Shown here piece after piece: positions 1 to 64,000 of a stretch of 64,000 nucleotides of DNA. The stretch is from an uncultured Bacteroidia bacterium (GTDB lineage Bacteria > Bacteroidota > Bacteroidia > NS11-12g > UBA9320). Both the position numbers and the translations under genes were made by a program. The stretch lies in NCBI GenBank assembly GCA_905478335.1, contig CAJQIC010000011.1:1-64000 (forward strand). Direction: 5' to 3'. Positions within the stretch are counted from its first letter, which is position 1. Each line of letters begins with the position of its first letter. Under the pieces are notes generated by a model. That model made no database searches and had not been told where the DNA came from. It worked only from the letters and a program-made list of their open reading frames with translations.

Positions 1-108
1 TTCAGATACCAATGAAATCCCTAAACAAAGCGGAAGGGCAACTAGGAAAACTACTATACTCGCGGAAAAATCTTTTCCTAAAAACTTTAAATCAAATTCC
101 TTTGACAT
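1..108 (-). CDS. SulP family anion transporter, N-terminus only (cut by window edge)
   Basis: Reading the minus strand from an ATG at 108 gives 36 codons before the window ends. The peptide has a short polar lead and then a first membrane segment with the sequence DFSASIVVFLVALPLCLGIS, which is typical of the start of bacterial SulP (sulfate permease / bicarbonate transporter) proteins. SulP proteins carry inorganic anions such as sulfate or bicarbonate through the inner membrane; the substrate cannot be told from this fragment. The gene just upstream on the same strand (174-503) ends 65 nt before this start, so they could share a transcript. Identification rests on a short but characteristic stretch. 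Confidence 0.72.
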   Translation of the reverse strand, partial: MSKEFDLKFLGKDFSASIVVFLVALPLCLGISLVSE

Positions 109-173
109 GTATTCTTACTTTTTTGATTGTTTTAAATTAATGAATGGGCAAATGTGCCAGTACGAAGACTTCA

Positions 174-503
174 TTAACATTCGGGTGGTGGCGATACAAC
201 GGCTAACAGAGGAGGAGCGTGCTGCAAGTTTACAGCCATTTTGCTTGTATTCCTTTTGAATTTAGCCAAGGTTTGGTCACCTTGTGTTTGTGAAAAAAGT
301 TCATCTTTTTCATCTTCACACTCCTTCTTACACGACGACTCTTCAAAGTCTGTATCAACTGTCTCATACAGGTCGAGCGCAACATCGAAAAAATTGGAAA
401 TAGGGCTAACCATCACCATTAATACCAAGGTTAAAAGGCAAATAAATATTTTGTTTCTCGACACTATTGCAAATAAACTAATTCTAAAGGTAACATCACT
501 CAT
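174..503 (-). CDS. Small membrane-anchored protein of unknown function (109 aa)
   Basis: I do not recognise this gene. It opens with ATG at 503. Residues about 13-38 form one strongly hydrophobic segment (signal peptide or anchor), followed by an acidic, charged stretch containing CKKEC, a basic stretch, and a proline-rich end PPLLAVVSPPPEC. The three cysteines and the Pro-rich tail recall small exported metal-handling proteins of Bacteroidota, but I cannot show homology. It precedes the SulP gene on the same strand. It could be a spurious frame, but its hydrophobic N-terminus and coherent composition favour a real gene. Confidence 0.5.
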   Translation of the reverse strand: MSDVTFRISLFAIVSRNKIFICLLTLVLMVMVSPISNFFDVALDLYETVDTDFEESSCKKECEDEKDELFSQTQGDQTLAKFKRNTSKMAVNLQHAPPLLAVVSPPPEC

Positions 504-568
504 ATTAATATTTTGAATTCCTATGTTAAAGACAGCTAGTTATTCGTTAAGTAATAAATCAACCTGTT

Positions 569-1207
569 TTGAAGCGTAGTAAAACATATCTTGTATGGGT
601 ATTAATCCTTGTAGCATGCTTTGCCACGTGGATTATGCTAAAGTCTGCTCGTACGAATAAAACGGTAGGCATACAGCCACTGGGTAGTTTCCCTCAAGTG
701 CAGATCGATTCTATTCAATCTGCCATCCAAACTCAATATGGTTACCAAGTAGTGGTATTGCCAAAACGAGAACTACCGGAAAATTGCTTTGTACAAATCA
801 AATCACCAAGATATCGCGCCGACAAGCTGTTGAAATATTTGAAAAGCATACGACCTGATTCTATTGATTTTATGTTGGGTTTAACGGCCACGGATATTTC
901 AACAACGAAAAAGGACAAATTAGGGCGTATCAAGCAGCCCAAATCAAAGTATGAAGATTGGGGAATCTTTGGTTTAGGTTATCGTCCTGGCAGCGCCTGT
1001 GTGGTTTCTTCCTATAGATTGTCTAAGCCCAATAAGACAATCGAAAGACTGCAGAAGGTAGTTGTGCACGAACTAGGACACAACCTTGGTTTGAAACATT
1101 GTACCTCTAAACTCAACTGTGTGATGGATGATGCTGCTGAAACCATTCGAACTGTTGACGCTGGCCACATCACCTTATGTGATAAGTGCAAGAATGTTTT
1201 GGACTAA
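569..1207 (+). CDS. Archaemetzincin-like zinc metallopeptidase (family M54)
   Basis: The C-terminal part carries HELGHNLGLKHC, followed by a further Cys, the VMDD segment with the met-turn methionine, and a final CDKC pair. This is the archaemetzincin signature HExxHxxGxxxC...CxM...CxxC: the three His bind catalytic zinc and the four Cys are expected to hold a second zinc. Family members are presumed proteases or aminopeptidases. The frame starts with TTG at 569 (no ATG or GTG fits upstream) and gives a basic start plus a hydrophobic segment at residues 8-24, so the protein is probably exported or membrane-anchored. That is unusual for the family, which is often described as cytosolic. It is 212 residues long, close to the usual 180-220. 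Confidence 0.87.
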   Translation: MKRSKTYLVWVLILVACFATWIMLKSARTNKTVGIQPLGSFPQVQIDSIQSAIQTQYGYQVVVLPKRELPENCFVQIKSPRYRADKLLKYLKSIRPDSIDFMLGLTATDISTTKKDKLGRIKQPKSKYEDWGIFGLGYRPGSACVVSSYRLSKPNKTIERLQKVVVHELGHNLGLKHCTSKLNCVMDDAAETIRTVDAGHITLCDKCKNVLD

Positions 1208-1666
1208 AGACGGAAGACGGAAGACTGGATATACTGACGTCGATTAGTGAATCATTCACTCATTCCACCTTCAATCCTTCAATCCTTCAATCATTCAGCC
1301 CTTCAAACATTCAGTCATTGGGAACTATCCATCAGGAGTTGGTTTGTTAAGAATATAGACTAAAGACTAAAGACGAAAGACTAAAGACTGGGTATGCTGA
1401 CGTCGATTATTGACCCATTCACTCATTCAGTCATTCAATCCTTCAATCCTTCAGACATTGGGAACTATCCATCAGGAGTTGGTTTGTTAAGAATTGAAAT
1501 TTGAAAATTGAGAGTTGATAATATTTTGACTCTGGACTGATTGACTAAAGACGTAGGACTAGAATTCTGTTCATCAAACATTCACTCATTCCACATTCAG
1601 TCATTCAATCCCTCAATCATTCAGCCCTTCAGACATTCAATCCTTCAATCCTTCAATCCCTCAACC
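1208..1666. repeat. Repeat island 1: degenerate 7-8 bp repeats between convergent genes
   Basis: This 459-bp gap holds no credible gene. From left to right it shows GACTAAA-type heptads (for example 1363-1390), blocks of CATTCACT and CAATCCTT octads, an about 140-bp unit present twice, a TTGAAAATTGAGAGTTG-like stretch at 1496-1520, a conserved core at 1521-1571, and a final run of CAATCCTT and CATTCA words to about 1660. The core is 51 bp and matches island 2 (8867-8917) at all but one position. The flanking genes converge on it. See findings for its relation to islands at 8.8, 28.2, 37.3 and 53.1 kb. Confidence 0.9.
1223..1494. repeat. Imperfect tandem duplication inside repeat island 1
   Basis: Two units share a left part (GACTGGATATACTGACGTCG at 1223 and GACTGGGTATGCTGACGTCG at 1386) and a right part of 39 bp that is identical at 1316-1354 and 1456-1494. 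Between them the number of CATTC and CAATCCTT words differs, so the units are unequal in length. The exact 39-bp identity next to variable short repeats suggests a recent duplication with later gain or loss of repeat words. Confidence 0.9.
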
Positions 1667-2539
1667 CTAGTAAGTCCTCGTCATATCTTCATCCACGCAA
1701 ATAATAAAGTCAGCGCGTCCTTTCGATTCTTCGTCTAGGCTGCTATTGTCTTCTTGGGTAACTGTTGCTATGGTGGCCACACGTGTGCCAGGCCGGTATT
1801 GCTCTAAGTACCAATAAATGCCTTCGTAATAGTCAGAATGAAAACTCCCGTTGTAATGAATAAATCGGGTGTTGTCACATATGTCGCACAATTGTGTGTT
1901 CAATGCGTTTATAATCGAATGCGCCATGGTAGCATCTTTCACAGCTTGGGCTTTAATGAGCTTAGGACTTCCATGGTCTCCCATCATTTTTAAAATCGCT
2001 TGATATCTAGGTAAATTTATGTCAAACGGAATAGGTAAAGGAGCAATCCATGCCTTTTCTTCATCAGGCAAGGTGTCTAGTGCAGTGAAGTCTTTTTTGT
2101 ATACCAAGCTCGCATAACGGCGCGGAATATTAGTTGCAATGAACTGATAACCAGAATCTTTAGCAAAATCAACCAATGGTTTATAATCCGTTTTATGATT
2201 GTTCCATAGCCTTGCAGTGGTGTCAAAACCTTTTTGATTGATACTGTCTTTTAAGTACAAGTTAAGCGCATCTTGATTGTCTCTTTCAATCATTTCGGCA
2301 CCAAGAATAAGGTCATAGTTCTTAGATAGGTCTTTGGTTACTTCTAATTCAAGCCAATGACTAATCGGGTTATCATGATATTCGCCAAACAGCGTAATTT
2401 CATTTTTAGATAACGTTTTAAGCATCTTTTTGTAGGATACTTTTTTACCCTTAGCGTTATAAATAACGTAACCGGATTTGTTTTGCGCAAAGCTGAATGA
2501 CGCACAAAATATCAAAAGTGCAGCGAGTAGGTTTTTCAT
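1667..2539 (-). CDS. ChaN family (Tiki/EreA-like superfamily) exported protein
   Basis: The protein is 290 residues long with a clear signal peptide (residues 1-18, cleavage after FSFA). The conserved landmarks of the ChaN/haem-binding-uptake family (Pfam Cofac_haem_bdg) follow: GEYHDNPISHW near residue 52, GAEMIERDNQ near residue 80, ATNIPRRYASLV in the middle, AQAVKDATMA and YNGSFHSDYYEG toward the end. Campylobacter ChaN binds haem; related Tiki proteins are metalloproteases, so the activity here is open. The two family motifs with Glu and His residues are intact. The gene lies 2 nt downstream of the DPP-IV-type peptidase on the same strand, so both are probably cotranscribed. Confidence 0.85.
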   Translation of the reverse strand: MKNLLAALLIFCASFSFAQNKSGYVIYNAKGKKVSYKKMLKTLSKNEITLFGEYHDNPISHWLELEVTKDLSKNYDLILGAEMIERDNQDALNLYLKDSINQKGFDTTARLWNNHKTDYKPLVDFAKDSGYQFIATNIPRRYASLVYKKDFTALDTLPDEEKAWIAPLPIPFDINLPRYQAILKMMGDHGSPKLIKAQAVKDATMAHSIINALNTQLCDICDNTRFIHYNGSFHSDYYEGIYWYLEQYRPGTRVATIATVTQEDNSSLDEESKGRADFIICVDEDMTRTY

Positions 2540-2541
2540 AG

Positions 2542-4695
2542 CTATTTAAGATGTAAAATGAAGTAGTCTGTGACTTTCTGATATAAATGAACTCGATCCA
2601 TACCGCCAACATTATGCGGATGATGCGGGTATACGAAATAGTCTAAGTTGGCATTGCCACTTTGTATGTTTTTCTGCAAATACATCAAACTATGCTGCCA
2701 GAGTACAACGTTGTCTTGTCCACCATGAATCATAAGGAGCTTGCCTTCAAGTTTATCGACATAATTCAGCAGGTTGTTGTTTTTATATCCTTCAGGGTTC
2801 TCTTCAGGCGTGTCCATATAACGTTCGGTGTACATAATTTCGTAATAACGCCAGTCAATAACAGGCCCACCAGCAACACCTACTTGAAACGTACCCGGTT
2901 TTCTGGTCATCAAAGATGTAGTCATAAACCCACCATAGCTCCAACCATGAATTCCCATTCTATTGGCATCTACCCAAGGCTGTTTTTTAAGAAATTCAAC
3001 CCCTGTCAGTTGATCTTCCATTTCCACAGTTCCACACTGACGGAAAATGGCATTTTCAAATTCAATTCCTCTGTTGGCTGATCCTCTGCCATCGATTGTG
3101 AACACCACAAATCCTTGCTGAGCCATATATTGAAACCACAAATTTGCTCCACCCAACCAGCGGTTATTAATCATTTGTGCATGCGGTCCATTGTATAAAT
3201 AAACAACAACGGGGTATTTTTTAGTTGCATCGAAGTCAATGGGTTTAAACAGGCGATAATACAAATCCGTTTTGCCATCGTTGGCAGTCAAAGTGCCTAT
3301 TTCCATTGCACCAAGCTTGTATTCCTTTAATGGATTATCAACGGATTTCAATACGCCTAAGTTTTGCCCACCAGTGCCGAGCACTCTAATTTCTCTTGGT
3401 ATGATAGTGCTGCTAAAATCATCAATAAAGTTCTTATTGTTTGGGCTCGCGTTTATACGATGCGTGCCTTCGTTCGACGTTATTCTTTTGATTTTTTTGC
3501 AGTTACTAAAGCTCACTTTATACAAATCCCTGTTAATGGGTGATTCTTTGGTTGCGGTGATGTATAACGACTTGCCATCTTCACTAAAACCATGAAAATC
3601 AATCACTTCCCACGAACCCTTAGTTAACTCCCTAATCAGCTTACCTTCAGTGTTGTACAGATAAAGGTGTGTGTATCCATCTCGTTCGCTCCACCATATA
3701 AATTGATCTTCTTTTTCTTTTAGAAAGATCAAACCATGTTCCGGTTCTACATACTTTTCATGCGTTTCTTCGAACAAAGTTTTTACGTAATCGCCGGTTG
3801 TTGCGTGAAACTGTTTCAACCACATATGGTTCTGGCCTCTATTAACTACCGCGATGTACACGTATTTCCCATTTGGTCCCCAAGAAACATTGGTTAAAAA
3901 CTGTTCTTTTGGTTCTCCTGTTTTTAAATAGGTGACGTTTTGTGTCGCTACGTTATAAACACCTACTGTTACGTGGTGACTTTTATCTCCGGCAACAGGA
4001 TAGCGAATCATGTCTGCTGTGGCAGGTTTTGAGCCTAAATGGTGCAAGGGATATTCGGTTACCATGGATTCATCCATTCGGTAGAAGGCAAGCATATCGC
4101 CTTGGTCAGACCAAAACGTGCCATTGGTTATACCAAATTCACTTCTATGCACTGCTTGTGCGTACACAATGCCGTTTCCACCGTCTGTGGTGACTTGCTG
4201 ACCATTAACCCAAAGATTATCTTCTGATACGTAAGCCACGTTGTTGGCATCCCATGCAATGTCTGCATGTGCCATTTCTCCTGGTGTATAGTCAAGTAAC
4301 TTTTTTACGGTTTTTGTATTTCGGTTGTAAAAGAAATATTGATTGTTGTGGTAAAATCTGAATCCATTGGTGTTCATCCAACGAACTCCGCGTGGCAAAG
4401 TCGGCAAACTGTCTTCGCTGATGCTTAACAGTCCTGATTCGATGTCGGCACGTTTAACATAGGTCGACAGGCCGTTGTTGGTCGATTCGATTTCGAAGAT
4501 TGCAATCACTTTTTCACCATCTAAGGTATCGAGGTAACTATAATGTTCATCATCCACCCACTGCAACTGCGAAAGCCCAGAAGGGTATAAGTTATAGCCA
4601 GCGATGGCCTCACGCATGGTTAACATTTTGTCCTGCCCATTGGCTATAGAGAACAAAAGGACTACCCCCAAAAATAAACTTAGTGTCTTCTTCAT
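2542..4695 (-). CDS. Prolyl oligopeptidase family S9B, dipeptidyl peptidase IV type
   Basis: An exported serine peptidase expected to remove X-Pro or X-Ala dipeptides from peptide N-termini in the periplasm. The N-terminal two thirds match the DPP-IV beta-propeller; the C-terminal third is the alpha/beta hydrolase domain with the nucleophile in GWSYGG (Ser586), Asp661 in HGGQD, and His694 in HPHNV, so the triad looks complete. Glu residues of a DPP-IV-like N-terminus anchor were not checked. The start was moved from an upstream TTG to ATG at 4695, which gives MKKTLSLFLGVVLLFSIANG, a normal signal peptide, and 717 residues. The ChaN-like gene follows 2 nt downstream. Confidence 0.93.
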   Translation of the reverse strand: MKKTLSLFLGVVLLFSIANGQDKMLTMREAIAGYNLYPSGLSQLQWVDDEHYSYLDTLDGEKVIAIFEIESTNNGLSTYVKRADIESGLLSISEDSLPTLPRGVRWMNTNGFRFYHNNQYFFYNRNTKTVKKLLDYTPGEMAHADIAWDANNVAYVSEDNLWVNGQQVTTDGGNGIVYAQAVHRSEFGITNGTFWSDQGDMLAFYRMDESMVTEYPLHHLGSKPATADMIRYPVAGDKSHHVTVGVYNVATQNVTYLKTGEPKEQFLTNVSWGPNGKYVYIAVVNRGQNHMWLKQFHATTGDYVKTLFEETHEKYVEPEHGLIFLKEKEDQFIWWSERDGYTHLYLYNTEGKLIRELTKGSWEVIDFHGFSEDGKSLYITATKESPINRDLYKVSFSNCKKIKRITSNEGTHRINASPNNKNFIDDFSSTIIPREIRVLGTGGQNLGVLKSVDNPLKEYKLGAMEIGTLTANDGKTDLYYRLFKPIDFDATKKYPVVVYLYNGPHAQMINNRWLGGANLWFQYMAQQGFVVFTIDGRGSANRGIEFENAIFRQCGTVEMEDQLTGVEFLKKQPWVDANRMGIHGWSYGGFMTTSLMTRKPGTFQVGVAGGPVIDWRYYEIMYTERYMDTPEENPEGYKNNNLLNYVDKLEGKLLMIHGGQDNVVLWQHSLMYLQKNIQSGNANLDYFVYPHHPHNVGGMDRVHLYQKVTDYFILHLK

Positions 4696-4833
4696 TTTAT
4701 AAGTTTTGGGCAAACTTATTTAAAACCACCAAAATACAAGCGCATTCACGGTAGTGAGGCAAAAATTTTGGATAAACGTTATAGGTCCGGTACTATAGTT
4801 TTATGTAACATGATTTTGGTTAATTGTCTTATA

Positions 4834-4862
4834 TTGAGCGTATTACGAATAGGTTATATTTG
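4834..4862 (+). promoter_or_regulatory. Candidate Bacteroidota promoter (TTG, 18 nt, TATATTTG)
   Basis: TATATTTG at 4855-4862 matches the TAnnTTTG -7 box of the phylum, and a TTG at 4834-4836 lies 18 nt upstream, close to the usual -33 spacing. Transcription would begin near 4868, just before the ATG at 4884. It also argues against the upstream TTG at 4824 as the start of that gene. Confidence 0.55.
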
Positions 4863-4883
4863 GGTAACCAATTTTGTACAATT

Positions 4884-5354
4884 ATGACAAAGCGAAGTTC
4901 CCTGCTCTCCATCCTGTTATTTCCACTTATTTCCACTTTCACCCTCATCTATAGTTGTGGACCCGTGGAAGAGACACCAGAGCCCGACGAAACAACTGCA
5001 ACGGTCACTGGTTATGCGACGGATGTTATCAACCATACACATATTATTGATACCGATCCTTGCCCTCAACCGGTTACGACGAAACTTCAAATATTTTGCC
5101 ATAAAGACGACGAGTTTACGACTTGCAGCGCAGATTCGGTAAGCATTGAAGGCCGAACCGATGGCTTAAACATTTCATTTATCAACGGATTGAAATATGT
5201 GCGGTTATCGACCAGTGGAGCACCAACAGTTGCAACCTTAGAATTTACATGTGGTATACCTGAGTCGTTTACCCAAATCTATAAGCTCAACTTATTTAAA
5301 AACGGAAACTTAGTTGATACGGAAAATGTAGAAGTTGTGGTTACCGTTAAATAG
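4884..5354 (+). CDS. Putative lipoprotein of unknown function (156 aa)
   Basis: Starting at ATG 4884 gives MTKRSSLLSILLF and a hydrophobic segment ending in a lipobox-like LIYSCG, followed by an acidic Pro/Glu/Thr linker, as expected for a lipoprotein. The remaining 120 residues are rich in beta-forming residues, contain several Cys (DPCPQP, FCHKDD, TTCSA, FTCGIP), and look like a single Ig-like or beta-sandwich domain. I do not recognise a family. It is a single gene with its own promoter and converges on the DUF4199 gene, whose stop lies 13 nt away. Confidence 0.65.
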   Translation: MTKRSSLLSILLFPLISTFTLIYSCGPVEETPEPDETTATVTGYATDVINHTHIIDTDPCPQPVTTKLQIFCHKDDEFTTCSADSVSIEGRTDGLNISFINGLKYVRLSTSGAPTVATLEFTCGIPESFTQIYKLNLFKNGNLVDTENVEVVVTVK

Positions 5355-5367
5355 GTTGTTATTGGCA

Positions 5368-5901
5368 TTATTCAACAGATACTACAGGTTTTTTCTGTAT
5401 GAATATGGCAGCGATGAGTGATATCCCTAAACCGATTGGGAATATTTCAAATGCGGTCATTAATGCTTTTAGGAATGGATTGGCGTAATACCCTTTCCAA
5501 GTGGCCATTTGATCAAGTTGGTCTTGCAAGTCTTTAGATTCCAGACCACTACTTTTAATGTTTTCCTCCATCATGGTGAACATTCCTTCTAGAACCTGCG
5601 GGTAAATCGCAGTCATAATCATCCATGCGGCAACGTAAAAAACCGTGGTAATCGCACTGATTTTTAGCCCAACCATAAAGGCTTCTTTGTACGTTATAAA
5701 ATTATTTTTTAGCTGTCTTTCTTTAATCATCCCAACGATAATCATACTGAATGCTAAAAAGATACCTGAATAGCCTATTAGTTCTGAATTTTTGTAACCC
5801 ACATCACCAGTACCATTCGCCATAATTATGGCTCCAATAACAGTGAAAAGTGCTGTGATAGCACCAGCTATAACTCCAAATTTTATTGCGTTGTTTTTCA
5901 T
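5368..5901 (-). CDS. DUF4199 family integral membrane protein
   Basis: The protein has 177 residues with four membrane segments: residues about 8-28, 40-60, 82-102 and 145-168. The order of segments, the short basic start, the KERQ...ITYKEAF loop after the second segment, and a charged helical extramembrane stretch (EENIKSSGLESKDLQDQLDQ) before the last segment match DUF4199, a Bacteroidota family of unknown function. The KEAFMVGLKIS motif at the third segment is characteristic. The gene is monocistronic here. Nothing in its surroundings indicates a role. Confidence 0.8.
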   Translation of the reverse strand: MKNNAIKFGVIAGAITALFTVIGAIIMANGTGDVGYKNSELIGYSGIFLAFSMIIVGMIKERQLKNNFITYKEAFMVGLKISAITTVFYVAAWMIMTAIYPQVLEGMFTMMEENIKSSGLESKDLQDQLDQMATWKGYYANPFLKALMTAFEIFPIGLGISLIAAIFIQKKPVVSVE

Positions 5902-6075
5902 TTTTACGTTGTTTTCTTATTCAAGGTTAAAGTCAACATGACAATGGTGCTTATTACACCATACAGTACGAATGCTTTTTTAGGCATATACAAGTATACC
6001 ATTCCCTGTAAATCCGGTGCACTAGAAACTGTATATTTTTTTTGGTAACTTTACGCAATTCATTAAAACAACAAT

Positions 6076-8808
6076 ATGTTGAAAACCGTTATTACCGCCT
6101 GTTTGCTGCTTTTTTCACTCGTTTCTTTTAGTCAATTCACTTCACCTAGTGTACAGCTTACGCATAATCAGAACCGGTCAGGAGGCAGTCAAAGTCATGG
6201 TAAAGCAACGAATCATCCAACCCAATGCGGTGTTGATACGTTGGATTATGGCTATGAAAAGCTAATTGCAAATCTGTATGTGAATGGTTCAAACTCTTCA
6301 TTACGTGCGATAAACATTTCGTTGGGTTATAGACTCGGCCAGTTTTATACAACACCTGGAGACGTGACGATATCTGGTTTTAAATTTTATGCTTGGTCGT
6401 TAGACACCTCTGCCAATTTTGTTGACGTGTATTGCGAAATATATGAAGCTGGTGCAGACAGTCTGCCAAAAGGCACACCTTTAAGGGCAGATACCCTGCG
6501 AATAGATTCCACTTTCAGAAACGGCGTATTGGATAGTATTGCTCAGTTTGCCAGCTTTAAGCCGTATACAACGGACAAACCTTTTATAGTGGTTGTTCGA
6601 AGTGTAGACAGCATGCGGGTAGCCGTGGTGGCCAATGATTATATAAATCAAGATGGTTTTGGAGAGAATTATGCCTGTGGGTCTATAGGTGGCAGATGGT
6701 ATAGAAGTCTGAATCTCAATATCGGTGGTAATACGTTGGACTGTGATATGTTGTTAGAACCTTTCGTATCGTATAAACTCCATAATGAGTTTAGGTTAAC
6801 AGATTGCTACGACTATAAAGACTCTGTTTTTTTTAAGAATACCTCATCACCTTTCTATTTTAGCCCACAGTATAACATCTATAAGTTTTATGAAGACTTT
6901 AGAGGCTATAACTATGAGAGATATTGTCATCGTTGGAGCTACGGTTCTGGATTTTATTACAGTCAAGTAGAAGGAGGTACGAAATTTTCAAGTCCAATAA
7001 ACGTAAACATCGGTTTAAGAAGTATTCTATACAGTATGACGGGATCTCGTGCTTGTGAGGATACCACCGTTAAACCGTTTTCGTTTCAACCGGATCAGGT
7101 TGAAATACAAGGAGATAAAGACATTTGCTCTGGCAATACAGCCACATTGATTGGCCTAAGTACGGGGCAAATTCATTGGTATAAAACAGTTGTTGATACA
7201 ACCCCGTTGCTTATCTCGCCAGACTATGTGACACCAAATGCGTTGCAGGAAAATGATACTGTTTTTGCCCAAGCCATCAACAAGCATTGCAAATCAACAC
7301 GTAAACGACAGATTATTACGGTGACTGAAACACCTACACTACCAACAATCAAAGACGATTCGATTTGTTTGAATTCATTGGCCAACTTGGTTGCAACCAG
7401 TAAAATTGGTTCAACGCGGTGGTACGTTGATTCTACTACGCTAATTTCGAACCATACGGGTGATTTTTTCCAAGTTGGTCCGCTGACACAAGACACGTTC
7501 TTTTATGCCAAAACGGTTAACGGTAATTGTTCTCATGCAGGTAGGGTAAAAGTAAACGCATTTGTTAGTAACGCCTTTGCTCCAGACGAACCAAAAATTA
7601 GTTCAGACACCGCAATATGCTTGTTAGACGGTGATATTACGTTAAAAGCAACGGGTGCCAATACATTGCGTTGGTATGATGTAGCTGCTGGCGGAAACCC
7701 AATTGCTACTGGTGATACAACATTGACCTTTACACCAAATGAACGAGGAACTTATTATCGATATGTCGACGCGTATAATGGGATTTGTCCTAGTAGTAGA
7801 CTGCCGATCAAGGTAACCGTAAACCACTTCCCAACATTGTCTTCTATAGCTGATCAAGAGGCGTGTGTTGGAGAGGATATCATTGTGGAGTATAAAGATA
7901 TTCCTGGAAATATTGACTGGTACGACAGTGCTGTTGGTGGAAAATTGATAACTAAAGGTAAATTAGTCTTGTTCTCTAGCATTGTTAAATCTGAAACATA
8001 TTATCTTCAAACCTACCAAGGAAACTGCATTGACTCTGTTAGACACCAATGGAACTATACGGCAATACCATTTGGGAAAATTCAATCTTCGACCTTAGAT
8101 ACCCAAGCATGCGATATGCAGGTGCCTACATTAGAGGTTTCAACTGATGTTGGGACGGTGATATGGTATGATAACGAAGGAAATGAGATAAGTCGTGGTG
8201 ATGCATTAAGTCTTGACCCATTGGCAGAAGATGTTCAAGTATCCTACGAAATAGACAATAAAGGCTGTTTGACAGGTAAAACGGATCATATGGTTCATTG
8301 GCGGATTATGCCGGACGCCAACTATGATTACCAAGTCACGTGGAGAGATGTCACTTTTGCTTCTCGCCTAATTGATCAAGGCCAGTACATATGGGAATTC
8401 GATGACGGAACAGATACCTCAATGGGTACTGATGTTGAACATCATTATTACGACGACGGTAACTACAATGTTTCGTTAATGGTGGCGTCTCCATTTGATT
8501 GTATAGATACGGTTACAAAAACAATAACTATTAACTCAGCGGCCGTTCAAAACATAGACAACTCCACTATTAACGTTTATCCCAACCCCAATTCGGGCTT
8601 ATTTACACTAAAGCTTGCAGATGGTTTTAATCATGTTGATATAAACATTTACAATTCAGAAGGCCGAGAGGTATTTAGCCAAACTTTAGATGAAGGGTTA
8701 GGAGAGTACACCATCGACTTACGCAACAAGCAGCTTTCGAATGGTTTGTATATCTTGAAGGCAAATCAAGGCAGTCGTACTTCGGTTCTGAGACTAGTTG
8801 TTAATTGA
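6076..8808 (+). CDS. Large T9SS-secreted protein with Ig-like and PKD domains (910 aa)
   Basis: The protein has a signal peptide (residues 1-19, ending VSFS) and about 250 residues of unrecognised, beta-rich sequence. Several Ig-like repeats of the CHU_C-associated type follow (about residues 340-740), each with a WY (D/K) core such as RWYDVAAGGNPI and a Cys pair. Next is a PKD-like domain (YIWEFDDGTD to YYDDGNYNVSL, about 750-820) and a C-terminal type A sorting domain from about residue 830 (INVYPNPNSGLFTLK) to the end. It is therefore expected to be exported by the type IX system and attached to, or released from, the cell surface. The N-terminal region may be the functional part. It stands alone, with repeat island 2 directly after its stop. 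Confidence 0.88.
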   Translation: MLKTVITACLLLFSLVSFSQFTSPSVQLTHNQNRSGGSQSHGKATNHPTQCGVDTLDYGYEKLIANLYVNGSNSSLRAINISLGYRLGQFYTTPGDVTISGFKFYAWSLDTSANFVDVYCEIYEAGADSLPKGTPLRADTLRIDSTFRNGVLDSIAQFASFKPYTTDKPFIVVVRSVDSMRVAVVANDYINQDGFGENYACGSIGGRWYRSLNLNIGGNTLDCDMLLEPFVSYKLHNEFRLTDCYDYKDSVFFKNTSSPFYFSPQYNIYKFYEDFRGYNYERYCHRWSYGSGFYYSQVEGGTKFSSPINVNIGLRSILYSMTGSRACEDTTVKPFSFQPDQVEIQGDKDICSGNTATLIGLSTGQIHWYKTVVDTTPLLISPDYVTPNALQENDTVFAQAINKHCKSTRKRQIITVTETPTLPTIKDDSICLNSLANLVATSKIGSTRWYVDSTTLISNHTGDFFQVGPLTQDTFFYAKTVNGNCSHAGRVKVNAFVSNAFAPDEPKISSDTAICLLDGDITLKATGANTLRWYDVAAGGNPIATGDTTLTFTPNERGTYYRYVDAYNGICPSSRLPIKVTVNHFPTLSSIADQEACVGEDIIVEYKDIPGNIDWYDSAVGGKLITKGKLVLFSSIVKSETYYLQTYQGNCIDSVRHQWNYTAIPFGKIQSSTLDTQACDMQVPTLEVSTDVGTVIWYDNEGNEISRGDALSLDPLAEDVQVSYEIDNKGCLTGKTDHMVHWRIMPDANYDYQVTWRDVTFASRLIDQGQYIWEFDDGTDTSMGTDVEHHYYDDGNYNVSLMVASPFDCIDTVTKTITINSAAVQNIDNSTINVYPNPNSGLFTLKLADGFNHVDINIYNSEGREVFSQTLDEGLGEYTIDLRNKQLSNGLYILKANQGSRTSVLRLVVN

Positions 8809-9102
8809 TAGCTGATAGCTGATAGCTGATAGTTGAAAATTGATAGTTGAAAATTGAAAGTTGAAAATATTTTGACTCTGGACTGATTGACTAAAGACGC
8901 AGGACTAGAATTCTGTTTTTCAAACATTCATTCACTCATTCACTCATTCCACATTCACTCATTCAATCCTTCAATCCTTCAATCCTTCAATCCTTCAATC
9001 CTTCAATCCTTCAATCCTTCCAAATTAGCGTAAGGATATCAACAATTAAACCACTCCATACGGTAATTCAACATCGTGCTTTTAATATTGCTTACAATTC
9101 TT
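8809..9102. repeat. Repeat island 2
   Basis: Right after the stop codon comes a heptad run of GATAGCT words (8807-8830), then TTGAAAATTGATAG-type words (8831-8866), then the conserved 51-bp core at 8867-8917 (one mismatch to 1521-1571), then CATTCACT octads, and finally seven perfect CAATCCTT copies in a row at 8964-9019. From about 9025 the sequence is ordinary and probably holds the promoter of prmA. This is the only island lying between two genes of the same direction. Confidence 0.92.
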
Positions 9103-9927
9103 ATGGAAGCATATATTGAAGTGACAATACCCGTTCTTGACGAACGCAAAGAGATTATTACCGCAGAGCTCGTTAACCTTGATTATGAAGGTGTTTGGGA
9201 AGAAGGGATGTCGCTAAAAGGATATATTCCTAAGTCGCTTTTTGCGCATAAAACCTTGTACGATACGCTGGCCAAGTATGGCATGGAAAACAATTTCAAG
9301 TATGCAGAGGTCCAGGATAAGAATTGGAATGAAGAATGGGAAAAGCATTACGAACCCATACTCGTAGACGATCAGGTTTATGTGAGGTCGCCATTTCACG
9401 AGACTAAACAAGGCATACCGTTTGAAGTCATTATCCAGCCTCAGATGTCATTCGGCACCGGGCATCATGAAACTACCCAACTGATGATTGAGATGATGCT
9501 AACGACTTATATCAAAGACAAACTTGTATTAGACATGGGAACAGGCACAGGAGTGTTGGCATTTTTGAGCAGTCTTTTGGGCGCAAAAGAAGTAATCGGA
9601 ATTGATTATGATCAAAACTCGGTGGATAACGCAAAAGAGAATGTGAAATATAATTCGGTCAGTAACGTTTCATTTCTACATGGTAGTCACGAGGCAATAC
9701 CTTCACAGAGGTTTGAGGTTGTTTTGTCGAATATCACCAAAAACATCAATATGGGGCTTTTACCTCATCTTGCTGAACATACATCAACAGGTGGACATCT
9801 AATACTGGCAGGGTTTTTGAATTTTGATTTGGAAGAAATAGATAAAGCAACTACGGATTTAGGTTTTGAACTTGTCCGCAATATTTCCAAAAAGGATTGG
9901 GAAAGCTTGTTGTATAAAAAAATATAG
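9103..9927 (+). CDS. prmA: Ribosomal protein L11 methyltransferase PrmA
   Basis: PrmA transfers methyl groups from S-adenosylmethionine to lysines and the N-terminus of ribosomal protein L11. The N-terminal L11-binding region is followed by the family hallmark MSFGTGHHETT and the SAM-binding motif VLDMGTGTGVLAFL, then a GIDYD acidic loop and the SNIT catalytic-loop motif (the usual form is N-[IL]-[LT]-x). I chose ATG at 9103 over the GTG at 9076 because MEAYIEVTI matches the usual start; this gives 274 residues. It is the first gene of a five-gene run ending at 17251, with a 6-nt gap to the next gene. Confidence 0.93.
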   Translation: MEAYIEVTIPVLDERKEIITAELVNLDYEGVWEEGMSLKGYIPKSLFAHKTLYDTLAKYGMENNFKYAEVQDKNWNEEWEKHYEPILVDDQVYVRSPFHETKQGIPFEVIIQPQMSFGTGHHETTQLMIEMMLTTYIKDKLVLDMGTGTGVLAFLSSLLGAKEVIGIDYDQNSVDNAKENVKYNSVSNVSFLHGSHEAIPSQRFEVVLSNITKNINMGLLPHLAEHTSTGGHLILAGFLNFDLEEIDKATTDLGFELVRNISKKDWESLLYKKI

Positions 9928-9933
9928 AATTAA

Positions 9934-12900
9934 ATGAAACTCGATAACCTACGCGTTTGGCGTTATGTGCTCTCTACTTGCCTGCTACTCATATTAGGCA
10001 CTGGTTTTGTATTTAGCCAAACAAGGGGCTTTAGCAAAAATCCAGATATATTTATCGGTGAGCTTGGCGATCACGTTAAGAAACTAAAGGACAAAGACGT
10101 TGAAAAAACCTATGAAGCATTTCAAGCGCAATGGGAGACTGGGGTTTATACAGAAGACCAAGAAGGCATAGTCATCAGACTTGCTGAATACATGGCGTTA
10201 AAAAAGTTTAAAATCAAACCCGATTTCGAATTGTATATGCGCACCCTTGTTGCTGGTAAAGATAGCAACTCACGCGTGTCTGAAGAGAAGTTTGACGATT
10301 GGTTGTTAAACCAATACAAATTGATAAAGAAAAATCGCCGAGCGTATTTAATTGTGCTTAAAACGTCGTATGATTTGTTCAAATCCAACACGTTGTATGC
10401 AGATGCAAGTAAAAATTGGCAGTTTTCAAATACCGACTACAAGTTTATATACACTGGTGCCAATGTAAGTATTGAATTAACCAACGTAGACTTAATATGT
10501 CATGGTCCAGATGACTCACTAATCGTCCGTGAGACGTCAGGTAAATATAACATTCTGACTAATCAATGGGTTGGTAGTAAGGGACTTATAGACTGGGAGC
10601 GGGTAGGGATATCTGCTGTTAAGGCTTTTGCTGAATTTGATAAGTACGAAATTGACATGACTTCGCCTGGGTTGAAAATTGACACGGTTGAGTTTCAGTA
10701 CGCCGGAGTGCTTGATGGTAAGACACTGGGTAAATTAGAAGACAAAGTTTCTGCACGTACCATTCACCGCAAAGGCGATGATTTTAGTGACTCACGCTAT
10801 CCAAAGTTTATTTCTTTTAGCGATGATTTAACAATTAAAAGCTTTGAGTCTGGCAACATTGTATTTAAAGGCGGATTTGCCATGGATGGGGCTCGAATTC
10901 AAGGTCGCGGCAGCGAGGAGAACAAGGCTATTTTTGAATTCTACTATGAAGAAAAGTTAATAGTTGAAGCAAAAGCCAACGTTTTTACAATGGCTGATGG
11001 TAAAATCAATTCGCTACAAACTGAGGTGACCATCTACACAGATAGTGGAGAGATTTACCATCCACGCGTTCAATTGTCCTTCGACGATAGAAACAAAAGA
11101 CTTTCCCTATTGCGTGGTCAAAAGGGGATAGAGCAAGCTCCGTTTTATGATTCAGATCATAACATTGAGATTCTTGTAGATCAAGTCATCTGGAAAATGG
11201 AGGAGCCGAAAATTGACTTCGATATGCTCATTGATGAGGAAAGAGCATTGTTCTTGTCCAAAAACTATTTTAAAGAGTACAATTACGAAAAGATAACGCG
11301 CGGTAACATGATGCGTTACCATCCAATCGATAAGCTCTATAAGTTTTATATGCTTGAGCGTACTAAGAACTTAAGCTTATATGATTATGCTAACTTTTTG
11401 GGTTCGAAAAAGGAAAATCTATATCCACAGGTGATTGGTTTGGCGAATGAGGGCTTTATCTATTATGACACGGAAACCGAAGAAATAGAAATCAAGGAAA
11501 AACTGCTCAACTATTACAAAAACCACTGGAAACTAGCTGATTATGATATTTTAAGATTTAGTTCTGTGATTGGTAAACGACCAAATGCAACACTAAATCT
11601 AGTGAATTATGACTTAGAAGTTCAAGGCGTTCGTGCGTTTCAATTTAGCGATTCACAATATGTTATTGCTTACCCAAAAGAGCAGTTTGTTCGTATAAAA
11701 AATAATAGGCGGTTACAGTTTGATGGAAAAGTGACTGCAGGTCGTTTTGATTTTTTTGGTGATCAATTTGATTTTAGCTACGAGAATTTTACCATCACAT
11801 CAGAAAAAATTGATTCGCTCAAGCTTTGGTTTCCAGATACTATAAATCAGAAGTTCTTGATTCCGGTAAAATCTGTATTGAGGGATATACACGGAACCAT
11901 TTACATTGATAGGTCGAATAACAAGTCTGGATTGACCGATTATCCGGAGTATCCAAGGTTTGTAAGTACAGCCCCGTCTGTAATTGCCTATGACAAAAAG
12001 AATATTCATAACGGAACCTATAACAAAGACGTTTTCCGCTTTGAGGTAGATCCATTTGATATCGATAGCTTAGACAACTTCACCATTGCCGGATTAAAAT
12101 TCCCAGGAAACTTCGTTTCAGGCGGAATTTTACCGGAGTTTAGGTACGAAGCGTCCATCATGAAAGATTATTCACTTGGCTTTACCCGCGCCAACCCGCC
12201 TGGTGGTTACACCATGTACGAAGGCAAGGGACATGGTGATATCGATATTAGTATGAGTGAAGAAGGATTTTATGCAAAAGGCGAGATCGATTATGAAGGC
12301 GCTAAGTTGGAGTCCAACAAGATATTGATGACGCCAGACTCAACCAACGCCGAAGTTGAGCTGTATGAAATCAAAAAAAGTGCGAAATATCCACGATTAA
12401 TAGCCAACGATGTACTGTCGCATTGGCTGCCAAAAGAGGATAAGATGTATATCAACACCAAACAACATGAGGTAGATATATTCGATGATGGGCAGGTATT
12501 TGAAGGCAACTTACTTCAAACGCCAAACACCTTATCAGGAAACGGAGAATTGAGATGGGATAACGCGGTGTTGGCTTCCGCAGACATGCGCTTTAACCCG
12601 ATACATGCCGATGCCGATGTCAGTGATATTAAAATTGGCGATGTAGATGCAGGTATGATTTCCTTTGTTTCGACCAATGTGCGATCACATATTGACTTTG
12701 AAAAACGTACTGGAGATTTTAGAGCCAACGAAATGGGGCATCTAACCCAATTCCCTTATAACCAGTTTGCGTCTACGATGGACGAGTTTAAGTGGGATAT
12801 GGATAAGAAAACCATCCTGCTTACACCTACGGGCCGTCAGAAATCAAAGGAGTATGTGTTTAAATCACAAAACGCCAGTCAGCATGGGTTGGTGTTTCAA

Positions 12901-14370
12901 AGTACCAAGGCTTTGTTTGATATGAATGACGGTATTATTTACGCAGAAGAGGTGCCTTACATCGATGTAGCAGATTCAAGGGTATTTCCATCTGATGGGA
13001 AAGTAACGATTGAAAAAGATGCCGTATTAAGACCGCTTGAAAATGCCAAAATGCTTGCAAACCGGGATAACAAATACCATGAGTTATACGACTGTAAGCT
13101 TTGGGTGGAAGGACGCTTAAGTATTGCGGGAAATGGGTATTATGTGTATAAAGACAAGTATCAAACAGGCCAAGTAATCTTCTTTGACAAGATGCGGGTT
13201 TTAAAAGATACGTCAACCATTCAAGCCAGTGGGTACATATCGGATACACTAGGATTTGCGATTAGCCCAAAAATTGGATACAAGGGCACGGCAGATATGT
13301 CTAGCAAGGAACAATTCCTTTCTTTCAAGGGTTTTGTTAAGCCACTTCATACCTATAAATACATTGTAAGTCAGTGGTTTAGATACTTAGATCAACCTGA
13401 CCCAACCAACATTATTGTGAATGCTTCTGAACCTAGAAACAGTGACCGCCGGAAGCTGAATATTGGTATAAGCTTGTCACCGAATGATTCAGTAGCTGTT
13501 TATCCAAACTTTTTTGGATCGAAGTTTTCTTTTACAGACCAAGATATTTCAATTGACACCGGAGTTTTCTTTTATGACGAACTGCAAAGTGCATTCGTAG
13601 TAGGAGACAGCAATAAACTTTTAAATGGTGCGCTGAGAGGCAATACACTAACGTTCAGTGACGATTCGAAAGACATACGTGCAGAAGGTGAGTTCGATTT
13701 TGGATTGAAATTACATGAAAATTTCTCAGCACGTACGGTAGGAGAAGCGGTTAGAGGAGAAGATGATTCTACGTTCACCTTTAAAACACTGATGGCCTTG
13801 GATATGGAGTTACCTGATGAGTGTTGGCTGCGCATGTTAGAAGTATTTTCTGAAAAATCTGGAGATGCTAAAGGGATAAGTGTCGATGATCCTATAGTAA
13901 AAAGGAACATAGCTGAGTTGGTGACAGACGAAAAGAAGTATGCCAAGGTGATCCAAGAGCTAAGTGAATTCGGAGAAGTCAAACAGATTGATGAACTTAA
14001 AAAAGACTTCTTTATTAGTAACATGGAATTCTATTATTCGCATACGTTAAATGCGTTTGTTTCAAAGACCCCGATTGATTTAGCGGTGGTACACGGCAAA
14101 CAAATTAACAAGCGATTAAACGCTTATACGATAATTGAGAAGAGGCGAAGCGGTACGCGAATAGCCTTGTATTTTGAAATTACGAAGTATGATTATTTCT
14201 ATTTTGAGTTTCAAAGGGGTAACCTATTTGTGTATTCCACAGACAAAGACTTTAATTTGATTTTACGTCAACGGGCAGGAAAAGTTAACGAAAGAGGGTA
14301 TACCGTGAGACCAAGTTCGCCTTTGAAAGTTACAAAACACGTTGACATAATAGATGCCTTAGACGAATGA
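9934..14370 (+). CDS. Very large exported protein of unknown function (1478 aa)
   Basis: I do not recognise a family domain. The signal peptide (residues 1-28) ends in FVFSQ. Residues about 35-170 look helical and charged; the rest is dominated by short alternating segments such as IVFKGGFAMDGARIQGRG and TLSGNGELRWDNAVLASADM, which look like a long beta-solenoid or stacked beta-sandwich. There is no T9SS sorting domain and no obvious final beta-signal. The protein ends IIDALDE. It overlaps plsY by 4 nt (ATGA) and follows prmA by 6 nt, so it is cotranscribed with housekeeping genes, including phospholipid synthesis. Periplasmic lipid or LPS transport proteins (LptA/LptD or AsmA-like) have this texture, but that is only a suggestion. 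Confidence 0.75.
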   Translation: MKLDNLRVWRYVLSTCLLLILGTGFVFSQTRGFSKNPDIFIGELGDHVKKLKDKDVEKTYEAFQAQWETGVYTEDQEGIVIRLAEYMALKKFKIKPDFELYMRTLVAGKDSNSRVSEEKFDDWLLNQYKLIKKNRRAYLIVLKTSYDLFKSNTLYADASKNWQFSNTDYKFIYTGANVSIELTNVDLICHGPDDSLIVRETSGKYNILTNQWVGSKGLIDWERVGISAVKAFAEFDKYEIDMTSPGLKIDTVEFQYAGVLDGKTLGKLEDKVSARTIHRKGDDFSDSRYPKFISFSDDLTIKSFESGNIVFKGGFAMDGARIQGRGSEENKAIFEFYYEEKLIVEAKANVFTMADGKINSLQTEVTIYTDSGEIYHPRVQLSFDDRNKRLSLLRGQKGIEQAPFYDSDHNIEILVDQVIWKMEEPKIDFDMLIDEERALFLSKNYFKEYNYEKITRGNMMRYHPIDKLYKFYMLERTKNLSLYDYANFLGSKKENLYPQVIGLANEGFIYYDTETEEIEIKEKLLNYYKNHWKLADYDILRFSSVIGKRPNATLNLVNYDLEVQGVRAFQFSDSQYVIAYPKEQFVRIKNNRRLQFDGKVTAGRFDFFGDQFDFSYENFTITSEKIDSLKLWFPDTINQKFLIPVKSVLRDIHGTIYIDRSNNKSGLTDYPEYPRFVSTAPSVIAYDKKNIHNGTYNKDVFRFEVDPFDIDSLDNFTIAGLKFPGNFVSGGILPEFRYEASIMKDYSLGFTRANPPGGYTMYEGKGHGDIDISMSEEGFYAKGEIDYEGAKLESNKILMTPDSTNAEVELYEIKKSAKYPRLIANDVLSHWLPKEDKMYINTKQHEVDIFDDGQVFEGNLLQTPNTLSGNGELRWDNAVLASADMRFNPIHADADVSDIKIGDVDAGMISFVSTNVRSHIDFEKRTGDFRANEMGHLTQFPYNQFASTMDEFKWDMDKKTILLTPTGRQKSKEYVFKSQNASQHGLVFQSTKALFDMNDGIIYAEEVPYIDVADSRVFPSDGKVTIEKDAVLRPLENAKMLANRDNKYHELYDCKLWVEGRLSIAGNGYYVYKDKYQTGQVIFFDKMRVLKDTSTIQASGYISDTLGFAISPKIGYKGTADMSSKEQFLSFKGFVKPLHTYKYIVSQWFRYLDQPDPTNIIVNASEPRNSDRRKLNIGISLSPNDSVAVYPNFFGSKFSFTDQDISIDTGVFFYDELQSAFVVGDSNKLLNGALRGNTLTFSDDSKDIRAEGEFDFGLKLHENFSARTVGEAVRGEDDSTFTFKTLMALDMELPDECWLRMLEVFSEKSGDAKGISVDDPIVKRNIAELVTDEKKYAKVIQELSEFGEVKQIDELKKDFFISNMEFYYSHTLNAFVSKTPIDLAVVHGKQINKRLNAYTIIEKRRSGTRIALYFEITKYDYFYFEFQRGNLFVYSTDKDFNLILRQRAGKVNERGYTVRPSSPLKVTKHVDIIDALDE

Positions 14371-15002
14371 TAACAACCACAACTGTACTTTTAGCCATCG
14401 CGGCATACTTGCTTGGATCGATTCCTTCTGCTGTTTTGGCGGGCAAAGCTTTTTATGGTTTAGACGTTCGAGAACACGGAAGTAACAGTGCCGGGGCAAC
14501 AAATACCTTTCGCGTTTTAGGCAAGCCAGCAGGTAGTCTAGTGCTACTGTTGGATGTGTTTAAAGGTGCGACTGCGGCAAACTTGGTACTGTTCGGACCA
14601 GAGCTCGAATCATCAGAATATGTTGTTGCCTTTAAAATTGCTTTTGGTCTTTTGGCTGTCGTAGGTCACATTTATCCAGTGTTTGCTGGATTTAAGGGCG
14701 GTAAAGGTATTGCGTGTCTGTTGGGTATGGTTATCGCATTAGACCCAATTCTTGCGTTAGGCTGCTTAGTCGTTTTCTTAATAATCCTGATTACAACACA
14801 CATGGTATCGGCAGGTTCGATACTCGCTACATTGAGTTTCGGAATAATGACATATTTCAGATATGGATTGGATGAGCCCGTTTTACAAATTTTTGGCATC
14901 TTTGCAGTAATCTTAGTCTTGTACACGCACAGAGCAAACTTGAAACGCATCTGGCAAGGTGAAGAAAAGAAAATGTATCTATTTAAGAAAAGAAGTGAAT
15001 AA
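14367..15002 (+). CDS. plsY: Glycerol-3-phosphate acyltransferase PlsY
   Basis: PlsY acylates position 1 of glycerol 3-phosphate with acyl-phosphate at the inner membrane, the first step of phospholipid synthesis. The three conserved loops are present: GSIPSAVLAGK near residue 18, the Arg-Ser-Asn loop REHGSNSAGATNTFRVLGK near 37-55, and GFKGGKGIA near 110. Five to six membrane segments separate them and the length (211) is normal. The start ATG overlaps the stop of the preceding giant gene (ATGA), which suggests translational coupling; the clpS start lies 1 nt after its stop. Confidence 0.95.
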   Translation: MITTTTVLLAIAAYLLGSIPSAVLAGKAFYGLDVREHGSNSAGATNTFRVLGKPAGSLVLLLDVFKGATAANLVLFGPELESSEYVVAFKIAFGLLAVVGHIYPVFAGFKGGKGIACLLGMVIALDPILALGCLVVFLIILITTHMVSAGSILATLSFGIMTYFRYGLDEPVLQIFGIFAVILVLYTHRANLKRIWQGEEKKMYLFKKRSE

Positions 15003-15003
15003 C

Positions 15004-15294
15004 GTGCTTACTTACAATTCAGACGTATCTACCAAAGAAGAAGTTGAGGTCATTGAAGACCTGATAGGCGGATATGCATTGGTTATTTTTAATGACGATG
15101 TAAACACTTTCGATCATGTTATTGATTGTTTGATGAAATACTGCGAACACACTCCTGAGCAAGCAGAACAGTGTTCAGTAATCATTCACTTCAAGGGCAA
15201 ATGCGCCGTCAAGCACGGATCAACTAAATCCCTATCTCCAATCTGCGATGCGCTTTGCAGAAAAGGGTTATCCGCAACCGTTGAAATAGTATAA
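15004..15294 (+). CDS. clpS: ClpS adaptor protein
   Basis: ClpS delivers N-degron substrates to the ClpAP protease and inhibits some other substrates. The core is IFNDDVNTFDHVIDCLMKY (the NDD and the following helix form the N-end binding pocket), then EQAEQCSVIIHFKGKCAVKHG. Two GTG starts are possible. The one at 14959 lies inside plsY and adds 15 basic residues; the one at 15004 is 1 nt after the plsY stop and gives 96 residues, close to the usual size, so I chose it. Cysteines are unusually frequent for the family (six). Confidence 0.9.
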   Translation: MLTYNSDVSTKEEVEVIEDLIGGYALVIFNDDVNTFDHVIDCLMKYCEHTPEQAEQCSVIIHFKGKCAVKHGSTKSLSPICDALCRKGLSATVEIV

Positions 15295-15319
15295 TTGATT
15301 TCACAGTAGCTAAAACTTC

Positions 15320-17251
15320 ATGATTGCACTCAACGACATTTCGTATGAATTTGGCGGAAACTATCTGTACAAAAATGCCAATTGGCACATAAAACCGAAA
15401 GAACGTATTGGCCTTGTTGGTAAAAATGGTACCGGTAAAACGACCTTGCTTAGGCTCATAACAGGCGAATACGAACTTCGAGAAGGGACAATTTCCAAAA
15501 CCAAATCACTCAAAGTCGGTTACCTGCACCAAGAGATGTCAGAAACCGCTGTTGATCTGCCTATTGTAGATGTGGCTATGCAGGCGTTTGCTGACGTTAT
15601 TGATGCAGAAATTGAAATGAACGAGATCTATAAGCGCATGGAGACTGAAGAGGTCACCGAGGAGCTTTTAGATCGATTAGGTCACTTACAAGAAGAGTTC
15701 GAACGCAAGAATGGCTACGTTGTAAAGAGCTTAACAGAAGAAATTTTAGAAGGCTTAGGATTTAAAACAGCCGATTTAACAAGACCTTTAAAAGAGTTTA
15801 GCGGTGGATGGCGCATGCGGGTTATTCTAGCAAGAATGTTGCTGGAACAGCCAGACCTCCTGATGCTGGATGAGCCAACAAACCACTTGGATTTACCTTC
15901 GATTGAGTGGTTAGAAAATTATTTGCAAAGCTATCAAGGTACAGTGATAGTCGTATCTCACGACAAATTCTTTTTGAATAAAATGGTGACCAAGATTGTT
16001 GAAGTCACCAATCAGAAATTATATGTGTGGGATGGTAATTATGATTTTTACCTTAAAGCGAAGCTTGAAAGAGATGATCTGCAGCAGCGTCAGTATGAGA
16101 ATCAGCAGCAGTACATCAAAGAACAAGAGAAATTTATCACACGATTTCGAGCAAAAGCATCTAAAGCCACGGCGGTTCAAAGTAGGGTTAAAATGCTCGA
16201 CAAACTTGAGAAGTTGGATGGTGTCGAATCAGATGGAGCAAAGGTTAACCTACGTTTTTCTATAAGTAAGGAAAGCGGAAAGGTGGTTATGGAGCTTAAC
16301 GACATCGTTAAGCACTTTGGAAATAATAAAATTCTCACAAAAGCTTCGGGTGAGATCATTCGAAAAGACAAAATTGCCCTGATTGGGGCCAATGGAAAAG
16401 GTAAATCTACCTTACTGCGTATTATCGCCAATACCGAAAAGTTTTCTGGAGAGCGGAGAGAAGGATATAACGTAGTCACTTCCTTTTTTGCTCAACACCA
16501 ACTTCAAGCGTTACACCTTGAAAACGAGATATTACAAGAGCTAACAGAGCATGGATCAGGTTTAACTGAGTCCGAATTGAGAAACGTACTTGGTTGCTTC
16601 TTATTTGCTGGTGACGACGTTTTTAAACCCATAAAGGTGCTTAGCGGTGGCGAGAAGTCTCGAGTTGCTTTAGCGAAAACCTTGGTCGAAAAGGCAAACT
16701 TTTTGTTGTTGGATGAGCCTACCAACCACTTGGATATTCAGAGTATTGAGGTACTTGTTCAAGCTTTGCAGCAATATGAAGGAAGTTTCGTGCTGGTAAG
16801 TCACGATCGATACTTTGTTTCAGAGGTAGCGACTAAAATTTGGTGGATAGAAGACGAACAGATTAGAGAATATCCAGGAACGTACAAGGAGTTTCTGTAC
16901 TGGAAATCACAGCAAGAGGCAAATAACAAACCGCAAGAAGTCGAAAAGGTTAAAGCGGTAAAACCTTCAAAAAACCCAGTGAAGTCTGATGTGCAAAAGC
17001 AAAATCAACAAAAACTACGAAAGCTAGAACAAAAGATCAATGGCCTTGAAACTCAGGTAGTGGACATAACCACCGAAATCAAAAACATTGAAAAAGACTT
17101 GGCAAATCCTGAAATAACGGGGGATAGACAGAAATTACTAGAACTGTCAAACCTGCACCAATCACAGTCCGACCGAAAAACTGAGCTTTCTGAAAAAATG
17201 GATGGACTCATTGAACAGCTGATGTTGCTGGAAGAAAAAATGGAAGGATAG
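15320..17251 (+). CDS. ABC-F family ATPase (Uup/YheS-like)
   Basis: A soluble protein with two ABC domains and no membrane part; ABC-F proteins act on the ribosome at the E site. Domain 1 has Walker A GKNGTGKT (34-41), signature FSGGWRMR (160-167) and Walker B LLMLDEPTNHLD. Domain 2 has GANGKGKS, LSGGEKSR and FLLLDEPTNHLD. The linker between them is rich in charged helix (the P-site tRNA-interaction region), and the last 90 residues form a coiled coil, as in Uup/YheS. Length 643. It is the last gene of the prmA operon, 25 nt after clpS, and is followed at once by a terminator. Exact subfamily is not assigned. Confidence 0.92.
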   Translation: MIALNDISYEFGGNYLYKNANWHIKPKERIGLVGKNGTGKTTLLRLITGEYELREGTISKTKSLKVGYLHQEMSETAVDLPIVDVAMQAFADVIDAEIEMNEIYKRMETEEVTEELLDRLGHLQEEFERKNGYVVKSLTEEILEGLGFKTADLTRPLKEFSGGWRMRVILARMLLEQPDLLMLDEPTNHLDLPSIEWLENYLQSYQGTVIVVSHDKFFLNKMVTKIVEVTNQKLYVWDGNYDFYLKAKLERDDLQQRQYENQQQYIKEQEKFITRFRAKASKATAVQSRVKMLDKLEKLDGVESDGAKVNLRFSISKESGKVVMELNDIVKHFGNNKILTKASGEIIRKDKIALIGANGKGKSTLLRIIANTEKFSGERREGYNVVTSFFAQHQLQALHLENEILQELTEHGSGLTESELRNVLGCFLFAGDDVFKPIKVLSGGEKSRVALAKTLVEKANFLLLDEPTNHLDIQSIEVLVQALQQYEGSFVLVSHDRYFVSEVATKIWWIEDEQIREYPGTYKEFLYWKSQQEANNKPQEVEKVKAVKPSKNPVKSDVQKQNQQKLRKLEQKINGLETQVVDITTEIKNIEKDLANPEITGDRQKLLELSNLHQSQSDRKTELSEKMDGLIEQLMLLEEKMEG

Positions 17252-17252
17252 T

Positions 17253-17639
17253 TTAAGGCTTATTGGCCTTTATTTTTTGTTTGGTTAAAACGTAGGTGAT
17301 GACCAAAGAGGCTACAATGACCAAAATAAAACTGTAGTCTACCAACGCCCAGGTTTTGAAATCTAATCGCCAGATACCAGTCATAAAGATGAGAAAGAAG
17401 CTGGCAATCAGCAATCTTCGGTTGTTAATTTTGCTTGAGAATTTGAGAACTAGTGCGTATCCAAGTTCAATCCCGAAATGACCACTTATTCCAAATAGTA
17501 CCATCATTCCGCCATAAGGCCAGTGCATTATTTTAAATAAAGCCCCCAGAATTACTATGGCGGCCGGGATGTTGGAGTATTTACCGTACGGGCTCTTATG
17601 GCGTTTTTTAGTTAAGTGATCATCTAAAACTTCGTTCAT
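17253..17639 (-). CDS. Four-segment membrane protein with a GldL-like first helix pair
   Basis: The start is placed at ATG 17639, giving 128 residues; an upstream TTG adds only eight. After a basic cytosolic lead come four membrane segments. The first contains VILGALFKIMHWPYGGMMVLFGI, close to the GALFKIMHWPGA segment of the gliding-motility motor protein GldL. The long periplasmic C-terminal part of GldL is absent. I therefore call it a GldL-N-like membrane protein of unknown function. Its start overlaps the stop of the upstream DUF6265-type lipoprotein gene by 20 nt, so the two are translationally linked. Confidence 0.7.
   Translation of the reverse strand: MNEVLDDHLTKKRHKSPYGKYSNIPAAIVILGALFKIMHWPYGGMMVLFGISGHFGIELGYALVLKFSSKINNRRLLIASFFLIFMTGIWRLDFKTWALVDYSFILVIVASLVITYVLTKQKIKANKP
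17255..17278 (+). terminator. Rho-independent terminator of the prmA-ABC-F operon
   Basis: AAGGC (17255-17259) pairs with GCCTT (17266-17270) across a short loop and is followed by TATTTTTTG. It begins 4 nt after the ABC-F stop and lies within the last codons of the convergent gene at 17253-17639, so the hairpin and that coding end share bases. Confidence 0.65.
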
Positions 17640-18117
17640 CTTGCCTTCTAAATTTGAATTCAATCCGTTGATTATGATCTCCTATATTGGCGTAAAGAGA
17701 GTCTCCTTGCCTGAGGTATTCGATATATTTTGGAAAATCATGTGCTTTGTTTTCTGAACGAAAGAAACTGTCATTTATTTCTGTAATGTGAAAAAGTGTT
17801 GGTGTTTCGTTCTGTTGTGGATGGGCTTTGTAAAAAATGGAATCGTTTCGTGTAAAGATCCAAATCTGTTCTTCTGTGACCGTTTCATCCATGATGGTAG
17901 TGCCTGTTCCTGTCATGCCAAAAGAGTCAATAGTCCAAGTTTCAAAGTGATTCATGTTTGCATCGCCATTCATAGACCTTTCCCATACCCCTAAAAGCCA
18001 ATTAAAATCCATATCGCTTTGATTTTGAATGGTTTCAGTAGATGTTTTAGATTCGTTTTTGGGCTCAGAAACGCATCCTACAAGCGAAATAAGTAGCAGT
18101 ATTGTAATGTTTTTCAT
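17620..18117 (-). CDS. DUF6265-like lipoprotein
   Basis: The N-terminus MKNITILLLISLVGC is a lipoprotein signal, followed by a Ser/Thr/Glu-rich linker. The domain starts at FNWLLGVWERS and ends with HDFPKYIEYLRQGDSLYANI and a last strand IEFKFRR. The W-G-W start and the HDFP..I.Y motif are typical of DUF6265, a lipocalin-like beta-barrel fold of unknown function. Length 165. The gene has the divergent lipoprotein gene 18174-18668 upstream and overlaps the GldL-like gene downstream. Confidence 0.75.
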   Translation of the reverse strand: MKNITILLLISLVGCVSEPKNESKTSTETIQNQSDMDFNWLLGVWERSMNGDANMNHFETWTIDSFGMTGTGTTIMDETVTEEQIWIFTRNDSIFYKAHPQQNETPTLFHITEINDSFFRSENKAHDFPKYIEYLRQGDSLYANIGDHNQRIEFKFRRQDERSFR

Positions 18118-18144
18118 TTCAATCGGAAATTAGCTTTTTAATCC

Positions 18145-18152
18145 TAAATTTG
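18145..18152 (+). promoter_or_regulatory. Candidate -7 promoter box TAAATTTG
   Basis: TAAATTTG fits the TAnnTTTG consensus exactly and lies 21 nt before the ATG at 18174. A clear -33 TTTG is not visible at the expected distance, so only the -7 element is claimed. It lies in the 56-bp gap between two divergent lipoprotein genes. Confidence 0.4.
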
Positions 18153-18173
18153 CTCAACTAACGTACATTATCA

Positions 18174-18668
18174 ATGAAACATTTACTATTCGCTACATTA
18201 TTCGTTTTTACGGTTTTAACTGGTTGTAAAGACGACACACCTGTTGATACAACTGACAATACTTCGGGTGATGTTAGAGAAAACATATTAGGGAAATATA
18301 CCTGTAATTATAAGCTGTTTAATGCCGTAACTGGTGTTGAGTCTCAAAAAGGTAGTTTCGAATGTGAGATTTGGGCGAACACAGAGGATGCAGATAAATT
18401 TGATTTTCGAATTGACGGTTTGACCTTGTTGATGTCTGGAACGGGTTTAACATCTATTAGTACAGGGTATACCTTCTCAATTCCAGAACAGAATGTTAAA
18501 AATTTCGGAGATCTAGTTGGCAAGCCTATTATCAATATTGATGGGCAAACAACACGTGTTGATGGTGAAGTGACGTCTTCAAACGGAAACATTATTTGTT
18601 ACTGCGAACGTGCTAGAAAGCAAGGACAGGACGACGACTTGTTTGAGTTTTCATTCTCCAAAAAGTAG
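18174..18668 (+). CDS. Putative lipoprotein of unknown function (164 aa)
   Basis: MKHLLFATLFVFTVLTGCKDD is a clear lipoprotein signal with lipobox LTGC at residues 15-18. A short Asp/Thr linker leads into a beta-rich domain with LGKYTCNYKLFNA, FECEIWANTED and IICYCERARKQ. Overall it resembles the small beta-barrel lipoproteins common in this phylum, but I do not recognise the family. The Cys-Tyr-Cys near the end is notable. The gene is monocistronic, divergent from the DUF6265-like gene. Confidence 0.68.
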   Translation: MKHLLFATLFVFTVLTGCKDDTPVDTTDNTSGDVRENILGKYTCNYKLFNAVTGVESQKGSFECEIWANTEDADKFDFRIDGLTLLMSGTGLTSISTGYTFSIPEQNVKNFGDLVGKPIINIDGQTTRVDGEVTSSNGNIICYCERARKQGQDDDLFEFSFSKK

Positions 18669-18768
18669 CGTCGAATTGGCATTTTTGTGCCACATTTAAT
18701 CGGAAGTAATTAAATCCTAGACAACCTTTTGTAAATTCTCGTGTCTATATACCAATAGATGTAGCCAC

Positions 18769-20706
18769 TTGAAAAAACTACCTGCCATATTATTAATCTT
18801 AATTTGTGCACTCTCAGCGAGAGCTACACACATTATGGGAGGTGATTTAACGTATCGCTACATTTCTGAAGACTCATTTGAATTCACCTTGGCTTTTTAC
18901 ATTGATTGTGTCAATGGCAATCCTGGTGCTATTGCGTCAGATCGGTTTGCTATTCTTGGGTTTTTCAATGCAAAGACAAAGCAGTTTATTGATAAAGTAG
19001 AAATAGAGCGTGGTAAACCGGATCGTGTTTCTAAACTAAACTATGCCTGCGTGACACCTCCGCCAAACGCGTGTGTAGATCGGTATGAATATGTTTTTCG
19101 CAAACGGGTCCAAATTGGTAGTGATGGTGTTATCATAGCTTTTCAAAGGTGTTGTCGGAACCACACCATTACAAACTTAGTTGACCCCGGAGGAACTGGA
19201 ATAACCTTATTGGCAACCATACCGCCCCGTCAACTTGTTGAGATTAATAGCAATCCCGTTTTTAAAGACAGTCCACCCAATTTCTTATGTAACGACGCAC
19301 CCTTGGTGTTTGATCATAGTGCCGTGGATACTGAAGGTGATTCGTTGGTGTATGACTTGTATTTGCCTTTTAAAGGTGCAAGTTCGAGTGCACCACGACC
19401 AAGTCAACCTTCCAATCCGGATTATGCTGTGGTTCAATACACATCGGCATACAACTTATCTAACTTGATGGGTGGTACCGAAAAACTTAAAATTAACAGC
19501 AAAACAGGCCAACTCACTGTTTTACCCAATAAGGTAGGCCAATACGTTGTCGGAATCCGCGTGTCAGAGTTCAGGAACGGCGTAAGAATTGGCGAGACAC
19601 TACGAGATTATCAGTTTAACGTGTTGGAGTGCGATATTAAGATTTCCGCAAACTTTGACTTGCCCGAAATTAAATGTTCAGATTCTGTTGTAGCCGTTAC
19701 AAACACATCGAGATTTGGTAAAACGTATGACTGGACTATTTCCAATCAAAATGCCATCTATACAACTTCGACGGACGAACATCCGATTATCACGTTTCAA
19801 GATCCGGGTCTGTTTACCATTAAACTTGTTACCAGAAACGACCAATGTGCCGATAGCATGGAACAGGATATAGAAATTGGCGAGGTTGTAAAACTATCGG
19901 CCGATTTCGGTATAGAATTAGAAGACTCTTGTGAAGGAGGAAAGGTTACAATCATCAATAAGAGCACTACCACGCCAGAATGGTACTGGAATTTAGGAAC
20001 GGGAGCAGGGGAGCAGCGAAATCTGATCGTAAATCAGTTTACAGTGACTACGCCAGGCAAGTATACCATTTCCTTGCGTGTATCGGATTCGGCCAAGTGT
20101 GCGCTGGATCAACAACATACAGAGGAATTTGAAATACTTGGACGTGATACGGTTTTTTCGGACTTTGATTTCACTTTCCCCAATGATTGTAACCCCGGAG
20201 AATTGGTGCTTTTAAAGACGGATGCATTAACTGAAGATTGGTATTGGCGCATTGACGGGGTGGAAGATTCATTCTACAACGCTAGTGAGGTGAACCTGGA
20301 GGACTTAAACCAGGGTAGACTCAATGTTTCACTAAAACACCTGAAATCTGAGCGGCCATGCACTGTGATTGAACCTAAACACATTGATATCGAAATAGAT
20401 TCTTTGGATTTTTCAGTAGGAGAACTTATGCTGTATAACGTATTTACGCCAAATGGTGATGGGATTAATGATTGTTTTCAGTTAGACATGCAAAATGGTG
20501 ACTGTTATACAGTTTCATTCTTTATTTATAACCGTTGGGGGGAACTGCTGTTTAAAACGGAGAATGCTTTGCAAGAGTGTTGGGATGGAAAGCAAGAAAA
20601 CGGCGAATATTACCCAACAGGCACCTATTTTGGTGTCGCTCAAGTAAAACACCACGAAGCCGATAAAGCAGAAAATATATCCGTTTCAATTACGTTTATT
20701 CACTAA
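18769..20706 (+). CDS. T9SS type B (CHU_C / gliding-motility C-terminal domain) surface protein
   Basis: The frame begins with TTG at 18769, giving MKKLPAILLILICALSARA, a good signal peptide; no other start fits. The N-terminal part begins ATHIMGGDLTYRYI, the usual mature start of a large group of Bacteroidota surface proteins, and has several paired Cys. PKD-like domains occupy about residues 290-540 (for example FGKTYDWTISNQ to FQDPGLFTIKLV). The last 90 residues are the type B sorting domain: LYNVFTPNGDGINDCF, IYNRWGELLF, WDGK, YYPTGTYFG. It is therefore a type IX substrate likely to be fixed at the cell surface. Function of the N-terminal half is unknown. Confidence 0.9.
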   Translation: MKKLPAILLILICALSARATHIMGGDLTYRYISEDSFEFTLAFYIDCVNGNPGAIASDRFAILGFFNAKTKQFIDKVEIERGKPDRVSKLNYACVTPPPNACVDRYEYVFRKRVQIGSDGVIIAFQRCCRNHTITNLVDPGGTGITLLATIPPRQLVEINSNPVFKDSPPNFLCNDAPLVFDHSAVDTEGDSLVYDLYLPFKGASSSAPRPSQPSNPDYAVVQYTSAYNLSNLMGGTEKLKINSKTGQLTVLPNKVGQYVVGIRVSEFRNGVRIGETLRDYQFNVLECDIKISANFDLPEIKCSDSVVAVTNTSRFGKTYDWTISNQNAIYTTSTDEHPIITFQDPGLFTIKLVTRNDQCADSMEQDIEIGEVVKLSADFGIELEDSCEGGKVTIINKSTTTPEWYWNLGTGAGEQRNLIVNQFTVTTPGKYTISLRVSDSAKCALDQQHTEEFEILGRDTVFSDFDFTFPNDCNPGELVLLKTDALTEDWYWRIDGVEDSFYNASEVNLEDLNQGRLNVSLKHLKSERPCTVIEPKHIDIEIDSLDFSVGELMLYNVFTPNGDGINDCFQLDMQNGDCYTVSFFIYNRWGELLFKTENALQECWDGKQENGEYYPTGTYFGVAQVKHHEADKAENISVSITFIH

Positions 20707-20721
20707 ATCGAGTAAAAACCT

Positions 20722-21243
20722 ATGCCCTTAATACCTATGCCCTTAATAGAAACAATTCCAGAATACTTCAAACCATACGTAAGTAAAGTCTTTTCTACAA
20801 CTGCCTACAATGCGCTAGAGGAGCAATGGGAAGAGATGCGTCAGACATTTGTTTCAATGACAGAAGAAAAGTCGAATTACCGTTATGATGAAGGCAAGTG
20901 GACACCAAAGCAAATATTACAACACCTTATTGATGCGGAAAGGATATTAAGTCAACGTGCAATGCGATTTGCGAGAAAAGACATGACGCAATTGCCTGGC
21001 TATGATCACAATAGTTATGTCGATGTAGCTGATGTTTCAGACCGGACTATTACAGACTTATGGGATGAATTCCATGCCGTGAGAATTTCAACCTTGTTTA
21101 TGTATAAAAGCTTTAAGGCGGCTGAACTGAAACGAGAAGGATTTGCCAACGGACTGGTTTTAAGCGTTGAAAACCAGGGTTTTATTATTGCTGGACATGC
21201 TTTGCATCATACCCAAGTTATTCGGGAACGCTACTTAGTGTAA
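20722..21243 (+). CDS. DinB/YfiT-like four-helix metal protein
   Basis: DinB-family proteins are four-helix bundles with a three-His metal site; many act in thiol transfer (bacillithiol or mycothiol transferases), others have no known activity. The markers are KWTPKQILQHLIDAERI (first His), the LPGYDHNSYVD loop, and HALHHTQVIRERYLV (last His pair). The start codon is duplicated: a perfect 15-bp tandem repeat, CCTATGCCCTTAATA at 20719-20733 and 20734-20748, gives two in-frame ATGs five codons apart, so the protein has 173 or 168 residues. Its 3' end overlaps the convergent miaE gene by 9 nt. Confidence 0.82.
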   Translation: MPLIPMPLIETIPEYFKPYVSKVFSTTAYNALEEQWEEMRQTFVSMTEEKSNYRYDEGKWTPKQILQHLIDAERILSQRAMRFARKDMTQLPGYDHNSYVDVADVSDRTITDLWDEFHAVRISTLFMYKSFKAAELKREGFANGLVLSVENQGFIIAGHALHHTQVIRERYLV

Positions 21244-21819
21244 CGCAGCCCGAATTGGAATTTCTTGCAATATTGCAGCTTCCGCATTCATTAATGTTTC
21301 AAGACGATCATACACAACATCTTCACTGAAATAATGCAGAGCGAAGGTGACAAATACATGCCCATGTTTGGCTTCGCTAGTCCACAACGTTTTGTAAAAC
21401 GACTTCAGACTTGAATCTTCCACATGATCAGCGACCATCTTAAAACGTTCTGCACCTCTGCATTCGAATACTGAGGCCAACAATAATTTGTCTAAAAATC
21501 GTTCCTCACGGCCGTCTCTGGCTAATTTCATTAACCGATTAACGTAAACGTCTTTTTGGATTTCATGGTTCAATTCAATGCCTTGGGCAGACATTACGTC
21601 GTACACCTGTTTGAAATGCTCCATCTCTTCGATGGCAATGTCAATAAGGTCTGGGATGATTTCTACGCGGTTTGGATACTTCGCAACAAAACTGTTCGCC
21701 ATTCCGCTCGCTTTCCGTTCACAATCTGCATGGTCTCTTAAAAAGGATGGAAAATCTGACAACACTTTGTCAATCCACTCTTGTGATGACGCTATTTTAA
21801 CATCAATAGAACGTTTCAT
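21235..21819 (-). CDS. miaE: tRNA-(ms2io6A37) hydroxylase-like protein MiaE, copy 1
   Basis: MiaE hydroxylates the isopentenyl group of (ms2)i6A at tRNA position 37 with a non-haem di-iron centre. The ferritin-like ligand set is complete: Glu34 (CERKA), Glu65 and His68 (EEMEH), Glu119/Glu124 (ECRGAERF), Glu149 and His152 (SEAKHGH). Length 194 is normal. The partner enzyme MiaA is encoded at 52135-53052. A second, divergent MiaE homolog lies at 37497-38078. The helicase gene is upstream on the same strand, ending 21 nt before this start. Confidence 0.88.
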   Translation of the reverse strand: MKRSIDVKIASSQEWIDKVLSDFPSFLRDHADCERKASGMANSFVAKYPNRVEIIPDLIDIAIEEMEHFKQVYDVMSAQGIELNHEIQKDVYVNRLMKLARDGREERFLDKLLLASVFECRGAERFKMVADHVEDSSLKSFYKTLWTSEAKHGHVFVTFALHYFSEDVVYDRLETLMNAEAAILQEIPIRAALH

Positions 21820-21840
21820 AAAACCAAAAATAGTGATTGG

Positions 21841-23628
21841 TTAGTATCTACGGCTTCTTTCTCGATTGCGTTTGTCTTTGCTTTTGCTGCGTCCAGGGTT
21901 TTCCTTGTTCCCAGCTACTTCAATGTTGCACTGACGGCCTCTAAAATCCTTGCCATTCATTGATTTAAGCACGTCGTTGGTAAAGTTGTTGTCAACTTCA
22001 ACAAATGAGAATGTTTTAAGAACCTCAATTCTACCAATACCAACACCTTCTAAGGTAGGTTGCTCATTGATGAAACCCATCAAACGCTGTGCATTTAGAG
22101 AATCTTTTTGCCCTAGGTTTACGAAGAATCGCTCAAAATTCATGCTTCCTCCTCTGCTTCGACTTCGAGACGAATCTTTTTCTCTTCTTGGTCGGTCTCT
22201 GCGATCACGATCTCTACCTCTGTCTCTGTCTCTGTCCCTATCTCTATCACGGTCTCTTCCGCGTCCATTTCTTCCGCGTTCAGAGCGATCTCGGTCTGAG
22301 GCACTGATATTCAAATCACCAGCGTCTTTATAGTATTCTAAGAAGCGGTTAAATTCTGCTGAGAAAAAGCGCTCTATGAGCTCTTCTCTTGAATAACCTT
22401 CAAGTTCAGCTGTGATGGCTGGTAAATATTGTTCAAACTCAGTTTTATCAACTTCAACCTGTTTAAGGTCTTCTACTAATTTAAATAGTTGTTTGCCACA
22501 AATTTCTTTCCCGCTTGGAATAGACTTGGCTTCAAACGACTTTCCAATCTTCTTTTCAAGTTGTTTGATTTTAGACCTTTCTCTATTAGACACCAATGCA
22601 ATAGAAGATCCTTTTTTACCAGCTCTGGCTGTTCTACCACTTCGGTGAATGTAAGACTCTAGCTCGTCTGGTAAATTGTAATTGATAACATGCGTAATGT
22701 TGTTTACGTCAAGTCCTCTGGCAGCCACATCAGTAGCAACTAGAATTTGTAGTACTTGTGAACGGAACTTGCCCATAACATGGTCCCGCTGTGCTTGAGA
22801 TAAATCCCCATGCAATGCATCCGCATTATAGCCTCCTTTAATAAGTTTGTCGGCCACTTGTTGTGTTTCTCGACGTGTACGACAGAAAACGATTCCATAA
22901 ATATCTGGGTTTACGTCGGCAATACGTCTTAACGCTTCAAAACGTGTACTGGCATTAACCAAATAATAAGAATGTTCAATGTTTTCTGCGCTCTGATTGG
23001 CACGTGCAGTTTCAATCTCTACAGGACTGTTCATGTAGTTCTTCGCAATCCTCGAAACGTCACGTGGCATTGTTGCGCTAAACAATAAGGTTTGGCGTTC
23101 TGATGGGGTATTGCTTAAAATGAAATCCAAATCTTCTTTGAATCCCATGTTTAACATTTCGTCTGCTTCGTCTAAAACTAAGATTTCAATTTTCTCTAAT
23201 TTTAGATTGCCACGCTTGATTAGGTCGATAACACGACCAGGAGTTCCAATAACAACCTGAGCGCCACGTTTTAGGTCTCTAATCTGATTAACGATGTTAG
23301 CACCGCCATATACAGATACAGACTTGAAGCCTTTTCTGTATTTGGTATAGTTTTCTATATCCTGTGCAATTTGACGACACAGTTCTCTGGTTGGGCTAAG
23401 AATGATAGACTGAACCGAGTTGTTGTTCGTGTCAATTTTTTGTGCGATTGGTAATCCAAAAGCAGCTGTTTTACCTGTACCCGTTGAAGCTAGTGCCAAA
23501 ACGTCTACATTGTTTTCAATAATTTGTGGAATTGATTTTTCCTGAATAGGAGTAGGTTTTTCAAAACCCAAGTCTTGGATGGCTCTAAGAATGTCTTCTT
23601 GTAGTCCAACCTCTTTAAAAGTTGTCAT
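21841..23628 (-). CDS. DEAD-box RNA helicase with DbpA-type RNA-binding domain (DeaD/CsdA-like)
   Basis: An ATP-dependent RNA helicase likely acting in ribosome assembly or RNA decay. The motifs are in order: PTPIQEKSIP (Q), ASTGTGKT (I), PTRELCRQ (Ia), TPGR, DEAD (II), SAT (III), and HRSGRTARAGKKG (VI). A linker with about eleven Arg-Asp pairs and an RS-rich segment leads to a DbpA-like RRM (RFFVNLGQKDSLNAQRLMGFIN to VEVDNNF), then a basic tail SKSKDKRNRERSRRY. I chose ATG at 23628 (MTTFKEVGL) rather than an upstream frame extension, giving 595 residues. The Arg-Asp codons are mixed, so the repeat is kept for its protein sequence. Confidence 0.93.
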   Translation of the reverse strand: MTTFKEVGLQEDILRAIQDLGFEKPTPIQEKSIPQIIENNVDVLALASTGTGKTAAFGLPIAQKIDTNNNSVQSIILSPTRELCRQIAQDIENYTKYRKGFKSVSVYGGANIVNQIRDLKRGAQVVIGTPGRVIDLIKRGNLKLEKIEILVLDEADEMLNMGFKEDLDFILSNTPSERQTLLFSATMPRDVSRIAKNYMNSPVEIETARANQSAENIEHSYYLVNASTRFEALRRIADVNPDIYGIVFCRTRRETQQVADKLIKGGYNADALHGDLSQAQRDHVMGKFRSQVLQILVATDVAARGLDVNNITHVINYNLPDELESYIHRSGRTARAGKKGSSIALVSNRERSKIKQLEKKIGKSFEAKSIPSGKEICGKQLFKLVEDLKQVEVDKTEFEQYLPAITAELEGYSREELIERFFSAEFNRFLEYYKDAGDLNISASDRDRSERGRNGRGRDRDRDRDRDRDRGRDRDRRDRPRREKDSSRSRSRGGSMNFERFFVNLGQKDSLNAQRLMGFINEQPTLEGVGIGRIEVLKTFSFVEVDNNFTNDVLKSMNGKDFRGRQCNIEVAGNKENPGRSKSKDKRNRERSRRY

Positions 23629-23776
23629 ATTGTTCGTTATGTGTTGTGCACTGCCGTGCGTTAATTGAACGAACACTAAGCCTTTTTAAGTGATCGTTCT
23701 GCCAAATAAAGGTGCAAAAGTACGTTTAATATTTAACACATGTAACAAATCGACATTTCGTAACCTTAAACATAAA

Positions 23777-23805
23777 AAAAGCCCGGTTTAAACAACCAGG
23801 CTTTT
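23777..23805 (-). terminator. Rho-independent terminator after the NHL-repeat gene
   Basis: On the minus strand AAAAGCC and GGCTTTT pair (23805-23799 with 23783-23777), with an inner GGTT/AACC pairing, and the stem is followed by TTTTTTTATG. It lies 18 nt after the stop of the gene at 23824-25470. It separates that gene from the helicase gene. Confidence 0.85.
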
Positions 23806-23823
23806 CACAATGTTTTTTAGTGT

Positions 23824-25470
23824 TTATTGGATAACAACCTTCTTGCTTACAATTCCAGTTAAGTCACTTAAGCTCAGGTAATAAACACCTTTACTTATTC
23901 GTGATGTGTTGAGTTGGAAATGACTTCCTGCATCGGCAACTGATTCCAAAACTACGGAACCATTTAGGTTCATTAGTTGAATTGTGGTTTTATCAAAATT
24001 TCCGTCTGCCAACTGAATATTCAACGTTCCGTTGGATGATGGGTTAGGATAAATACTGAAACCTGTATTTGGATGCACCTCAGCAATACCTACTGTACTT
24101 ACGGTTATATGTGTTTTAGTCACCTCATCGGTGCCATATTCATTTGTTACCGTTAACGTGACACGGTAAGATCCTGTTGCGGTAAACTTAACAGTGATTG
24201 CTTTCGAAGCGTTGTAATCACCTTGTACCAATACAACATTATTTGTGCTTCCGCTTGTATTCTCAACCAACCAAGTACGCTTGGTTGCTTCCTTTCCTCC
24301 GCTAATATCCGTAAGCGTTGTTTCTTCGTTAATTTCAATATTTGTCTTAGTAGTAGAAAAATCAGCTTCTGGTGCTAAGTTGTCAATCGTAATTTTTTTA
24401 ATAACGTGATTGGTCATGTCCGTAACAAATAATGCATCGCCACCGTCATAGCTTAAACCGCCCAAAGCACCAAAACGAGCATCTGTTCCAACTCCGTCTT
24501 TATTTCCACTTGCGCTAGCACTTCCTGCAAATGTTGATACGGTGTTGTTTTTAACATCAATGACACGAATTGCCGTTGCATCCGCAACGTAAATCAGTCC
24601 GTTGACTACGGCCACACCTCTAACGTGCTTAAATCTCGCTTCCGCTAGTGTGCCATCTTTAAATCCAAATCCACCACAGATTGTGGTTACAGCTCCTGAA
24701 GAGATGTTTACTTTTCTGATTGAGGCATTCGTGAAGTCTGTTACCACCAAGTTAGTCGCGTCTAACATAGCAATACCGTAAGGTGAATCAAATCGAGCAG
24801 CAGAACCAGATCCGTCTTTGTTACCATACTCTGTGCCTTTACCAGCAAGCGTAAGAACCGAACCCGTCGGTGATATTTTACGAATACAGTGGTTTAAAAA
24901 GTCTGTCACGTATAAATTACCATTGCCGTCAATGGTGATGTCTTTTGGGGTGTCAAATCGTGCACTTGCACCAGATGCATCCTTATATCCAGCCGTTCCC
25001 CAGCCACCGCTAGAGTTGGCTCCAGCCAACGTACTTGCGCTTTGGCCGTTACCTAGGTTTACGTAAGGAGTCATTTTTCGGATTGCATGGTTCTCAGAAT
25101 CAACAATGTATACGTTTCCTGCATCATCACAAACAGCACCAGTCGGATTGTAGTATGCTGCGGCATTTCCAGTTCCGTTGGCATATCCAAGGGTAAAGCT
25201 AGGGTCTCCTAATTTTCCACTTCGGTTATAAACCTTATCGTTTAATATTAAACGTATTTTATTGGATTCCGTAATATACATACGTCCACCTTTATCCCAT
25301 GTAATGCCATGAGGTTGGTAGAAATAAGCGTCGGCCTTCGCGGCTGTGCTATTACTGTAATTTTTAGTTGGATCGGTGTTGGCTTTACCCGCAAACGAAG
25401 TAACTGTTTGGGCATTTACAGCCGTAAACATCAAGGCAATGCTTGACGCAATAAGTAGGATTTTTCTCAT
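23824..25470 (-). CDS. NHL-repeat beta-propeller protein with PKD domain, T9SS type A cargo
   Basis: After a signal peptide (residues 1-20, ending VNAQ) come about six NHL-type propeller blades (to about residue 365). Recurring units are GITWDKGGRMYITES, AVCDDAGNVYIVDSENHAIRKM, ITIDGNGNLYVTDFLNHCIRKI and LSYDGGDALFVTDMTNHVIKKI, separated by KDGSGSAARFDSP loops. A PKD-like domain (about 375-460) and a type A sorting domain (FSIYPNPSSNGTLNIQ to the end, about 470-548) follow. Such proteins are secreted by the type IX system. The propeller probably binds a ligand or catalyses a lyase-type reaction, but no active site is evident. The gene is monocistronic with its own terminator. Confidence 0.9.
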   Translation of the reverse strand: MRKILLIASSIALMFTAVNAQTVTSFAGKANTDPTKNYSNSTAAKADAYFYQPHGITWDKGGRMYITESNKIRLILNDKVYNRSGKLGDPSFTLGYANGTGNAAAYYNPTGAVCDDAGNVYIVDSENHAIRKMTPYVNLGNGQSASTLAGANSSGGWGTAGYKDASGASARFDTPKDITIDGNGNLYVTDFLNHCIRKISPTGSVLTLAGKGTEYGNKDGSGSAARFDSPYGIAMLDATNLVVTDFTNASIRKVNISSGAVTTICGGFGFKDGTLAEARFKHVRGVAVVNGLIYVADATAIRVIDVKNNTVSTFAGSASASGNKDGVGTDARFGALGGLSYDGGDALFVTDMTNHVIKKITIDNLAPEADFSTTKTNIEINEETTLTDISGGKEATKRTWLVENTSGSTNNVVLVQGDYNASKAITVKFTATGSYRVTLTVTNEYGTDEVTKTHITVSTVGIAEVHPNTGFSIYPNPSSNGTLNIQLADGNFDKTTIQLMNLNGSVVLESVADAGSHFQLNTSRISKGVYYLSLSDLTGIVSKKVVIQ

Positions 25471-25521
25471 AATAACTTAGATTTTCAAAACATGTTTGAG
25501 CCTCGAAAATACCAAGTAATC

Positions 25522-26478
25522 TTATAATACTTGCATATTGTTTGTAATAAATGAATCCACTGCAGAAGAGATTGTTTCAGAAATATCTGAATAATCCCTT
25601 TTCACAAAGGCGTTTCCCGTAATGTGTTCAAACAACTCGATATAACGGTTAGAAACGTTTTCCACAAATTCAGCAGTCATTTCAGGTATGTCTTGACCCT
25701 CAAGACCTTGAAATCCGTTTTCAATCAACCATTGACGTACAAATTCCTTGGATAATTGTCGTTGTTTTTGGTCTTTGCTTTGAATCGCTTCGTACGAATC
25801 CTTATAAAAATACCGACTGCTGTCAGGCGTATGAATTTCATCAATCAACACAATTTTGTCGTTGTACAACCCAAATTCATATTTGGTATCTACAAGAATC
25901 AAATCTTGCGAATCGGCTTTTTTTGTTCCAGCGTCAAACAATGCCAAACCATAGTGCTCCAACTTTTCAATCTGACGCTTTTTTAAAACGCGTCGTTCAT
26001 TCAGTTCTTTCATGGAGATGTCTTGATCATGACCATCTCGCTCTTTAGTCGTTGGAGTAATGATTGGATGCGGTAGTTTATCATTCTCTTTAAGGCCATC
26101 AGGAAGCTTAACGCCACACAATTCCCGTCCGCCATCACGATATACACGCCAAGCGTGGCCAGCTAAATAACCGCGCACGACAATTTCTACAGGAAGTGGG
26201 TCACATTTCAAACCTACGGTTACATGTGGGTCAGGTTCTGCGATTTTCCAATTGGGTACAATTTCGCGCGTTTCATCTAAAAATGTAGACGCAATTTGAT
26301 TCAATACCTGTCCTTTATAGGGTATTGATTCTGGTAGAACATGATCAAATGCTGAAATGCGATCTGTGGCAATCATCACAAGAAATTGATCATTGATATT
26401 ATAGACGTCTCGGACTTTACCTCGATAGAAATCCTTCTGTCCTTTGAAAAAATAATTCGTCGAAACTAACGGCTCCAT
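25522..26478 (-). CDS. purC: SAICAR synthetase PurC
   Basis: PurC joins aspartate to CAIR using ATP, step 8 of purine synthesis. The signature regions are present: FYRGKVRDVY near the start, TDRISAFD, IVVRGYLAGHAW, ADSQDLILVDTKYEFG and LIDEIHTPDSSRY. ATG at 26478 (MEPLVSTNYFFKGQ) replaces an upstream TTG frame extension, giving 318 residues, as usual for the Bacteroidota/eukaryote-like long form. The gene is between the NHL gene and the acyl-CoA reductase gene, both on the same strand, with gaps of about 50 nt. No other purine gene is nearby. Confidence 0.95.
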   Translation of the reverse strand: MEPLVSTNYFFKGQKDFYRGKVRDVYNINDQFLVMIATDRISAFDHVLPESIPYKGQVLNQIASTFLDETREIVPNWKIAEPDPHVTVGLKCDPLPVEIVVRGYLAGHAWRVYRDGGRELCGVKLPDGLKENDKLPHPIITPTTKERDGHDQDISMKELNERRVLKKRQIEKLEHYGLALFDAGTKKADSQDLILVDTKYEFGLYNDKIVLIDEIHTPDSSRYFYKDSYEAIQSKDQKQRQLSKEFVRQWLIENGFQGLEGQDIPEMTAEFVENVSNRYIELFEHITGNAFVKRDYSDISETISSAVDSFITNNMQVL

Positions 26479-26532
26479 ATATTCAAAAGTATTACAACCG
26501 TTCAAACGGTGACACAAAAATGTATTAAATAT

Positions 26533-27540
26533 TTACAAGTTGGTTAAAAACTCCAATGTATTTACTCCGTCCGCATAATCTGCCAATCCAGGTGTTTGTG
26601 CTTGACCAAATGGGATATGACCAGGACTGTCTAAATGGGATACTACGGCTTGAATCTCTTCTTTAGAGTCAGTTAGCCAGTCGCTTAACTGGTTTTTGTC
26701 TGTATACCTTTGGTAAAACAAGCAGGAGAGGGGTGGGTGCAGCTTTTCGTCTTCCTTGACAAGTAAATAGCCCGTGTCTAAATGTTCGGTGAGGTTCATT
26801 AAAAAGATAGCGCGATGATACGTGGTGTTATTCGCATACTTGTTGTGATTGGCTACCTCAGCATAACCTGAAGTGGCATCAAGCAACGGGACCATATCAT
26901 AGTTTTCTGGTACGTATAGTTTGGTCACATTCCGACAACCAAGTCCAAAGTACTGAAAGATGTCGTCCGATAAAGCACCCAGCTCTTCTTCAGTTTCATT
27001 CCCTGTAAGAATGGCAACCGAGGTCCGGTTTTTTCTGATGATGTGTGGAATTTCTTTAAAATAATATTCAAAATACCGAGAACTGTTATTGCTTCCGGTA
27101 GCTATAATTCCGTCTGGTTTCAACACCCGGTCTGTAACTTCAATGTAGTGTTCCAACTCAGGCTCATGGGCTATTAAGGTCTTAATGCAGTACTTCATAA
27201 GCACCTCGTCTTTGTCAGATAGTTTCACCAACGCCTTATTTCCAGTACTCAGAACACTTAGAATATCATGAAACCCGACCATTGGAATGTTTCCCGCCAT
27301 AATGATGCCAATGGTTTTGGGAGATGCATTTCTCTCAGGTACAGAAACTAACCACTGCTTCAGGTTGTCTTCAGTCAAACAAATACGCCAATTGTCAAGA
27401 CAAAAAGTAACGTTCTCTTCCGTAAACCAATTGTTTTTAAGGTAAGACTCTTCGATAACATCAGATATACCTGAGGTACTAGGATGTAGTTTTCTACCTA
27501 AATGTGTGAATGCTTGAATAAAGTCAGACTTTGATAACAT
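26533..27540 (-). CDS. LuxC-like acyl-CoA reductase
   Basis: The LuxC family (Pfam PF05893) reduces fatty acyl-CoA or acyl groups to aldehydes with NADPH. The protein shows the aldehyde-dehydrogenase-like features IGIIMAGNIPMVGFHDIL, LVKLSDKD, the IIATGSNNSSRYFEYYF segment, and FGLGCRNVTKLYVP with the Cys expected to be the acyl-carrying nucleophile. ATG at 27540 (MLSKSDFIQAFTHLGRKL) matches the usual start; an upstream GTG would add 31 residues. Length 335. No luciferase, LuxD or LuxE gene is near, so the job is probably in lipid metabolism, as in other Bacteroidota that keep this gene. It is divergent from YkuK. Confidence 0.85.
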   Translation of the reverse strand: MLSKSDFIQAFTHLGRKLHPSTSGISDVIEESYLKNNWFTEENVTFCLDNWRICLTEDNLKQWLVSVPERNASPKTIGIIMAGNIPMVGFHDILSVLSTGNKALVKLSDKDEVLMKYCIKTLIAHEPELEHYIEVTDRVLKPDGIIATGSNNSSRYFEYYFKEIPHIIRKNRTSVAILTGNETEEELGALSDDIFQYFGLGCRNVTKLYVPENYDMVPLLDATSGYAEVANHNKYANNTTYHRAIFLMNLTEHLDTGYLLVKEDEKLHPPLSCLFYQRYTDKNQLSDWLTDSKEEIQAVVSHLDSPGHIPFGQAQTPGLADYADGVNTLEFLTNL

Positions 27541-27709
27541 GTCAAATTGGATTGAGTCGCAAAGGAAAAACTTGTATCGGTTTATGTCAAATTTATTTCG
27601 AGTCGGTAAACCGTCATAATCAAGGTAGTACACAGTATGTTCATAACATTAAGCGTTTAATATGAACTAATTGGCAAACTTTGGGAGGAGTCAATCATTT
27701 GGAAATACA

Positions 27710-28198
27710 ATGAAAGCATGGAGAAAACTTACTGGAGAAAGGCTTGAAAAGCCTTTATACGAATCAGTCGAAAACGTAATCTTAGAAGAGGTCAAGCTTC
27801 ATCGCTTGAAGGTTTGCATTGGTACCGATTCTCAAGTAAAAGGTGATATCGTTGAGTTTGCGACGGCTATCGTGTTTTTAAGAGAAGGTAAAGGCGGATT
27901 TATCTACTTGAACAATTATAAAACCGAAATCAAGTACAGTATTAAAGAACGAATGATTAAAGAAGTATCTGACTCTATCGAAGTAGCGTACAAACTTTGT
28001 CCCTTATTCGACAAATATGATATCGAAATGGAAGTACATGCAGATATCAATAGCGATCCACAGTTTAAATCACATGTTGCGTTTAAAGAAGCTATGGGCT
28101 ATATCATGGGAATGGGGTATACCTTCAGGGCAAAACCAGAGGCATTTGCCAGTACCTATTGCGCGAATAAAGTAGTTAAGTCGTCATTATGTACATGA
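27710..28198 (+). CDS. YkuK/DUF458 family RNase H-like protein
   Basis: The central CIGTDSQ and the later EVHADINSDP and FRAKPEAFASTYCANKVV match the YkuK family (Pfam DUF458), which has an RNase H-like fold. Acidic residues in TDS and HAD are in the places expected for metal binding, but no activity is established for the family that I know of. The start is ATG 27710 (MKAWRKLTGERL), giving 162 residues; a TTG at 27671 would add 13. A GGAGGAG-like stretch at 27684-27690 is too far upstream to help the choice. It is followed by repeat island 3. Confidence 0.78.
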   Translation: MKAWRKLTGERLEKPLYESVENVILEEVKLHRLKVCIGTDSQVKGDIVEFATAIVFLREGKGGFIYLNNYKTEIKYSIKERMIKEVSDSIEVAYKLCPLFDKYDIEMEVHADINSDPQFKSHVAFKEAMGYIMGMGYTFRAKPEAFASTYCANKVVKSSLCT

Positions 28199-28615
28199 GC
28201 CATATCTAGAGCACAAGAGCAAAGAAAATAGAATAGAGAACATAGACTTTCTGTAGTTAGCCATTGGGAGTTGGCCACTAGGAATTAGCCACTAGGAATT
28301 AGATTAACGTTTGCTGTGGATATACTAAGTGCACCCTTTATTCCATTATTCCGACATTCAATCCTTCAATCCTTCAATCCTCCAATCCTTCAAACATTCC
28401 GACATTCAGTCCTTCAAACATTCCGAAATTAGCTTGTAGAGACTATAGATAATATTCTGACTAATGACTAATGACTAATTGACTAAGGACGCAGGACGAT
28501 AATTCTGTTCTTCAATCCTTCAATCCTTCAATCCTTCAAACATTCCGACATTCAATCCTACAATCCTACAATCCTACAATCCTCCAATCCCTCACTCCTC
28601 CAATCCTTCCTACAT
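28199..28615. repeat. Repeat island 3 between convergent genes
   Basis: A 417-bp gap with no gene. It begins with TTAGCCA/CTAGGAATTAG words (28254-28303, with GCCACTAGGAATTAG twice), then CAATCCTT and ACATTCCG words, then GACTAATGACTAAT heptads joining the conserved core at about 28457-28509, then a second octad run. In that run three copies read CAATCCTA (28553, 28561, 28569), so a point variant has spread locally. The flanking genes (YkuK and dgkA) converge here. Confidence 0.92.
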
Positions 28616-28954
28616 TCAACCCAAATATCCATAAAAAACCACAACACCTATCACGGCAGCGATTATACTAAGAATCAGAACGGTCCCAGCACTTATGTCT
28701 TTGATAATCTTAACCTTATCACTCATTTGTGGGTGAAGCAGGTCCAGTGTTTTCTCAATAGCCGTATTGAGCAATTCCGCTGATAGGACCATCGCAATGC
28801 AAAGTAATAGAACCACCCAATCATTGCGGTTGATGTTTAATATAAATCCAAGTACGCAAACCAGAATGGCAAAAACACCGTGTATCTTTAAGTTGCGCTC
28901 ATTCCTGAAGGCCCAGAGAATGCCATCAATTGCATGTCTAAATGATTTTAACAT
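28616..28954 (-). CDS. dgkA: Diacylglycerol kinase / undecaprenol kinase family (DgkA)
   Basis: DgkA-type enzymes phosphorylate diacylglycerol or undecaprenol in the inner membrane and recycle lipid carriers. The protein has 112 residues, a basic amphipathic start (FRHAIDGILWAFRNERNLKIH), three membrane segments, the catalytic motif AELLNTAIEKTLDLL and the DISAGTVLI motif at the third helix. Everything typical of the family is present. The Gram-positive DgkA homologs prefer undecaprenol; which substrate is used here cannot be read off. It is the last gene of the minus-strand membrane-protein block, 51 nt after the DUF1361 gene. Confidence 0.93.
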   Translation of the reverse strand: MLKSFRHAIDGILWAFRNERNLKIHGVFAILVCVLGFILNINRNDWVVLLLCIAMVLSAELLNTAIEKTLDLLHPQMSDKVKIIKDISAGTVLILSIIAAVIGVVVFYGYLG

Positions 28955-29004
28955 AGATTTAATTCCAAAGGAAGCGAAATTTTACTGAGGTATATGTATG
29001 ATTT

Positions 29005-29658
29005 TTACTTTGGCGGTGCCTCTGTTTGAATCGCTGAATCATTTGATTGGTGTAATTTCAAGAATAGGTAGAACATAGCACAAAAACCTCCAAACAACAT
29101 GCTAAACCAGATGAACTCAGTTATTTGAGGTGAGAAAATGATCTGCAACATATCCGAAACAAAAGAAAATGGGTGCACAAAAACGTCCCAACTATTCCAA
29201 CGCTCAATGCGCCCAACGTATATACCACAACCGATTATCGGGAATATGGAGAATTTAAAAGTTTGGGCTGTTCTTTGGCCAATTCGAATCGAAATGCTTT
29301 TGGCAAGAATGTCGATGGTATACATCATAAGCATTAGGCCAGTAAATGCATAGGTAAAAAACAGCACTAGATCGAACCATAGGTTTATACGCGATCCTTG
29401 CCGAAAATGCACAAAGTCGGTTATGAGGTAGGACGCGTTTGGTATAAACAATAACACGATTGCTAGTGCTGCAAGATAGGTTACTTTGCTTTTGACATGA
29501 ACTAAGTTTTGAGCAATGGCATAGGGAACCCATGCCAAAAAGAGATTCCATAATAGAAACAGATAAATCATATCCCATTCAATAGAAATGCGAAGTAGCG
29601 ATAGTGTTAAGCAGCTAATAAACAGATATTTAACAGGATGTATTTGTGCTATCTTCAT
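29005..29658 (-). CDS. DUF1361 family integral membrane protein
   Basis: The protein has 217 residues with about six membrane segments. LFLLWNLFLAWVPYAIAQ, LLFIPNASYLITDFVHF and NLWFDLVLFFTYAFTG match the DUF1361 family, whose function is unknown. A periplasmic stretch IYVGRIERWNSWDVF is also characteristic. ATG 29658 lies 1 nt after the stop of the upstream gene; a longer frame that overlaps that gene was rejected. The tight spacing places it in the DUF4173 operon. Confidence 0.82.
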   Translation of the reverse strand: MKIAQIHPVKYLFISCLTLSLLRISIEWDMIYLFLLWNLFLAWVPYAIAQNLVHVKSKVTYLAALAIVLLFIPNASYLITDFVHFRQGSRINLWFDLVLFFTYAFTGLMLMMYTIDILAKSISIRIGQRTAQTFKFSIFPIIGCGIYVGRIERWNSWDVFVHPFSFVSDMLQIIFSPQITEFIWFSMLFGGFCAMFYLFLKLHQSNDSAIQTEAPPK

Positions 29659-29659
29659 A

Positions 29660-30394
29660 TCAAAATAGTTGTGAAAGTGAGACCTTAGAAGAACTAATTT
29701 TGTGTATTTGGTAGTATCGTATAATGCCGGAGACAATCAGCATTAAACCAAATCCAAAAATGGCAACTGGAAAGTCTGCTGGTATGTAAAACTGATTAAA
29801 TGTCTTTTCGATACTGAATAAATCTGTCCAGCTAAAGTTAGGAATCTTATTCTGTGAATACCTGATGAAGTCGATACAAAAACTGACAATACAAATCAGT
29901 GATCCGGATATCAACAGCGCCCAGTTTAAACGTCCTATTGGTCGGTTGGTGTTCGCGTTAATATGATTGATAACAATTGTAAAAACGATCATGGTTAAAG
30001 ACAATAGAATAGGGGCCCAAACAGGACCTACCCACATAACAGGCAGTAAGAATAGGACGTCCCACGTCAATAACGACTCGGGCCAATGAATGAACACCTT
30101 TAAAAAGACGTAATAAAATATATCCCATATGGCAAAGGTGTAAATAAACCAGCCAAACCGCGTGTTTGCATTGTGTCCGCTGACCCAACCAATAGCGATC
30201 AACATAACTATGGTGGCTACTTCTCTCCATAGCTCGACTGCGGCTAAATTGTGTCCGATTGTTTGAAGCGGAAAACCAAACCCATTAGGAAAGCTTAGTT
30301 CTCTTAAGTATACGACTACTGCGCATTCAAGTAAGCCCATTGCGACAGCAAACAAGCCTATAATCCAATATTTTTTAAAAAGTGTTTTATTCAT
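29660..30394 (-). CDS. Seven-segment membrane protein of unknown function
   Basis: I do not recognise this 244-residue protein. It has about seven membrane segments, with polar landmarks at ELWREVATIVMLIAIGW, WFIYTFAIWDIFYYVFLKV and a WPESLLTWDVLFLLPVMWVGP loop. A large proportion of Trp and Tyr sits at the segment ends. The start ATG at 30394 is preferred over a TTG seven codons upstream, which would overlap the upstream gene. It lies between the DUF4173 and DUF1361 genes in the same operon, which suggests a shared membrane or envelope role. Confidence 0.7.
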   Translation of the reverse strand: MNKTLFKKYWIIGLFAVAMGLLECAVVVYLRELSFPNGFGFPLQTIGHNLAAVELWREVATIVMLIAIGWVSGHNANTRFGWFIYTFAIWDIFYYVFLKVFIHWPESLLTWDVLFLLPVMWVGPVWAPILLSLTMIVFTIVINHINANTNRPIGRLNWALLISGSLICIVSFCIDFIRYSQNKIPNFSWTDLFSIEKTFNQFYIPADFPVAIFGFGLMLIVSGIIRYYQIHKISSSKVSLSQLF

Positions 30395-30404
30395 CAATGG
30401 TACG

Positions 30405-31814
30405 CTATTTTTCAAATGCTTTTGCTTTTAATCTGTTTTTTGAAGTGGTGTTGCTTAAAATCCATTCTCGCGTGTCGTACGCCTCATAATTAAGGACACG
30501 TTCAGATCTGTAAGTAAAACGGCGCTGAAGGTCTTCATCAAACTTGTCATAGTGATCCTTAAGCAGGTAGGTGTTCGATCTGTCTAGGCTGAATAAATAA
30601 TCATAATCAATATGATTTTCAACGCCATATGGGTGGTTCAAGTTGTACTTGGTGATTATGGTGCTCCAATTCAATAAAGCGCTTATAATGAGTACGATGT
30701 ATACGTTAAACGCATTGGTTTTATACAGAAATCCAAGAGACTTGTTCTGCGCGATTGTAACTACCGTGAGTAACAATCCTACAATACACAGAATCAGATA
30801 AATAAAAATGACTAAACGCTTCTCTGTCAATCCATATTGACCGATGTAACTGTAATTTCTCAACGCATTTTGAAAAATAAACAGCATGTTTAAACTGATA
30901 AAAACGTAGTTAGCAATTCTGAAGGGTGTTTTGTTTTGATCACCAAGATAATTTGTCGTTAAAACGGTCAGAATTGCAGAAGCGACAATACTAAAAATGG
31001 AGGCATATACCCCTTGGTGGACATAACTAGAGTAGCTAAAGTCTTCTGGAAATGCTTCGCTGGGTGTATACATCATCATATCTGAAATTATAACAAATGC
31101 CAACAATCCAACCACACTCCATACGCCTATTAACCAGGAGGTTGTGTACTTGCCACTGCCCATATACGCTGATATTGTATTTGACTTTTGGGAGATGTTG
31201 TCGTACACCGCATTAAACTTTTGAGGGGCAAAACAGTATAGCAAAACGGAAGCAGAAAACAACCCAAGAAAGGCAGTGCCTACAAATTGTGGGAAGTGTT
31301 CGAACCGGATGGCGTTTAATAATTCCTTAAACGCAGGAGAAGACTCGTAATACAGTAGGCTAAAAAAGGTGATGAGTACAATAGGAATTAGAAGCGTTGT
31401 AAAAAGGCCCTTAAATTTTCCATTCTTGGTGTTCAACCGCTGAAAAAAGCGAATAATTACGCCGAAGGGGGATATGATGAAATTTAAAAAACCAGCAAAG
31501 GCGCCAAAGCCTGGATCTACCTTGGCTATTACCAGCGATACGCCTAGGTATCCAAAAGACAAAATGGTCATTGTAATAGCAAGTGAGTCGCTGTGAATAA
31601 AAACGGCGACACTGCAAGCCAACATGCCTATACCCGGAATAACCAAGGACTTGAGGTTTTGGGACTCAGTTACCAGAGCGGTGATAACCAAAGCTCCAAA
31701 GCCATATAGCAACCAGTTTAACCCAGGCGTAGGTGCCCGGAAAAAACAAAGGATAAATAAAAAGATAAGGGCTATAAAGCCAATAAAACGATTTGAAATT
31801 AGTGCATTTTTCAT
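30405..31814 (-). CDS. DUF4173 family membrane protein
   Basis: The protein has 469 residues with 11-12 membrane segments, then a soluble C-terminal tail of about 75 residues. The segments SSYVHQGVYASIFSIVASA and YIGQYGLTEKRLVIFIYLI are characteristic of DUF4173/DUF4153, with the YGLT-x-KR motif. The family has no established function; members are often next to a small winged-helix regulator, as here. The tail contains HIDYDYLFSLDRSNTYLL and RRFTYRSERVLNYEAYDTREW. It begins 51 nt after the stop of the next upstream membrane gene. Confidence 0.85.
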   Translation of the reverse strand: MKNALISNRFIGFIALIFLFILCFFRAPTPGLNWLLYGFGALVITALVTESQNLKSLVIPGIGMLACSVAVFIHSDSLAITMTILSFGYLGVSLVIAKVDPGFGAFAGFLNFIISPFGVIIRFFQRLNTKNGKFKGLFTTLLIPIVLITFFSLLYYESSPAFKELLNAIRFEHFPQFVGTAFLGLFSASVLLYCFAPQKFNAVYDNISQKSNTISAYMGSGKYTTSWLIGVWSVVGLLAFVIISDMMMYTPSEAFPEDFSYSSYVHQGVYASIFSIVASAILTVLTTNYLGDQNKTPFRIANYVFISLNMLFIFQNALRNYSYIGQYGLTEKRLVIFIYLILCIVGLLLTVVTIAQNKSLGFLYKTNAFNVYIVLIISALLNWSTIITKYNLNHPYGVENHIDYDYLFSLDRSNTYLLKDHYDKFDEDLQRRFTYRSERVLNYEAYDTREWILSNTTSKNRLKAKAFEK

Positions 31815-31864
31815 AATTTAAATTGTTGATAACCAGTATTATACGGTTGTTAGTGTTAAAGATT

Positions 31865-32236
31865 TTAGAAATTTATGTTCCATGAACCTGAAGATCCGAT
31901 GAGTATTAAAAAGAGAAGTCCGATATATAAACAGAAGGTGAGGAAGGCCAGGAGTAACCAAAACCATGCTGGTGCAGATTCACGGTTGTACAAGGTGTAT
32001 CCCCAGGTTAACGTGCTGATTAAAAAGATGAACAACAGAATACAACTAATAACAATGTCTGACGCCCAATTTGTACCCATCAAAAGGGTGAAAAATGATA
32101 AAACGAGTGGGGTGAATGCAACAAAGACCAGTTGAGAAACTTTCGGTTTTTCAGTGTCCCTTAAGGTTCTTTCAAAGACGTATTCCCAGAAAAAGGGTAA
32201 TACCGTTGCAGCAATGAGGACCAATACGACAATCAT
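31865..32236 (-). CDS. Small membrane protein of unknown function (123 aa)
   Basis: Placing the start at ATG 32236 gives 123 residues with four hydrophobic segments and the loop EYVFERTLRDTEKPKVSQ after the first one. A longer frame reaching 32335 lies entirely inside the upstream gene and was rejected. The start overlaps the preceding stop by 4 nt (ATGA), so translation of the two is coupled. I do not recognise a family. The last residues GSSGSWNINF are polar and probably face the periplasm or cytosol. Confidence 0.65.
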   Translation of the reverse strand: MIVVLVLIAATVLPFFWEYVFERTLRDTEKPKVSQLVFVAFTPLVLSFFTLLMGTNWASDIVISCILLFIFLISTLTWGYTLYNRESAPAWFWLLLAFLTFCLYIGLLFLILIGSSGSWNINF

Positions 32237-32718
32237 AAGGCTACATTGTTCTTTACGGGGTTGGTATTCTCTAACTTCTTGATGGACCTGTGAATTTGAT
32301 AGAGTATGATGGCTGCAACAACACCAAACAAGCAATCAAGTGTTTGCCAAATCAGTGGTATACGGCGTATATAGCCCATGATAGCAGCTAGTGGTACGAT
32401 AAGAGCACAGGCCATAAAGCCGAATTGGACCAACCACTTGTTCCGTATCGGATTGGCGTATAGCCCATAAAACAATAGCGCAAACAGTATGTGCGCAAAG
32501 ACCATCCAGTCTGTACCATACCAAATGAAAGGGTAGGAGCGGTTTATTTCTTGTACGCCTGTGTTTACATGCTGTAACCATTGCTCTTGATGAATGATTT
32601 GGCCGAGTTGCGTATCATTGGCCAGAAAATGTACTCCTTCTGGTATCCAAAAGGCTGTTAGTCCTGCAATGAGCAAACCAAGCTGAAGTATTACTGTTAA
32701 TGTTTGTATTCGTTTCAT
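32233..32718 (-). CDS. Four-segment membrane protein of unknown function (161 aa)
   Basis: The start MKRIQTLTVILQLGLLIAGL is a first membrane segment, followed by a periplasmic loop (WIPEGVHFLANDTQLGQII...NRSYPFIWYG), three further segments and a basic tail (HRSIKKLENTNPVKNN). I recognise the layout from Bacteroidota clusters with DUF4173, but not a named family. A perfect ACTTTG-N5-CAAAGT palindrome lies 8-24 nt before its ATG, so this gene is probably directly controlled by the upstream winged-helix protein. Confidence 0.68.
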   Translation of the reverse strand: MKRIQTLTVILQLGLLIAGLTAFWIPEGVHFLANDTQLGQIIHQEQWLQHVNTGVQEINRSYPFIWYGTDWMVFAHILFALLFYGLYANPIRNKWLVQFGFMACALIVPLAAIMGYIRRIPLIWQTLDCLFGVVAAIILYQIHRSIKKLENTNPVKNNVAL

Positions 32719-32725
32719 ATAAAGT

Positions 32726-32742
32726 ACTTTGTATTACAAAGT
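32726..32742. promoter_or_regulatory. Candidate operator ACTTTG-TATTA-CAAAGT
   Basis: A 17-bp inverted repeat with 6-bp arms and a 5-nt centre (the pairing extends to 7 bp, ACTTTGT/ACAAAGT). It lies between the winged-helix gene and the membrane gene it precedes. The same half-sites with the same spacing occur at 33772-33788, upstream of the only other gene that could start a transcript in this block. Confidence 0.62.
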
Positions 32743-32759
32743 GAATAGTTAAAAAAATA

Positions 32760-33050
32760 TCAACTTAATCCATTCAATAAATTTTCAAGTGCGTTTAGGT
32801 GATCTTGGAATGCTTTTCTTCCACCCTGCGTTACACGGTAGGAGGTCTTCGGCCTTTTGCCAACAAACTCTTTCCGTATTTCAATGTAATTCAGTTTCTC
32901 TAGCGCCGTAATATGACTCGAAAGGTTGCCATCCGTTACTTCAAGCAACTCTTTCACAGAATTAAAATCCATCCAGTCATTGACCATCAGTACGCTCATT
33001 ACACCAAGGCGCACGCGAGATTCAAATGCTTTATTAATGTTGTTAATCAC
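32760..33050 (-). CDS. Winged-helix transcriptional regulator (HTH_34 / ArsR-PadR-like)
   Basis: The protein has 96 residues: helix 1 (NINKAFESRVRLGVMSVLMVND), a helix-turn-helix (DFNSVKELLEVTDGNLSSHITALEKLNYIEI), a wing containing FVGKRPKTSYRVTQGG and a C-terminal dimerisation helix (KAFQDHLNALENLLNGL). These match the single-domain winged-helix proteins that often accompany DUF4173-type genes in Bacteroidota. The start is GTG at 33050. There is no metal or ligand Cys set. Two identical palindromes (32726-32742 and 33772-33788) flank the gene and are good candidates for its operators. Confidence 0.87.
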   Translation of the reverse strand: MINNINKAFESRVRLGVMSVLMVNDWMDFNSVKELLEVTDGNLSSHITALEKLNYIEIRKEFVGKRPKTSYRVTQGGRKAFQDHLNALENLLNGLS

Positions 33051-33112
33051 TGGTTTCTGTTAAAATATTACGTTGAACACTTATTATTTTCAATGTATTG
33101 TCTTTGATGCAT

Positions 33113-33715
33113 TTAAGCTTCAGACCGATTTCTTTCATATTTCCACCACATCACTGTACCGTAAATGATGTGCATTACACCAAATCCTAACGCCCAGTAA
33201 AACAAACCATTCCCTAAATCTACCGCGGCAATTAGTCCGATTAGTATTTCAACGATACCTAAATGACGGATTGTATCCAAGGTGTATTTACTACCGTTCA
33301 CCAAACTCAATCCATAAAATATCAGCGTGGCAGGTGCAACCATGCCTATATAGCCTTGATAAAGTAAAATAGTACAGAAAACGCCACCAACAGCCAATGG
33401 TATAGCCAGGTTAATTAACATGCGTAGTGCAGATTTATCCCATATTGTTTGGTTGTTTTTCTTTGCCCTACGACTGGTTAAAAGCACTCCAGTTATGATA
33501 GAAAGTGCCGCAACGGCTATGCCCAAGAGGATGAATATTTTGTACTCCGACCAACTCGTCGCAACATATCTTGTAGAGTATCCTTCAATAAACTCCATAT
33601 AAGACTCGGAGTTTTTTATGCACAGTCTAGCTATATAAGCGCCAATCAATGCATATGTCCCAGCCATTATGCCACTCAACCCACTGAGTGAAATAAACCT
33701 TGAGGAACGCTCCAT
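33113..33715 (-). CDS. Six-segment membrane protein of unknown function (200 aa)
   Basis: The protein starts at ATG 33715 and has about six membrane segments, with a first-loop stretch CIKNSESYMEFIEGYSTRYVATSW and a cytosolic basic loop LLTSRRAKKNNQTIWDKSALR. The C-terminal half (YGLSLVNGSKYTLDTIRHLGIVEILIGLIAAV) includes a conserved-looking SKYT motif. The family has no name I know, but it is often placed just before a small winged-helix gene, as here (62 nt upstream). An ACTTTG-N5-CAAAGT palindrome lies about 57 nt before the start codon. Confidence 0.7.
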   Translation of the reverse strand: MERSSRFISLSGLSGIMAGTYALIGAYIARLCIKNSESYMEFIEGYSTRYVATSWSEYKIFILLGIAVAALSIITGVLLTSRRAKKNNQTIWDKSALRMLINLAIPLAVGGVFCTILLYQGYIGMVAPATLIFYGLSLVNGSKYTLDTIRHLGIVEILIGLIAAVDLGNGLFYWALGFGVMHIIYGTVMWWKYERNRSEA

Positions 33716-33771
33716 TAGAGATCTAATTTCGGCCAGTTGTTCTATATGTGATTTATTTTCTATTCAAATAA

Positions 33772-33788
33772 CTTTGAGATGCAAAGTA
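33772..33788. promoter_or_regulatory. Candidate operator ACTTTG-AGATG-CAAAGT
   Basis: The second copy of the inverted repeat seen at 32726-32742. The arms are identical and the spacer is again 5 nt, while the spacer bases differ, which is what a protein binding site would show. It lies upstream of the first gene of the membrane-protein block. Confidence 0.62.
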
Positions 33789-33880
33789 AACACATTTTTA
33801 ACGACATAATCAAATAAGAAGGAGATGGATATCCACATTGTTTCGATCAATAGCCGTTAAGAATACCGTATTTTCGATTT

Positions 33881-34426
33881 ATGAATATAACAATTGGCGG
33901 TATAATCATGGTAATTATAGCCGGACTGCTCATTCGATTTGCGACTAAATTTCTTATGAAACTAATAGGATGGGTATTGCTTATAGGTATAGGCGTTTAT
34001 GCCTTGTATCATTTCGGAATAGGTCCGTTTAAGCAAAATCCAATCTCAATTGCAACCTGGGAAGCCAAATATTGCGGCGAGTCTAACGACAAGGTAACCT
34101 GCAATTGTATAGTCATGCCAATAAAAAAGGACTTGCAATCGCGCTTCTCGTCTAGTGAATTGTCTGAAATTGAGGAAGATAGAGCTCAACTACTATATGT
34201 GATACAAAGAAGTTTTAGTGCTGTCAAACCAGAAATACAGCAATGCTTAGGTGAGGCCAATGCTGAAGATGCATTAGATAATTTTCGGAATAATATGATT
34301 CCTATAGACAACAGTATTTTAGAAGAAATAGAACAACTTGCTGAAGGCATAAAAGAAGACGCCGTAAATCAGCTAGACGGATTAAAGTCTAAAAAGGAGT
34401 CGTTGGATAATAAATATAAGGATTAA
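33881..34426 (+). CDS. Membrane-anchored protein of unknown function (181 aa)
   Basis: Two adjacent hydrophobic segments (residues 6-20 and 27-47) are followed by a soluble part of about 130 residues. That part has three Cys near its start (YCGESNDKVTCNCIV), reminiscent of a disulfide-bonded periplasmic motif, and then long charged helices (ELSEIEEDRAQLLYVIQ, ILEEIEQLAEGIKEDAVNQLDGLKSKKESL) that suggest a coiled coil. I do not recognise a family. The gene ends 1 nt before the stop of the convergent START-like gene. Confidence 0.62.
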   Translation: MNITIGGIIMVIIAGLLIRFATKFLMKLIGWVLLIGIGVYALYHFGIGPFKQNPISIATWEAKYCGESNDKVTCNCIVMPIKKDLQSRFSSSELSEIEEDRAQLLYVIQRSFSAVKPEIQQCLGEANAEDALDNFRNNMIPIDNSILEEIEQLAEGIKEDAVNQLDGLKSKKESLDNKYKD

Positions 34427-34427
34427 A

Positions 34428-34805
34428 CTATGCGCCTAAAGCGTTTCTGAGATCCTGAACTTGACTTTCCCACAACAAGGAAATTTCTTCAGACTCTTCT
34501 TCGTCCGCCCAATCAGTTACCATTAAGGCAATGTCATTGGTCAATTCATCTTTCTGAATCTCCATTTCAAAATATTCGTCTTCCGGGTTATCCAACCATC
34601 TAAAACGAACGTATTTTCCGTTTACCTTTTTTAGCAATTCAGCAACGTTTTCATCACCGTCCCAAAAGAAGGTGTAATTTTTACCTTTAACGTTAACGTC
34701 GTCAGCAAACCACTCAACCAACCCTGAAGGGGTTGAAATGTAGTTAAACAATATGTTTGGAGACGACTTCACTACAAACTCTAACTCCAACTTTACTCGA
34801 TTCAT
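34428..34805 (-). CDS. START-like domain (SRPBCC) protein
   Basis: The protein has 125 residues, all one domain. The first strand KLELEFVVKSSPNILFNYI, the helix STPSGLVEWFADDV, the strands YTFFWDGDENVAELL and YVRFRWLDNPEDEYFEMEI, and the C-terminal helix form the helix-grip fold of the Bacteroidota START-like family (START_2). These proteins probably bind a small hydrophobic ligand; none is known. It is monocistronic and convergent with the preceding gene. Confidence 0.85.
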   Translation of the reverse strand: MNRVKLELEFVVKSSPNILFNYISTPSGLVEWFADDVNVKGKNYTFFWDGDENVAELLKKVNGKYVRFRWLDNPEDEYFEMEIQKDELTNDIALMVTDWADEEESEEISLLWESQVQDLRNALGA

Positions 34806-34890
34806 GTCTTAACTTTTCAGATTTTTCAAATTAAATACTATTTGCCAAATAAAAAAGCGTTGTCCGAGTTATTTTTACCGCGAATTAGAA

Positions 34891-35547
34891 ATGCAAGAAG
34901 GATTTTTTTACAGACGGAGGTTGCTTTATGTGCTATGGTTGTTATTAGTCATCATTGGTAGCATAGTGGTTATTGCAACAGATAAAGGCGACAGCATTCG
35001 TTTTTTTAACCAATTCTACAACGATACCTCAGTACCAGTCTTCACTTTTTTTACGCACTTAGGTGAATGGGTGGGTATCGTTATTCCATTCCTTTATTTC
35101 CTCTTTTTCAAACCACTAAAATATCAAGTTGGTTTTATACTGGTGGCACTGTTAACGCTGGTTTTGGTATACTTTTTTAAACAAATTGTGTATCCAGACG
35201 CTATTCGTCCTATTGTATTCTTTGAACAACAACTTGTTGATATTGTCAATCGACCAGAGATTACGTTAAACAGAAAACATACATTTCCTTCGGGACATAC
35301 TACGGCTGGATTTGCTTATTTCTTTTATGCGGCATTGTGTGCCGATAAACGCGTTTTTCAGCTGCTCTTTTTAGCGTTGGCATTTATGGTTGGTTTGTCG
35401 CGAATCTTTTTAATTCAACATTTTGTCTCTGACGTGGTTGCCGGATCGGTGCTTGGTGTGGCTATTGCCTCAATAATGTATTACTTCGTTGTTCATAATA
35501 ACGGGTTTAAATCGCCAAGGTTTAATCAAAAGTTGTTTAATGGATAA
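34891..35547 (+). CDS. PAP2-type phosphatase (lipid phosphatase)
   Basis: The phosphatidic acid phosphatase signature is complete: KQIVYPDAIRP (motif 1, K-x6-RP), PSGH in HTFPSGHTTAG (motif 2), and SRIFLIQHFVSDV (motif 3, SR-x5-H-x3-D). It has about six membrane segments, 218 residues and a short basic start. PAP2 enzymes remove phosphate from lipid phosphates such as undecaprenyl diphosphate or phosphatidylglycerophosphate. Its stop overlaps the start of the glycosyltransferase gene by 8 nt, so they are coupled, which suggests a role in lipid-linked sugar metabolism such as lipid A or carrier recycling. Confidence 0.92.
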   Translation: MQEGFFYRRRLLYVLWLLLVIIGSIVVIATDKGDSIRFFNQFYNDTSVPVFTFFTHLGEWVGIVIPFLYFLFFKPLKYQVGFILVALLTLVLVYFFKQIVYPDAIRPIVFFEQQLVDIVNRPEITLNRKHTFPSGHTTAGFAYFFYAALCADKRVFQLLFLALAFMVGLSRIFLIQHFVSDVVAGSVLGVAIASIMYYFVVHNNGFKSPRFNQKLFNG

Positions 35548-37258
35548 GTTGTCCAACAAATCATTTCATGGCCTTATAACCGTTATAGGTATTGTTTTTT
35601 TTGTCCCGTTTTTGGGTGGCGTACATTTATTTGATTGGGACGAAATAAACTTTGCAGAATCAGCACGAGAAATGCTCGTTACGGGCAATTTCAGACAGGT
35701 GATGGTAAACTTCGAGCCCTTTTGGGAGAAGCCGCCATTATTTTTTTGGCTTCAGGCCTTATGTATGAAAGTGTTTGGAGTAAATGAATTTGCGGCAAGG
35801 CTTCCTAACGCTATTGTTGGAATCATTAGCCTCCATACCATTTATTATTTCGGCAGAAAGCTGCTCGATTCAACAACTGCAAAGTGGTGGGTGCTTTTGT
35901 ACCTGGCCTCTATAACACCGCATTTCTACTTCCATTCTGGCATCATTGATCCGTTGTTTAACCTCTTCATATTCGCAGCGATTATTCAAATCTATTTTAC
36001 CCTAAGTAACGGTAAATGGAAACATTGGTTATTGGCCGGTACATGGTTGGGCCTGGCCGTATTAACCAAAGGGCCTGCAGCTGGTTTGATTGTCTTACTG
36101 TGTATGTTTGTTCTTTGGGTAAGGAATAAGTTTAAATTCTGGTTTTCAGTCTTGGATGTATTGACTTTCGCGTCATCCACCCTGGTCATTGCAAGCATTT
36201 GGTTTGTACCAGAAGTAGTTACAAATGGAACGGGCTTTCTAAGCAACTTTCTCGCCTATCAATTGGATTTAATGAAAAACCCAGTGGCGTCTCACGGACA
36301 ACCTTGGTTTTATCATGCAGTTGTATTGTTAATAGGGTGTTTCCCGGCAAGTATACTGGCGTTGAGAAGGTTTGTGAGCGGAAGCGACAACCATAGCTTT
36401 GAATTGGTTTTAAAAGTGATGTTCTGGGTGGTACTCATTCTGTTTTCTTTAATTACAACCAAAATTGTACACTATTCTTCTTTGTGTTATCTCCCTTTAA
36501 CCGGGTTGGCGGCAATAAGACTTGCAAGGTGGTTTGATGGAGACAAGTTTAGGCAATGGGAAAAAGTGATACTCCGCATATTCACCGCATTGTGGACAAT
36601 TCTTTTTATTGGGGTTCCAATATTTGGCTACACCATAAAATATTGGCTTGCCAATTATCCCAACTTCATCAAGGATGAATTCACGTTACAGAACTTTTCA
36701 ATAGAATCAAGTTGGTCTGTTTTACATATGATTATTGGCCTTTTGGGTGCGTTTGTTTTATTTGGGCTGCTTCGAGCCTTGCTTGCAAATAAGCGTTTAA
36801 TGGCAGACAAATGGTTTGTGGCGCTTGGTGCTTACTTGGTACTTTTTCTTGGTTTTATCGTGCCGCAGATAGAGCGTCATACCCAAGGTTCAATTGTCAA
36901 CTTTTATGAGTCAATCGAGAAGGAAGATTGCTACGTAGACGTATACAAGTTCAAAAGTTATTCGCAGTATTTTTATACGAAAATTGAACCAATTATACCG
37001 TCAGACGGTCTGTATCAGGTCCGAAATGAAAAACTAAACGACATGGGTGTTTCCAGTAGAATTGAATTAAACGAATCTGAGCGCAAAATATACAGTGACC
37101 ACGAGATGAAATGGTATCTTGAAGGGGCCATAGACAAACCTGTTTATTTAATTGCTCAACCAAGAAAAGCGCAAGAACTCGCGGACAATGATGACTTTGC
37201 TTTGGTTCAAAATACTGGCGGTTATTGGGTGTTTAAACGAAAGCCGGCGGGGAGGTAG
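35540..37258 (+). CDS. GT39/ArnT-like membrane glycosyltransferase
   Basis: GT39-family enzymes transfer a sugar from a polyprenyl phosphate donor in the periplasm. The start at ATG 35540 gives 572 residues and overlaps the PAP2 gene by 8 nt. The first periplasmic loop DWDEINFAESAREMLVTGNF contains the conserved acidic pair, followed by FEPFWEKPPLFFWLQA, the hallmark W-KPP segment of the PMT/ArnT family. About ten to eleven membrane segments follow, and the last 120 residues are a soluble periplasmic domain. The PAP2 partner upstream suggests modification of lipid A or a similar polyprenyl-linked lipid. Which sugar is used cannot be told. Confidence 0.88.
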   Translation: MDKLSNKSFHGLITVIGIVFFVPFLGGVHLFDWDEINFAESAREMLVTGNFRQVMVNFEPFWEKPPLFFWLQALCMKVFGVNEFAARLPNAIVGIISLHTIYYFGRKLLDSTTAKWWVLLYLASITPHFYFHSGIIDPLFNLFIFAAIIQIYFTLSNGKWKHWLLAGTWLGLAVLTKGPAAGLIVLLCMFVLWVRNKFKFWFSVLDVLTFASSTLVIASIWFVPEVVTNGTGFLSNFLAYQLDLMKNPVASHGQPWFYHAVVLLIGCFPASILALRRFVSGSDNHSFELVLKVMFWVVLILFSLITTKIVHYSSLCYLPLTGLAAIRLARWFDGDKFRQWEKVILRIFTALWTILFIGVPIFGYTIKYWLANYPNFIKDEFTLQNFSIESSWSVLHMIIGLLGAFVLFGLLRALLANKRLMADKWFVALGAYLVLFLGFIVPQIERHTQGSIVNFYESIEKEDCYVDVYKFKSYSQYFYTKIEPIIPSDGLYQVRNEKLNDMGVSSRIELNESERKIYSDHEMKWYLEGAIDKPVYLIAQPRKAQELADNDDFALVQNTGGYWVFKRKPAGR

Positions 37259-37496
37259 GCGTTTTGCTGTTGGGGCGCTAAGCTTTTTGCATTTAGGTAA
37301 GGCTATGCAGAATGCATTTCTACATTTAACATTTTACATTTCGGCCGCAGGCCGACTATGAGTTGCTTCATTTCCTCTCAGGTTGGTTATGCTTTATTAC
37401 GGTCTTAGTAGTTTGGCTTTTAAGAAATCTGAAGCTTCTAATTCCTACTGCCTAACTCGTAAATGCTAACTGCTAATAGCCAATAGCTAAACAAAA
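37259..37496. repeat. Repeat island 4 (short form) between convergent genes
   Basis: A 238-bp gap with no gene. On the right (37436-37490) are CTAATTCCTA, TGCTAACTGCTAATAGCC-type words; read on the minus strand they match the TTAGGAATTAG words of islands 3 and 5. Around 37318-37342 are TTTAACATTTTACATTTC words, and a small GC hairpin CGGCC-GCA-GGCCG at 37342-37354 has no T-run after it. The core and the CAATCCTT run are absent. So this island resembles only part of the others. Confidence 0.6.
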
Positions 37497-38078
37497 TCAG
37501 TGTACCCGATCTCCTCTATACTCAAGCCGCTGGACCAATTCAGCTTCAAAGTCTAGATACGCATCCCAGCGTTCTTGGACATATTCTTTAGAAGCAAAAT
37601 CATTCGCTAAGTCAATAAACATGCGGTAGTGCCCAGCCTCAGACACCATAAATTCGTGGTAAAAGTCCTTTAGAGATTGATCAGATATATGCAACGACAG
37701 CAATCTAAAGCGCTCACAGCTTCTGGCCTCTATCATGGCACAAATCAGAAGTGCTTCAACAATATGTGTTTCTATACTACCGCCTTTAAGACTGAATTTT
37801 TGGAGCTGATGCACGTAGTCGTCTTTCCGTGGTTTGCCCAGTTCATAACCCCGTGTCTTTAATTCCTTTAAAACTTTTCTAAAATGACCCCACTCTTCAG
37901 CAACAACAGGGGTTACTTTTTCAACAATATTGGGATAGTTTGAGAATCGTACAATCAATGAAATACCTGATGTAGCTGCTTTTTGTTCGCAAAAAGCGTG
38001 GTCTACTAATATTTCTTCAATGGTTTTTTCGGCGATGTTTACCCAACGAGGGTCTGTAGCCATTTTTAAACCTAACAT
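37497..38078 (-). CDS. MiaE-like di-iron hydroxylase, copy 2
   Basis: A second MiaE-family protein, 193 residues, with the same ligand pattern as copy 1: Glu31 (CEQKA), Glu62 and His65 (EEWGH), Glu117/Glu122 (EARSCERF), and Glu147 and His150 (SEAGH). The rest is clearly diverged from copy 1. It could hydroxylate i6A in place of ms2i6A, or a different tRNA or substrate. It is the last gene of a five-gene run; its ATG is 1 nt after the stop of the preceding membrane protein gene. Starts at ATG 38078 or at the ATG five codons later are both possible. Confidence 0.83.
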   Translation of the reverse strand: MLGLKMATDPRWVNIAEKTIEEILVDHAFCEQKAATSGISLIVRFSNYPNIVEKVTPVVAEEWGHFRKVLKELKTRGYELGKPRKDDYVHQLQKFSLKGGSIETHIVEALLICAMIEARSCERFRLLSLHISDQSLKDFYHEFMVSEAGHYRMFIDLANDFASKEYVQERWDAYLDFEAELVQRLEYRGDRVH

Positions 38079-38079
38079 A

Positions 38080-39603
38080 CTATTTTTTATAAGGTCTTAA
38101 GGGCAGCGAATTTATTGTATATAAGTCAATAATTGACTGCGAATTATCTGTCAGAATAAAGGCCGGATAATGAATACCGTCTATGGCATTGAAGTCCCCA
38201 TTATACTGCTTTAATTGTTCGGGTAAACGCAACGACCAATCCATAAACAACACTGTTTCGTAAATCGTATCAGCATGTTGCATAAAAGTCCAGTATCGTC
38301 GATCATACTCGGGATATAGTGTTTCCATTTCGGGCTGTAAGGCTTTACAGCCATAGATGTACTCGTCCGTTTTGTAATGAAATACGGTTACGTCAGCTTT
38401 ATAGTCCTGTTGGATTTTATTCAGTTTCACACATTCAGCACAAAGTTTGTCAATGCGCAATACCTGTACCACGCCTGAATTACCTTGTACACTTGCTTTT
38501 GCTTTCTTTGGGATGTCAAAGCATTGACAGATAAACCCAATGACGCCAACAACCAGAATGATCTTTTTCAAGCGCTTATAAGACACGTGTTGGATAGTCA
38601 AGCTTACACCCAATACCAATACGTATGGCAGTGCGAGGTACATCCTTGAGAAAGGGAAAAACGTTGAGTAGGTTCCGTCCAAAGTCTTATTTAGGCTTAA
38701 TGTTGCTAGAACGAATAAGACAACTAACGTCATTAAAACAGCCGATTTACTTTGCTTTTGAACAAATAAGACAACGATGAGTATGACTAGGACAGCCATA
38801 GACAAGCTACCAATCTTAGGTAAGAAAGGAAATAAGTAAAGAAAGCGTGCGTCTAAACTTTTAAGGCTGTTTTGAAGGTATCCAAACCCGAGTTCCAACT
38901 TCCATAGTTTATGTACCTCGTACAAAGGCGAATTGAAAGCGTTTATGGCGAAAAACGCGATGACGGCGATTGTCAAACCAATTAAAACAGGGGTAACTTG
39001 AAGTTTACGTTCTGCTTTGTAACGATTTGCTGACTGTAAACCCCATAGCAGGGCTAACGGCAAGCCAATTATCAGCATATTGGGATTCACAAAGTAAGCG
39101 ATTATGCATAGGCCATAACCCAACCCCTTAATCAAAGCTGGTTTAGCAGAAGTCAATAGCAAACCAATTGACAAAACGGTAATACCACCAACAAAACCAC
39201 GTGCCATGGCGGTAACAAAGTGATATTGTGCAGGCAATATTATGCCCATACATAGCACAATTATTGCCGCTTTGTTTTGCTTGATTCGGGTTAAATACCA
39301 TGCGCCAAATAAGAACGGAATTAATCCCAACACGTTGGTTATAATTGGAACAACGTATTCTACAGGGAAACCGAAGCGTATAAAAGGCGACGACACAATG
39401 GCTGTAATAGATATGTTGTAGAATTGACCATAGAAGTAGGGTGTGTACCAACGTCCATCGGCTTTGTCTACTGCGCTCAACCAAGTTATTGTTTGATCAC
39501 CATCAGTATAAACGCCCGAGAAGTAAAGATGCACAAGCACACGTATCGTGATTAGCAGTATAATCAACGTCGCAGGGTAAATGGCCGATTGAATTTTTTT
39601 CAA
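38080..39603 (-). CDS. Large membrane protein, possibly a GT-C-type glycosyltransferase
   Basis: The true start is TTG at 39603, whose TTGA overlaps the stop of atoE by 4 nt; the longer upstream frame lies inside atoE and was rejected. The 507-residue protein has about eleven membrane segments. A first periplasmic loop reads GVYTDGDQTITWLSAVDKADGRWYTPYFYGQ, with acidic residues placed as in GT-C polyprenyl-dependent glycosyltransferases. The last 130 residues are a soluble periplasmic domain with several Cys (CAECVKLN, YGCKAL). No named family was recognised, so a glycosyltransferase is only a guess from layout. Confidence 0.6.
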   Translation of the reverse strand: MKKIQSAIYPATLIILLITIRVLVHLYFSGVYTDGDQTITWLSAVDKADGRWYTPYFYGQFYNISITAIVSSPFIRFGFPVEYVVPIITNVLGLIPFLFGAWYLTRIKQNKAAIIVLCMGIILPAQYHFVTAMARGFVGGITVLSIGLLLTSAKPALIKGLGYGLCIIAYFVNPNMLIIGLPLALLWGLQSANRYKAERKLQVTPVLIGLTIAVIAFFAINAFNSPLYEVHKLWKLELGFGYLQNSLKSLDARFLYLFPFLPKIGSLSMAVLVILIVVLFVQKQSKSAVLMTLVVLFVLATLSLNKTLDGTYSTFFPFSRMYLALPYVLVLGVSLTIQHVSYKRLKKIILVVGVIGFICQCFDIPKKAKASVQGNSGVVQVLRIDKLCAECVKLNKIQQDYKADVTVFHYKTDEYIYGCKALQPEMETLYPEYDRRYWTFMQHADTIYETVLFMDWSLRLPEQLKQYNGDFNAIDGIHYPAFILTDNSQSIIDLYTINSLPLRPYKK

Positions 39604-40934
39604 AACAAATACAAAATGCTTAAGAAAATTGTGCCGCCAACCAACATGAATAGTATCGAATAGGGTAAAATATCTTTGGCTTTTAAACCCGTAATGCCAA
39701 GTAAAGGGAGTGCCCAGAATGGCTGTAGCATATTGGTAAGTTGATCTCCGTAAGCCAATGCCATGACGGTTTTGGCGTGTGCCACATCTAACTTGGTAGC
39801 GGCTTCCATTAAGATAGGCCCTTGAACCTGCCACTGTCCGCCTCCGCTAGGTACAAGTACGTTAACAACGGCACTGCTGAGGTAGGCAAAAAATGGGAAA
39901 GTATTGTGGTTACTGATGTTTATGAAAAAGTCAGCAAAAACGGCTAACAATCCACTGTAGTTCATAATACCCATGATACCAGCATATAAAGGGAATTGTA
40001 TCATTATACCCGTACTGCCTAAAATGGCCTTACTGGCGGCTGCCATAAACTTATGCAACGTACCGTGCACGGCAATGGCAAAGCCAAACAAAATGAAGTT
40101 AATCGTATTTAAAGTTAGAAAGTTTAAAGAGAATGAATTGGACCACCACAAGTATATCCAATAGGTGATAAATATGAGTCCAAAAGCCAATCCAAACAGT
40201 CTACTATGGTCAAGCTGTTCGGCCCCAATAGCTGATGTTTGCTTCTCTGTATGCTGTTTTAAAGACTTTGGATATGATTTTTTAAATGGTCGTTTGGCCA
40301 ACAATAGCGCAAACAAAGGAAGAATGATCAGCGTAGCCGCTATCGCAACAATGTTACTCGTGCTAAGGATGGTATCAGAAATGGGTATAATGCCTATAGA
40401 ATTTACCAAACTGTGGCTTTCGGTATTTACCGTTAAAGGAGCAGAGCCAGAAAATCCGCCATGCCATACCATCAAAGAAGTGTAGCCGCATGCGGCGATT
40501 AACGGATAATTCAGTTCGATACCTTTTTCTTTGGCGTGTTCTCCAACCTTACGAGCCAATATGGCGCCAAAAATTAGACCTAAACCCCAGTTAATATATC
40601 CGGCACTTATTGAAAACACAGTGACAAAAACAGCTGATTGGGCATTTGACGTACATATACCCGTTATCTTTTTAATTAGTTTGTTTACCGAGTTGCTAAT
40701 GGCGATGGTGTGTCCTAACACCAACATCAGCATCATTTGCATGGTAAATTCAAGAAAGTTCCAGAAACCCATGTACCAATAGTCTGCAATGCTTAAAAAA
40801 GCATTTTGGCCTGCTTTTGGCTCTGTGAAAATGATGGCTAATAGTGCAGTTAATAAGGTCAATAAAACCGCTATCGACAGGGGAGAAGGTAAGACGCGTC
40901 TCACCACACGCATATATCCGTTTACAATACTCAT
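39600..40934 (-). CDS. atoE: AtoE-type short-chain fatty acid transporter
   Basis: The protein has 444 residues with 11-12 membrane segments. The AtoE/SCFA_trans family (Pfam PF02667) landmarks are present: LTLLTALLAIIF near residue 30, WNFLEFTMQMMLMLVLGHTIA, GYINWGLGLIFGAILAR, GYTSLMVWHGGFSGSAPL, VVNVLVPSGGGQWQVQGPIL and ALAYGDQLTNMLQPFWALPLL. AtoE takes up acetoacetate and short-chain fatty acids. Here it is not next to atoD/A/B genes but lies between the fRMsr gene (4-nt overlap, ATGA) and an unknown membrane protein (4-nt overlap). Confidence 0.92.
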   Translation of the reverse strand: MSIVNGYMRVVRRVLPSPLSIAVLLTLLTALLAIIFTEPKAGQNAFLSIADYWYMGFWNFLEFTMQMMLMLVLGHTIAISNSVNKLIKKITGICTSNAQSAVFVTVFSISAGYINWGLGLIFGAILARKVGEHAKEKGIELNYPLIAACGYTSLMVWHGGFSGSAPLTVNTESHSLVNSIGIIPISDTILSTSNIVAIAATLIILPLFALLLAKRPFKKSYPKSLKQHTEKQTSAIGAEQLDHSRLFGLAFGLIFITYWIYLWWSNSFSLNFLTLNTINFILFGFAIAVHGTLHKFMAAASKAILGSTGIMIQFPLYAGIMGIMNYSGLLAVFADFFINISNHNTFPFFAYLSSAVVNVLVPSGGGQWQVQGPILMEAATKLDVAHAKTVMALAYGDQLTNMLQPFWALPLLGITGLKAKDILPYSILFMLVGGTIFLSILYLF

Positions 40935-41383
40935 CTAGAAATCAATGATAACAATTTCTGCAGATAATGCGCATCAATTTGATCAAACGAATTAAAATCC
41001 TTGCTGTCAACGTCGAATACACCTACTATTCTGCCTTCATCAAACAAGGGGACAACGATTTCAGAATTTGATTCCGCACTGCAAGCTATATGACCTTCGA
41101 ATTTGTGTACATCGGGTACAATAATGGTCTCTTCATTCGCCCACGAAGTACCACAAACGCCTTTACCTTTGGCAATTCTTGTGCACGCTACAGGCCCTTG
41201 GAATGGACCTAAAATTAATTCTTCATCGTCGACGAAGTAGAAACCTGTCCACCAAAAATCAAAGGCATTGTGCAGTAAGGCACAGAGGTTACTGCAATTC
41301 GCGATAAAATTCGATTCGTCGGCAAACAAACTTTCTGCCTGAGGCAAAATCTCTTTATACAGTTGCTCCTTGCTTGATTCCAT
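40931..41383 (-). CDS. msrC: Free methionine-(R)-sulfoxide reductase (GAF-type)
   Basis: The enzyme reduces free Met-R-sulfoxide, protecting against oxidative damage. It is a single GAF domain of 150 residues with the three catalytic cysteines at Cys67 and Cys77 (GPVACTRIAKGKGVCG) and Cys101 (HIACSAESNSE), the spacing of the E. coli enzyme (84, 94, 118). GFYFVDDEELILGPFQG and VFDVDSKDFNSFD flank the ligand pocket. The gene starts 11 nt after the stop of the MBL hydrolase gene and overlaps atoE by 4 nt. Confidence 0.93.
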   Translation of the reverse strand: MESSKEQLYKEILPQAESLFADESNFIANCSNLCALLHNAFDFWWTGFYFVDDEELILGPFQGPVACTRIAKGKGVCGTSWANEETIIVPDVHKFEGHIACSAESNSEIVVPLFDEGRIVGVFDVDSKDFNSFDQIDAHYLQKLLSLISR

Positions 41384-41394
41384 TGCTGTGTTAC

Positions 41395-42177
41395 TTATTC
41401 AGAAGTGACGACTAATCCATCAAAGGCCAATGAGATTCCTTTGGGCAATAACGCCTCAATGTCATCGTAAAGACCTAATTGATGACTGATATGCGTGAAA
41501 TACGTTTGTTCGGCATTAATTTCTTGAGCGAGCTCAATGGCCTCGTCGAGCGTAAAATGCGAAATATGGGGTTCTTTTCTCAACGCATTTAAAACCAATA
41601 TTTTAGTACCTCTTATTTTGTCTATTTCACGATCTGAAATGGTGTTTGCATCCGTAATGTAGGTGAAATCACCAATTCTAAAACCGTAAACAGGAAGTTT
41701 GAAATGCAACAATTCGATGGGTACTAAGTTGATGTCTCCAATGGTAAAAGGAGCAGTGACAATTCTATGTAAGTTCGCTCTTGGAACTCCTGGGTACTTG
41801 TAATCCGTAAAAACATAATCAAAATCTTTCCGAAGAACCTCCTCAACACGCTCGTCGCAATACACCTCCATGTCTTGTTGTTGGATGTAATTAAATGCGC
41901 GTATATCGTCAAAACCTGCCGTGTGATCCTTATGGCCATGCGTAAATACGACGGCGTCTAATTTGTTGACTTTGGCGCGTAACATTTGTTGCCTAAAATC
42001 TGGCCCGGTGTCAATAACGATGCTGGTCTCATTCGTTTGAATATGGATAGAAGAGCGTAAACGTTTATCCTTATCATCAGTAGACATACAAACTTGACAG
42101 GTACAACCAATTAAAGGAACACCTTGTGAAGTTCCCGTACCTAAAAATGTAATGGTATGCTTTTTCTGCACTGGCAC
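41395..42177 (-). CDS. MBL-fold metallo-hydrolase (PhnP-like)
   Basis: The metal-binding motif THGHKDH (HxHxDH), an earlier TSQGVPLIGCTC loop with the CxC and CxxC residues of the PhnP type, DTGPDFRQQML, then YGFRIGDFTYITDANTIS and YFTHISH give a complete beta-lactamase-fold phosphodiesterase with an extra structural zinc site. PhnP is a cyclic-phosphate phosphodiesterase; related proteins act on other small phosphodiesters, so the substrate is open. The start is GTG 42177. It heads the run of five minus-strand genes. Confidence 0.9.
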   Translation of the reverse strand: MPVQKKHTITFLGTGTSQGVPLIGCTCQVCMSTDDKDKRLRSSIHIQTNETSIVIDTGPDFRQQMLRAKVNKLDAVVFTHGHKDHTAGFDDIRAFNYIQQQDMEVYCDERVEEVLRKDFDYVFTDYKYPGVPRANLHRIVTAPFTIGDINLVPIELLHFKLPVYGFRIGDFTYITDANTISDREIDKIRGTKILVLNALRKEPHISHFTLDEAIELAQEINAEQTYFTHISHQLGLYDDIEALLPKGISLAFDGLVVTSE

Positions 42178-42219
42178 AAAGTTGTACTTTTTGCCCTAAA
42201 TCGTTCTGGATTATTGAGA

Positions 42220-42819
42220 TTATTTCAATATGGCGTAAATAAGTGAATCAGGGATGGCATCAACCTGTCGATTTAAATTGGTTCTAGCGTCAGAACTTAA
42301 ATACCAACCCAACGGAATGTTTTCGTTGTCATCTCTTTGCAAACTCAGCACATAAAATTCGTCGTGGTTTGCTGTTAGCAGCTTTTCTCCATTAGACATA
42401 GCCTCGTTACTGTTATTACTCCAAATGTTACTGAAGGTAATGGCAGGTGCAAGTGACTCAACCATACCTAACATGGGCTTTTCTTCTTCAATTAATTTAG
42501 TGTTTCTAATGGCAATAAATTTAAACCTTGTTTTCAGGTTGTTCTTCTTCGAAACCGTTTTTAAGATAGTGTATGCATCCAACATCGTTTGCATACCTAA
42601 ATTTTCGTAATATCCGCCGTCAACCAAATTTCCCCAGGTTTTGCTATCAGGTGTTTTGATTAAAGCTGGTGGTGTTATATATGGAAACCGAGAGGCGATA
42701 CCGATGGCCGAACTAATGGATATGTCTTTTTCTGTAATGGCAAATAGGTCTTGATATTGGTTGTGGTTTCGGCAGTAGTTTATGTAAAGGCTACATATCC
42801 AGTGTATATCAGTGGCCAT
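42220..42819 (-). pseudogene. Patatin-like phospholipase, C-terminal remnant
   Basis: The frame (from ATG 42819) contains ISSAIGIASRFPYITPPALI and NLVDGGYYENLG, which are the second half of a patatin-like catalytic domain: the Asp of the Ser-Asp dyad sits in VDGG. The oxyanion-hole glycines and the GxSxG nucleophile, which should lie upstream, are missing. About 130 residues follow to a normal end. Upstream of about residue 25 the sequence loses resemblance to the family and runs into the oppositely oriented frame at 42751-43062. I therefore call it a 5'-truncated remnant. A real short protein cannot be excluded. Confidence 0.62.
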
Positions 42820-43062
42820 GTTCAATTTGTGAACAAAACGAATCAAAGCAAAATCAAAGGCCTAGAAATTTTAGCTAAATCGGGAGACCACCATCTGGCT
42901 CAAACCCAAGTAGACTCACTTGGTAACTACCAGTTGACGTTTATTCCTGATGGTTACAATGTCTTTGACTTCTATTATTTCGGTAATGGCTTTGATACCA
43001 CGCTCATTAAGTCGGTTAAAGGATTTGATGATCAACTTGTAGAGTGGAACCTCACGTTGTAA
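42751..43062 (+). CDS. Short carboxypeptidase-regulatory-like exported protein, possibly truncated
   Basis: From TTG 42751 (an in-frame stop lies at 42745) the frame gives a hydrophobic start MILVVVSAVVYVK and then YPVYISGHVQFVNKTNQSKIKGLEIL...TQVDSLGNYQLTFIPDG, a layout like a CarboxypepD_reg or SpyA-type beta-sandwich domain. The last part is FDDQLVEWNLTL. It is 103 residues. Its first 96 nt overlap the patatin remnant on the other strand. It may be an intact small protein or a fragment that lost its original 5' end in the same event. I do not know a function. Confidence 0.5.
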   Translation: MILVVVSAVVYVKATYPVYISGHVQFVNKTNQSKIKGLEILAKSGDHHLAQTQVDSLGNYQLTFIPDGYNVFDFYYFGNGFDTTLIKSVKGFDDQLVEWNLTL

Positions 43063-43125
43063 CCATCAAAAAAACCAAAACCATTTCTTTTACTCGCCGC
43101 AGCAAAATATTATTGTAGTGACACT

Positions 43126-44463
43126 ATGTTAGAAATCAAGCCACTCAATTATTTATCGGTCTATTTAGATAGGCTCCTAAAAAGTAAGTTATGGTTTAAG
43201 GTAATCATAGCCTTGGTCTTGGGTGCTGGTTTAGGTGTGCTCATTAATCCAAGTACTGGTGTGGTTTCAGAGGACTTCAGCACGTCGCTTGCCAGTTGGT
43301 TAGACTTGCCAGGTCAGATCTTTATGAGGCTGGTTCAAATGATTATGATTCCGCTGATTTTTGCCTCGATTATTTCTGGAATCGTGAGCAATACTTCAGA
43401 GAATCTTAAAACTTTCGGACTAAAGCTCCTTTTATATTTTGTTGTTACCACTGCAGTTGCCATCATAATTGGGTTGACGATAACCATTATCATGAAGCCT
43501 GGTCAGTATTTTCTTTCTCTTGGTGGATTTCCAGGTTCTGGTGGAGAACCAATTGCGACAAGTGAACAGACTAGCTTAATGGAGAACATTCCCAATGCGA
43601 TTTCAAACCTAATTCCCAACAATCCTTTAGAGTCCATTCTTACAGGTGAAATGTTAGGTGTTGTCATGTTTACCATCATAATTGGGGTGGCAATCACACA
43701 GCTCAAGCTCGAAACAGCTAGGCCTCTCATTCGGTTTATTGAAGCCATACAGAAGATATGTATGATCGTAGTGTCTTGGGCCATGCGGCTTGTTCCTTAT
43801 GCCGTTTTTGGGTTAATCGCGGCGTTGTTATCCAAAATTGGCGCGGAAATCTTATTGGCTTTAGGCTATTACATGTTTGTGGTGGTTCTCGGTTTGATCG
43901 TTTTATTGGTGTTTTATTTGATCATCGTTTACCTGTTTACCCAAACAAACCCCGTTACTTTTTTAAAGCAAATCAAAGAACCCCAATTGTTGGCATTCTC
44001 AACAGCGAGCTCGGCAGCTGTAATGCCCTTGTCCATGAAAACAGCCGATGAAAAACTAGGCGTTTCGTCTAACATCAGTGATTTTGTCATACCGCTGGGC
44101 GCCACAATCAATATGGATGGTACCGCCTTGTTTCAGTGTGTTACGACTTTGTTTATGGCGCAAGCCTATGGTATTGAGCTCTCTATGATAAACGTAATCT
44201 TAATCACGGCTACGGTAGTTGCAGCATCCATTGGCACACCTGCAATTCCTGGCGGAGGAGTCATTGTGCTAGCCTCGGTTTTGCAAAGCTCAGGAATCCC
44301 AATTGACGGACTCATTATCATAATTGGTATTGATCGTATTCTAGGAATGTTTAGGACAGCGGTAAACGTCACAGGAGATCTGACGGCTTGTGTTATTTTT
44401 AATAAGTTTTACGGCATAAAAAAGGATGACGTGGCAAAAACGGCTAGCGTAAATAAGTTTTAG
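43126..44463 (+). CDS. Dicarboxylate/amino acid:cation symporter (DAACS family, GltP/DctA-like)
   Basis: The protein has 445 residues and 8-9 membrane segments. MRLVQMIMIPLIFASIISGI, AFSTASSAAVMPLSMKTADEKLGVS (the Ser-rich hairpin), FVIPLGATINMDGTALFQ (the NMDGT motif for sodium and substrate), and the GVIVLASVLQSSGIPIDG and IDRILGMFRTAVNVTGDLTAC stretch are all typical. The family imports glutamate, aspartate or C4-dicarboxylates with Na+ or H+. The final part (FYGIKKDDVAKTASVNKF) is cytosolic. It is followed 46 nt later by the DUF6090 gene. Confidence 0.95.
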   Translation: MLEIKPLNYLSVYLDRLLKSKLWFKVIIALVLGAGLGVLINPSTGVVSEDFSTSLASWLDLPGQIFMRLVQMIMIPLIFASIISGIVSNTSENLKTFGLKLLLYFVVTTAVAIIIGLTITIIMKPGQYFLSLGGFPGSGGEPIATSEQTSLMENIPNAISNLIPNNPLESILTGEMLGVVMFTIIIGVAITQLKLETARPLIRFIEAIQKICMIVVSWAMRLVPYAVFGLIAALLSKIGAEILLALGYYMFVVVLGLIVLLVFYLIIVYLFTQTNPVTFLKQIKEPQLLAFSTASSAAVMPLSMKTADEKLGVSSNISDFVIPLGATINMDGTALFQCVTTLFMAQAYGIELSMINVILITATVVAASIGTPAIPGGGVIVLASVLQSSGIPIDGLIIIIGIDRILGMFRTAVNVTGDLTACVIFNKFYGIKKDDVAKTASVNKF

Positions 44464-44509
44464 GTAATCAAGGGTATAAACCATTAGCTTAGTTGAATAA
44501 TGAAATCAA

Positions 44510-45274
44510 ATGATAAAATTCTTTAGAAAGATTAGAAGAACATTGCTTACGGAGAACAAGTACAGTAAATATGTGCTGTATGCGATTGGTGAAGTCGCAC
44601 TTGTTGTCATTGGTATACTGATAGCATTGAGCTTAAACAATAGCAATGACCATAAAAAACGGAAGGTTCAGGAAGTAAAGATTCTTAAGGAAATAAAATC
44701 AGAACTAGATTTTGTCTTAAACGACATCAAGGAGGATATAGTCGGGTATGAAAGAAACCTCAATAGCACAGAAATCATCTATAGTTCCATTCTAAATCAA
44801 GAAGACTATACGGATTCGCTAAAAAGGCATTATGTCAACATGTTTGCTAAAGAGGAGTTTTTAGCGAGCACCAGTGCCTTTGAATCCCTGCAGTCTTTGG
44901 GTCTCGAAATTGTTTCTAACGACTCAATTCGAGACGGTTTAATTCGCGTTTATCTATACATAGATAAAGCCGCTAACGATCATAGTCTTACCGAGTCAAT
45001 TGAACAATTACAGACTACATTAGATCCACATATTCAGGTTGACCGAGTTAGACTAAAATCAGATTCAGCAAGAACTTGGATAAACACCTGGGAAATACCT
45101 TATACGTTTGTCAATTATGAGTCTTTGTTGAGTGATGATAAGTTCTTATACGCACTTATTGACCTATTGAAAATGAGAAGGTTGCGTGTATTCCTATATG
45201 GCCAATATCGAGCCGGACTAGTATGGCACATCGGAAATGTTGAAAAGGAAATCAACAGACTTGAGAATAACTGA
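44510..45274 (+). CDS. DUF6090 family membrane-anchored protein
   Basis: The start MIKFFRKIRRTLLTENKYSKYVLYAIGEVALVVIGILIALSLNN is the DUF6090 hallmark: basic lead, YAIGE, then a single membrane segment (residues about 26-44). About 200 residues of helical, charged soluble sequence follow, probably periplasmic, with EIKSELDFVLNDIKEDIV and a LEIVSNDSIRDGLIRVY motif. These proteins are very common in Bacteroidota, often in several copies, but have no known role. It is the second gene after the symporter and may be cotranscribed. Confidence 0.87.
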   Translation: MIKFFRKIRRTLLTENKYSKYVLYAIGEVALVVIGILIALSLNNSNDHKKRKVQEVKILKEIKSELDFVLNDIKEDIVGYERNLNSTEIIYSSILNQEDYTDSLKRHYVNMFAKEEFLASTSAFESLQSLGLEIVSNDSIRDGLIRVYLYIDKAANDHSLTESIEQLQTTLDPHIQVDRVRLKSDSARTWINTWEIPYTFVNYESLLSDDKFLYALIDLLKMRRLRVFLYGQYRAGLVWHIGNVEKEINRLENN

Positions 45275-45326
45275 CCCAACCCACAATTGTCCAATGCTTT
45301 GAAAATGTTACTTTTTTAGCGAAGAG

Positions 45327-46319
45327 CTACACCAATTCTGGCACCAATTGACGTAGTGCGTTTATTTTTTTTCTTAATCCCATAAAATACTGAAAACGCA
45401 GCTTTTCACTCACCTCACTAAGTAAAATTGATTTGGTACGAATCTGTTCAATCCATTCATGGCAATCGTTGGCAAAAGCTGGTGCAAAAGACATTAGGGA
45501 ATTAAACGAGTTAAAACTTACATAAGTAAAGATGCGATCGTCTTTGTAGGCCTGTATTGAGTTGTTACTCAAGAAGATATCACTTTGGTACATGGCAAAT
45601 TTGGCAGAGAACACACCGTTTTCATTTTGAAACGATTTCCTTCCAAATTCCGCTTGCTGCTCGGCCTGCATAAGCAGGTCTTCCAATTCATCGCACAATT
45701 GGTATACAATGTCATTATCTACAAACAAACCCGATTCTAAGTAGTACTGAATTTGTTTGATACTGCTGTCAATCGTTTGAGGTGTCCATATTTCAGTGGA
45801 CTCTATTCGATTGTAGTCTTCAAAAATCGATTTGGTAAGTAGGTCAAAGTTGTCGTCTTCTTCACGTACCTCAAACTTTTTCCGTTTGTAGCTTTCAAGA
45901 TTCAATACGGATCGTTGCCAAAAGAACAATTTAAATCTACTCAAACCTTTGTATCCAAACTGTCGGAAGTATGGCAAGTCCATGGCCGTAATGACGAATT
46001 TGCTGTCTTCTGTTGTTGTTAGATCTTTTAATTGATTGGCAATGTTTTGCAGGTAAGCTTCGATACTAAAGTCCGGTTGAAACATAGCGTTGAATTGAAA
46101 TGGCACCAAGCTTCCTTTATAGTTGAGAATAGAGTCGAAAGAGATGTTGTAGTGAGTGCACATCTTTTCAATCTCATCGTAGGTAAGTGCCGTAGCACCG
46201 CGTATACGTCGGTATGCCGCATCTACATTTACGCCAATGAGCTCGGCGAGGTCAGAGGCAAAGTTTCCGTCCGAAACGCGCTCTTTACATTGATTGATAA
46301 AGTTTATTTGCTGACTCAT
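45327..46319 (-). CDS. HTH-domain transcriptional regulator, family copy A (330 aa)
   Basis: The N-terminal region has a helix-turn-helix: FASDLAELIGVNVDAAYRRIRGATALTYDEIEKMCTHYNISF, with the recognition helix ending in YRRIRG. The remaining 250 residues show no family I know, but they align throughout with the protein at 62829-63827: FRQFGYKGLSRFKLFFWQRSVLN and STEIWTPQ are matched there by FRLLGTNKLKDFSVYYWKKVILN and LTEIWTKE. So this is a two-domain regulator with a shared sensor or dimerisation region. It is divergent from the tandem 391-residue genes, which are likely targets. Confidence 0.78.
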   Translation of the reverse strand: MSQQINFINQCKERVSDGNFASDLAELIGVNVDAAYRRIRGATALTYDEIEKMCTHYNISFDSILNYKGSLVPFQFNAMFQPDFSIEAYLQNIANQLKDLTTTEDSKFVITAMDLPYFRQFGYKGLSRFKLFFWQRSVLNLESYKRKKFEVREEDDNFDLLTKSIFEDYNRIESTEIWTPQTIDSSIKQIQYYLESGLFVDNDIVYQLCDELEDLLMQAEQQAEFGRKSFQNENGVFSAKFAMYQSDIFLSNNSIQAYKDDRIFTYVSFNSFNSLMSFAPAFANDCHEWIEQIRTKSILLSEVSEKLRFQYFMGLRKKINALRQLVPELV

Positions 46320-46359
46320 TATCTTATATTAATATTTTTTCAGTTATTTTAACAACGTG

Positions 46360-46392
46360 TTGCAATATATGCAAATTATATGAAGCATATAT
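46360..46392. promoter_or_regulatory. Nested inverted repeats in the regulator/391-aa gene divergent region
   Basis: TTGCA-ATATA-TGCAA at 46360-46374 is a 15-bp inverted repeat, and ATATATGC (46365-46372) pairs with GCATATAT (46385-46392). They lie 41 nt upstream of the regulator start, where autoregulation would act, and about 165 nt upstream of the other gene. AT-rich sequence makes chance matches more likely, so this is a candidate only. Confidence 0.35.
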
Positions 46393-46557
46393 AGGTGAGT
46401 GTTTATTTTTTGAACCAATTGTAGGTCAAAAAATTAATAAGTGCATAGAAGTGGTAAAAGGCGCGAATCGTATTAAATATTTCACAATTATTAGAATGTG
46501 ATAGCACAAACCTTTGTCGAAGTATAAAACGTAAATAATTGTCTAAAAAGAATCACA

Positions 46558-47733
46558 ATGAAAACACTTACAACATGCTTCGCTTTGCTCGTCTTGTTTT
46601 TATCAGCACCAACCATTCAAGCACAAACCGAACCGCAAGACACCACAACAAAACAATTGTTTCTGGTCACCAAAACAGATGGTGGTCAGTTCTATGGTTA
46701 CATCATTGAGGATGATGGCAGAGAGATCTTGCTTGAAACGAAAAATATAGGTAAACTCTATATCAGCAAAGGAGACATCGCTTCTATTGTTAAAATCGCT
46801 GACAACGGAATAGCTAACGTTAATGGGGATTACACAGATTATCGTAATGAAGGTCCCTTTACTACGCGTTATTATCTCACAACAAATGCGTTGCCGATTA
46901 AAAAGGGCGAAAGCTATGCCATGTTGCACTTATATGGACCAGAGGTGCACTTTGCTGTATCAGACAACCTTTCTTTGGGCGTTATGTCTTCATGGATTGC
47001 AAGTCCAATAGCGATAGCCGCAAAATATTCGTTTGATTCAGAAACGAACACGCATTTTGCATTGGGAACGATCATGGGTTCTTCTGGATTTCTTGGTAAT
47101 GCTAGTGCCTTTGGGGGATTGCATTGGGCTACAGTTACGCAGGGAGACAGACGTTCAAATATTAGTTTTTCGGCAGGATATGGTTATATCAATCTTGGTC
47201 AGGGAGGTGGGTCAATAAATTATGGAAACGAATATGAAATGGCAGATTATGCTGCATCTTATAGTAATCAAGAATATAAAAGACGCCAAGCTACAATGTC
47301 CAAATTAACTGGTAATTCTTACTCAGCACCTTTAACAAGAGAGCAATCAACAAGAGGTGCTCCGGTGTTGTCTGTTTCAGGAATTGCACCAGTTGGGAAA
47401 AAAGCGAGCTTTATTTTCGACGTCATGGCGTTTTTACCAACCTTATACAAGGTTGAAAGAGAAAAGACTATCACAGTGGAGGACGTAAGCTATGAGTATT
47501 ATGACTACAATCAACGAAGAGACATATATACGACTGAAGACGTTACTGTTGCTAAGAATATACTTGTAAAAAATGGAGTGCAGCCTACATTTTTGATAAT
47601 GCCTGGCATGCGGTTTAACAAAGCACATAACAAAGCATTTCAAGTTGTATTGGCAGGTGTTATCACAAAAGATCGCTGGGGTGACATTTACTCTTTCCCA
47701 GTGCCTATGGTTTCTTGGCTACGAACTTTTTAG
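46558..47733 (+). CDS. Exported protein of unknown function with SH3-like N-terminal domain, paralog 1
   Basis: The signal peptide ends near residue 22 (TIQAQ). Residues about 33-80 read LFLVTKTDGGQFYGYIIEDD, then REILLETKNIGKLYISKGDI, a strand-rich unit common in Bacteroidota proteins. From residue 95 on, the sequence alternates like a beta-barrel and ends FPVPMVSWLRTF, with a terminal Phe as in outer-membrane proteins. The same-length paralog at 47913-49088 is strongly conserved at both ends and divergent in the middle (residues 215-275 and 300-340). It is probably an outer-membrane protein. A terminator at 47753 separates the two copies. Confidence 0.7.
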   Translation: MKTLTTCFALLVLFLSAPTIQAQTEPQDTTTKQLFLVTKTDGGQFYGYIIEDDGREILLETKNIGKLYISKGDIASIVKIADNGIANVNGDYTDYRNEGPFTTRYYLTTNALPIKKGESYAMLHLYGPEVHFAVSDNLSLGVMSSWIASPIAIAAKYSFDSETNTHFALGTIMGSSGFLGNASAFGGLHWATVTQGDRRSNISFSAGYGYINLGQGGGSINYGNEYEMADYAASYSNQEYKRRQATMSKLTGNSYSAPLTREQSTRGAPVLSVSGIAPVGKKASFIFDVMAFLPTLYKVEREKTITVEDVSYEYYDYNQRRDIYTTEDVTVAKNILVKNGVQPTFLIMPGMRFNKAHNKAFQVVLAGVITKDRWGDIYSFPVPMVSWLRTF

Positions 47734-47752
47734 TTTCATTTATTATACGCTT

Positions 47753-47784
47753 AAAGAGTCGATCATTGGTCGGCTCTTTTTTTT
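47753..47784 (+). terminator. Rho-independent terminator between the tandem paralogs
   Basis: AAAGAGTCGA (47753-47762) pairs with TCGGCTCTTT (47770-47779) with one G-T pair, around a 7-nt loop, then a run of eight T. It lies 20 nt after the first paralog's stop and implies that the second paralog has its own promoter. Confidence 0.88.
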
Positions 47785-47912
47785 AATTTGAGCCTTTATT
47801 GCTAATCATGTCCATTTATGAGTTTGTACAGTATGAATTATATAGGTAATTTTACTTTTTTGTAGTAAAAGAAAGTTTGCATCTTCGATAAATGTGAAAT
47901 AATAAAAGGTTA

Positions 47913-49088
47913 ATGATTATGGAAAATGTACAAATTAAAAGGCTGTTAGCCACCTCATGGAAACTTGTTGTTATTCTTATTGTCTCGTGTTTGTCTACGA
48001 GTGCACTGGCTCAAGTTGATGGAAACAAAGATACTACTGATAAACAGCTGATGCTCGTCACCAAAACAGACGGCGGCCAGTTTTACGGGTATATTCTTTC
48101 TGATGACGGTCGTGAAATTTTATTGATGACCAAAACCATTGGTAAAATCTATATAAGTAAAGCAGACATCGCCAGTATCGTTAAAGTGAGCGATACGGAA
48201 TCGAAGAAAATTGAAAGTGGAGCGTATTCGGATTATCGCAATGAAGGACCTTTCACAACGCGGTATTACCTCACTACAAATGCGTTACCCATCAAAAAAA
48301 AGGAGAACTATGCCATGATTCACTTATATGGACCCGAGGTGCATTTTGCAGTATCTGATAATCTGTCCATCGGTGTCATGTCCTCATGGATTGCAAGTCC
48401 GATTGCTGTGGCCACTAAATATGCCTTTAATTCAAAATCTGATAATCATTTTGCCTTAGGCACAATAGTCGGTTCGTCCGGGTTTTTATTCAACGCCAGC
48501 GGAGCGGGCGGCTTACATTTTGGGACTTTTACCAAAGGCGACCGTAAGGCGAATATGAGCATATCTGCTGGTTACGGTTGGACCATTCTAGGTAGCGATT
48601 TGCGACGGTCATATGATTATAAGTATGATGTTAGGGGCGAGTATCATTACGACAGATCTTCTACAAATGCGCTCGCGCAGTTTAATGGATTTTCAATTTC
48701 GGAGGTGCTCGATAAACCTTTCACAGGAGCCGGGGTATTTGGCATTTCTGGGATTACGCCTGTAGGTAAAAAGGCCAGCTTTATTTTTGATGGTATGGCT
48801 GTTTTGACTCCAAATTATAAGCGATCAGTTTCACAAACATATAAAGTAGACGGGGTGACCTATACAGATCATAATGGTAATATCGTAGTTAAGGATTATT
48901 TAATTGATGAGTATGAATTAACGCCCGATGGCATAAAACCTACGATATTGATTATGCCAGGTATGCGATTCAATCAATCCCACAATAAAGCGTTTCAAAT
49001 TGTGTTAGCCGGTGTGATAACGACCAATTCTATTGGAAAAATTATCACCTTCCCTGTTCCAATGGTTTCTTGGTTACGTACTTTTTAG
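47913..49088 (+). CDS. Exported protein of unknown function with SH3-like N-terminal domain, paralog 2
   Basis: The paralog of the preceding gene, also 391 residues. It begins with ATG ATT ATG, so either Met could be used. The signal peptide has a longer polar lead and ends near SALAQ. The N-terminal TDGGQFYGYILSDDGREILL unit and the C-terminal IMPGMRFNQSHNKAFQIVL to FPVPMVSWLRTF are almost the same as in paralog 1, while the middle differs completely. The conserved frame with a variable centre suggests that only surface loops are free to change. Its stop overlaps the stop of the SprF-like gene on the other strand by 4 nt. Confidence 0.7.
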   Translation: MIMENVQIKRLLATSWKLVVILIVSCLSTSALAQVDGNKDTTDKQLMLVTKTDGGQFYGYILSDDGREILLMTKTIGKIYISKADIASIVKVSDTESKKIESGAYSDYRNEGPFTTRYYLTTNALPIKKKENYAMIHLYGPEVHFAVSDNLSIGVMSSWIASPIAVATKYAFNSKSDNHFALGTIVGSSGFLFNASGAGGLHFGTFTKGDRKANMSISAGYGWTILGSDLRRSYDYKYDVRGEYHYDRSSTNALAQFNGFSISEVLDKPFTGAGVFGISGITPVGKKASFIFDGMAVLTPNYKRSVSQTYKVDGVTYTDHNGNIVVKDYLIDEYELTPDGIKPTILIMPGMRFNQSHNKAFQIVLAGVITTNSIGKIITFPVPMVSWLRTF

Positions 49089-50038
49089 TACACCAGTTTA
49101 ATCTTATCCAAGATTCCTTCTAACTCCTTTTTAGGCTTGAAGAGTGTGCTGTTTATAGTAGCACTGATTAACGCACTGTTTTGTCCTTGAGTAGCAGCCA
49201 ATAAATCGGTTCTGTAAGACAAGTTGAATAAATGCCGCTTCATTAACCGTACGGAAAGTCCGAAGTCATACCCGTTAAATCCGTTTAAATCTTCGTACTG
49301 GCCATTAAAGGTAACAGACTTATAATTGATGCTCATACCCAAACTGGTAAAGTCATCGTCCTGTTGATTGGCATAAATCACTGTTGGGATTACGGTAATT
49401 TGCGGACCAAGTTTAAAGAATCCAAGGAGTTGTGCACTGACCGATAGGTCACTAAACTGCTCGATTCCTTTTTGTACCGAAACATCGGGCGTATTTAAAT
49501 GGTTTAATGTAACACCAAGTACGAGATTCTTATAGAGAACCGAACTTCCAACACTCAGGTCGAACACCTTGCTGTCAATATTAAAATCCTTTGCGTTAGC
49601 CGAATCAATTCGATACTCGAAACCATTGAAATCCCTAAAACTAAAATCAGTCAAAATTTGCTGATCGTTATGAAACACCTTGATTTGATAGTCGACATTA
49701 CCACCCAGTTTGACTTGTAGTCCGGCTTTGTCTAACAAGTCCCGTGCATAACTGAAGTTAAATGATTGTCGTTCCAGATTATCGAGGTTATCAAATTTGG
49801 CGTAAAAACCTAAATGGTTGGCTGATTTAAAAAATCTGGTTTCAATACCAAGATCTACATTTTGAGAGGCATTACCCAAAACACGGAGTCTGTTCAAAAC
49901 ACCAGTAAGCGCTGGGTTCAGCTTGTTTAGCTCTTGCACTTCTTTTTCAGACACTAGGTCAGAGTTTTGAGCAGATACGTTAACATTAGCTAGGATGAAT
50001 ACACAAACGAGTGTGAAAATTGTCTTTAATAGTTTCAT
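49085..50038 (-). CDS. PorP/SprF family outer-membrane protein (T9SS-associated)
   Basis: SprF-type proteins are outer-membrane barrels that help export or attach cargo of the type IX system. The protein has a signal peptide (residues 1-23, VNVSAQ) and, soon after it, LNKLNPALTGVLNRLRV, the characteristic NPA..G motif. A beta-rich remainder with many alternating segments follows, ending LDKIKLVY, which is 317 residues in all. No adhesin or SprE-like gene is adjacent, so this is an orphan copy. Identification depends on the NPALTG motif and overall size. Confidence 0.75.
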   Translation of the reverse strand: MKLLKTIFTLVCVFILANVNVSAQNSDLVSEKEVQELNKLNPALTGVLNRLRVLGNASQNVDLGIETRFFKSANHLGFYAKFDNLDNLERQSFNFSYARDLLDKAGLQVKLGGNVDYQIKVFHNDQQILTDFSFRDFNGFEYRIDSANAKDFNIDSKVFDLSVGSSVLYKNLVLGVTLNHLNTPDVSVQKGIEQFSDLSVSAQLLGFFKLGPQITVIPTVIYANQQDDDFTSLGMSINYKSVTFNGQYEDLNGFNGYDFGLSVRLMKRHLFNLSYRTDLLAATQGQNSALISATINSTLFKPKKELEGILDKIKLVY

Positions 50039-50159
50039 AGGCGTTTCAAATTAAACGTGGTTCAGTGAATATTTAGCATAAATGCGAAAAACTTCAAAAC
50101 CATTTGAACTTCCTGCTGCAATAAACTTGCCAAGTGAAGCGGCTTTTAAGAATTCGAAT

Positions 50160-50167
50160 TAAATTTG
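50160..50167 (+). promoter_or_regulatory. Candidate -7 box TAAATTTG next to the cca start
   Basis: The exact TAnnTTTG consensus lies only 7 nt upstream of the ATG at 50174. If used, transcription would begin about 2 nt before the start codon, giving a near-leaderless message. No TTTG is at the -33 distance, so this could be chance. Confidence 0.25.
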
Positions 50168-50173
50168 CCGCCC

Positions 50174-51580
50174 ATGTTAAAACATCTCGGTCATCCAATT
50201 TTCAACGTAGTCAAAGAAGCTGCTGAAGACCTTAGTTTAGAGGTGTTTGTGGTAGGAGGGTTTGTGCGTGACGCGTTGCTAAATCGTCCGTGTAAGGATA
50301 TTGATTTTGTTACCGTTGGTAGTGGAATTGCGCTCGCCAAAGAAGTTTCCAACCGTCTAGAAAATGCAACTGAAGTGAATTATTTTAAGAACTTTGGGAC
50401 CGCGCATATCAGACAGAACGAATGGGACTTCGAATTCGTTGGAGCACGGAAAGAATCGTATACACACGACAGTAGAAAGCCTGCCGTAGAAGAAGGAAGT
50501 ATTCAAGACGATCAAAACAGAAGAGATTTTACGATTAATGCGCTGGCCATAAGCTTAAATGCCAACGATTATGGAACATTAATAGATCCATTTGATGGTG
50601 TTAAGGACTTAGAAAACAAGGTACTAAGAACACCGCTGGCTCCGGAACAGACCTTTTCTGACGACCCTTTGCGCATGATGCGCGCTGTACGATTTGCCAC
50701 CCAGCTAAATTTCGATATAGACGGTGAAACCTTAAAAGGCATTAAGGCCACAGCCAATCGGCTCGATATTATTAGCCAAGAACGCATTACAGACGAGTTA
50801 AATAAGATTATAGCAGCAGACAAACCATCAGTTGGCTTTAAACTTATGTTCGACACCAAGTTGTTGCATCGGTTTTTCCCTGAAATGATCGCACTGCAAG
50901 GTGTTGAGGAAAGAAACGGCTTAAAACACAAAGACAATTTTTACCATACCCTTCAAGTTTTAGATAATGTGGCCGCCAAGTCAGACAACCTTTGGCTGCG
51001 TTGGGCTGCAATTATGCATGATATCGCGAAGCCAGACACAAAGGATTTTAACGATAAAGAAGGGTGGACGTTTCACGGGCATGAATTTGTTGGTTCTAAA
51101 AAGGTAAAATCAATCTTTAGACGTTTAAAATTACCACTAAACGAAAGAATGCGCTACGTGTCGAAAATGGTACTGTTGCATTTACGACCAATAGCACTAA
51201 CTAAAGAGATCGTCACCGACAGTGCGGTACGCCGTCTGATTTTTGATGCTGGTGAACATATTGAAGACTTGCTTTGTTTGAGCAAATGCGATATCACTTC
51301 AAAGAACGAACGAAAGGTTAAGCGCTTTTTAGCAAATTTGATTGAGGTTGAAGGCAAAATTCGGGACGTGGAAGAACGTGACAGAGTGCGTAATTTTCAA
51401 CCACCAATGTCGGGTGAAGACATTATTAAACTGTTTGATATCAAGCCGTCCAGAGAGGTTGGGATAATTAAGAATGCATTGAAGGAAGCAGTTTTAGAAG
51501 GCGAAATACGAAATAATCGGGAAGAGGCTATTAATTTTGTTCTAAAGAAAGGCAAAGAATTAGGCTTGTCGAAAGCATAA
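50174..51580 (+). CDS. cca: CCA-adding enzyme / tRNA nucleotidyltransferase with HD domain
   Basis: The enzyme adds or repairs the 3' CCA of tRNAs. The class II nucleotidyltransferase motif reads VVGGFVRDALLNRPCKDIDF, with the metal-binding Asp42 and Asp44. RRDFTINALA and DDPLRMMRAVRFATQL are the conserved neck and nucleotide-recognition parts, and the HD phosphohydrolase region follows (FYHTLQVLDNV, IMHDIAKPDTK). The start is ATG 50174 (MLKHLGHPIF), 468 residues, not the TTG three codons upstream. It is followed after 15 nt by the PRiA4b ORF-3-like gene and then miaA. Confidence 0.94.
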   Translation: MLKHLGHPIFNVVKEAAEDLSLEVFVVGGFVRDALLNRPCKDIDFVTVGSGIALAKEVSNRLENATEVNYFKNFGTAHIRQNEWDFEFVGARKESYTHDSRKPAVEEGSIQDDQNRRDFTINALAISLNANDYGTLIDPFDGVKDLENKVLRTPLAPEQTFSDDPLRMMRAVRFATQLNFDIDGETLKGIKATANRLDIISQERITDELNKIIAADKPSVGFKLMFDTKLLHRFFPEMIALQGVEERNGLKHKDNFYHTLQVLDNVAAKSDNLWLRWAAIMHDIAKPDTKDFNDKEGWTFHGHEFVGSKKVKSIFRRLKLPLNERMRYVSKMVLLHLRPIALTKEIVTDSAVRRLIFDAGEHIEDLLCLSKCDITSKNERKVKRFLANLIEVEGKIRDVEERDRVRNFQPPMSGEDIIKLFDIKPSREVGIIKNALKEAVLEGEIRNNREEAINFVLKKGKELGLSKA

Positions 51581-51595
51581 TACATTGAGAGTTAA

Positions 51596-52138
51596 ATGAT
51601 TGTATACAGATTTAAAATAACATTCGAAGAAGTTGATGACGTTGAACGCATGATAGAAGTTCGCGCAAACCAAACTTTTCGAGATTTATACCATGCCATT
51701 GTAGAAAGCATCAAGTTTGATCCAAAAATTACTGCGTCATTTTTTATGTCGGGCGATAATTGGAGAAAAGGCACGGAAATAACCAATGCAGACGTCGAAG
51801 GCGTTTTACAAATGACCGACTGTAAACTGAATGCGTTCATGAATGATCCACATCAGCGGATGTTGATGTTTACGCATGATGAGTTAGAATGGTCGTTTCG
51901 CGTTCAGCTCTTTAAAATTGAACGCGCCAATGCCGCTATAATTTACCCGCAAGTGGTAAAAGTGGTAGGAGAGCCGCCAAAACAAAAAAAGATTCATGTA
52001 ATCGGTAACGCGACCAACGAGTTCGAAGAATTAGTTGACGAAATTATTAGTGAAGCTGAAGAGCCTGACGTAAGTGATATGGGGATTGACGGCGACATGG
52101 ATAGCTCTGGCAGTTTTTCTGAACCAGAAGAAGCTTGA
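51596..52138 (+). CDS. PRiA4b ORF-3-like (IS1096 passenger TnpR-like) protein
   Basis: The first strand YRFKITFEEVDDVERMIEV, the helix RDLYHAIVESIKFDPKI and the ASFFMSGDNWRKGTEI strand match the plasmid pRiA4b ORF-3-like family (Pfam PF07929). The name comes from mobile elements but the family is mainly found as chromosomal genes in Bacteroidota. Length is 180 residues with an acidic tail (EEPDVSDMGIDGDMDSSGS). No transposase or inverted repeat is nearby. It sits between cca and miaA, with its stop overlapping the miaA start as TTGA, which links it to tRNA maturation genes; its role is unknown. Confidence 0.8.
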   Translation: MIVYRFKITFEEVDDVERMIEVRANQTFRDLYHAIVESIKFDPKITASFFMSGDNWRKGTEITNADVEGVLQMTDCKLNAFMNDPHQRMLMFTHDELEWSFRVQLFKIERANAAIIYPQVVKVVGEPPKQKKIHVIGNATNEFEELVDEIISEAEEPDVSDMGIDGDMDSSGSFSEPEEA

Positions 52139-53052
52139 CCCAAAACACTTCCAACAAGACATTGATTGTTGTCGGAGGGCCTACGGCATCTGGCAAGACG
52201 GCATTAGGTATTTCAATAGCGCAGCACTTTAACACAGACATTGTATCTGCCGACTCAAGGCAATTTTACTCCGAATTAAACATTGGCGTAGCGAGACCTT
52301 CAGAAGGTGAGTTAAGTGCCATCAAACATCATTTTATTGCGCACAAATCTATACACGACTATTACTCTGCGGGCGAATTTGAGCGTGATGCTATAAAAGT
52401 CCTGAATAAGATTTTCGTAACCAACGATTACGCTGTAATGGTAGGAGGGAGTGGATTGTTTATTAATGCCGTATTGCATGGTTTTCATGAGGCACCTAAA
52501 GACGATGGGTCGGTTCGCAAAGCCGCAGACCAATTATATAAACGCGAAGGGATTGATGGCCTTGTGAAACGATTAACTAGCGTTGATCCAGACCATGCAG
52601 CTGTTATTGACCGTCAGAATCCTCAGCGGTTAATGCGCGCGATTGAACGTGTTGAAATTTCTGGAAAAACACATCAACAGCTCACTCAAAACGAAATAAC
52701 AAAGCGGGCTTTTAATATTGTCGAAATAGCCATTGAAGATGAACGCAAGGCGTTGTATGAAAGAATTAACCAACGCGTAGACCAAATGATGGAAATGGGT
52801 TTGTTGAAAGAGGTGAAATCATTAGTGCCATACAAAGATTTAAATGCCTTAAAAACAGTAGGCTACGCTGAATTATTTGAATACTTGGATGGTGAATTAA
52901 CTTTAGAAGAAGCCGTAGAAAAAATCAAGCAAAACACACGCCGCTATGCCAAACGGCAGATCACTTGGTTTAAGAATAAGACTGAAAGTGTTTGGATTCC
53001 AAGAGATGCGTTTGATAAGGTTGTTGCGTTTATTGAAGGTACTAGGAGTTAG
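52135..53052 (+). CDS. miaA: tRNA dimethylallyltransferase MiaA
   Basis: MiaA transfers an isopentenyl group from dimethylallyl diphosphate to A37 of tRNAs reading U-starting codons. The P-loop is GGPTASGKTA (residues 13-22), followed by IVSADSRQFY, the Tyr-containing KHHFIAHKSIHDYYSAGEF segment, VGGSGLFINA and RQNPQRLMRAIERVEISG; NTRRYAKRQITWF at the end binds tRNA. The start is TTG 52135 overlapping the preceding stop (TTGA); no ATG fits. It has 305 residues, as usual. Substrate for the two miaE products in the same window. Confidence 0.95.
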   Translation: MTQNTSNKTLIVVGGPTASGKTALGISIAQHFNTDIVSADSRQFYSELNIGVARPSEGELSAIKHHFIAHKSIHDYYSAGEFERDAIKVLNKIFVTNDYAVMVGGSGLFINAVLHGFHEAPKDDGSVRKAADQLYKREGIDGLVKRLTSVDPDHAAVIDRQNPQRLMRAIERVEISGKTHQQLTQNEITKRAFNIVEIAIEDERKALYERINQRVDQMMEMGLLKEVKSLVPYKDLNALKTVGYAELFEYLDGELTLEEAVEKIKQNTRRYAKRQITWFKNKTESVWIPRDAFDKVVAFIEGTRS

Positions 53053-53190
53053 GAATTAGGGGTTTAATTTAAGACTAAAGACCAAAGACTAAAGACTGAT
53101 GAGATTCTTCGGTTCTCCTGACGTCTAACCTCTGAATGACGTTCTTGTTGTAATCAGTTTGCGTATTATCTAACTCTCAACTTTCAATTC
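53053..53190. repeat. Repeat island 5 between convergent genes
   Basis: A 138-bp gap without a gene. On the left GGAGTTAGGAATTAGG is followed by GACTAAAGACCAAAGACTAAAG (53073-53098), the same heptad words as islands 1-3. On the right (53170-53205) the words CTCAACTTTCAATTCTCAACTATCAATTT are, on the other strand, the TTGATAGTTGAGAATTG words seen in islands 1 and 2. So this island is bounded by opposite-strand copies of the two left-arm motifs. The core and CAATCCTT run are absent. Confidence 0.8.
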
Positions 53191-53985
53191 TCAACTATCA
53201 ATTTCAGATAATAATTTGTTGATATAGGTCGGAGTATGTTGCAAACGACTGCCATACCAGCTAAACATTTCTCCGTCTACCAAAACCACTGTGGAGTTTG
53301 GAAATTGGTCTGCTATGGCACTTTGATGCGCTTCCTTAAATGGAAAAGGTTCGGAAGACAAAAAGATATAGGAAGGGTTGATGTTTCGAATATCCGACAC
53401 GCTCAACTCGGGATACCTAGCTTGGTTTTGGATAGCGTTTTTAAATCCGGATTTTTCCAAAACATCATGGATAAATGTGTTCAATCCAACACCGTAATAC
53501 GGGTCTTTCCAAATTAAATACAATACATCATTTATTCCCGAATTAGTAGTTATTAAACGATTAAATGCGCGCTCCGTGTCAAAAATGAGTTTGTCAGTCA
53601 GGCTTGTTTTATGAAAGATGTGACCCATTGAACGCAGCATATCATACGAGTCGTTTATCGTATTAATATCGCTCATCCACACCGGAAATTCAGCTTGTAA
53701 TGTTTTAATCTGATCGGCTTCATTCTCTTCTTTGTTACCGATGATCAGATCCGGTTGCGACGCACGAATGGCGTCTAATTGCAACTTCTTTGTACCACCG
53801 ATTTTCTTGGCGTTTTTAAACTCGTCTGAAGGATGTATGCAAAAAACGGTTTGACCGATTGGTCTAACACCACGGTAGTATAACAACTCTGTTTGGGAAG
53901 GAACAAGGGAAACTACCTTCTTGGGTATACCCCGTAACTCAATCTGATGCCCCATTTGATCGGTATAGTGATGCAATTGAGACAC
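53191..53985 (-). CDS. BtuF-like helical-backbone metal-receptor protein without signal peptide
   Basis: The sequence matches the periplasmic binding proteins of cobalamin and iron-siderophore ABC transporters: RGIPKKVVSLVPSQTELLYYRG, QPDLIIGNKEEN, WKDPYYGVGLNTFIHDVLEKSGF, and ISNINPSY-like DIRNINPSYIFLSSEP. It starts at GTG 53985 with a hydrophilic N-terminus MSQLHHYTDQMGHQIEL, so there is no signal peptide and no lipobox. No transporter permease or ATPase gene is next to it. It may work in the cytosol, for example in corrinoid or metal handling, or the true exported start may have been lost. Next upstream is the cystathionine beta-synthase gene, 8 nt away. Confidence 0.82.
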   Translation of the reverse strand: MSQLHHYTDQMGHQIELRGIPKKVVSLVPSQTELLYYRGVRPIGQTVFCIHPSDEFKNAKKIGGTKKLQLDAIRASQPDLIIGNKEENEADQIKTLQAEFPVWMSDINTINDSYDMLRSMGHIFHKTSLTDKLIFDTERAFNRLITTNSGINDVLYLIWKDPYYGVGLNTFIHDVLEKSGFKNAIQNQARYPELSVSDIRNINPSYIFLSSEPFPFKEAHQSAIADQFPNSTVVLVDGEMFSWYGSRLQHTPTYINKLLSEIDS

Positions 53986-53993
53986 GACAGGCT

Positions 53994-55358
53994 TTATTTT
54001 GCTAATGCAGATATCAAATCGTACTTCGTGATGATGTGGTACACTCCACCAAGGTCCTCAACCATTACCGCAGGGTTTTCCTTGTTGATCGATTTCGAAA
54101 CGGAATCCATTTCTTCGTAATAACTTACAATTGGAAATGGAGCTTGCATAATTTCACTCACTGGCTGGTTTCCAGCGTCAAGGTTGTTAAGTAAAAGTCT
54201 GAATATGTGGTGGTCGTTTAAAGAACCAATAAAATCTCCAGCCTCGTTGACAACAGGCAATTGAGAGATACTGTATTTCTCCATTTTATCAAAAGCTGAT
54301 TTGGCTAAATCAGTGTCTAATACCGTAATCAGTGGTAAGTGCTGATGACTAGATATTAAGTCTAAAGCAGTTTTAGGCTTAGAATCAAGGAAGCCTCGAT
54401 CCTTCATCCAATCGTCGTTAAACGCCTTACCCATGTAACGCGTTGCATGGTCGTGAAACAGGACCACAACGACGTCTTCAGGTTTAAGATGATCTTTTAA
54501 CTGCAGGATGCCTTTAACCGCACTGCCGGCAGAGTTACCAACTAGAATTCCTTCTTCGCGCGCCAGTTTACGTTGCCAAACCAATCCATCTTTATCTGTA
54601 ACTTTCTCAAACTTGTCGATGACATCAAAATTGACACATTTTGGCAAGATGTCTTCTCCAATACCTTCGGTGATGTAAGGGTAAATTTCCTTTTCGTCAA
54701 ACTCGCCAGTTTCGTGGTATTTTTTGAATATGGAACCATAGGTATCTATGCCCCAAATCTGAATATCGGGATTTTGTTCTTTTAAGTATCGTCCAACACC
54801 ACTGATAGTACCACCAGTACCCACACCTACAACAAAGTGTGTGATCTTACCTTCAGTTTGTTCCCATATTTCTGGACCAGTTTGCTCGTAATGTGCCTTA
54901 ACATTACTAGGATTGTCATATTGATTGACATACCAAGCACCCGGAATTTCTTCCCCTAGTCTTTTAGAAACAGAGTAATACGACCTGCTGTCTGTTGGAT
55001 CAACGTCGGTAGGACATACAATAACTTCAGCGCCTACGGCTTTCAGAATATCTACTTTTTCTTTACTCTGCTTGTCTGTAGTTACAAAAACACATTTGTA
55101 TCCTTTAATCAGTCCAGCAATGGCCAAACCCATACCTGTGTTTCCACTTGTACCTTCAACGATAGTTCCTCCAGGCTTCAATCTGCCGTCGGCTTCTGCG
55201 TCAATAATCATTTGCAAAGCCATTCGGTCTTTCACTGAATTACCTGGGTTGGTCGTTTCAATCTTTGCTAAAACTGTTGCGGATACATCGGCAACGATAT
55301 CGTTCAATTTAACCAATGGTGTGTTTCCAATGGTCTCAAGTATGTTGTTGTAATACAT
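53994..55358 (-). CDS. Cystathionine beta-synthase with C-terminal CBS domain pair
   Basis: The enzyme makes cystathionine from serine and homocysteine, or related cysteine-forming reactions. The PLP lysine is Lys43 in NPGNSVKDRMA; EGTSGNTGMG binds the substrate carboxylate and GVGTGGTISG binds the cofactor phosphate. Residues about 335-454 form a CBS (Bateman) pair, QHLPLITVLD, SISQLPVVNEAGDFIGSLND and EDLGGVYHIITKYDLI, which in other organisms binds S-adenosylmethionine and adjusts activity. There is no N-terminal haem domain. Length 454. It shares the strand with the BtuF-like gene 8 nt downstream. Confidence 0.92.
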   Translation of the reverse strand: MYYNNILETIGNTPLVKLNDIVADVSATVLAKIETTNPGNSVKDRMALQMIIDAEADGRLKPGGTIVEGTSGNTGMGLAIAGLIKGYKCVFVTTDKQSKEKVDILKAVGAEVIVCPTDVDPTDSRSYYSVSKRLGEEIPGAWYVNQYDNPSNVKAHYEQTGPEIWEQTEGKITHFVVGVGTGGTISGVGRYLKEQNPDIQIWGIDTYGSIFKKYHETGEFDEKEIYPYITEGIGEDILPKCVNFDVIDKFEKVTDKDGLVWQRKLAREEGILVGNSAGSAVKGILQLKDHLKPEDVVVVLFHDHATRYMGKAFNDDWMKDRGFLDSKPKTALDLISSHQHLPLITVLDTDLAKSAFDKMEKYSISQLPVVNEAGDFIGSLNDHHIFRLLLNNLDAGNQPVSEIMQAPFPIVSYYEEMDSVSKSINKENPAVMVEDLGGVYHIITKYDLISALAK

Positions 55359-55510
55359 TGGTGCAAATGTACTTGGTTCATTAAGAATTTTTGAACGAAA
55401 TGTGTTTTATTCCAACGTCTATTCACCATTGAATTCGACTTGATTTCCGTTGTAGTCCACGCCCCATATATTTTTAAATTTTCATGCTCAAATAATAATA
55501 ACTTCGCGGC

Positions 55511-56380
55511 ATGTTTGTGAGTGGATTCACTTTCGTTAAAAACGCTGTAAAGCTTGATTACCCAGTAGTTGAGGCGATTTCATCTGTTCTGCCATTGGTA
55601 GATGAAATGGTGGTTGCTGTTGGGGCTTCCGACGACGACACTAGATCTGTAATCGAAGCGATTGACAAGACTAAAATACGAATTATCGATACGGTTTGGG
55701 ACGATACTTTGAGAGAAGGAGGAAAGGTGTTGGCCGAAGAGACAAATAAAGCCAAAGAAGCGGTAAGCAGCGAAGCCGATTGGCTTGTTTACATCCAGGC
55801 GGATGAATGCATACATGAAAAATATCACAACGAGATTAGCGAGCAAATGGAACGCTATTGTGATGATAAAACAGTTGAAGGATTATTATTTGATTATAAA
55901 CACTTTTATGGTAGCTATGATTTTATTGGCGACAGCCGTACGTGGTATAAGAAAGAGATACGCGTCATCAAAAATGATGAACAAATAAGCAGTTGGAAAG
56001 ATGCCCAAGGTTTTCGTAAACAAGGACGAAAGCTACAAGTTAAAAAAATCGACGCTGCGATATACCATTATGGTTGGGTACGCCACCCAAAGTACATGAT
56101 GGCAAAGGCCTATGAGGCGAACAAACTTTGGCACTCCGACAAATGGGTAGAAGAGCGGTTTGATCCTGAAAAGGATTTTGACTACAGCCAAATAGACTCG
56201 CTTAAACCATTCACTGGATCTCATCCTACTTGTATGCAACCACGCATCAAAAAGATGAATTGGACCTTTACATTCGACCCAAGTCAAAAAAAGTTTGGAA
56301 TTAAAACGGGCTTCCTCTATTGGCTCGAAAAAGTCACCGGTTATAGGGTAGGCGAGCACAAGAATTACATCGAAATGTAA
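55511..56380 (+). CDS. GT2-like glycosyltransferase
   Basis: The sequence starts with SGFTFVKNAVKLDYPVVEAI, the first strand and helix of a Rossmann-like GT-A fold. MVVAVGASDDDTRSVIEAI follows, and DWLVYIQADECIHEKY contains the DxD-equivalent QADE. FRKQGRKLQV and IYHYGWVRHPKYMMAKAYE recall group-2 family proteins acting on surface polysaccharide. Length 289, without a membrane segment, so it is cytosolic. The nucleotide sugar is unknown, and no other polysaccharide gene is next to it. Confidence 0.82.
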   Translation: MFVSGFTFVKNAVKLDYPVVEAISSVLPLVDEMVVAVGASDDDTRSVIEAIDKTKIRIIDTVWDDTLREGGKVLAEETNKAKEAVSSEADWLVYIQADECIHEKYHNEISEQMERYCDDKTVEGLLFDYKHFYGSYDFIGDSRTWYKKEIRVIKNDEQISSWKDAQGFRKQGRKLQVKKIDAAIYHYGWVRHPKYMMAKAYEANKLWHSDKWVEERFDPEKDFDYSQIDSLKPFTGSHPTCMQPRIKKMNWTFTFDPSQKKFGIKTGFLYWLEKVTGYRVGEHKNYIEM

Positions 56381-56466
56381 GTCGTAATTTTTTTTTTAGT
56401 TCTAAACCCAACCTTTGGATTAGAACTTGTCGTAGATGCTAATGAAGGACAAAGTGATTTACGACG

Positions 56467-57048
56467 ATTAACCCAACATTAGACATACCGATCCATCTTG
56501 ATCAAGCCAAAGAGTCAAGTCTTCAGCTTGAGGAAATAATAAAGCGGTGTCTTAAAAATGATCGGGTTGCTCAAGCGAAACTCTACCAAACCTACCATGG
56601 CAAGCTGCTAGCACTGTGTCAGCGGTACTGTGAAAATAGAGACGACGCATTGGCTGTTTTAAACCACGGGTTCCTTAAAGTATTTAAATACTTATCGACT
56701 TACGACGACAAATATGAATTTGGAGGATGGATATACCGTATAGTACAGTACACAGCTATTGACCACGTTCGTAAACACGTTCGCAAAACGAAGCAATTAC
56801 CCACTCAAGAACTAGACGTAGAGATTGAGATTGAATCCAATGCAATCGAAAAGTTGTACGCAGATGATTTAATCAGTCTGCTACACCGATTACCTTACAC
56901 AACAAAAGTTGTCTTTAACCTTTTTGCCATAGAAGGGTTTAGCCATACTGATATCGCCAAAGAGCTAGAGATGTCGGTAGGGACAAGTAAATGGCATGTT
57001 AACAATGCGCGCAAGCGGCTTAAAAAATGGATTGAAACCTATGAATAA
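56467..57048 (+). CDS. ECF-like RNA polymerase sigma factor with no standard start codon
   Basis: Reading the frame upstream of the TTG at 56650 gives an uninterrupted sigma-like N-terminus: EEIIKRCLKNDRVAQAKLYQTYHGKLLALC (region 2.1), then FKVFKYL-type helix and GGWIYRIVQYTAIDHVRKH (2.3-2.4), and a region 4 helix-turn-helix, FSHTDIAKELEMSVGTSKWHVNNARKRLKKWI. No ATG, GTG or TTG is in this frame between the stop at 56455 and 56650, which lies inside region 2. The best candidate is ATT at 56467, overlapping the stop of a small upstream frame (56436-56471) as GATTAA. The gene overlaps the next one by 8 nt. Confidence 0.72.
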   Translation: MNPTLDIPIHLDQAKESSLQLEEIIKRCLKNDRVAQAKLYQTYHGKLLALCQRYCENRDDALAVLNHGFLKVFKYLSTYDDKYEFGGWIYRIVQYTAIDHVRKHVRKTKQLPTQELDVEIEIESNAIEKLYADDLISLLHRLPYTTKVVFNLFAIEGFSHTDIAKELEMSVGTSKWHVNNARKRLKKWIETYE

Positions 57049-58567
57049 AAAAGATTTTATATCGATAGATAAAGCGTTTCAAGACAATTTAGGGTCTCAT
57101 GAAATGCCTTTCCAAAATGGAGATTGGGAAGATATGTTGTCCAAATTAGATTCGGACGACGGCGCGATACTTTTGCCTCCTGATAAACATATTTTCACTA
57201 ATTTTAAACACATAACCATTATGATACTAATAACAACACTTACAGCTGGTTTGATGTGGATGTCAAGTCCGCAAGAACCCACAGCCACAATAGTTGCGGA
57301 AACACGACCAAGCCAAACGATTACGGCGTTAGCACAATCTGATCAGCCAGACATGGCAGAACCAATTGTTAGCATACCAACGGAACAAAATGCTGCGGAA
57401 CGGTTTATAAACCAAGCTGAAGTTAATATGCAAAGCTTTGTAGAGACGTTGACTCAGCCTCTACAACAGGAAGAACAGATGCTACTCAGCGAAAGTGATG
57501 TTTCACCGTTGTCTTTTATTGACGTATTGGGTTCAAATCCAGAAAACGATATCGCGTCTCCTGATACCGCTAAGTTCTTAAAAACTGTGGTTTCGAAATA
57601 TTGGGTAGACACAACCTATACCTACATCCACCATCCACCATCCAGAGACATAGAAGACGGTTGGTTTGGCCTGTATTATACCAATCAACAATTAACAGAC
57701 GCAAACGATTGGGAACGAATAGGAAGACATACAGAAACCCATGGTTTTAACCTCCAATTTATGTCTGGAAACATCCTGCCTGGAGAGAATCTTGCTATTT
57801 ATGGTGGCATTGACTGGGGCATGCAATTCTATGGAAGGTCAGAAAGTTCGGAGGTATTAATCAATTCCGTTAATGAAGATCGAGGACTGACGTTTTTACG
57901 CAGCCACAGCAATGATTTGTATTTCTCAGGCCAAATAGAATGGGCTCAATTTCCTATTGTCCCTTACCTGCACGGGGCTGCGGGAGGAAGAATTTTAACA
58001 ACTGCTCAAACTACACGAGCGCTTTTACCTTCAGCGGACTATGAGAGTTCCCAAGAAAACGGCGTACACACCCGAGCAGCACTATCAACCAAGTTTGGTG
58101 TAGGGGCTAAACTCCGCATAGCGCCACGTGTATATTTAGATGCCAGATACTCCATAGTAAACACGAGACCAATTGAAACCGTAGACTATGCAAACACCGG
58201 ATTTGATGGTTTAGATTTCGATTTAGGTTTCAAAAAAATAAACATGAATGCTGGCCAAGTTCAGTTTGGAATTGTATTCGACGTGAGCAGTGATACGAGA
58301 ACCAAAATTGTAGACGAACCTGGACATTGGGAAGAGCGTACGCAAACATTGTATGTGGATCCTACCGATTCCACAAAAGTGTTTGTCCCATGTCCTTGTG
58401 ATAAACCAAAGAGAAACGCACGTATACGCAATAATTCTTCTAACAGAAACTTCCCTGATTTTGAAGACGGAATATTTAGACCGGGTTCTGGATCTGGTTC
58501 AGGATCGGGCTCTGGCTCAGGAAAAGGAAGCTTCCCTGGATTGAAAAAACCACCGGTACGATGGTAA
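57041..58567 (+). CDS. Anti-sigma-like protein with beta-barrel C-terminal domain (508 aa)
   Basis: The start at ATG 57041 overlaps the sigma gene by 8 nt. Residues 1-60 are cytosolic, with the NGDWEDMLSKLD motif seen in Bacteroidota sigma-associated membrane proteins; a single membrane segment (about 62-80) follows. A Pro/Thr/Gln-rich periplasmic linker (to about 200) leads to a PorT/OMP-like domain (VNTRPIETVDYANTGF). The end is an unusual Gly-Ser run (about residues 484-498) plus KGSFPGLKKPPVRW. It likely controls the sigma factor and may sense envelope state. The mixed Gly-Ser codons suggest selection for the protein sequence. Confidence 0.72.
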   Translation: MNKKDFISIDKAFQDNLGSHEMPFQNGDWEDMLSKLDSDDGAILLPPDKHIFTNFKHITIMILITTLTAGLMWMSSPQEPTATIVAETRPSQTITALAQSDQPDMAEPIVSIPTEQNAAERFINQAEVNMQSFVETLTQPLQQEEQMLLSESDVSPLSFIDVLGSNPENDIASPDTAKFLKTVVSKYWVDTTYTYIHHPPSRDIEDGWFGLYYTNQQLTDANDWERIGRHTETHGFNLQFMSGNILPGENLAIYGGIDWGMQFYGRSESSEVLINSVNEDRGLTFLRSHSNDLYFSGQIEWAQFPIVPYLHGAAGGRILTTAQTTRALLPSADYESSQENGVHTRAALSTKFGVGAKLRIAPRVYLDARYSIVNTRPIETVDYANTGFDGLDFDLGFKKINMNAGQVQFGIVFDVSSDTRTKIVDEPGHWEERTQTLYVDPTDSTKVFVPCPCDKPKRNARIRNNSSNRNFPDFEDGIFRPGSGSGSGSGSGSGKGSFPGLKKPPVRW

Positions 58568-58601
58568 GTCGTTTCGTAATATTCAAACCATATTAACATA
58601 C

Positions 58602-58648
58602 ACGGGTTTATATCAAGTACTTAATTTGATATAAACCCGTTATTTTTG
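58602..58648 (+). promoter_or_regulatory. 15-bp-arm inverted repeat and -7 box before the metal cluster
   Basis: ACGGGTTTATATCAA (58602-58616) and TTGATATAAACCCGT (58626-58640) are perfect inverted copies around 9 nt. TATTTTTG (58641-58648) directly follows and fits TAnnTTTG. The ATG of the first cluster gene is at 58656. It could be an operator overlapping the promoter, a terminator for the upstream gene (the stop is 35 nt earlier and the tract after the stem is T-rich), or both. Confidence 0.65.
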
Positions 58649-58655
58649 CACCAGA

Positions 58656-59042
58656 ATGAAACGCTTCACAGCCATACTCGTTTTGATTACACTTGTTTGT
58701 AATTACACTGGTGTGCAGCTGTGTGTTGATTTTTGCTGCGATTCGATAGAATCCATTCATTTTGGTGAAGAAGAAGCTGAAGCATTTTGTCACATTGATG
58801 ATTGTGGGTCTGTACCCGAATCAGATTGTTGCGATTCTGAGCAGTTTCAAGTTGAGCCGCAACTATTGGACTACACTGTAAATGAATTGGAGCAAATTAA
58901 AACGCCGTTCGTTTACATACACAATCAAATTAACCCGTTTACACGTATCACTTTTGAATCTGATACCCCTTGTAAAACAATAGACAGCAGGCCATTGGTT
59001 CCGGTTCCAATCCGAGAACTCACACAGGTTTCTCTTTGTTAG
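58656..59042 (+). CDS. Small Cys-rich exported protein of a metal (copper-type) cluster
   Basis: A signal peptide (residues 1-20) is followed by Cys at 15, 23, 27, 28, 45, 50, 58 and 59, including CVDFCC, CHIDDC and DCCD, then a polar domain ending RELTQVSLC. This pattern resembles the HYC_CC_PP proteins that precede TonB receptors and HMA-domain proteins in Bacteroidota, though the HYC and PP marks are not exact. It probably binds metal in the periplasm or at the outer membrane. It is the first gene after the palindrome and 81 nt before the TonB receptor gene. Confidence 0.7.
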   Translation: MKRFTAILVLITLVCNYTGVQLCVDFCCDSIESIHFGEEEAEAFCHIDDCGSVPESDCCDSEQFQVEPQLLDYTVNELEQIKTPFVYIHNQINPFTRITFESDTPCKTIDSRPLVPVPIRELTQVSLC

Positions 59043-59123
59043 CATTCACTTTTATTATGGCAGCAACAAGCTGCAGATTGCGTTGAATACAACGTTTATT
59101 CCCTTTAATAAAAGTAATTTTTA

Positions 59124-61358
59124 ATGAAAAATATTTTAATTGGTGCACTAGCATTATTCACCGTGTTTCAGGCAAATGCGAAACAGTTAAGTGGATATGT
59201 GTATGCACTCGACAAGAAAAAGAAAGTCCCCCTAGAAGGGGCAGCAATTTTGGAACTGGGCCAGCCCAATGGTACACTTACCGATGGCAATGGTTTTTTC
59301 GAAATTGATTTAAATACGAATACGACTCAAATTGTGGTGAGTTATGTGTCCTTTATTTCTGATACCATCAACATTGCCGACAAAGTAGCCATTGAAATTA
59401 TACTTAAACCGATGGCTGGCACCTTAGGTGTAGTAGAATTAAATAAGCGTAGGCGTACTTACGGTATTAGAAGCTTAGACCCAAGAACCACGCTACATTT
59501 ACGTGAGCAAGAATTTCAAAAGGCAGCTTGCTGTAATTTGTCTGAAAGCTTTGAGAATGCACCTGCAATCGATGTTTCTTTTACAGACGCTGTGACTGGA
59601 ACCAAGCAAATCAAAATGTTGGGTTTAGATGGCGTGTATACATCCATAACACGAGAGTTTATGCCTTCTGTACGGGGATTAAATTCGTTCTACGGTTTAA
59701 GTTTTATACCAGCGGCTTGGGTAGAAGGTATTCAAATTACCAAAGGAGCTGGGAGTGTTGTCAATGGTTTCGAGAGTATGTCGGGGCAAATTAACATTGA
59801 AATGAAAAAGCCCTATGGCCGAGATCAGTTTATGTTTGATCAGTTCATTTCAGAATCGGGGAGAAGCGAGACAGATGTTATGGTAAGACGTGATTTAAGC
59901 AAACACGTTGCCACTTCGCTCTTTGGACGTTTTGGTATTCGTCCTACAGAAATGGATAGAAACAATGATGGTTTTTTAGATAATCCAACGAGCAACCAAT
60001 ATCAATTAATGAATCGTTGGCAGTTTCATGGAGATAATGGTTTAGAAGGACAATTTAACGTGTCTTACAACAAGGATGAGAAGACGGCCGGTCAGTTCGG
60101 GTCGGAGAACCCCAATCCCTATAACGTGCTTATAGATAACGAGCAACTCGATGTTTGGGCTAAACTTGGAAAGGCCTTTAAAGACAAGCCTTATAAGAGT
60201 TTTGGGTCTCAGTACGCTTTTAATACGATTTCAAGTCAAATCGTTTATGGAAATGACAGCAATCAAAATGTGCTGACTACTAAAGGACAAACGGCCTATG
60301 TGAATTTGATGTTCCAGTCGATAATACGCAATACGAATCACGGCTATAAAACGGGTATCAGCTTTATTTCTGATTGGGTAGAAGAATCATTTGACACATT
60401 TAATGTAGACAGGCAGGAAATGGTGCCTGGTGCCTATTTTGAATATACGATGAAGCCAGACAGTCTGTGGATTTTGGTCTCTGGGGCTAGAATGGATTAC
60501 AGTAACCTTTTTGGTTTCTTTCCAACATTTAGGTTTCATGGCAAACGCAATTCCAAAGATGAGAAAACTGCGTTAAGGTTTTCAATCGGAAATGGAAGAA
60601 GAACGCCAAACTTTTTTGCTCAAAATCAAAATCTACTCATTTCGTCAAAACCAGTTGTTTTGAATACAAAGGCAGGCGAAACAATGGGCGTTATACAAGA
60701 ATCTTCACTCAACATGGGTATAAGCTTGCAACAGAAATTTAAACTGTCGTATATGCCGTCTGAAGTGCAGTTTGATTTTTTTAGAACAACTTTTTATAAC
60801 GAATTGTTAAGTAATAGAGAAACACAAACACTTGTTTTGGAGTCTTTGCAAAATGGAACGATTGCCAATAGCGCACAAGCACAGCTAGACGTGCAACCTG
60901 CGCGACGAACGGAGTTGCGCTTTGCCTACAGGCTTTTTGATGTTACTTCGGTTTATGATGGAAATCGCGTTGAAAAGCCGTTAATATCTAAGCACAGAGG
61001 CTTTTTTAATATTACACAAAGAACTAGAAGCAAATGGCAGTTTTCGTCGACGCTTCAGCTTTATGGTCCACAACGTATTCCTGGTCTTGACTTTGCAGCG
61101 GAGAACTTCAATGCGCAATACAGTCCTGTGTTTCCGTTATTAAATGCTCAAGTGAGCAAACGATTTAAAAAGAAACCGTTTGAAGTATACATTGGTGTCG
61201 AGAATTTGTTGAACTATAAGCAGGATAATCCAATTCTTGGCGCATCTAATCCGTTTGGTTCGAATTTTGATGCAACAAGTGTGTGGGGGCCAGTGTTTGG
61301 CAGAATGCTGTACGCCGGGTTTAGGTATAGAGTAAGGATAGAAGAAGAAAAGAAATAA
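59124..61358 (+). CDS. TonB-dependent receptor, copper-cluster type
   Basis: An outer-membrane receptor of 744 residues that takes up a metal or metal complex with TonB energy. After the signal peptide come a CarboxypepD_reg-like domain (about residues 20-105, LSGYVYALDKKKKVPLEGA), a linker with RTYGIRSLDPRTT, and the plug: FQKAACCNLSESFENAPAID, DAVTGTKQIKMLGLDGVY and ITKGAGSVVNGFESMSGQINI. The barrel fills the rest and ends VRIEEEKK rather than in an aromatic residue. The CCNLSESFE plug motif is characteristic of receptors linked to HMA proteins. The HMA gene follows 57 nt later. Confidence 0.9.
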   Translation: MKNILIGALALFTVFQANAKQLSGYVYALDKKKKVPLEGAAILELGQPNGTLTDGNGFFEIDLNTNTTQIVVSYVSFISDTINIADKVAIEIILKPMAGTLGVVELNKRRRTYGIRSLDPRTTLHLREQEFQKAACCNLSESFENAPAIDVSFTDAVTGTKQIKMLGLDGVYTSITREFMPSVRGLNSFYGLSFIPAAWVEGIQITKGAGSVVNGFESMSGQINIEMKKPYGRDQFMFDQFISESGRSETDVMVRRDLSKHVATSLFGRFGIRPTEMDRNNDGFLDNPTSNQYQLMNRWQFHGDNGLEGQFNVSYNKDEKTAGQFGSENPNPYNVLIDNEQLDVWAKLGKAFKDKPYKSFGSQYAFNTISSQIVYGNDSNQNVLTTKGQTAYVNLMFQSIIRNTNHGYKTGISFISDWVEESFDTFNVDRQEMVPGAYFEYTMKPDSLWILVSGARMDYSNLFGFFPTFRFHGKRNSKDEKTALRFSIGNGRRTPNFFAQNQNLLISSKPVVLNTKAGETMGVIQESSLNMGISLQQKFKLSYMPSEVQFDFFRTTFYNELLSNRETQTLVLESLQNGTIANSAQAQLDVQPARRTELRFAYRLFDVTSVYDGNRVEKPLISKHRGFFNITQRTRSKWQFSSTLQLYGPQRIPGLDFAAENFNAQYSPVFPLLNAQVSKRFKKKPFEVYIGVENLLNYKQDNPILGASNPFGSNFDATSVWGPVFGRMLYAGFRYRVRIEEEKK

Positions 61359-61415
61359 ATAATTGGACTACATGCAACCATTTGGATTGACAGATAGTCT
61401 ACTAAAAACAACAAT

Positions 61416-61766
61416 ATGAAAACAACAAAATACGTAATGCTCACATTGCTACTTGCAGTGAGCCAATTGGGACTTGCAAAAAGCGTGGTAACCGAGTTTA
61501 AAGTCGAAGGACAGTGTGGTGATTGTAAGTCACGGATTGAAAAGGCGTTGGATCTTCCAGGAATCAGTTTCGCGACATGGGATGTCGATTCTAAAATGAT
61601 AACCATTCGATATAACGACAAAAGATTCTCAGAAACCGATATTCATTCAATTATTAGTGAACTTGGCTACGCTACTGAAAAACAAGAGGCTAATCAAACG
61701 GCTGAAGATGCACTGCCCAAGTGTTGTCGACCTGGCGGTGCAAAGCATTGTGCGCCCAAGGAATAA
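61416..61766 (+). CDS. Exported heavy-metal-associated (HMA) domain protein
   Basis: A signal peptide (residues 1-21) precedes one HMA domain with the metal-binding GQCGDCKSRIEKAL (Cys34, Cys37), then IRYNDKRFSETDIHSIISELGYAT, the second half of the ferredoxin-like fold. The tail LPKCCRPGGAKHCAPKE carries three more Cys and may be a second metal site. The protein is probably periplasmic and hands metal (copper is the usual one for the fold) to or from the TonB receptor's cargo. It ends 33 nt before a strong terminator. Confidence 0.88.
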   Translation: MKTTKYVMLTLLLAVSQLGLAKSVVTEFKVEGQCGDCKSRIEKALDLPGISFATWDVDSKMITIRYNDKRFSETDIHSIISELGYATEKQEANQTAEDALPKCCRPGGAKHCAPKE

Positions 61767-61798
61767 GTTAATTACGAACAAAAATTTGCAGATACATA

Positions 61799-61833
61799 AA
61801 GCGAATCAGTTTAAGGCTGGTTCGCTTTTTTTT
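61799..61833 (+). terminator. Rho-independent terminator of the metal cluster
   Basis: AAGCGAATCAG (61799-61809) pairs with CTGGTTCGCTT (61817-61827) with one G-T pair, around the loop TTTAAGG, followed by eight T. The 11-bp stem and T-run make this one of the clearest terminators in the window. It closes the run 58656-61766. Confidence 0.92.
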
Positions 61834-61900
61834 AAGCATGACTTGATTGTACTGGTAGATTAAACATAGCTTTTTCATGGTGGTTTATTTGCCGTTTTCG

Positions 61901-62698
61901 TTAGTTTAGGTTGTAGCCAACTTTAATCATAGAGGTAAAGTCTGTGCCTGAGTATATCGAGGTATTGGTATAATTTCGGCTTCCAAATAACCACCAGTAA
62001 GTGGTCTCTTCCTGCTCTAACTTGGTTGGGGTAGAACTCACCAAACCTACCTGAGCATGGACAGATAGCTTATTGTGTCGGTATGCATATCCTAAAACAA
62101 AACCATCGCCGGCTGACCTCGTATTTTTTAGTAACACCGATTCGTCAAATATGGAATTGCTTATAGCTAAATTTCCATACTTGGATTCTACGTGCTTAAG
62201 GCCAAAATAAATATCAGATTTGCCTTTATAAAGATGCAATAACACGGAAAAGTGCAGTGCCTTTTCGTCATATTTAACAAGCTCTCTATACATGTGAACA
62301 GCGTCAGACTCAGTTGATGGTAAATCTGAATAGCCGTATTGGGTATGGCTACCACCGAGTTGTCCTTCGACAGCAAGTTTGCCGGCTTTTAACTTGTGGA
62401 TATAAGACGTGCTTAACCCTGCTATAGCCACGTGTTCGTTTAATGTGTTACTTCTTGGACTCATGGAAGACGCATTCTGTCTGTTAAATACTGTGTATGA
62501 ACCTGTTAGGACAAGTTTTTGCGTAAGGTTAATTGATGATTCGCCAATCAAGCCCCGTCGATTATAGCCCAGATACAGAGAGGTTGTCCCAGGTTTCTGC
62601 GCAATGACGGTTGGCGTAGGGTTATAATGGTGAATCCGTTGCGCTGATGCGGTCATTTCAATAAGAATGATACAAACTGATGTGATTAACTTTTTCAT
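61901..62698 (-). CDS. Probable outer-membrane beta-barrel protein (265 aa)
   Basis: The start ATG 62698 gives MKKLITSVCIILIEMTASAQ, a signal peptide of 20 residues; an upstream frame was dropped. The rest alternates polar and non-polar residues (TTSLYLGYNRRGLIGESSINL, VAIAGLSTSYIHKL, KSDIYFGLKHVESKYG) and ends SMIKVGYNLN, so an eight- to ten-strand barrel is likely. I do not recognise a family. It is divergent from the regulator gene 62829-63827, with a 13-bp palindrome just upstream of its start. Confidence 0.68.
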   Translation of the reverse strand: MKKLITSVCIILIEMTASAQRIHHYNPTPTVIAQKPGTTSLYLGYNRRGLIGESSINLTQKLVLTGSYTVFNRQNASSMSPRSNTLNEHVAIAGLSTSYIHKLKAGKLAVEGQLGGSHTQYGYSDLPSTESDAVHMYRELVKYDEKALHFSVLLHLYKGKSDIYFGLKHVESKYGNLAISNSIFDESVLLKNTRSAGDGFVLGYAYRHNKLSVHAQVGLVSSTPTKLEQEETTYWWLFGSRNYTNTSIYSGTDFTSMIKVGYNLN

Positions 62699-62708
62699 AG
62701 TCTTAGAT

Positions 62709-62721
62709 TTTGTACTACAAA
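62709..62721. promoter_or_regulatory. 13-bp palindrome TTTGTA-C-TACAAA
   Basis: A perfect 6+1+6 palindrome, 10 nt upstream of the ATG of the barrel-like gene. A second weaker one, TTGA-AGTCGACG-TCAA, lies at 62732-62747. Both are in the 130-bp region between two divergent genes and are candidate sites for the regulator encoded next door. The half-site differs from the one found at 32726. Confidence 0.35.
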
Positions 62722-62797
62722 GCACGACGAGTTGAAGTCGACGTCAAAACGATAATTGCGAAATGGTGTACTAATTTTACGGAATATGATAATTTGT

Positions 62798-62805
62798 TAT
62801 CTTTG
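62798..62805 (+). promoter_or_regulatory. Candidate -7 box TATCTTTG
   Basis: This fits TAnnTTTG exactly and lies 23 nt before the ATG at 62829. The sequence at the -33 position (around 62774) is T-rich but has no perfect TTTG. Confidence 0.42.
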
Positions 62806-62828
62806 GAAGTATCTAAACGGACAAACTG

Positions 62829-63827
62829 ATGAAAGCTTTTTCAATTGCGCTTAAAGACCACTTATACCGAAAACATGAATCGAACACCAGTATTGCCAAA
62901 GATTTATGTGATTTATTGGGCCTGAGTAAAGACAGTGTATATAGAAGACTGCGAGGCGAGGCAAGCTTTACGTTAGATGAGGCCGTTTGTATTTCTAAAG
63001 AATACAAAATCTCCCTAGATCTGTTAATGAGTTCGCATTTCAACACGTTTGGGACGTACCGTTTTCGTCCATTGTATAAGGAAGAGCCTCAATTAAGTGA
63101 AAATGTAAAAGCCGTAACAAAACTGTTTACGTATTTAGCGAAGGAGGGTGGTGCGCTGCACTATGTTGCCGAATCCGTGCCTCTTTTTAGGCTTCTAGGC
63201 ACAAATAAACTCAAAGACTTTTCGGTGTATTACTGGAAAAAAGTAATTCTGAATTACACTTCTCATTTTGCACAAAAGTTTGACGACGCGTATTTCATTC
63301 CCAAAGAGTACCGGCTCATTGTCGAGCAGTTAACACAACAGTATTATTCCATCGATCTGACGGAAATTTGGACCAAGGAAAGTCTACAAAAGATGTTTTT
63401 CCAAATACAATACGCCGTTGAGTCTGGATTTATAGTTTCTCAAAGCATTATTGAAGAACTCTACAAAGAATTGGAAGCGCTTATAGACGAATTAGATTTG
63501 GCAGCAACATTGGGGCAAAACAAGTTTGGAAATTCGTTCACCTTATTTGATTGCGAAATTCAGCTTGAAAATAATTGTGTGTACACCACAGTGAACGACG
63601 TCAACAACTGCTTCTTAAATTTTAATAATTTCAATAACCTATCGATAGGAGATGAGATTTTTAACCAAGAGGTGGCCAGTTGGATTACCAACTTAAAAAC
63701 ACGAAGCATTCAAATATCCGGTCAAGCAGAGAAACAAAGGAATCAATTCATAGACCATCAAAAGTCTTTGCTGGATACCTCACATGAGTTTTGCTTGAAG
63801 TTTTTAAACAGAAGGGCGCAGGTGTAG
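62829..63827 (+). CDS. HTH-domain transcriptional regulator, family copy B (332 aa)
   Basis: The paralog of the protein at 45327-46319: the helix-turn-helix reads SIAKDLCDLLGLSKDSVYRRLRG with the following DEAVCISKEYKISLDLLM, and the C-terminal 250 residues match along their length (LTEIWTKE, IQYAVESGFIVSQSIIEELYKELEALI, IFNQEVASWITNLKTRSIQIS). No known sensor family was recognised. Length is 332. It lies next to a divergent barrel-like gene (61901-62698) and 51 nt before a new exported protein gene at 63879, so either or both could be its targets. Confidence 0.8.
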   Translation: MKAFSIALKDHLYRKHESNTSIAKDLCDLLGLSKDSVYRRLRGEASFTLDEAVCISKEYKISLDLLMSSHFNTFGTYRFRPLYKEEPQLSENVKAVTKLFTYLAKEGGALHYVAESVPLFRLLGTNKLKDFSVYYWKKVILNYTSHFAQKFDDAYFIPKEYRLIVEQLTQQYYSIDLTEIWTKESLQKMFFQIQYAVESGFIVSQSIIEELYKELEALIDELDLAATLGQNKFGNSFTLFDCEIQLENNCVYTTVNDVNNCFLNFNNFNNLSIGDEIFNQEVASWITNLKTRSIQISGQAEKQRNQFIDHQKSLLDTSHEFCLKFLNRRAQV

Positions 63828-63878
63828 TTGTACACAATCGGTTGACTTCCAATAGTTAGGGATTTTTTAGCATACTTT

Positions 63879-64000
63879 ATGACTTATATTTACCAAAAAA
63901 ATAATTATAAAACTAAAAACAGTCTATTTACAGGTTTGCTTACGCTTGCCTTATTTGCATGCTCATCACTTTCGCACGCACAAACGTATTCCTTAGGTAC
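63879..64000 (+). CDS. Exported protein, N-terminus only (cut by window edge)
   Basis: ATG 63879 begins MTYIYQKNNYKTKNSLFTGL and continues with LTLALFACSSLSHAQTYSLG, a basic lead, a hydrophobic core and an AHA/HAQ-type cleavage site at about residues 34-35. The remainder lies beyond the window. It could also carry a lipobox-like ACSS, so a lipoprotein is not excluded. It is 51 nt downstream of regulator copy B on the same strand. Confidence 0.6.
   Translation, partial: MTYIYQKNNYKTKNSLFTGLLTLALFACSSLSHAQTYSLG

Follow-up and report, generated by a model that had tools for sequence, protein, structure and literature searches.

Tandem 7- and 8-bp repeats form islands at gene junctions of an uncultured member of the Bacteroidota, and the observation is confirmed as real and genome-wide. 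We tentatively read these islands, with a probability of roughly 0.4 and from sequence comparison, as an intergenic repeat mosaic that would be born by slippage, homogenised by recombination and kept at gene borders, perhaps ending converging transcripts there. The window, i.e. the 64,000-nt stretch of DNA that was analysed, is C11:1-64000 in an assembly of 2.78 Mb and 74 contigs (hereafter genome G000), whose miaA has as its closest named relative the MAG bin.63 (72% amino-acid identity). All counts come from a 1.1-Mb sample of this 2.78-Mb genome, part of the sample being picked for island matches, and genes on the sampled DNA were called with a simple dicodon caller. Regions unselected for islands, the window included, were analysed separately for enrichment.

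The five intergenic gaps and the word families that had been picked out by an earlier sequence-only reading of the window are all present. All five gaps contain the words, the one at 37259-37496 being a weak member that falls below the array threshold. Four of them lie between convergent genes, as had been claimed, and the exception (8809-9075) is co-directional. The islands are flanked by ordinary genes of the chromosome (M54 peptidase, ChaN-like, T9SS-tail protein, prmA, diacylglycerol kinase, miaE-like, miaA, and TroA-like). The islands are laid out as follows.

569-1207, plus strand: M54-type metalloprotease gene, left of island 1
1203..1666, no strand: island 1 in a convergent gap, three tandem composite units (heptads, core, octads)
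1203..1231, plus strand: unit 1 heptads GACTAAA/GACGGAA, the first of which holds the stop TAA (1205-1207) of the left gene
1250..1319, minus strand: unit 1 octads, TTCAATCC on the plus strand and GGATTGAA on the minus strand
1320..1354, no strand: 35-bp spacer, copy 1, identical to 1460-1494, with partial copies in contig C25
1349..1390, plus strand: unit 2 heptads GACTAAA
1409..1453, minus strand: unit 2 octads
1460..1494, no strand: 35-bp spacer, copy 2
1495..1522, plus strand: unit 3 heptads TTGAAAA/TTGATAA
1521..1571, plus strand: 51-bp core, copy 1
1574..1668, minus strand: unit 3 octads, extending to the 3' end of the ChaN-like gene
1667-2539, minus strand: ChaN-like gene, right of island 1
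8806..8868, plus strand: island 2 heptads TTGATAGC/TTGAAAA, the array opening with the T9SS-tail gene's stop TGA (8806-8808)
8867..8917, plus strand: second copy of the 51-bp core, differing from copy 1 at one base
8928..9026, minus strand: island 2 octads (TTCAATCC on the plus strand), ~50-80 bp upstream of prmA (plus strand)
28257..28302, plus strand: island 3 heptads, first set (TTAGCCACTAGGAA words)
28348..28430, minus strand: island 3 octads, first set
28458..28490, plus strand: island 3 heptads, second set (TGACTAA)
28463..28514, plus strand: core-like copy 3 (50 bits), from a profile search
28510..28609, minus strand: island 3 octads, second set, extending to the 3' end of the diacylglycerol kinase gene
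~37442..37496, minus strand: island 4 (weak, below the array threshold), degenerate heptads (CTAANNN) at the miaE-like gene's 3' end
53040..53061, plus strand: island 5 left edge, TTAGGAATTAGG words containing the miaA stop (53050-53052)
53071..53097, plus strand: island 5 GACTAAA heptads
53170..53203, minus strand: island 5 right edge, TTGATAGTTGAGAATTGAAAGTTGAGAG on the minus strand, containing the stop of the TroA-like gene (53191-53193)

The repeats often begin at or in the stop codon of a gene (1205-1207, 8806-8808, 53050-53052, and 53191-53193), and the islands thus start a few bases within reading frames. The stretch at 1208-1666, previously described as one island with a core, consists of three tandem units, two of which have another core (GACTGGATATACTGACGTCGATTA) and share the exact 35-bp spacer (1320-1354, 1460-1494). 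The 51-bp core, said to occur at 1521-1571 and 8867-8917 with a single difference, indeed differs there at one base (T/C, position 34 of 51), and a looser copy that had been placed near 28457-28509 was recovered at 28463-28514 when searching with a profile. This core is itself a chain of GACTNNN heptads. There are ~15 copies in G000 and none in four congeners, which supports the earlier suggestion of a replicating, non-coding repeat, one that has spread through this genome. One conserved core as the functional unit was ruled out, because congeners have otherwise similar islands without it. Elsewhere in the window (20718-20748), an exact 15-bp tandem duplication (ACCTATGCCCTTAAT) doubles the start codon of a gene called at 20737; the orthologous place in the congener G001 has a single copy.

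Related islands were found genome-wide beyond the window, within the 1.1 Mb sampled. A set of 550 gaps (110 kb) holds 39 arrays of period 7 and 38 of period 8, versus none in 20 dinucleotide shuffles of these gaps, and periods 4-6 and 9-12 gave 0-1 arrays in the same DNA. Intergenic tandem arrays in the G000 sample have periods of 7, 8 and their multiples, and almost no others, and no arrays were found within genes in G000, G001, G002, or G004. In all sampled DNA, arrays are borne by 22/106 convergent, 17/519 co-directional, and 9/142 divergent gaps, i.e. 22 of 106 convergent gaps versus 26 of 661 others (odds ratio 6.4, p = 2e-8). When only the regions unselected for islands are considered, window included, the counts are 5/49, 1/245, and 3/69, respectively (odds ratio 8.8, p = 0.003). 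The enrichment at convergent junctions that had been predicted from the window was therefore borne out in both sets. The order proposed for the islands (purine heptads, core, then pyrimidine octads) matches what is seen in 9 of the 12 two-armed gaps, in which the left end is G-rich and the right end C-rich on the plus strand regardless of gene directions. Contig ends lie within 300 bp of an array in 6 of 63 cases, where ~1.6 would be expected (G000 C33, C34, C60, C62, C73, and C32), which suggests that the assembly was probably broken by islands; the same repeat sequence is found where C34 ends and where C33 starts.

The main words are TTGADAR, GACTNNN, and GGATTGAA, and they are usually located at gene 3' ends. 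Octads conserve a G..TGAA backbone and the main heptads conserve TTGA, with TGA among the most constant positions in both the octads and the TTGA heptads. Thirteen arrays in G000 and G001 contain the gene's own stop codon. The G-rich strand runs outward in all 24 arrays lying up to 15 nt from a stop, and in 11 of the 12 that are nearest to a start, 16-100 nt off. In single-sign gaps, arrays touching the stop (up to 9 nt) point outward in 14/15 cases in G000 and 4/5 in G001, versus 4/9 and 2/5, respectively, for arrays 18-120 nt from the stop. Outward polarity as a rule for every array was consequently rejected, since it is near-absolute only for arrays touching the stop and near random further out. 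Stop triplets at gene stops number 13.9 per 100 nt in the outward direction versus 2.4 in the inward direction.

Many sense transcripts of the islands have the composition of a Rho site, i.e. 70-80 nt of unstructured RNA with more C than G. A 78-nt window in which C minus G is at least 0.2 is present at 37% of convergent and 50% of co-directional gene ends with an island, versus 9 and 4%, respectively, of island-free gene ends. Rho-dependent terminators are C-rich, G-poor, and unstructured over 70-100 nt (RhoTermPredict features, PMC6407284); tandem repeats are not a defining trait of Rho sites, and the likeness is one of composition. A rho gene is present in all four genomes checked. The islands lack the GC-rich hairpin followed by a U-tract that defines an intrinsic terminator, and hairpin terminators are found in 4/33 convergent gaps with an island versus 15/39 without (p = 0.016), or 3/33 versus 10/39 (p = 0.12) with a stricter energy cut-off. 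This suggests that islands may stand in for terminators. Many convergent gaps have neither an island nor a hairpin, and hence neither is required. In a co-directional gap at L048 ~8426-8716, a clear hairpin-plus-U-tract terminator is followed downstream by a reversed composite island. A bidirectional 3'-end role, as put forward in the sequence-only reading, is possible through an unstructured, C-rich, Rho-type route rather than through hairpins.

The word families are common to G000 and two congeners, G001 among them, and other genomes of the family are mostly without matches, with few arrays in small samples. The octads at the prmA junction are TTCAATCC/TTCAGACC in G001 and of the TAATTCTA type in G004, and none were found there in G002 by synteny comparison. 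At the miaE-like junction, stop-bearing words point inward in all four species and their sequences differ. At several junctions shared by congeners, the arrays differ in length, and in one congener the words differ too. Among 123 adjacencies conserved between G000 and G001, arrays are present in both genomes at 5, in one only at 3, and in neither at 115, proportions that carry a bias, as array matches guided the choice of some of these regions. The median change in gap length between the two genomes is 87 bp for convergent, 2 bp for co-directional, and 10 bp for divergent gaps. Island 2 matches island 1, its paralogue in the same genome, at 213 bits and the orthologous junction in G001 at 69 bits, which points to concerted evolution within the genome. 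An uncalled reading frame lies in a convergent gap at G001 L157 ~14873-15318 and G000 L051 ~5957-6415; in G001, by L157:14873, an octad array replaces its C terminus and stop, where G000 has other codons. In G004 (L149-L152, L164-L166), nine intergenic period-6 arrays occur beside periods 7 and 8, and are a different dialect of the same repeat habit. Across the class, TTGADAR heptads have patchy matches in 31 of 198 genomes, including 53, 27, and 15 heptad-run matches in G143, G139, and G140, respectively, which belong to unrelated families; only this patchiness was used, because a reversed-pattern control is not independent for repeats.

According to the reading that we prefer, the islands would be a lineage-specific mosaic of long 7- and 8-bp simple sequence repeats. 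Slippage would create the arrays and alter their length, and blocks of heptads, core, and octads would be copied among islands by homologous recombination, making islands of one genome more alike than orthologues. The islands are confined to intergenic DNA, chiefly tail-to-tail junctions, and at contact with a gene their G-rich, C-poor, stop-bearing strand runs outward and often provides the stop codon. They would persist, most likely, by being harmless and mildly useful. Transcription entering a gene from outside would produce unstructured, C-rich, G-free RNA of the Rho-site type, so that islands could help end converging transcripts, and this putative termination would replace hairpin terminators. 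Several observations weigh against a role at borders. The polarity fades off the stop, which fits a mere coding-end filter; the deficit of terminators is modest and not significant at the stricter cut-off; many convergent gaps do without island and hairpin alike; and the fast turnover in length looks unconstrained.

Purely neutral repeats, arising by slippage and ectopic recombination, are nearly as likely as this border reading. Their pile-up at tail-to-tail junctions would follow from there being no promoter or ribosome site to disturb, and their polarity from the fate of arrays that touch a gene end in the open orientation, which would append a repetitive tail to the protein, so that only the stop-bearing orientation survives. 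The restriction of near-absolute polarity to arrays touching the stop, the large length turnover, and the octad array that took over the C terminus and stop of the uncalled frame in G001 are all in line with a neutral account. So is the stop content of the words, which is mostly compositional (52/59 stop-bearing units versus 45.6 expected from letter permutation). Neutrality explains poorly that polarity is also seen on the start side, beyond the reach of a coding filter, and that the same rule holds in Xanthomonas and Nostoc, the Xanthomonas word GGGAATC containing no stop codon (PMC4692102); island gaps also have fewer terminators. The constancy of TGA, the arrays holding their own stop, and the excess of outward stop triplets would alternatively suit arrays that end translation, in which a word length not divisible by 3 places stops in all frames past the gene and catches read-through or frameshifted ribosomes. 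However, letter permutation explains most of this signal (24/29 stop-bearing units versus 23.8 expected outside G000; 28/30 versus 21.8 within G000, where words are not independent), the stop is not kept in GACTNNN heptads, and both the size of the islands (200-900 bp) and the arrays near start codons are left unexplained. Selection for stop codons was rejected as mostly accounted for by the base composition of the words, and we regard translation-stop arrays as very improbable.

Transcripts from either side had been proposed to fold into long imperfect hairpins acting as bidirectional intrinsic terminators, based on the partial complementarity of heptads and octads (GACTAAAG versus CTTCAATC, 6/8). 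This proposal fails, since the RNA of the islands is not consistently more structured than shuffled RNA (z from +3.7 to -2.2), the minus strand of unit 3 leaning weakly that way (z -2.2). The sense strands of convergent islands 1 and 3 are even less stably folded than their shuffled counterparts (z +2.5 and +3.7; +3.2 for island 3 in a second folding computation), no Rfam match reaches the gathering score in the window, and hairpin-plus-U-tract terminators are few in islands, which leaves the hairpin reading with almost no probability. REP/BIME and MITE elements are likewise intergenic repeats dispersed near the 3' ends of genes, and the REP/BIME unit is palindromic and comes with a RAYT (Y1) transposase. 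The dispersal of the core in one species would be compatible with such a non-autonomous element moved by a transposase. This is highly improbable, however, because neither a palindrome nor fixed ends are seen, no RAYT gene (Y1_Tnp match) was found in G000 or G001, and, in place of a clean empty site, the orthologous junctions examined in G001 have arrays or octad words that lack the core. A role at the DNA level, as an array bound by a nucleoid protein, gyrase or the like where transcription converges, would agree with the convergent enrichment and with backbones that hardly vary (G..TGAA every 8 bp, TTGA every 7 bp). We consider it very unlikely, as the words at one junction differ between species, the period is not helical, and there is no candidate protein. 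A broader reading, rather unlikely, is that G-rich-outward 7-8 bp arrays are a general, convergently evolved class of gene-border elements that block transcription by means of Rho or some equivalent. Skew and period, and not the detailed sequence, would define the element, the words being rewritten within a genus and place and polarity kept, and the class would span the Bacteroidota studied here plus the published Xanthomonas and Nostoc repeats.

The closest known case is that of the intergenic tandem heptamers GGGAATC and GGGGA(C/T)T of Xanthomonas and Nostoc (Rehm et al. 2015, PMC4692102). On the coding strand these follow stops by up to 50 bp and overlap them, and on the non-coding strand they precede starts. 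They occur at the same gene pairs in two species with changed length and sequence, and have no link to mobile elements; transcript ends are commoner at those that form G-quadruplexes (G4). The G-rich-outward rule is common to both systems, here fading farther from stops. In contrast to the single G-quadruplex words of Xanthomonas and Nostoc, we found many words, heptads together with octads, and a heptad-core-octad plan. The main units here (GGATTGAA, TTGATAG, and GACTAAA) have a longest G-run of 2 and hence no G-tract of 3 or more, unlike those G4 heptamers, and convergent enrichment is not among the traits reported for them in the available text.

Within the Bacteroidetes, intergenic stop-bearing heptamers have been described as TAACTGA direct repeats in five members, with larger heptamer assemblages in Gramella and Elizabethkingia and a tendency of contigs to end in the repeats (MacGregor 2015, PMC4679880). 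In Beggiatoaceae, TAACTGA is one fixed word, mostly located directly upstream of start codons (PMC4679880); the islands have other words, mostly at gene 3' ends, and do not belong to that class. They do belong with long intergenic simple sequence repeats of the heptamer kind, being tandem beyond chance, intergenic only, and found at shared junctions with changed length. Long simple sequence repeats with units of 5-11 nt, among which 7-mers are over-represented outside genes, have been attributed to slippage (Mrazek et al. 2007, as summarised in PMC4679880). Compared with that summary, the repeats here are degenerate, joined with 8-mers, and have cores common across loci.

Gene-border repeats of 7-8 bp recur, with one and the same strand polarity, across unrelated bacteria. 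The genus offers a natural series, in which the same junctions have other lengths or words among several congeners, allowing a composition-dependent function to be separated from a sequence-dependent one. If the islands end transcription, they would be terminators invisible to annotation pipelines; if they are neutral, they show how fast slippage and recombination can remake the 3' ends of genes, up to the provision of stop codons. Intergenic heptamer arrays were already known (PMC4679880; PMC4692102), as was the overlap with stop codons, noted in Xanthomonas. As far as the compared literature goes, in the parts available, what is new relative to published heptamer repeats is the composite 7+8 plan that includes a dispersed core, together with the convergent enrichment and the replacement of words at fixed junctions within a genus.
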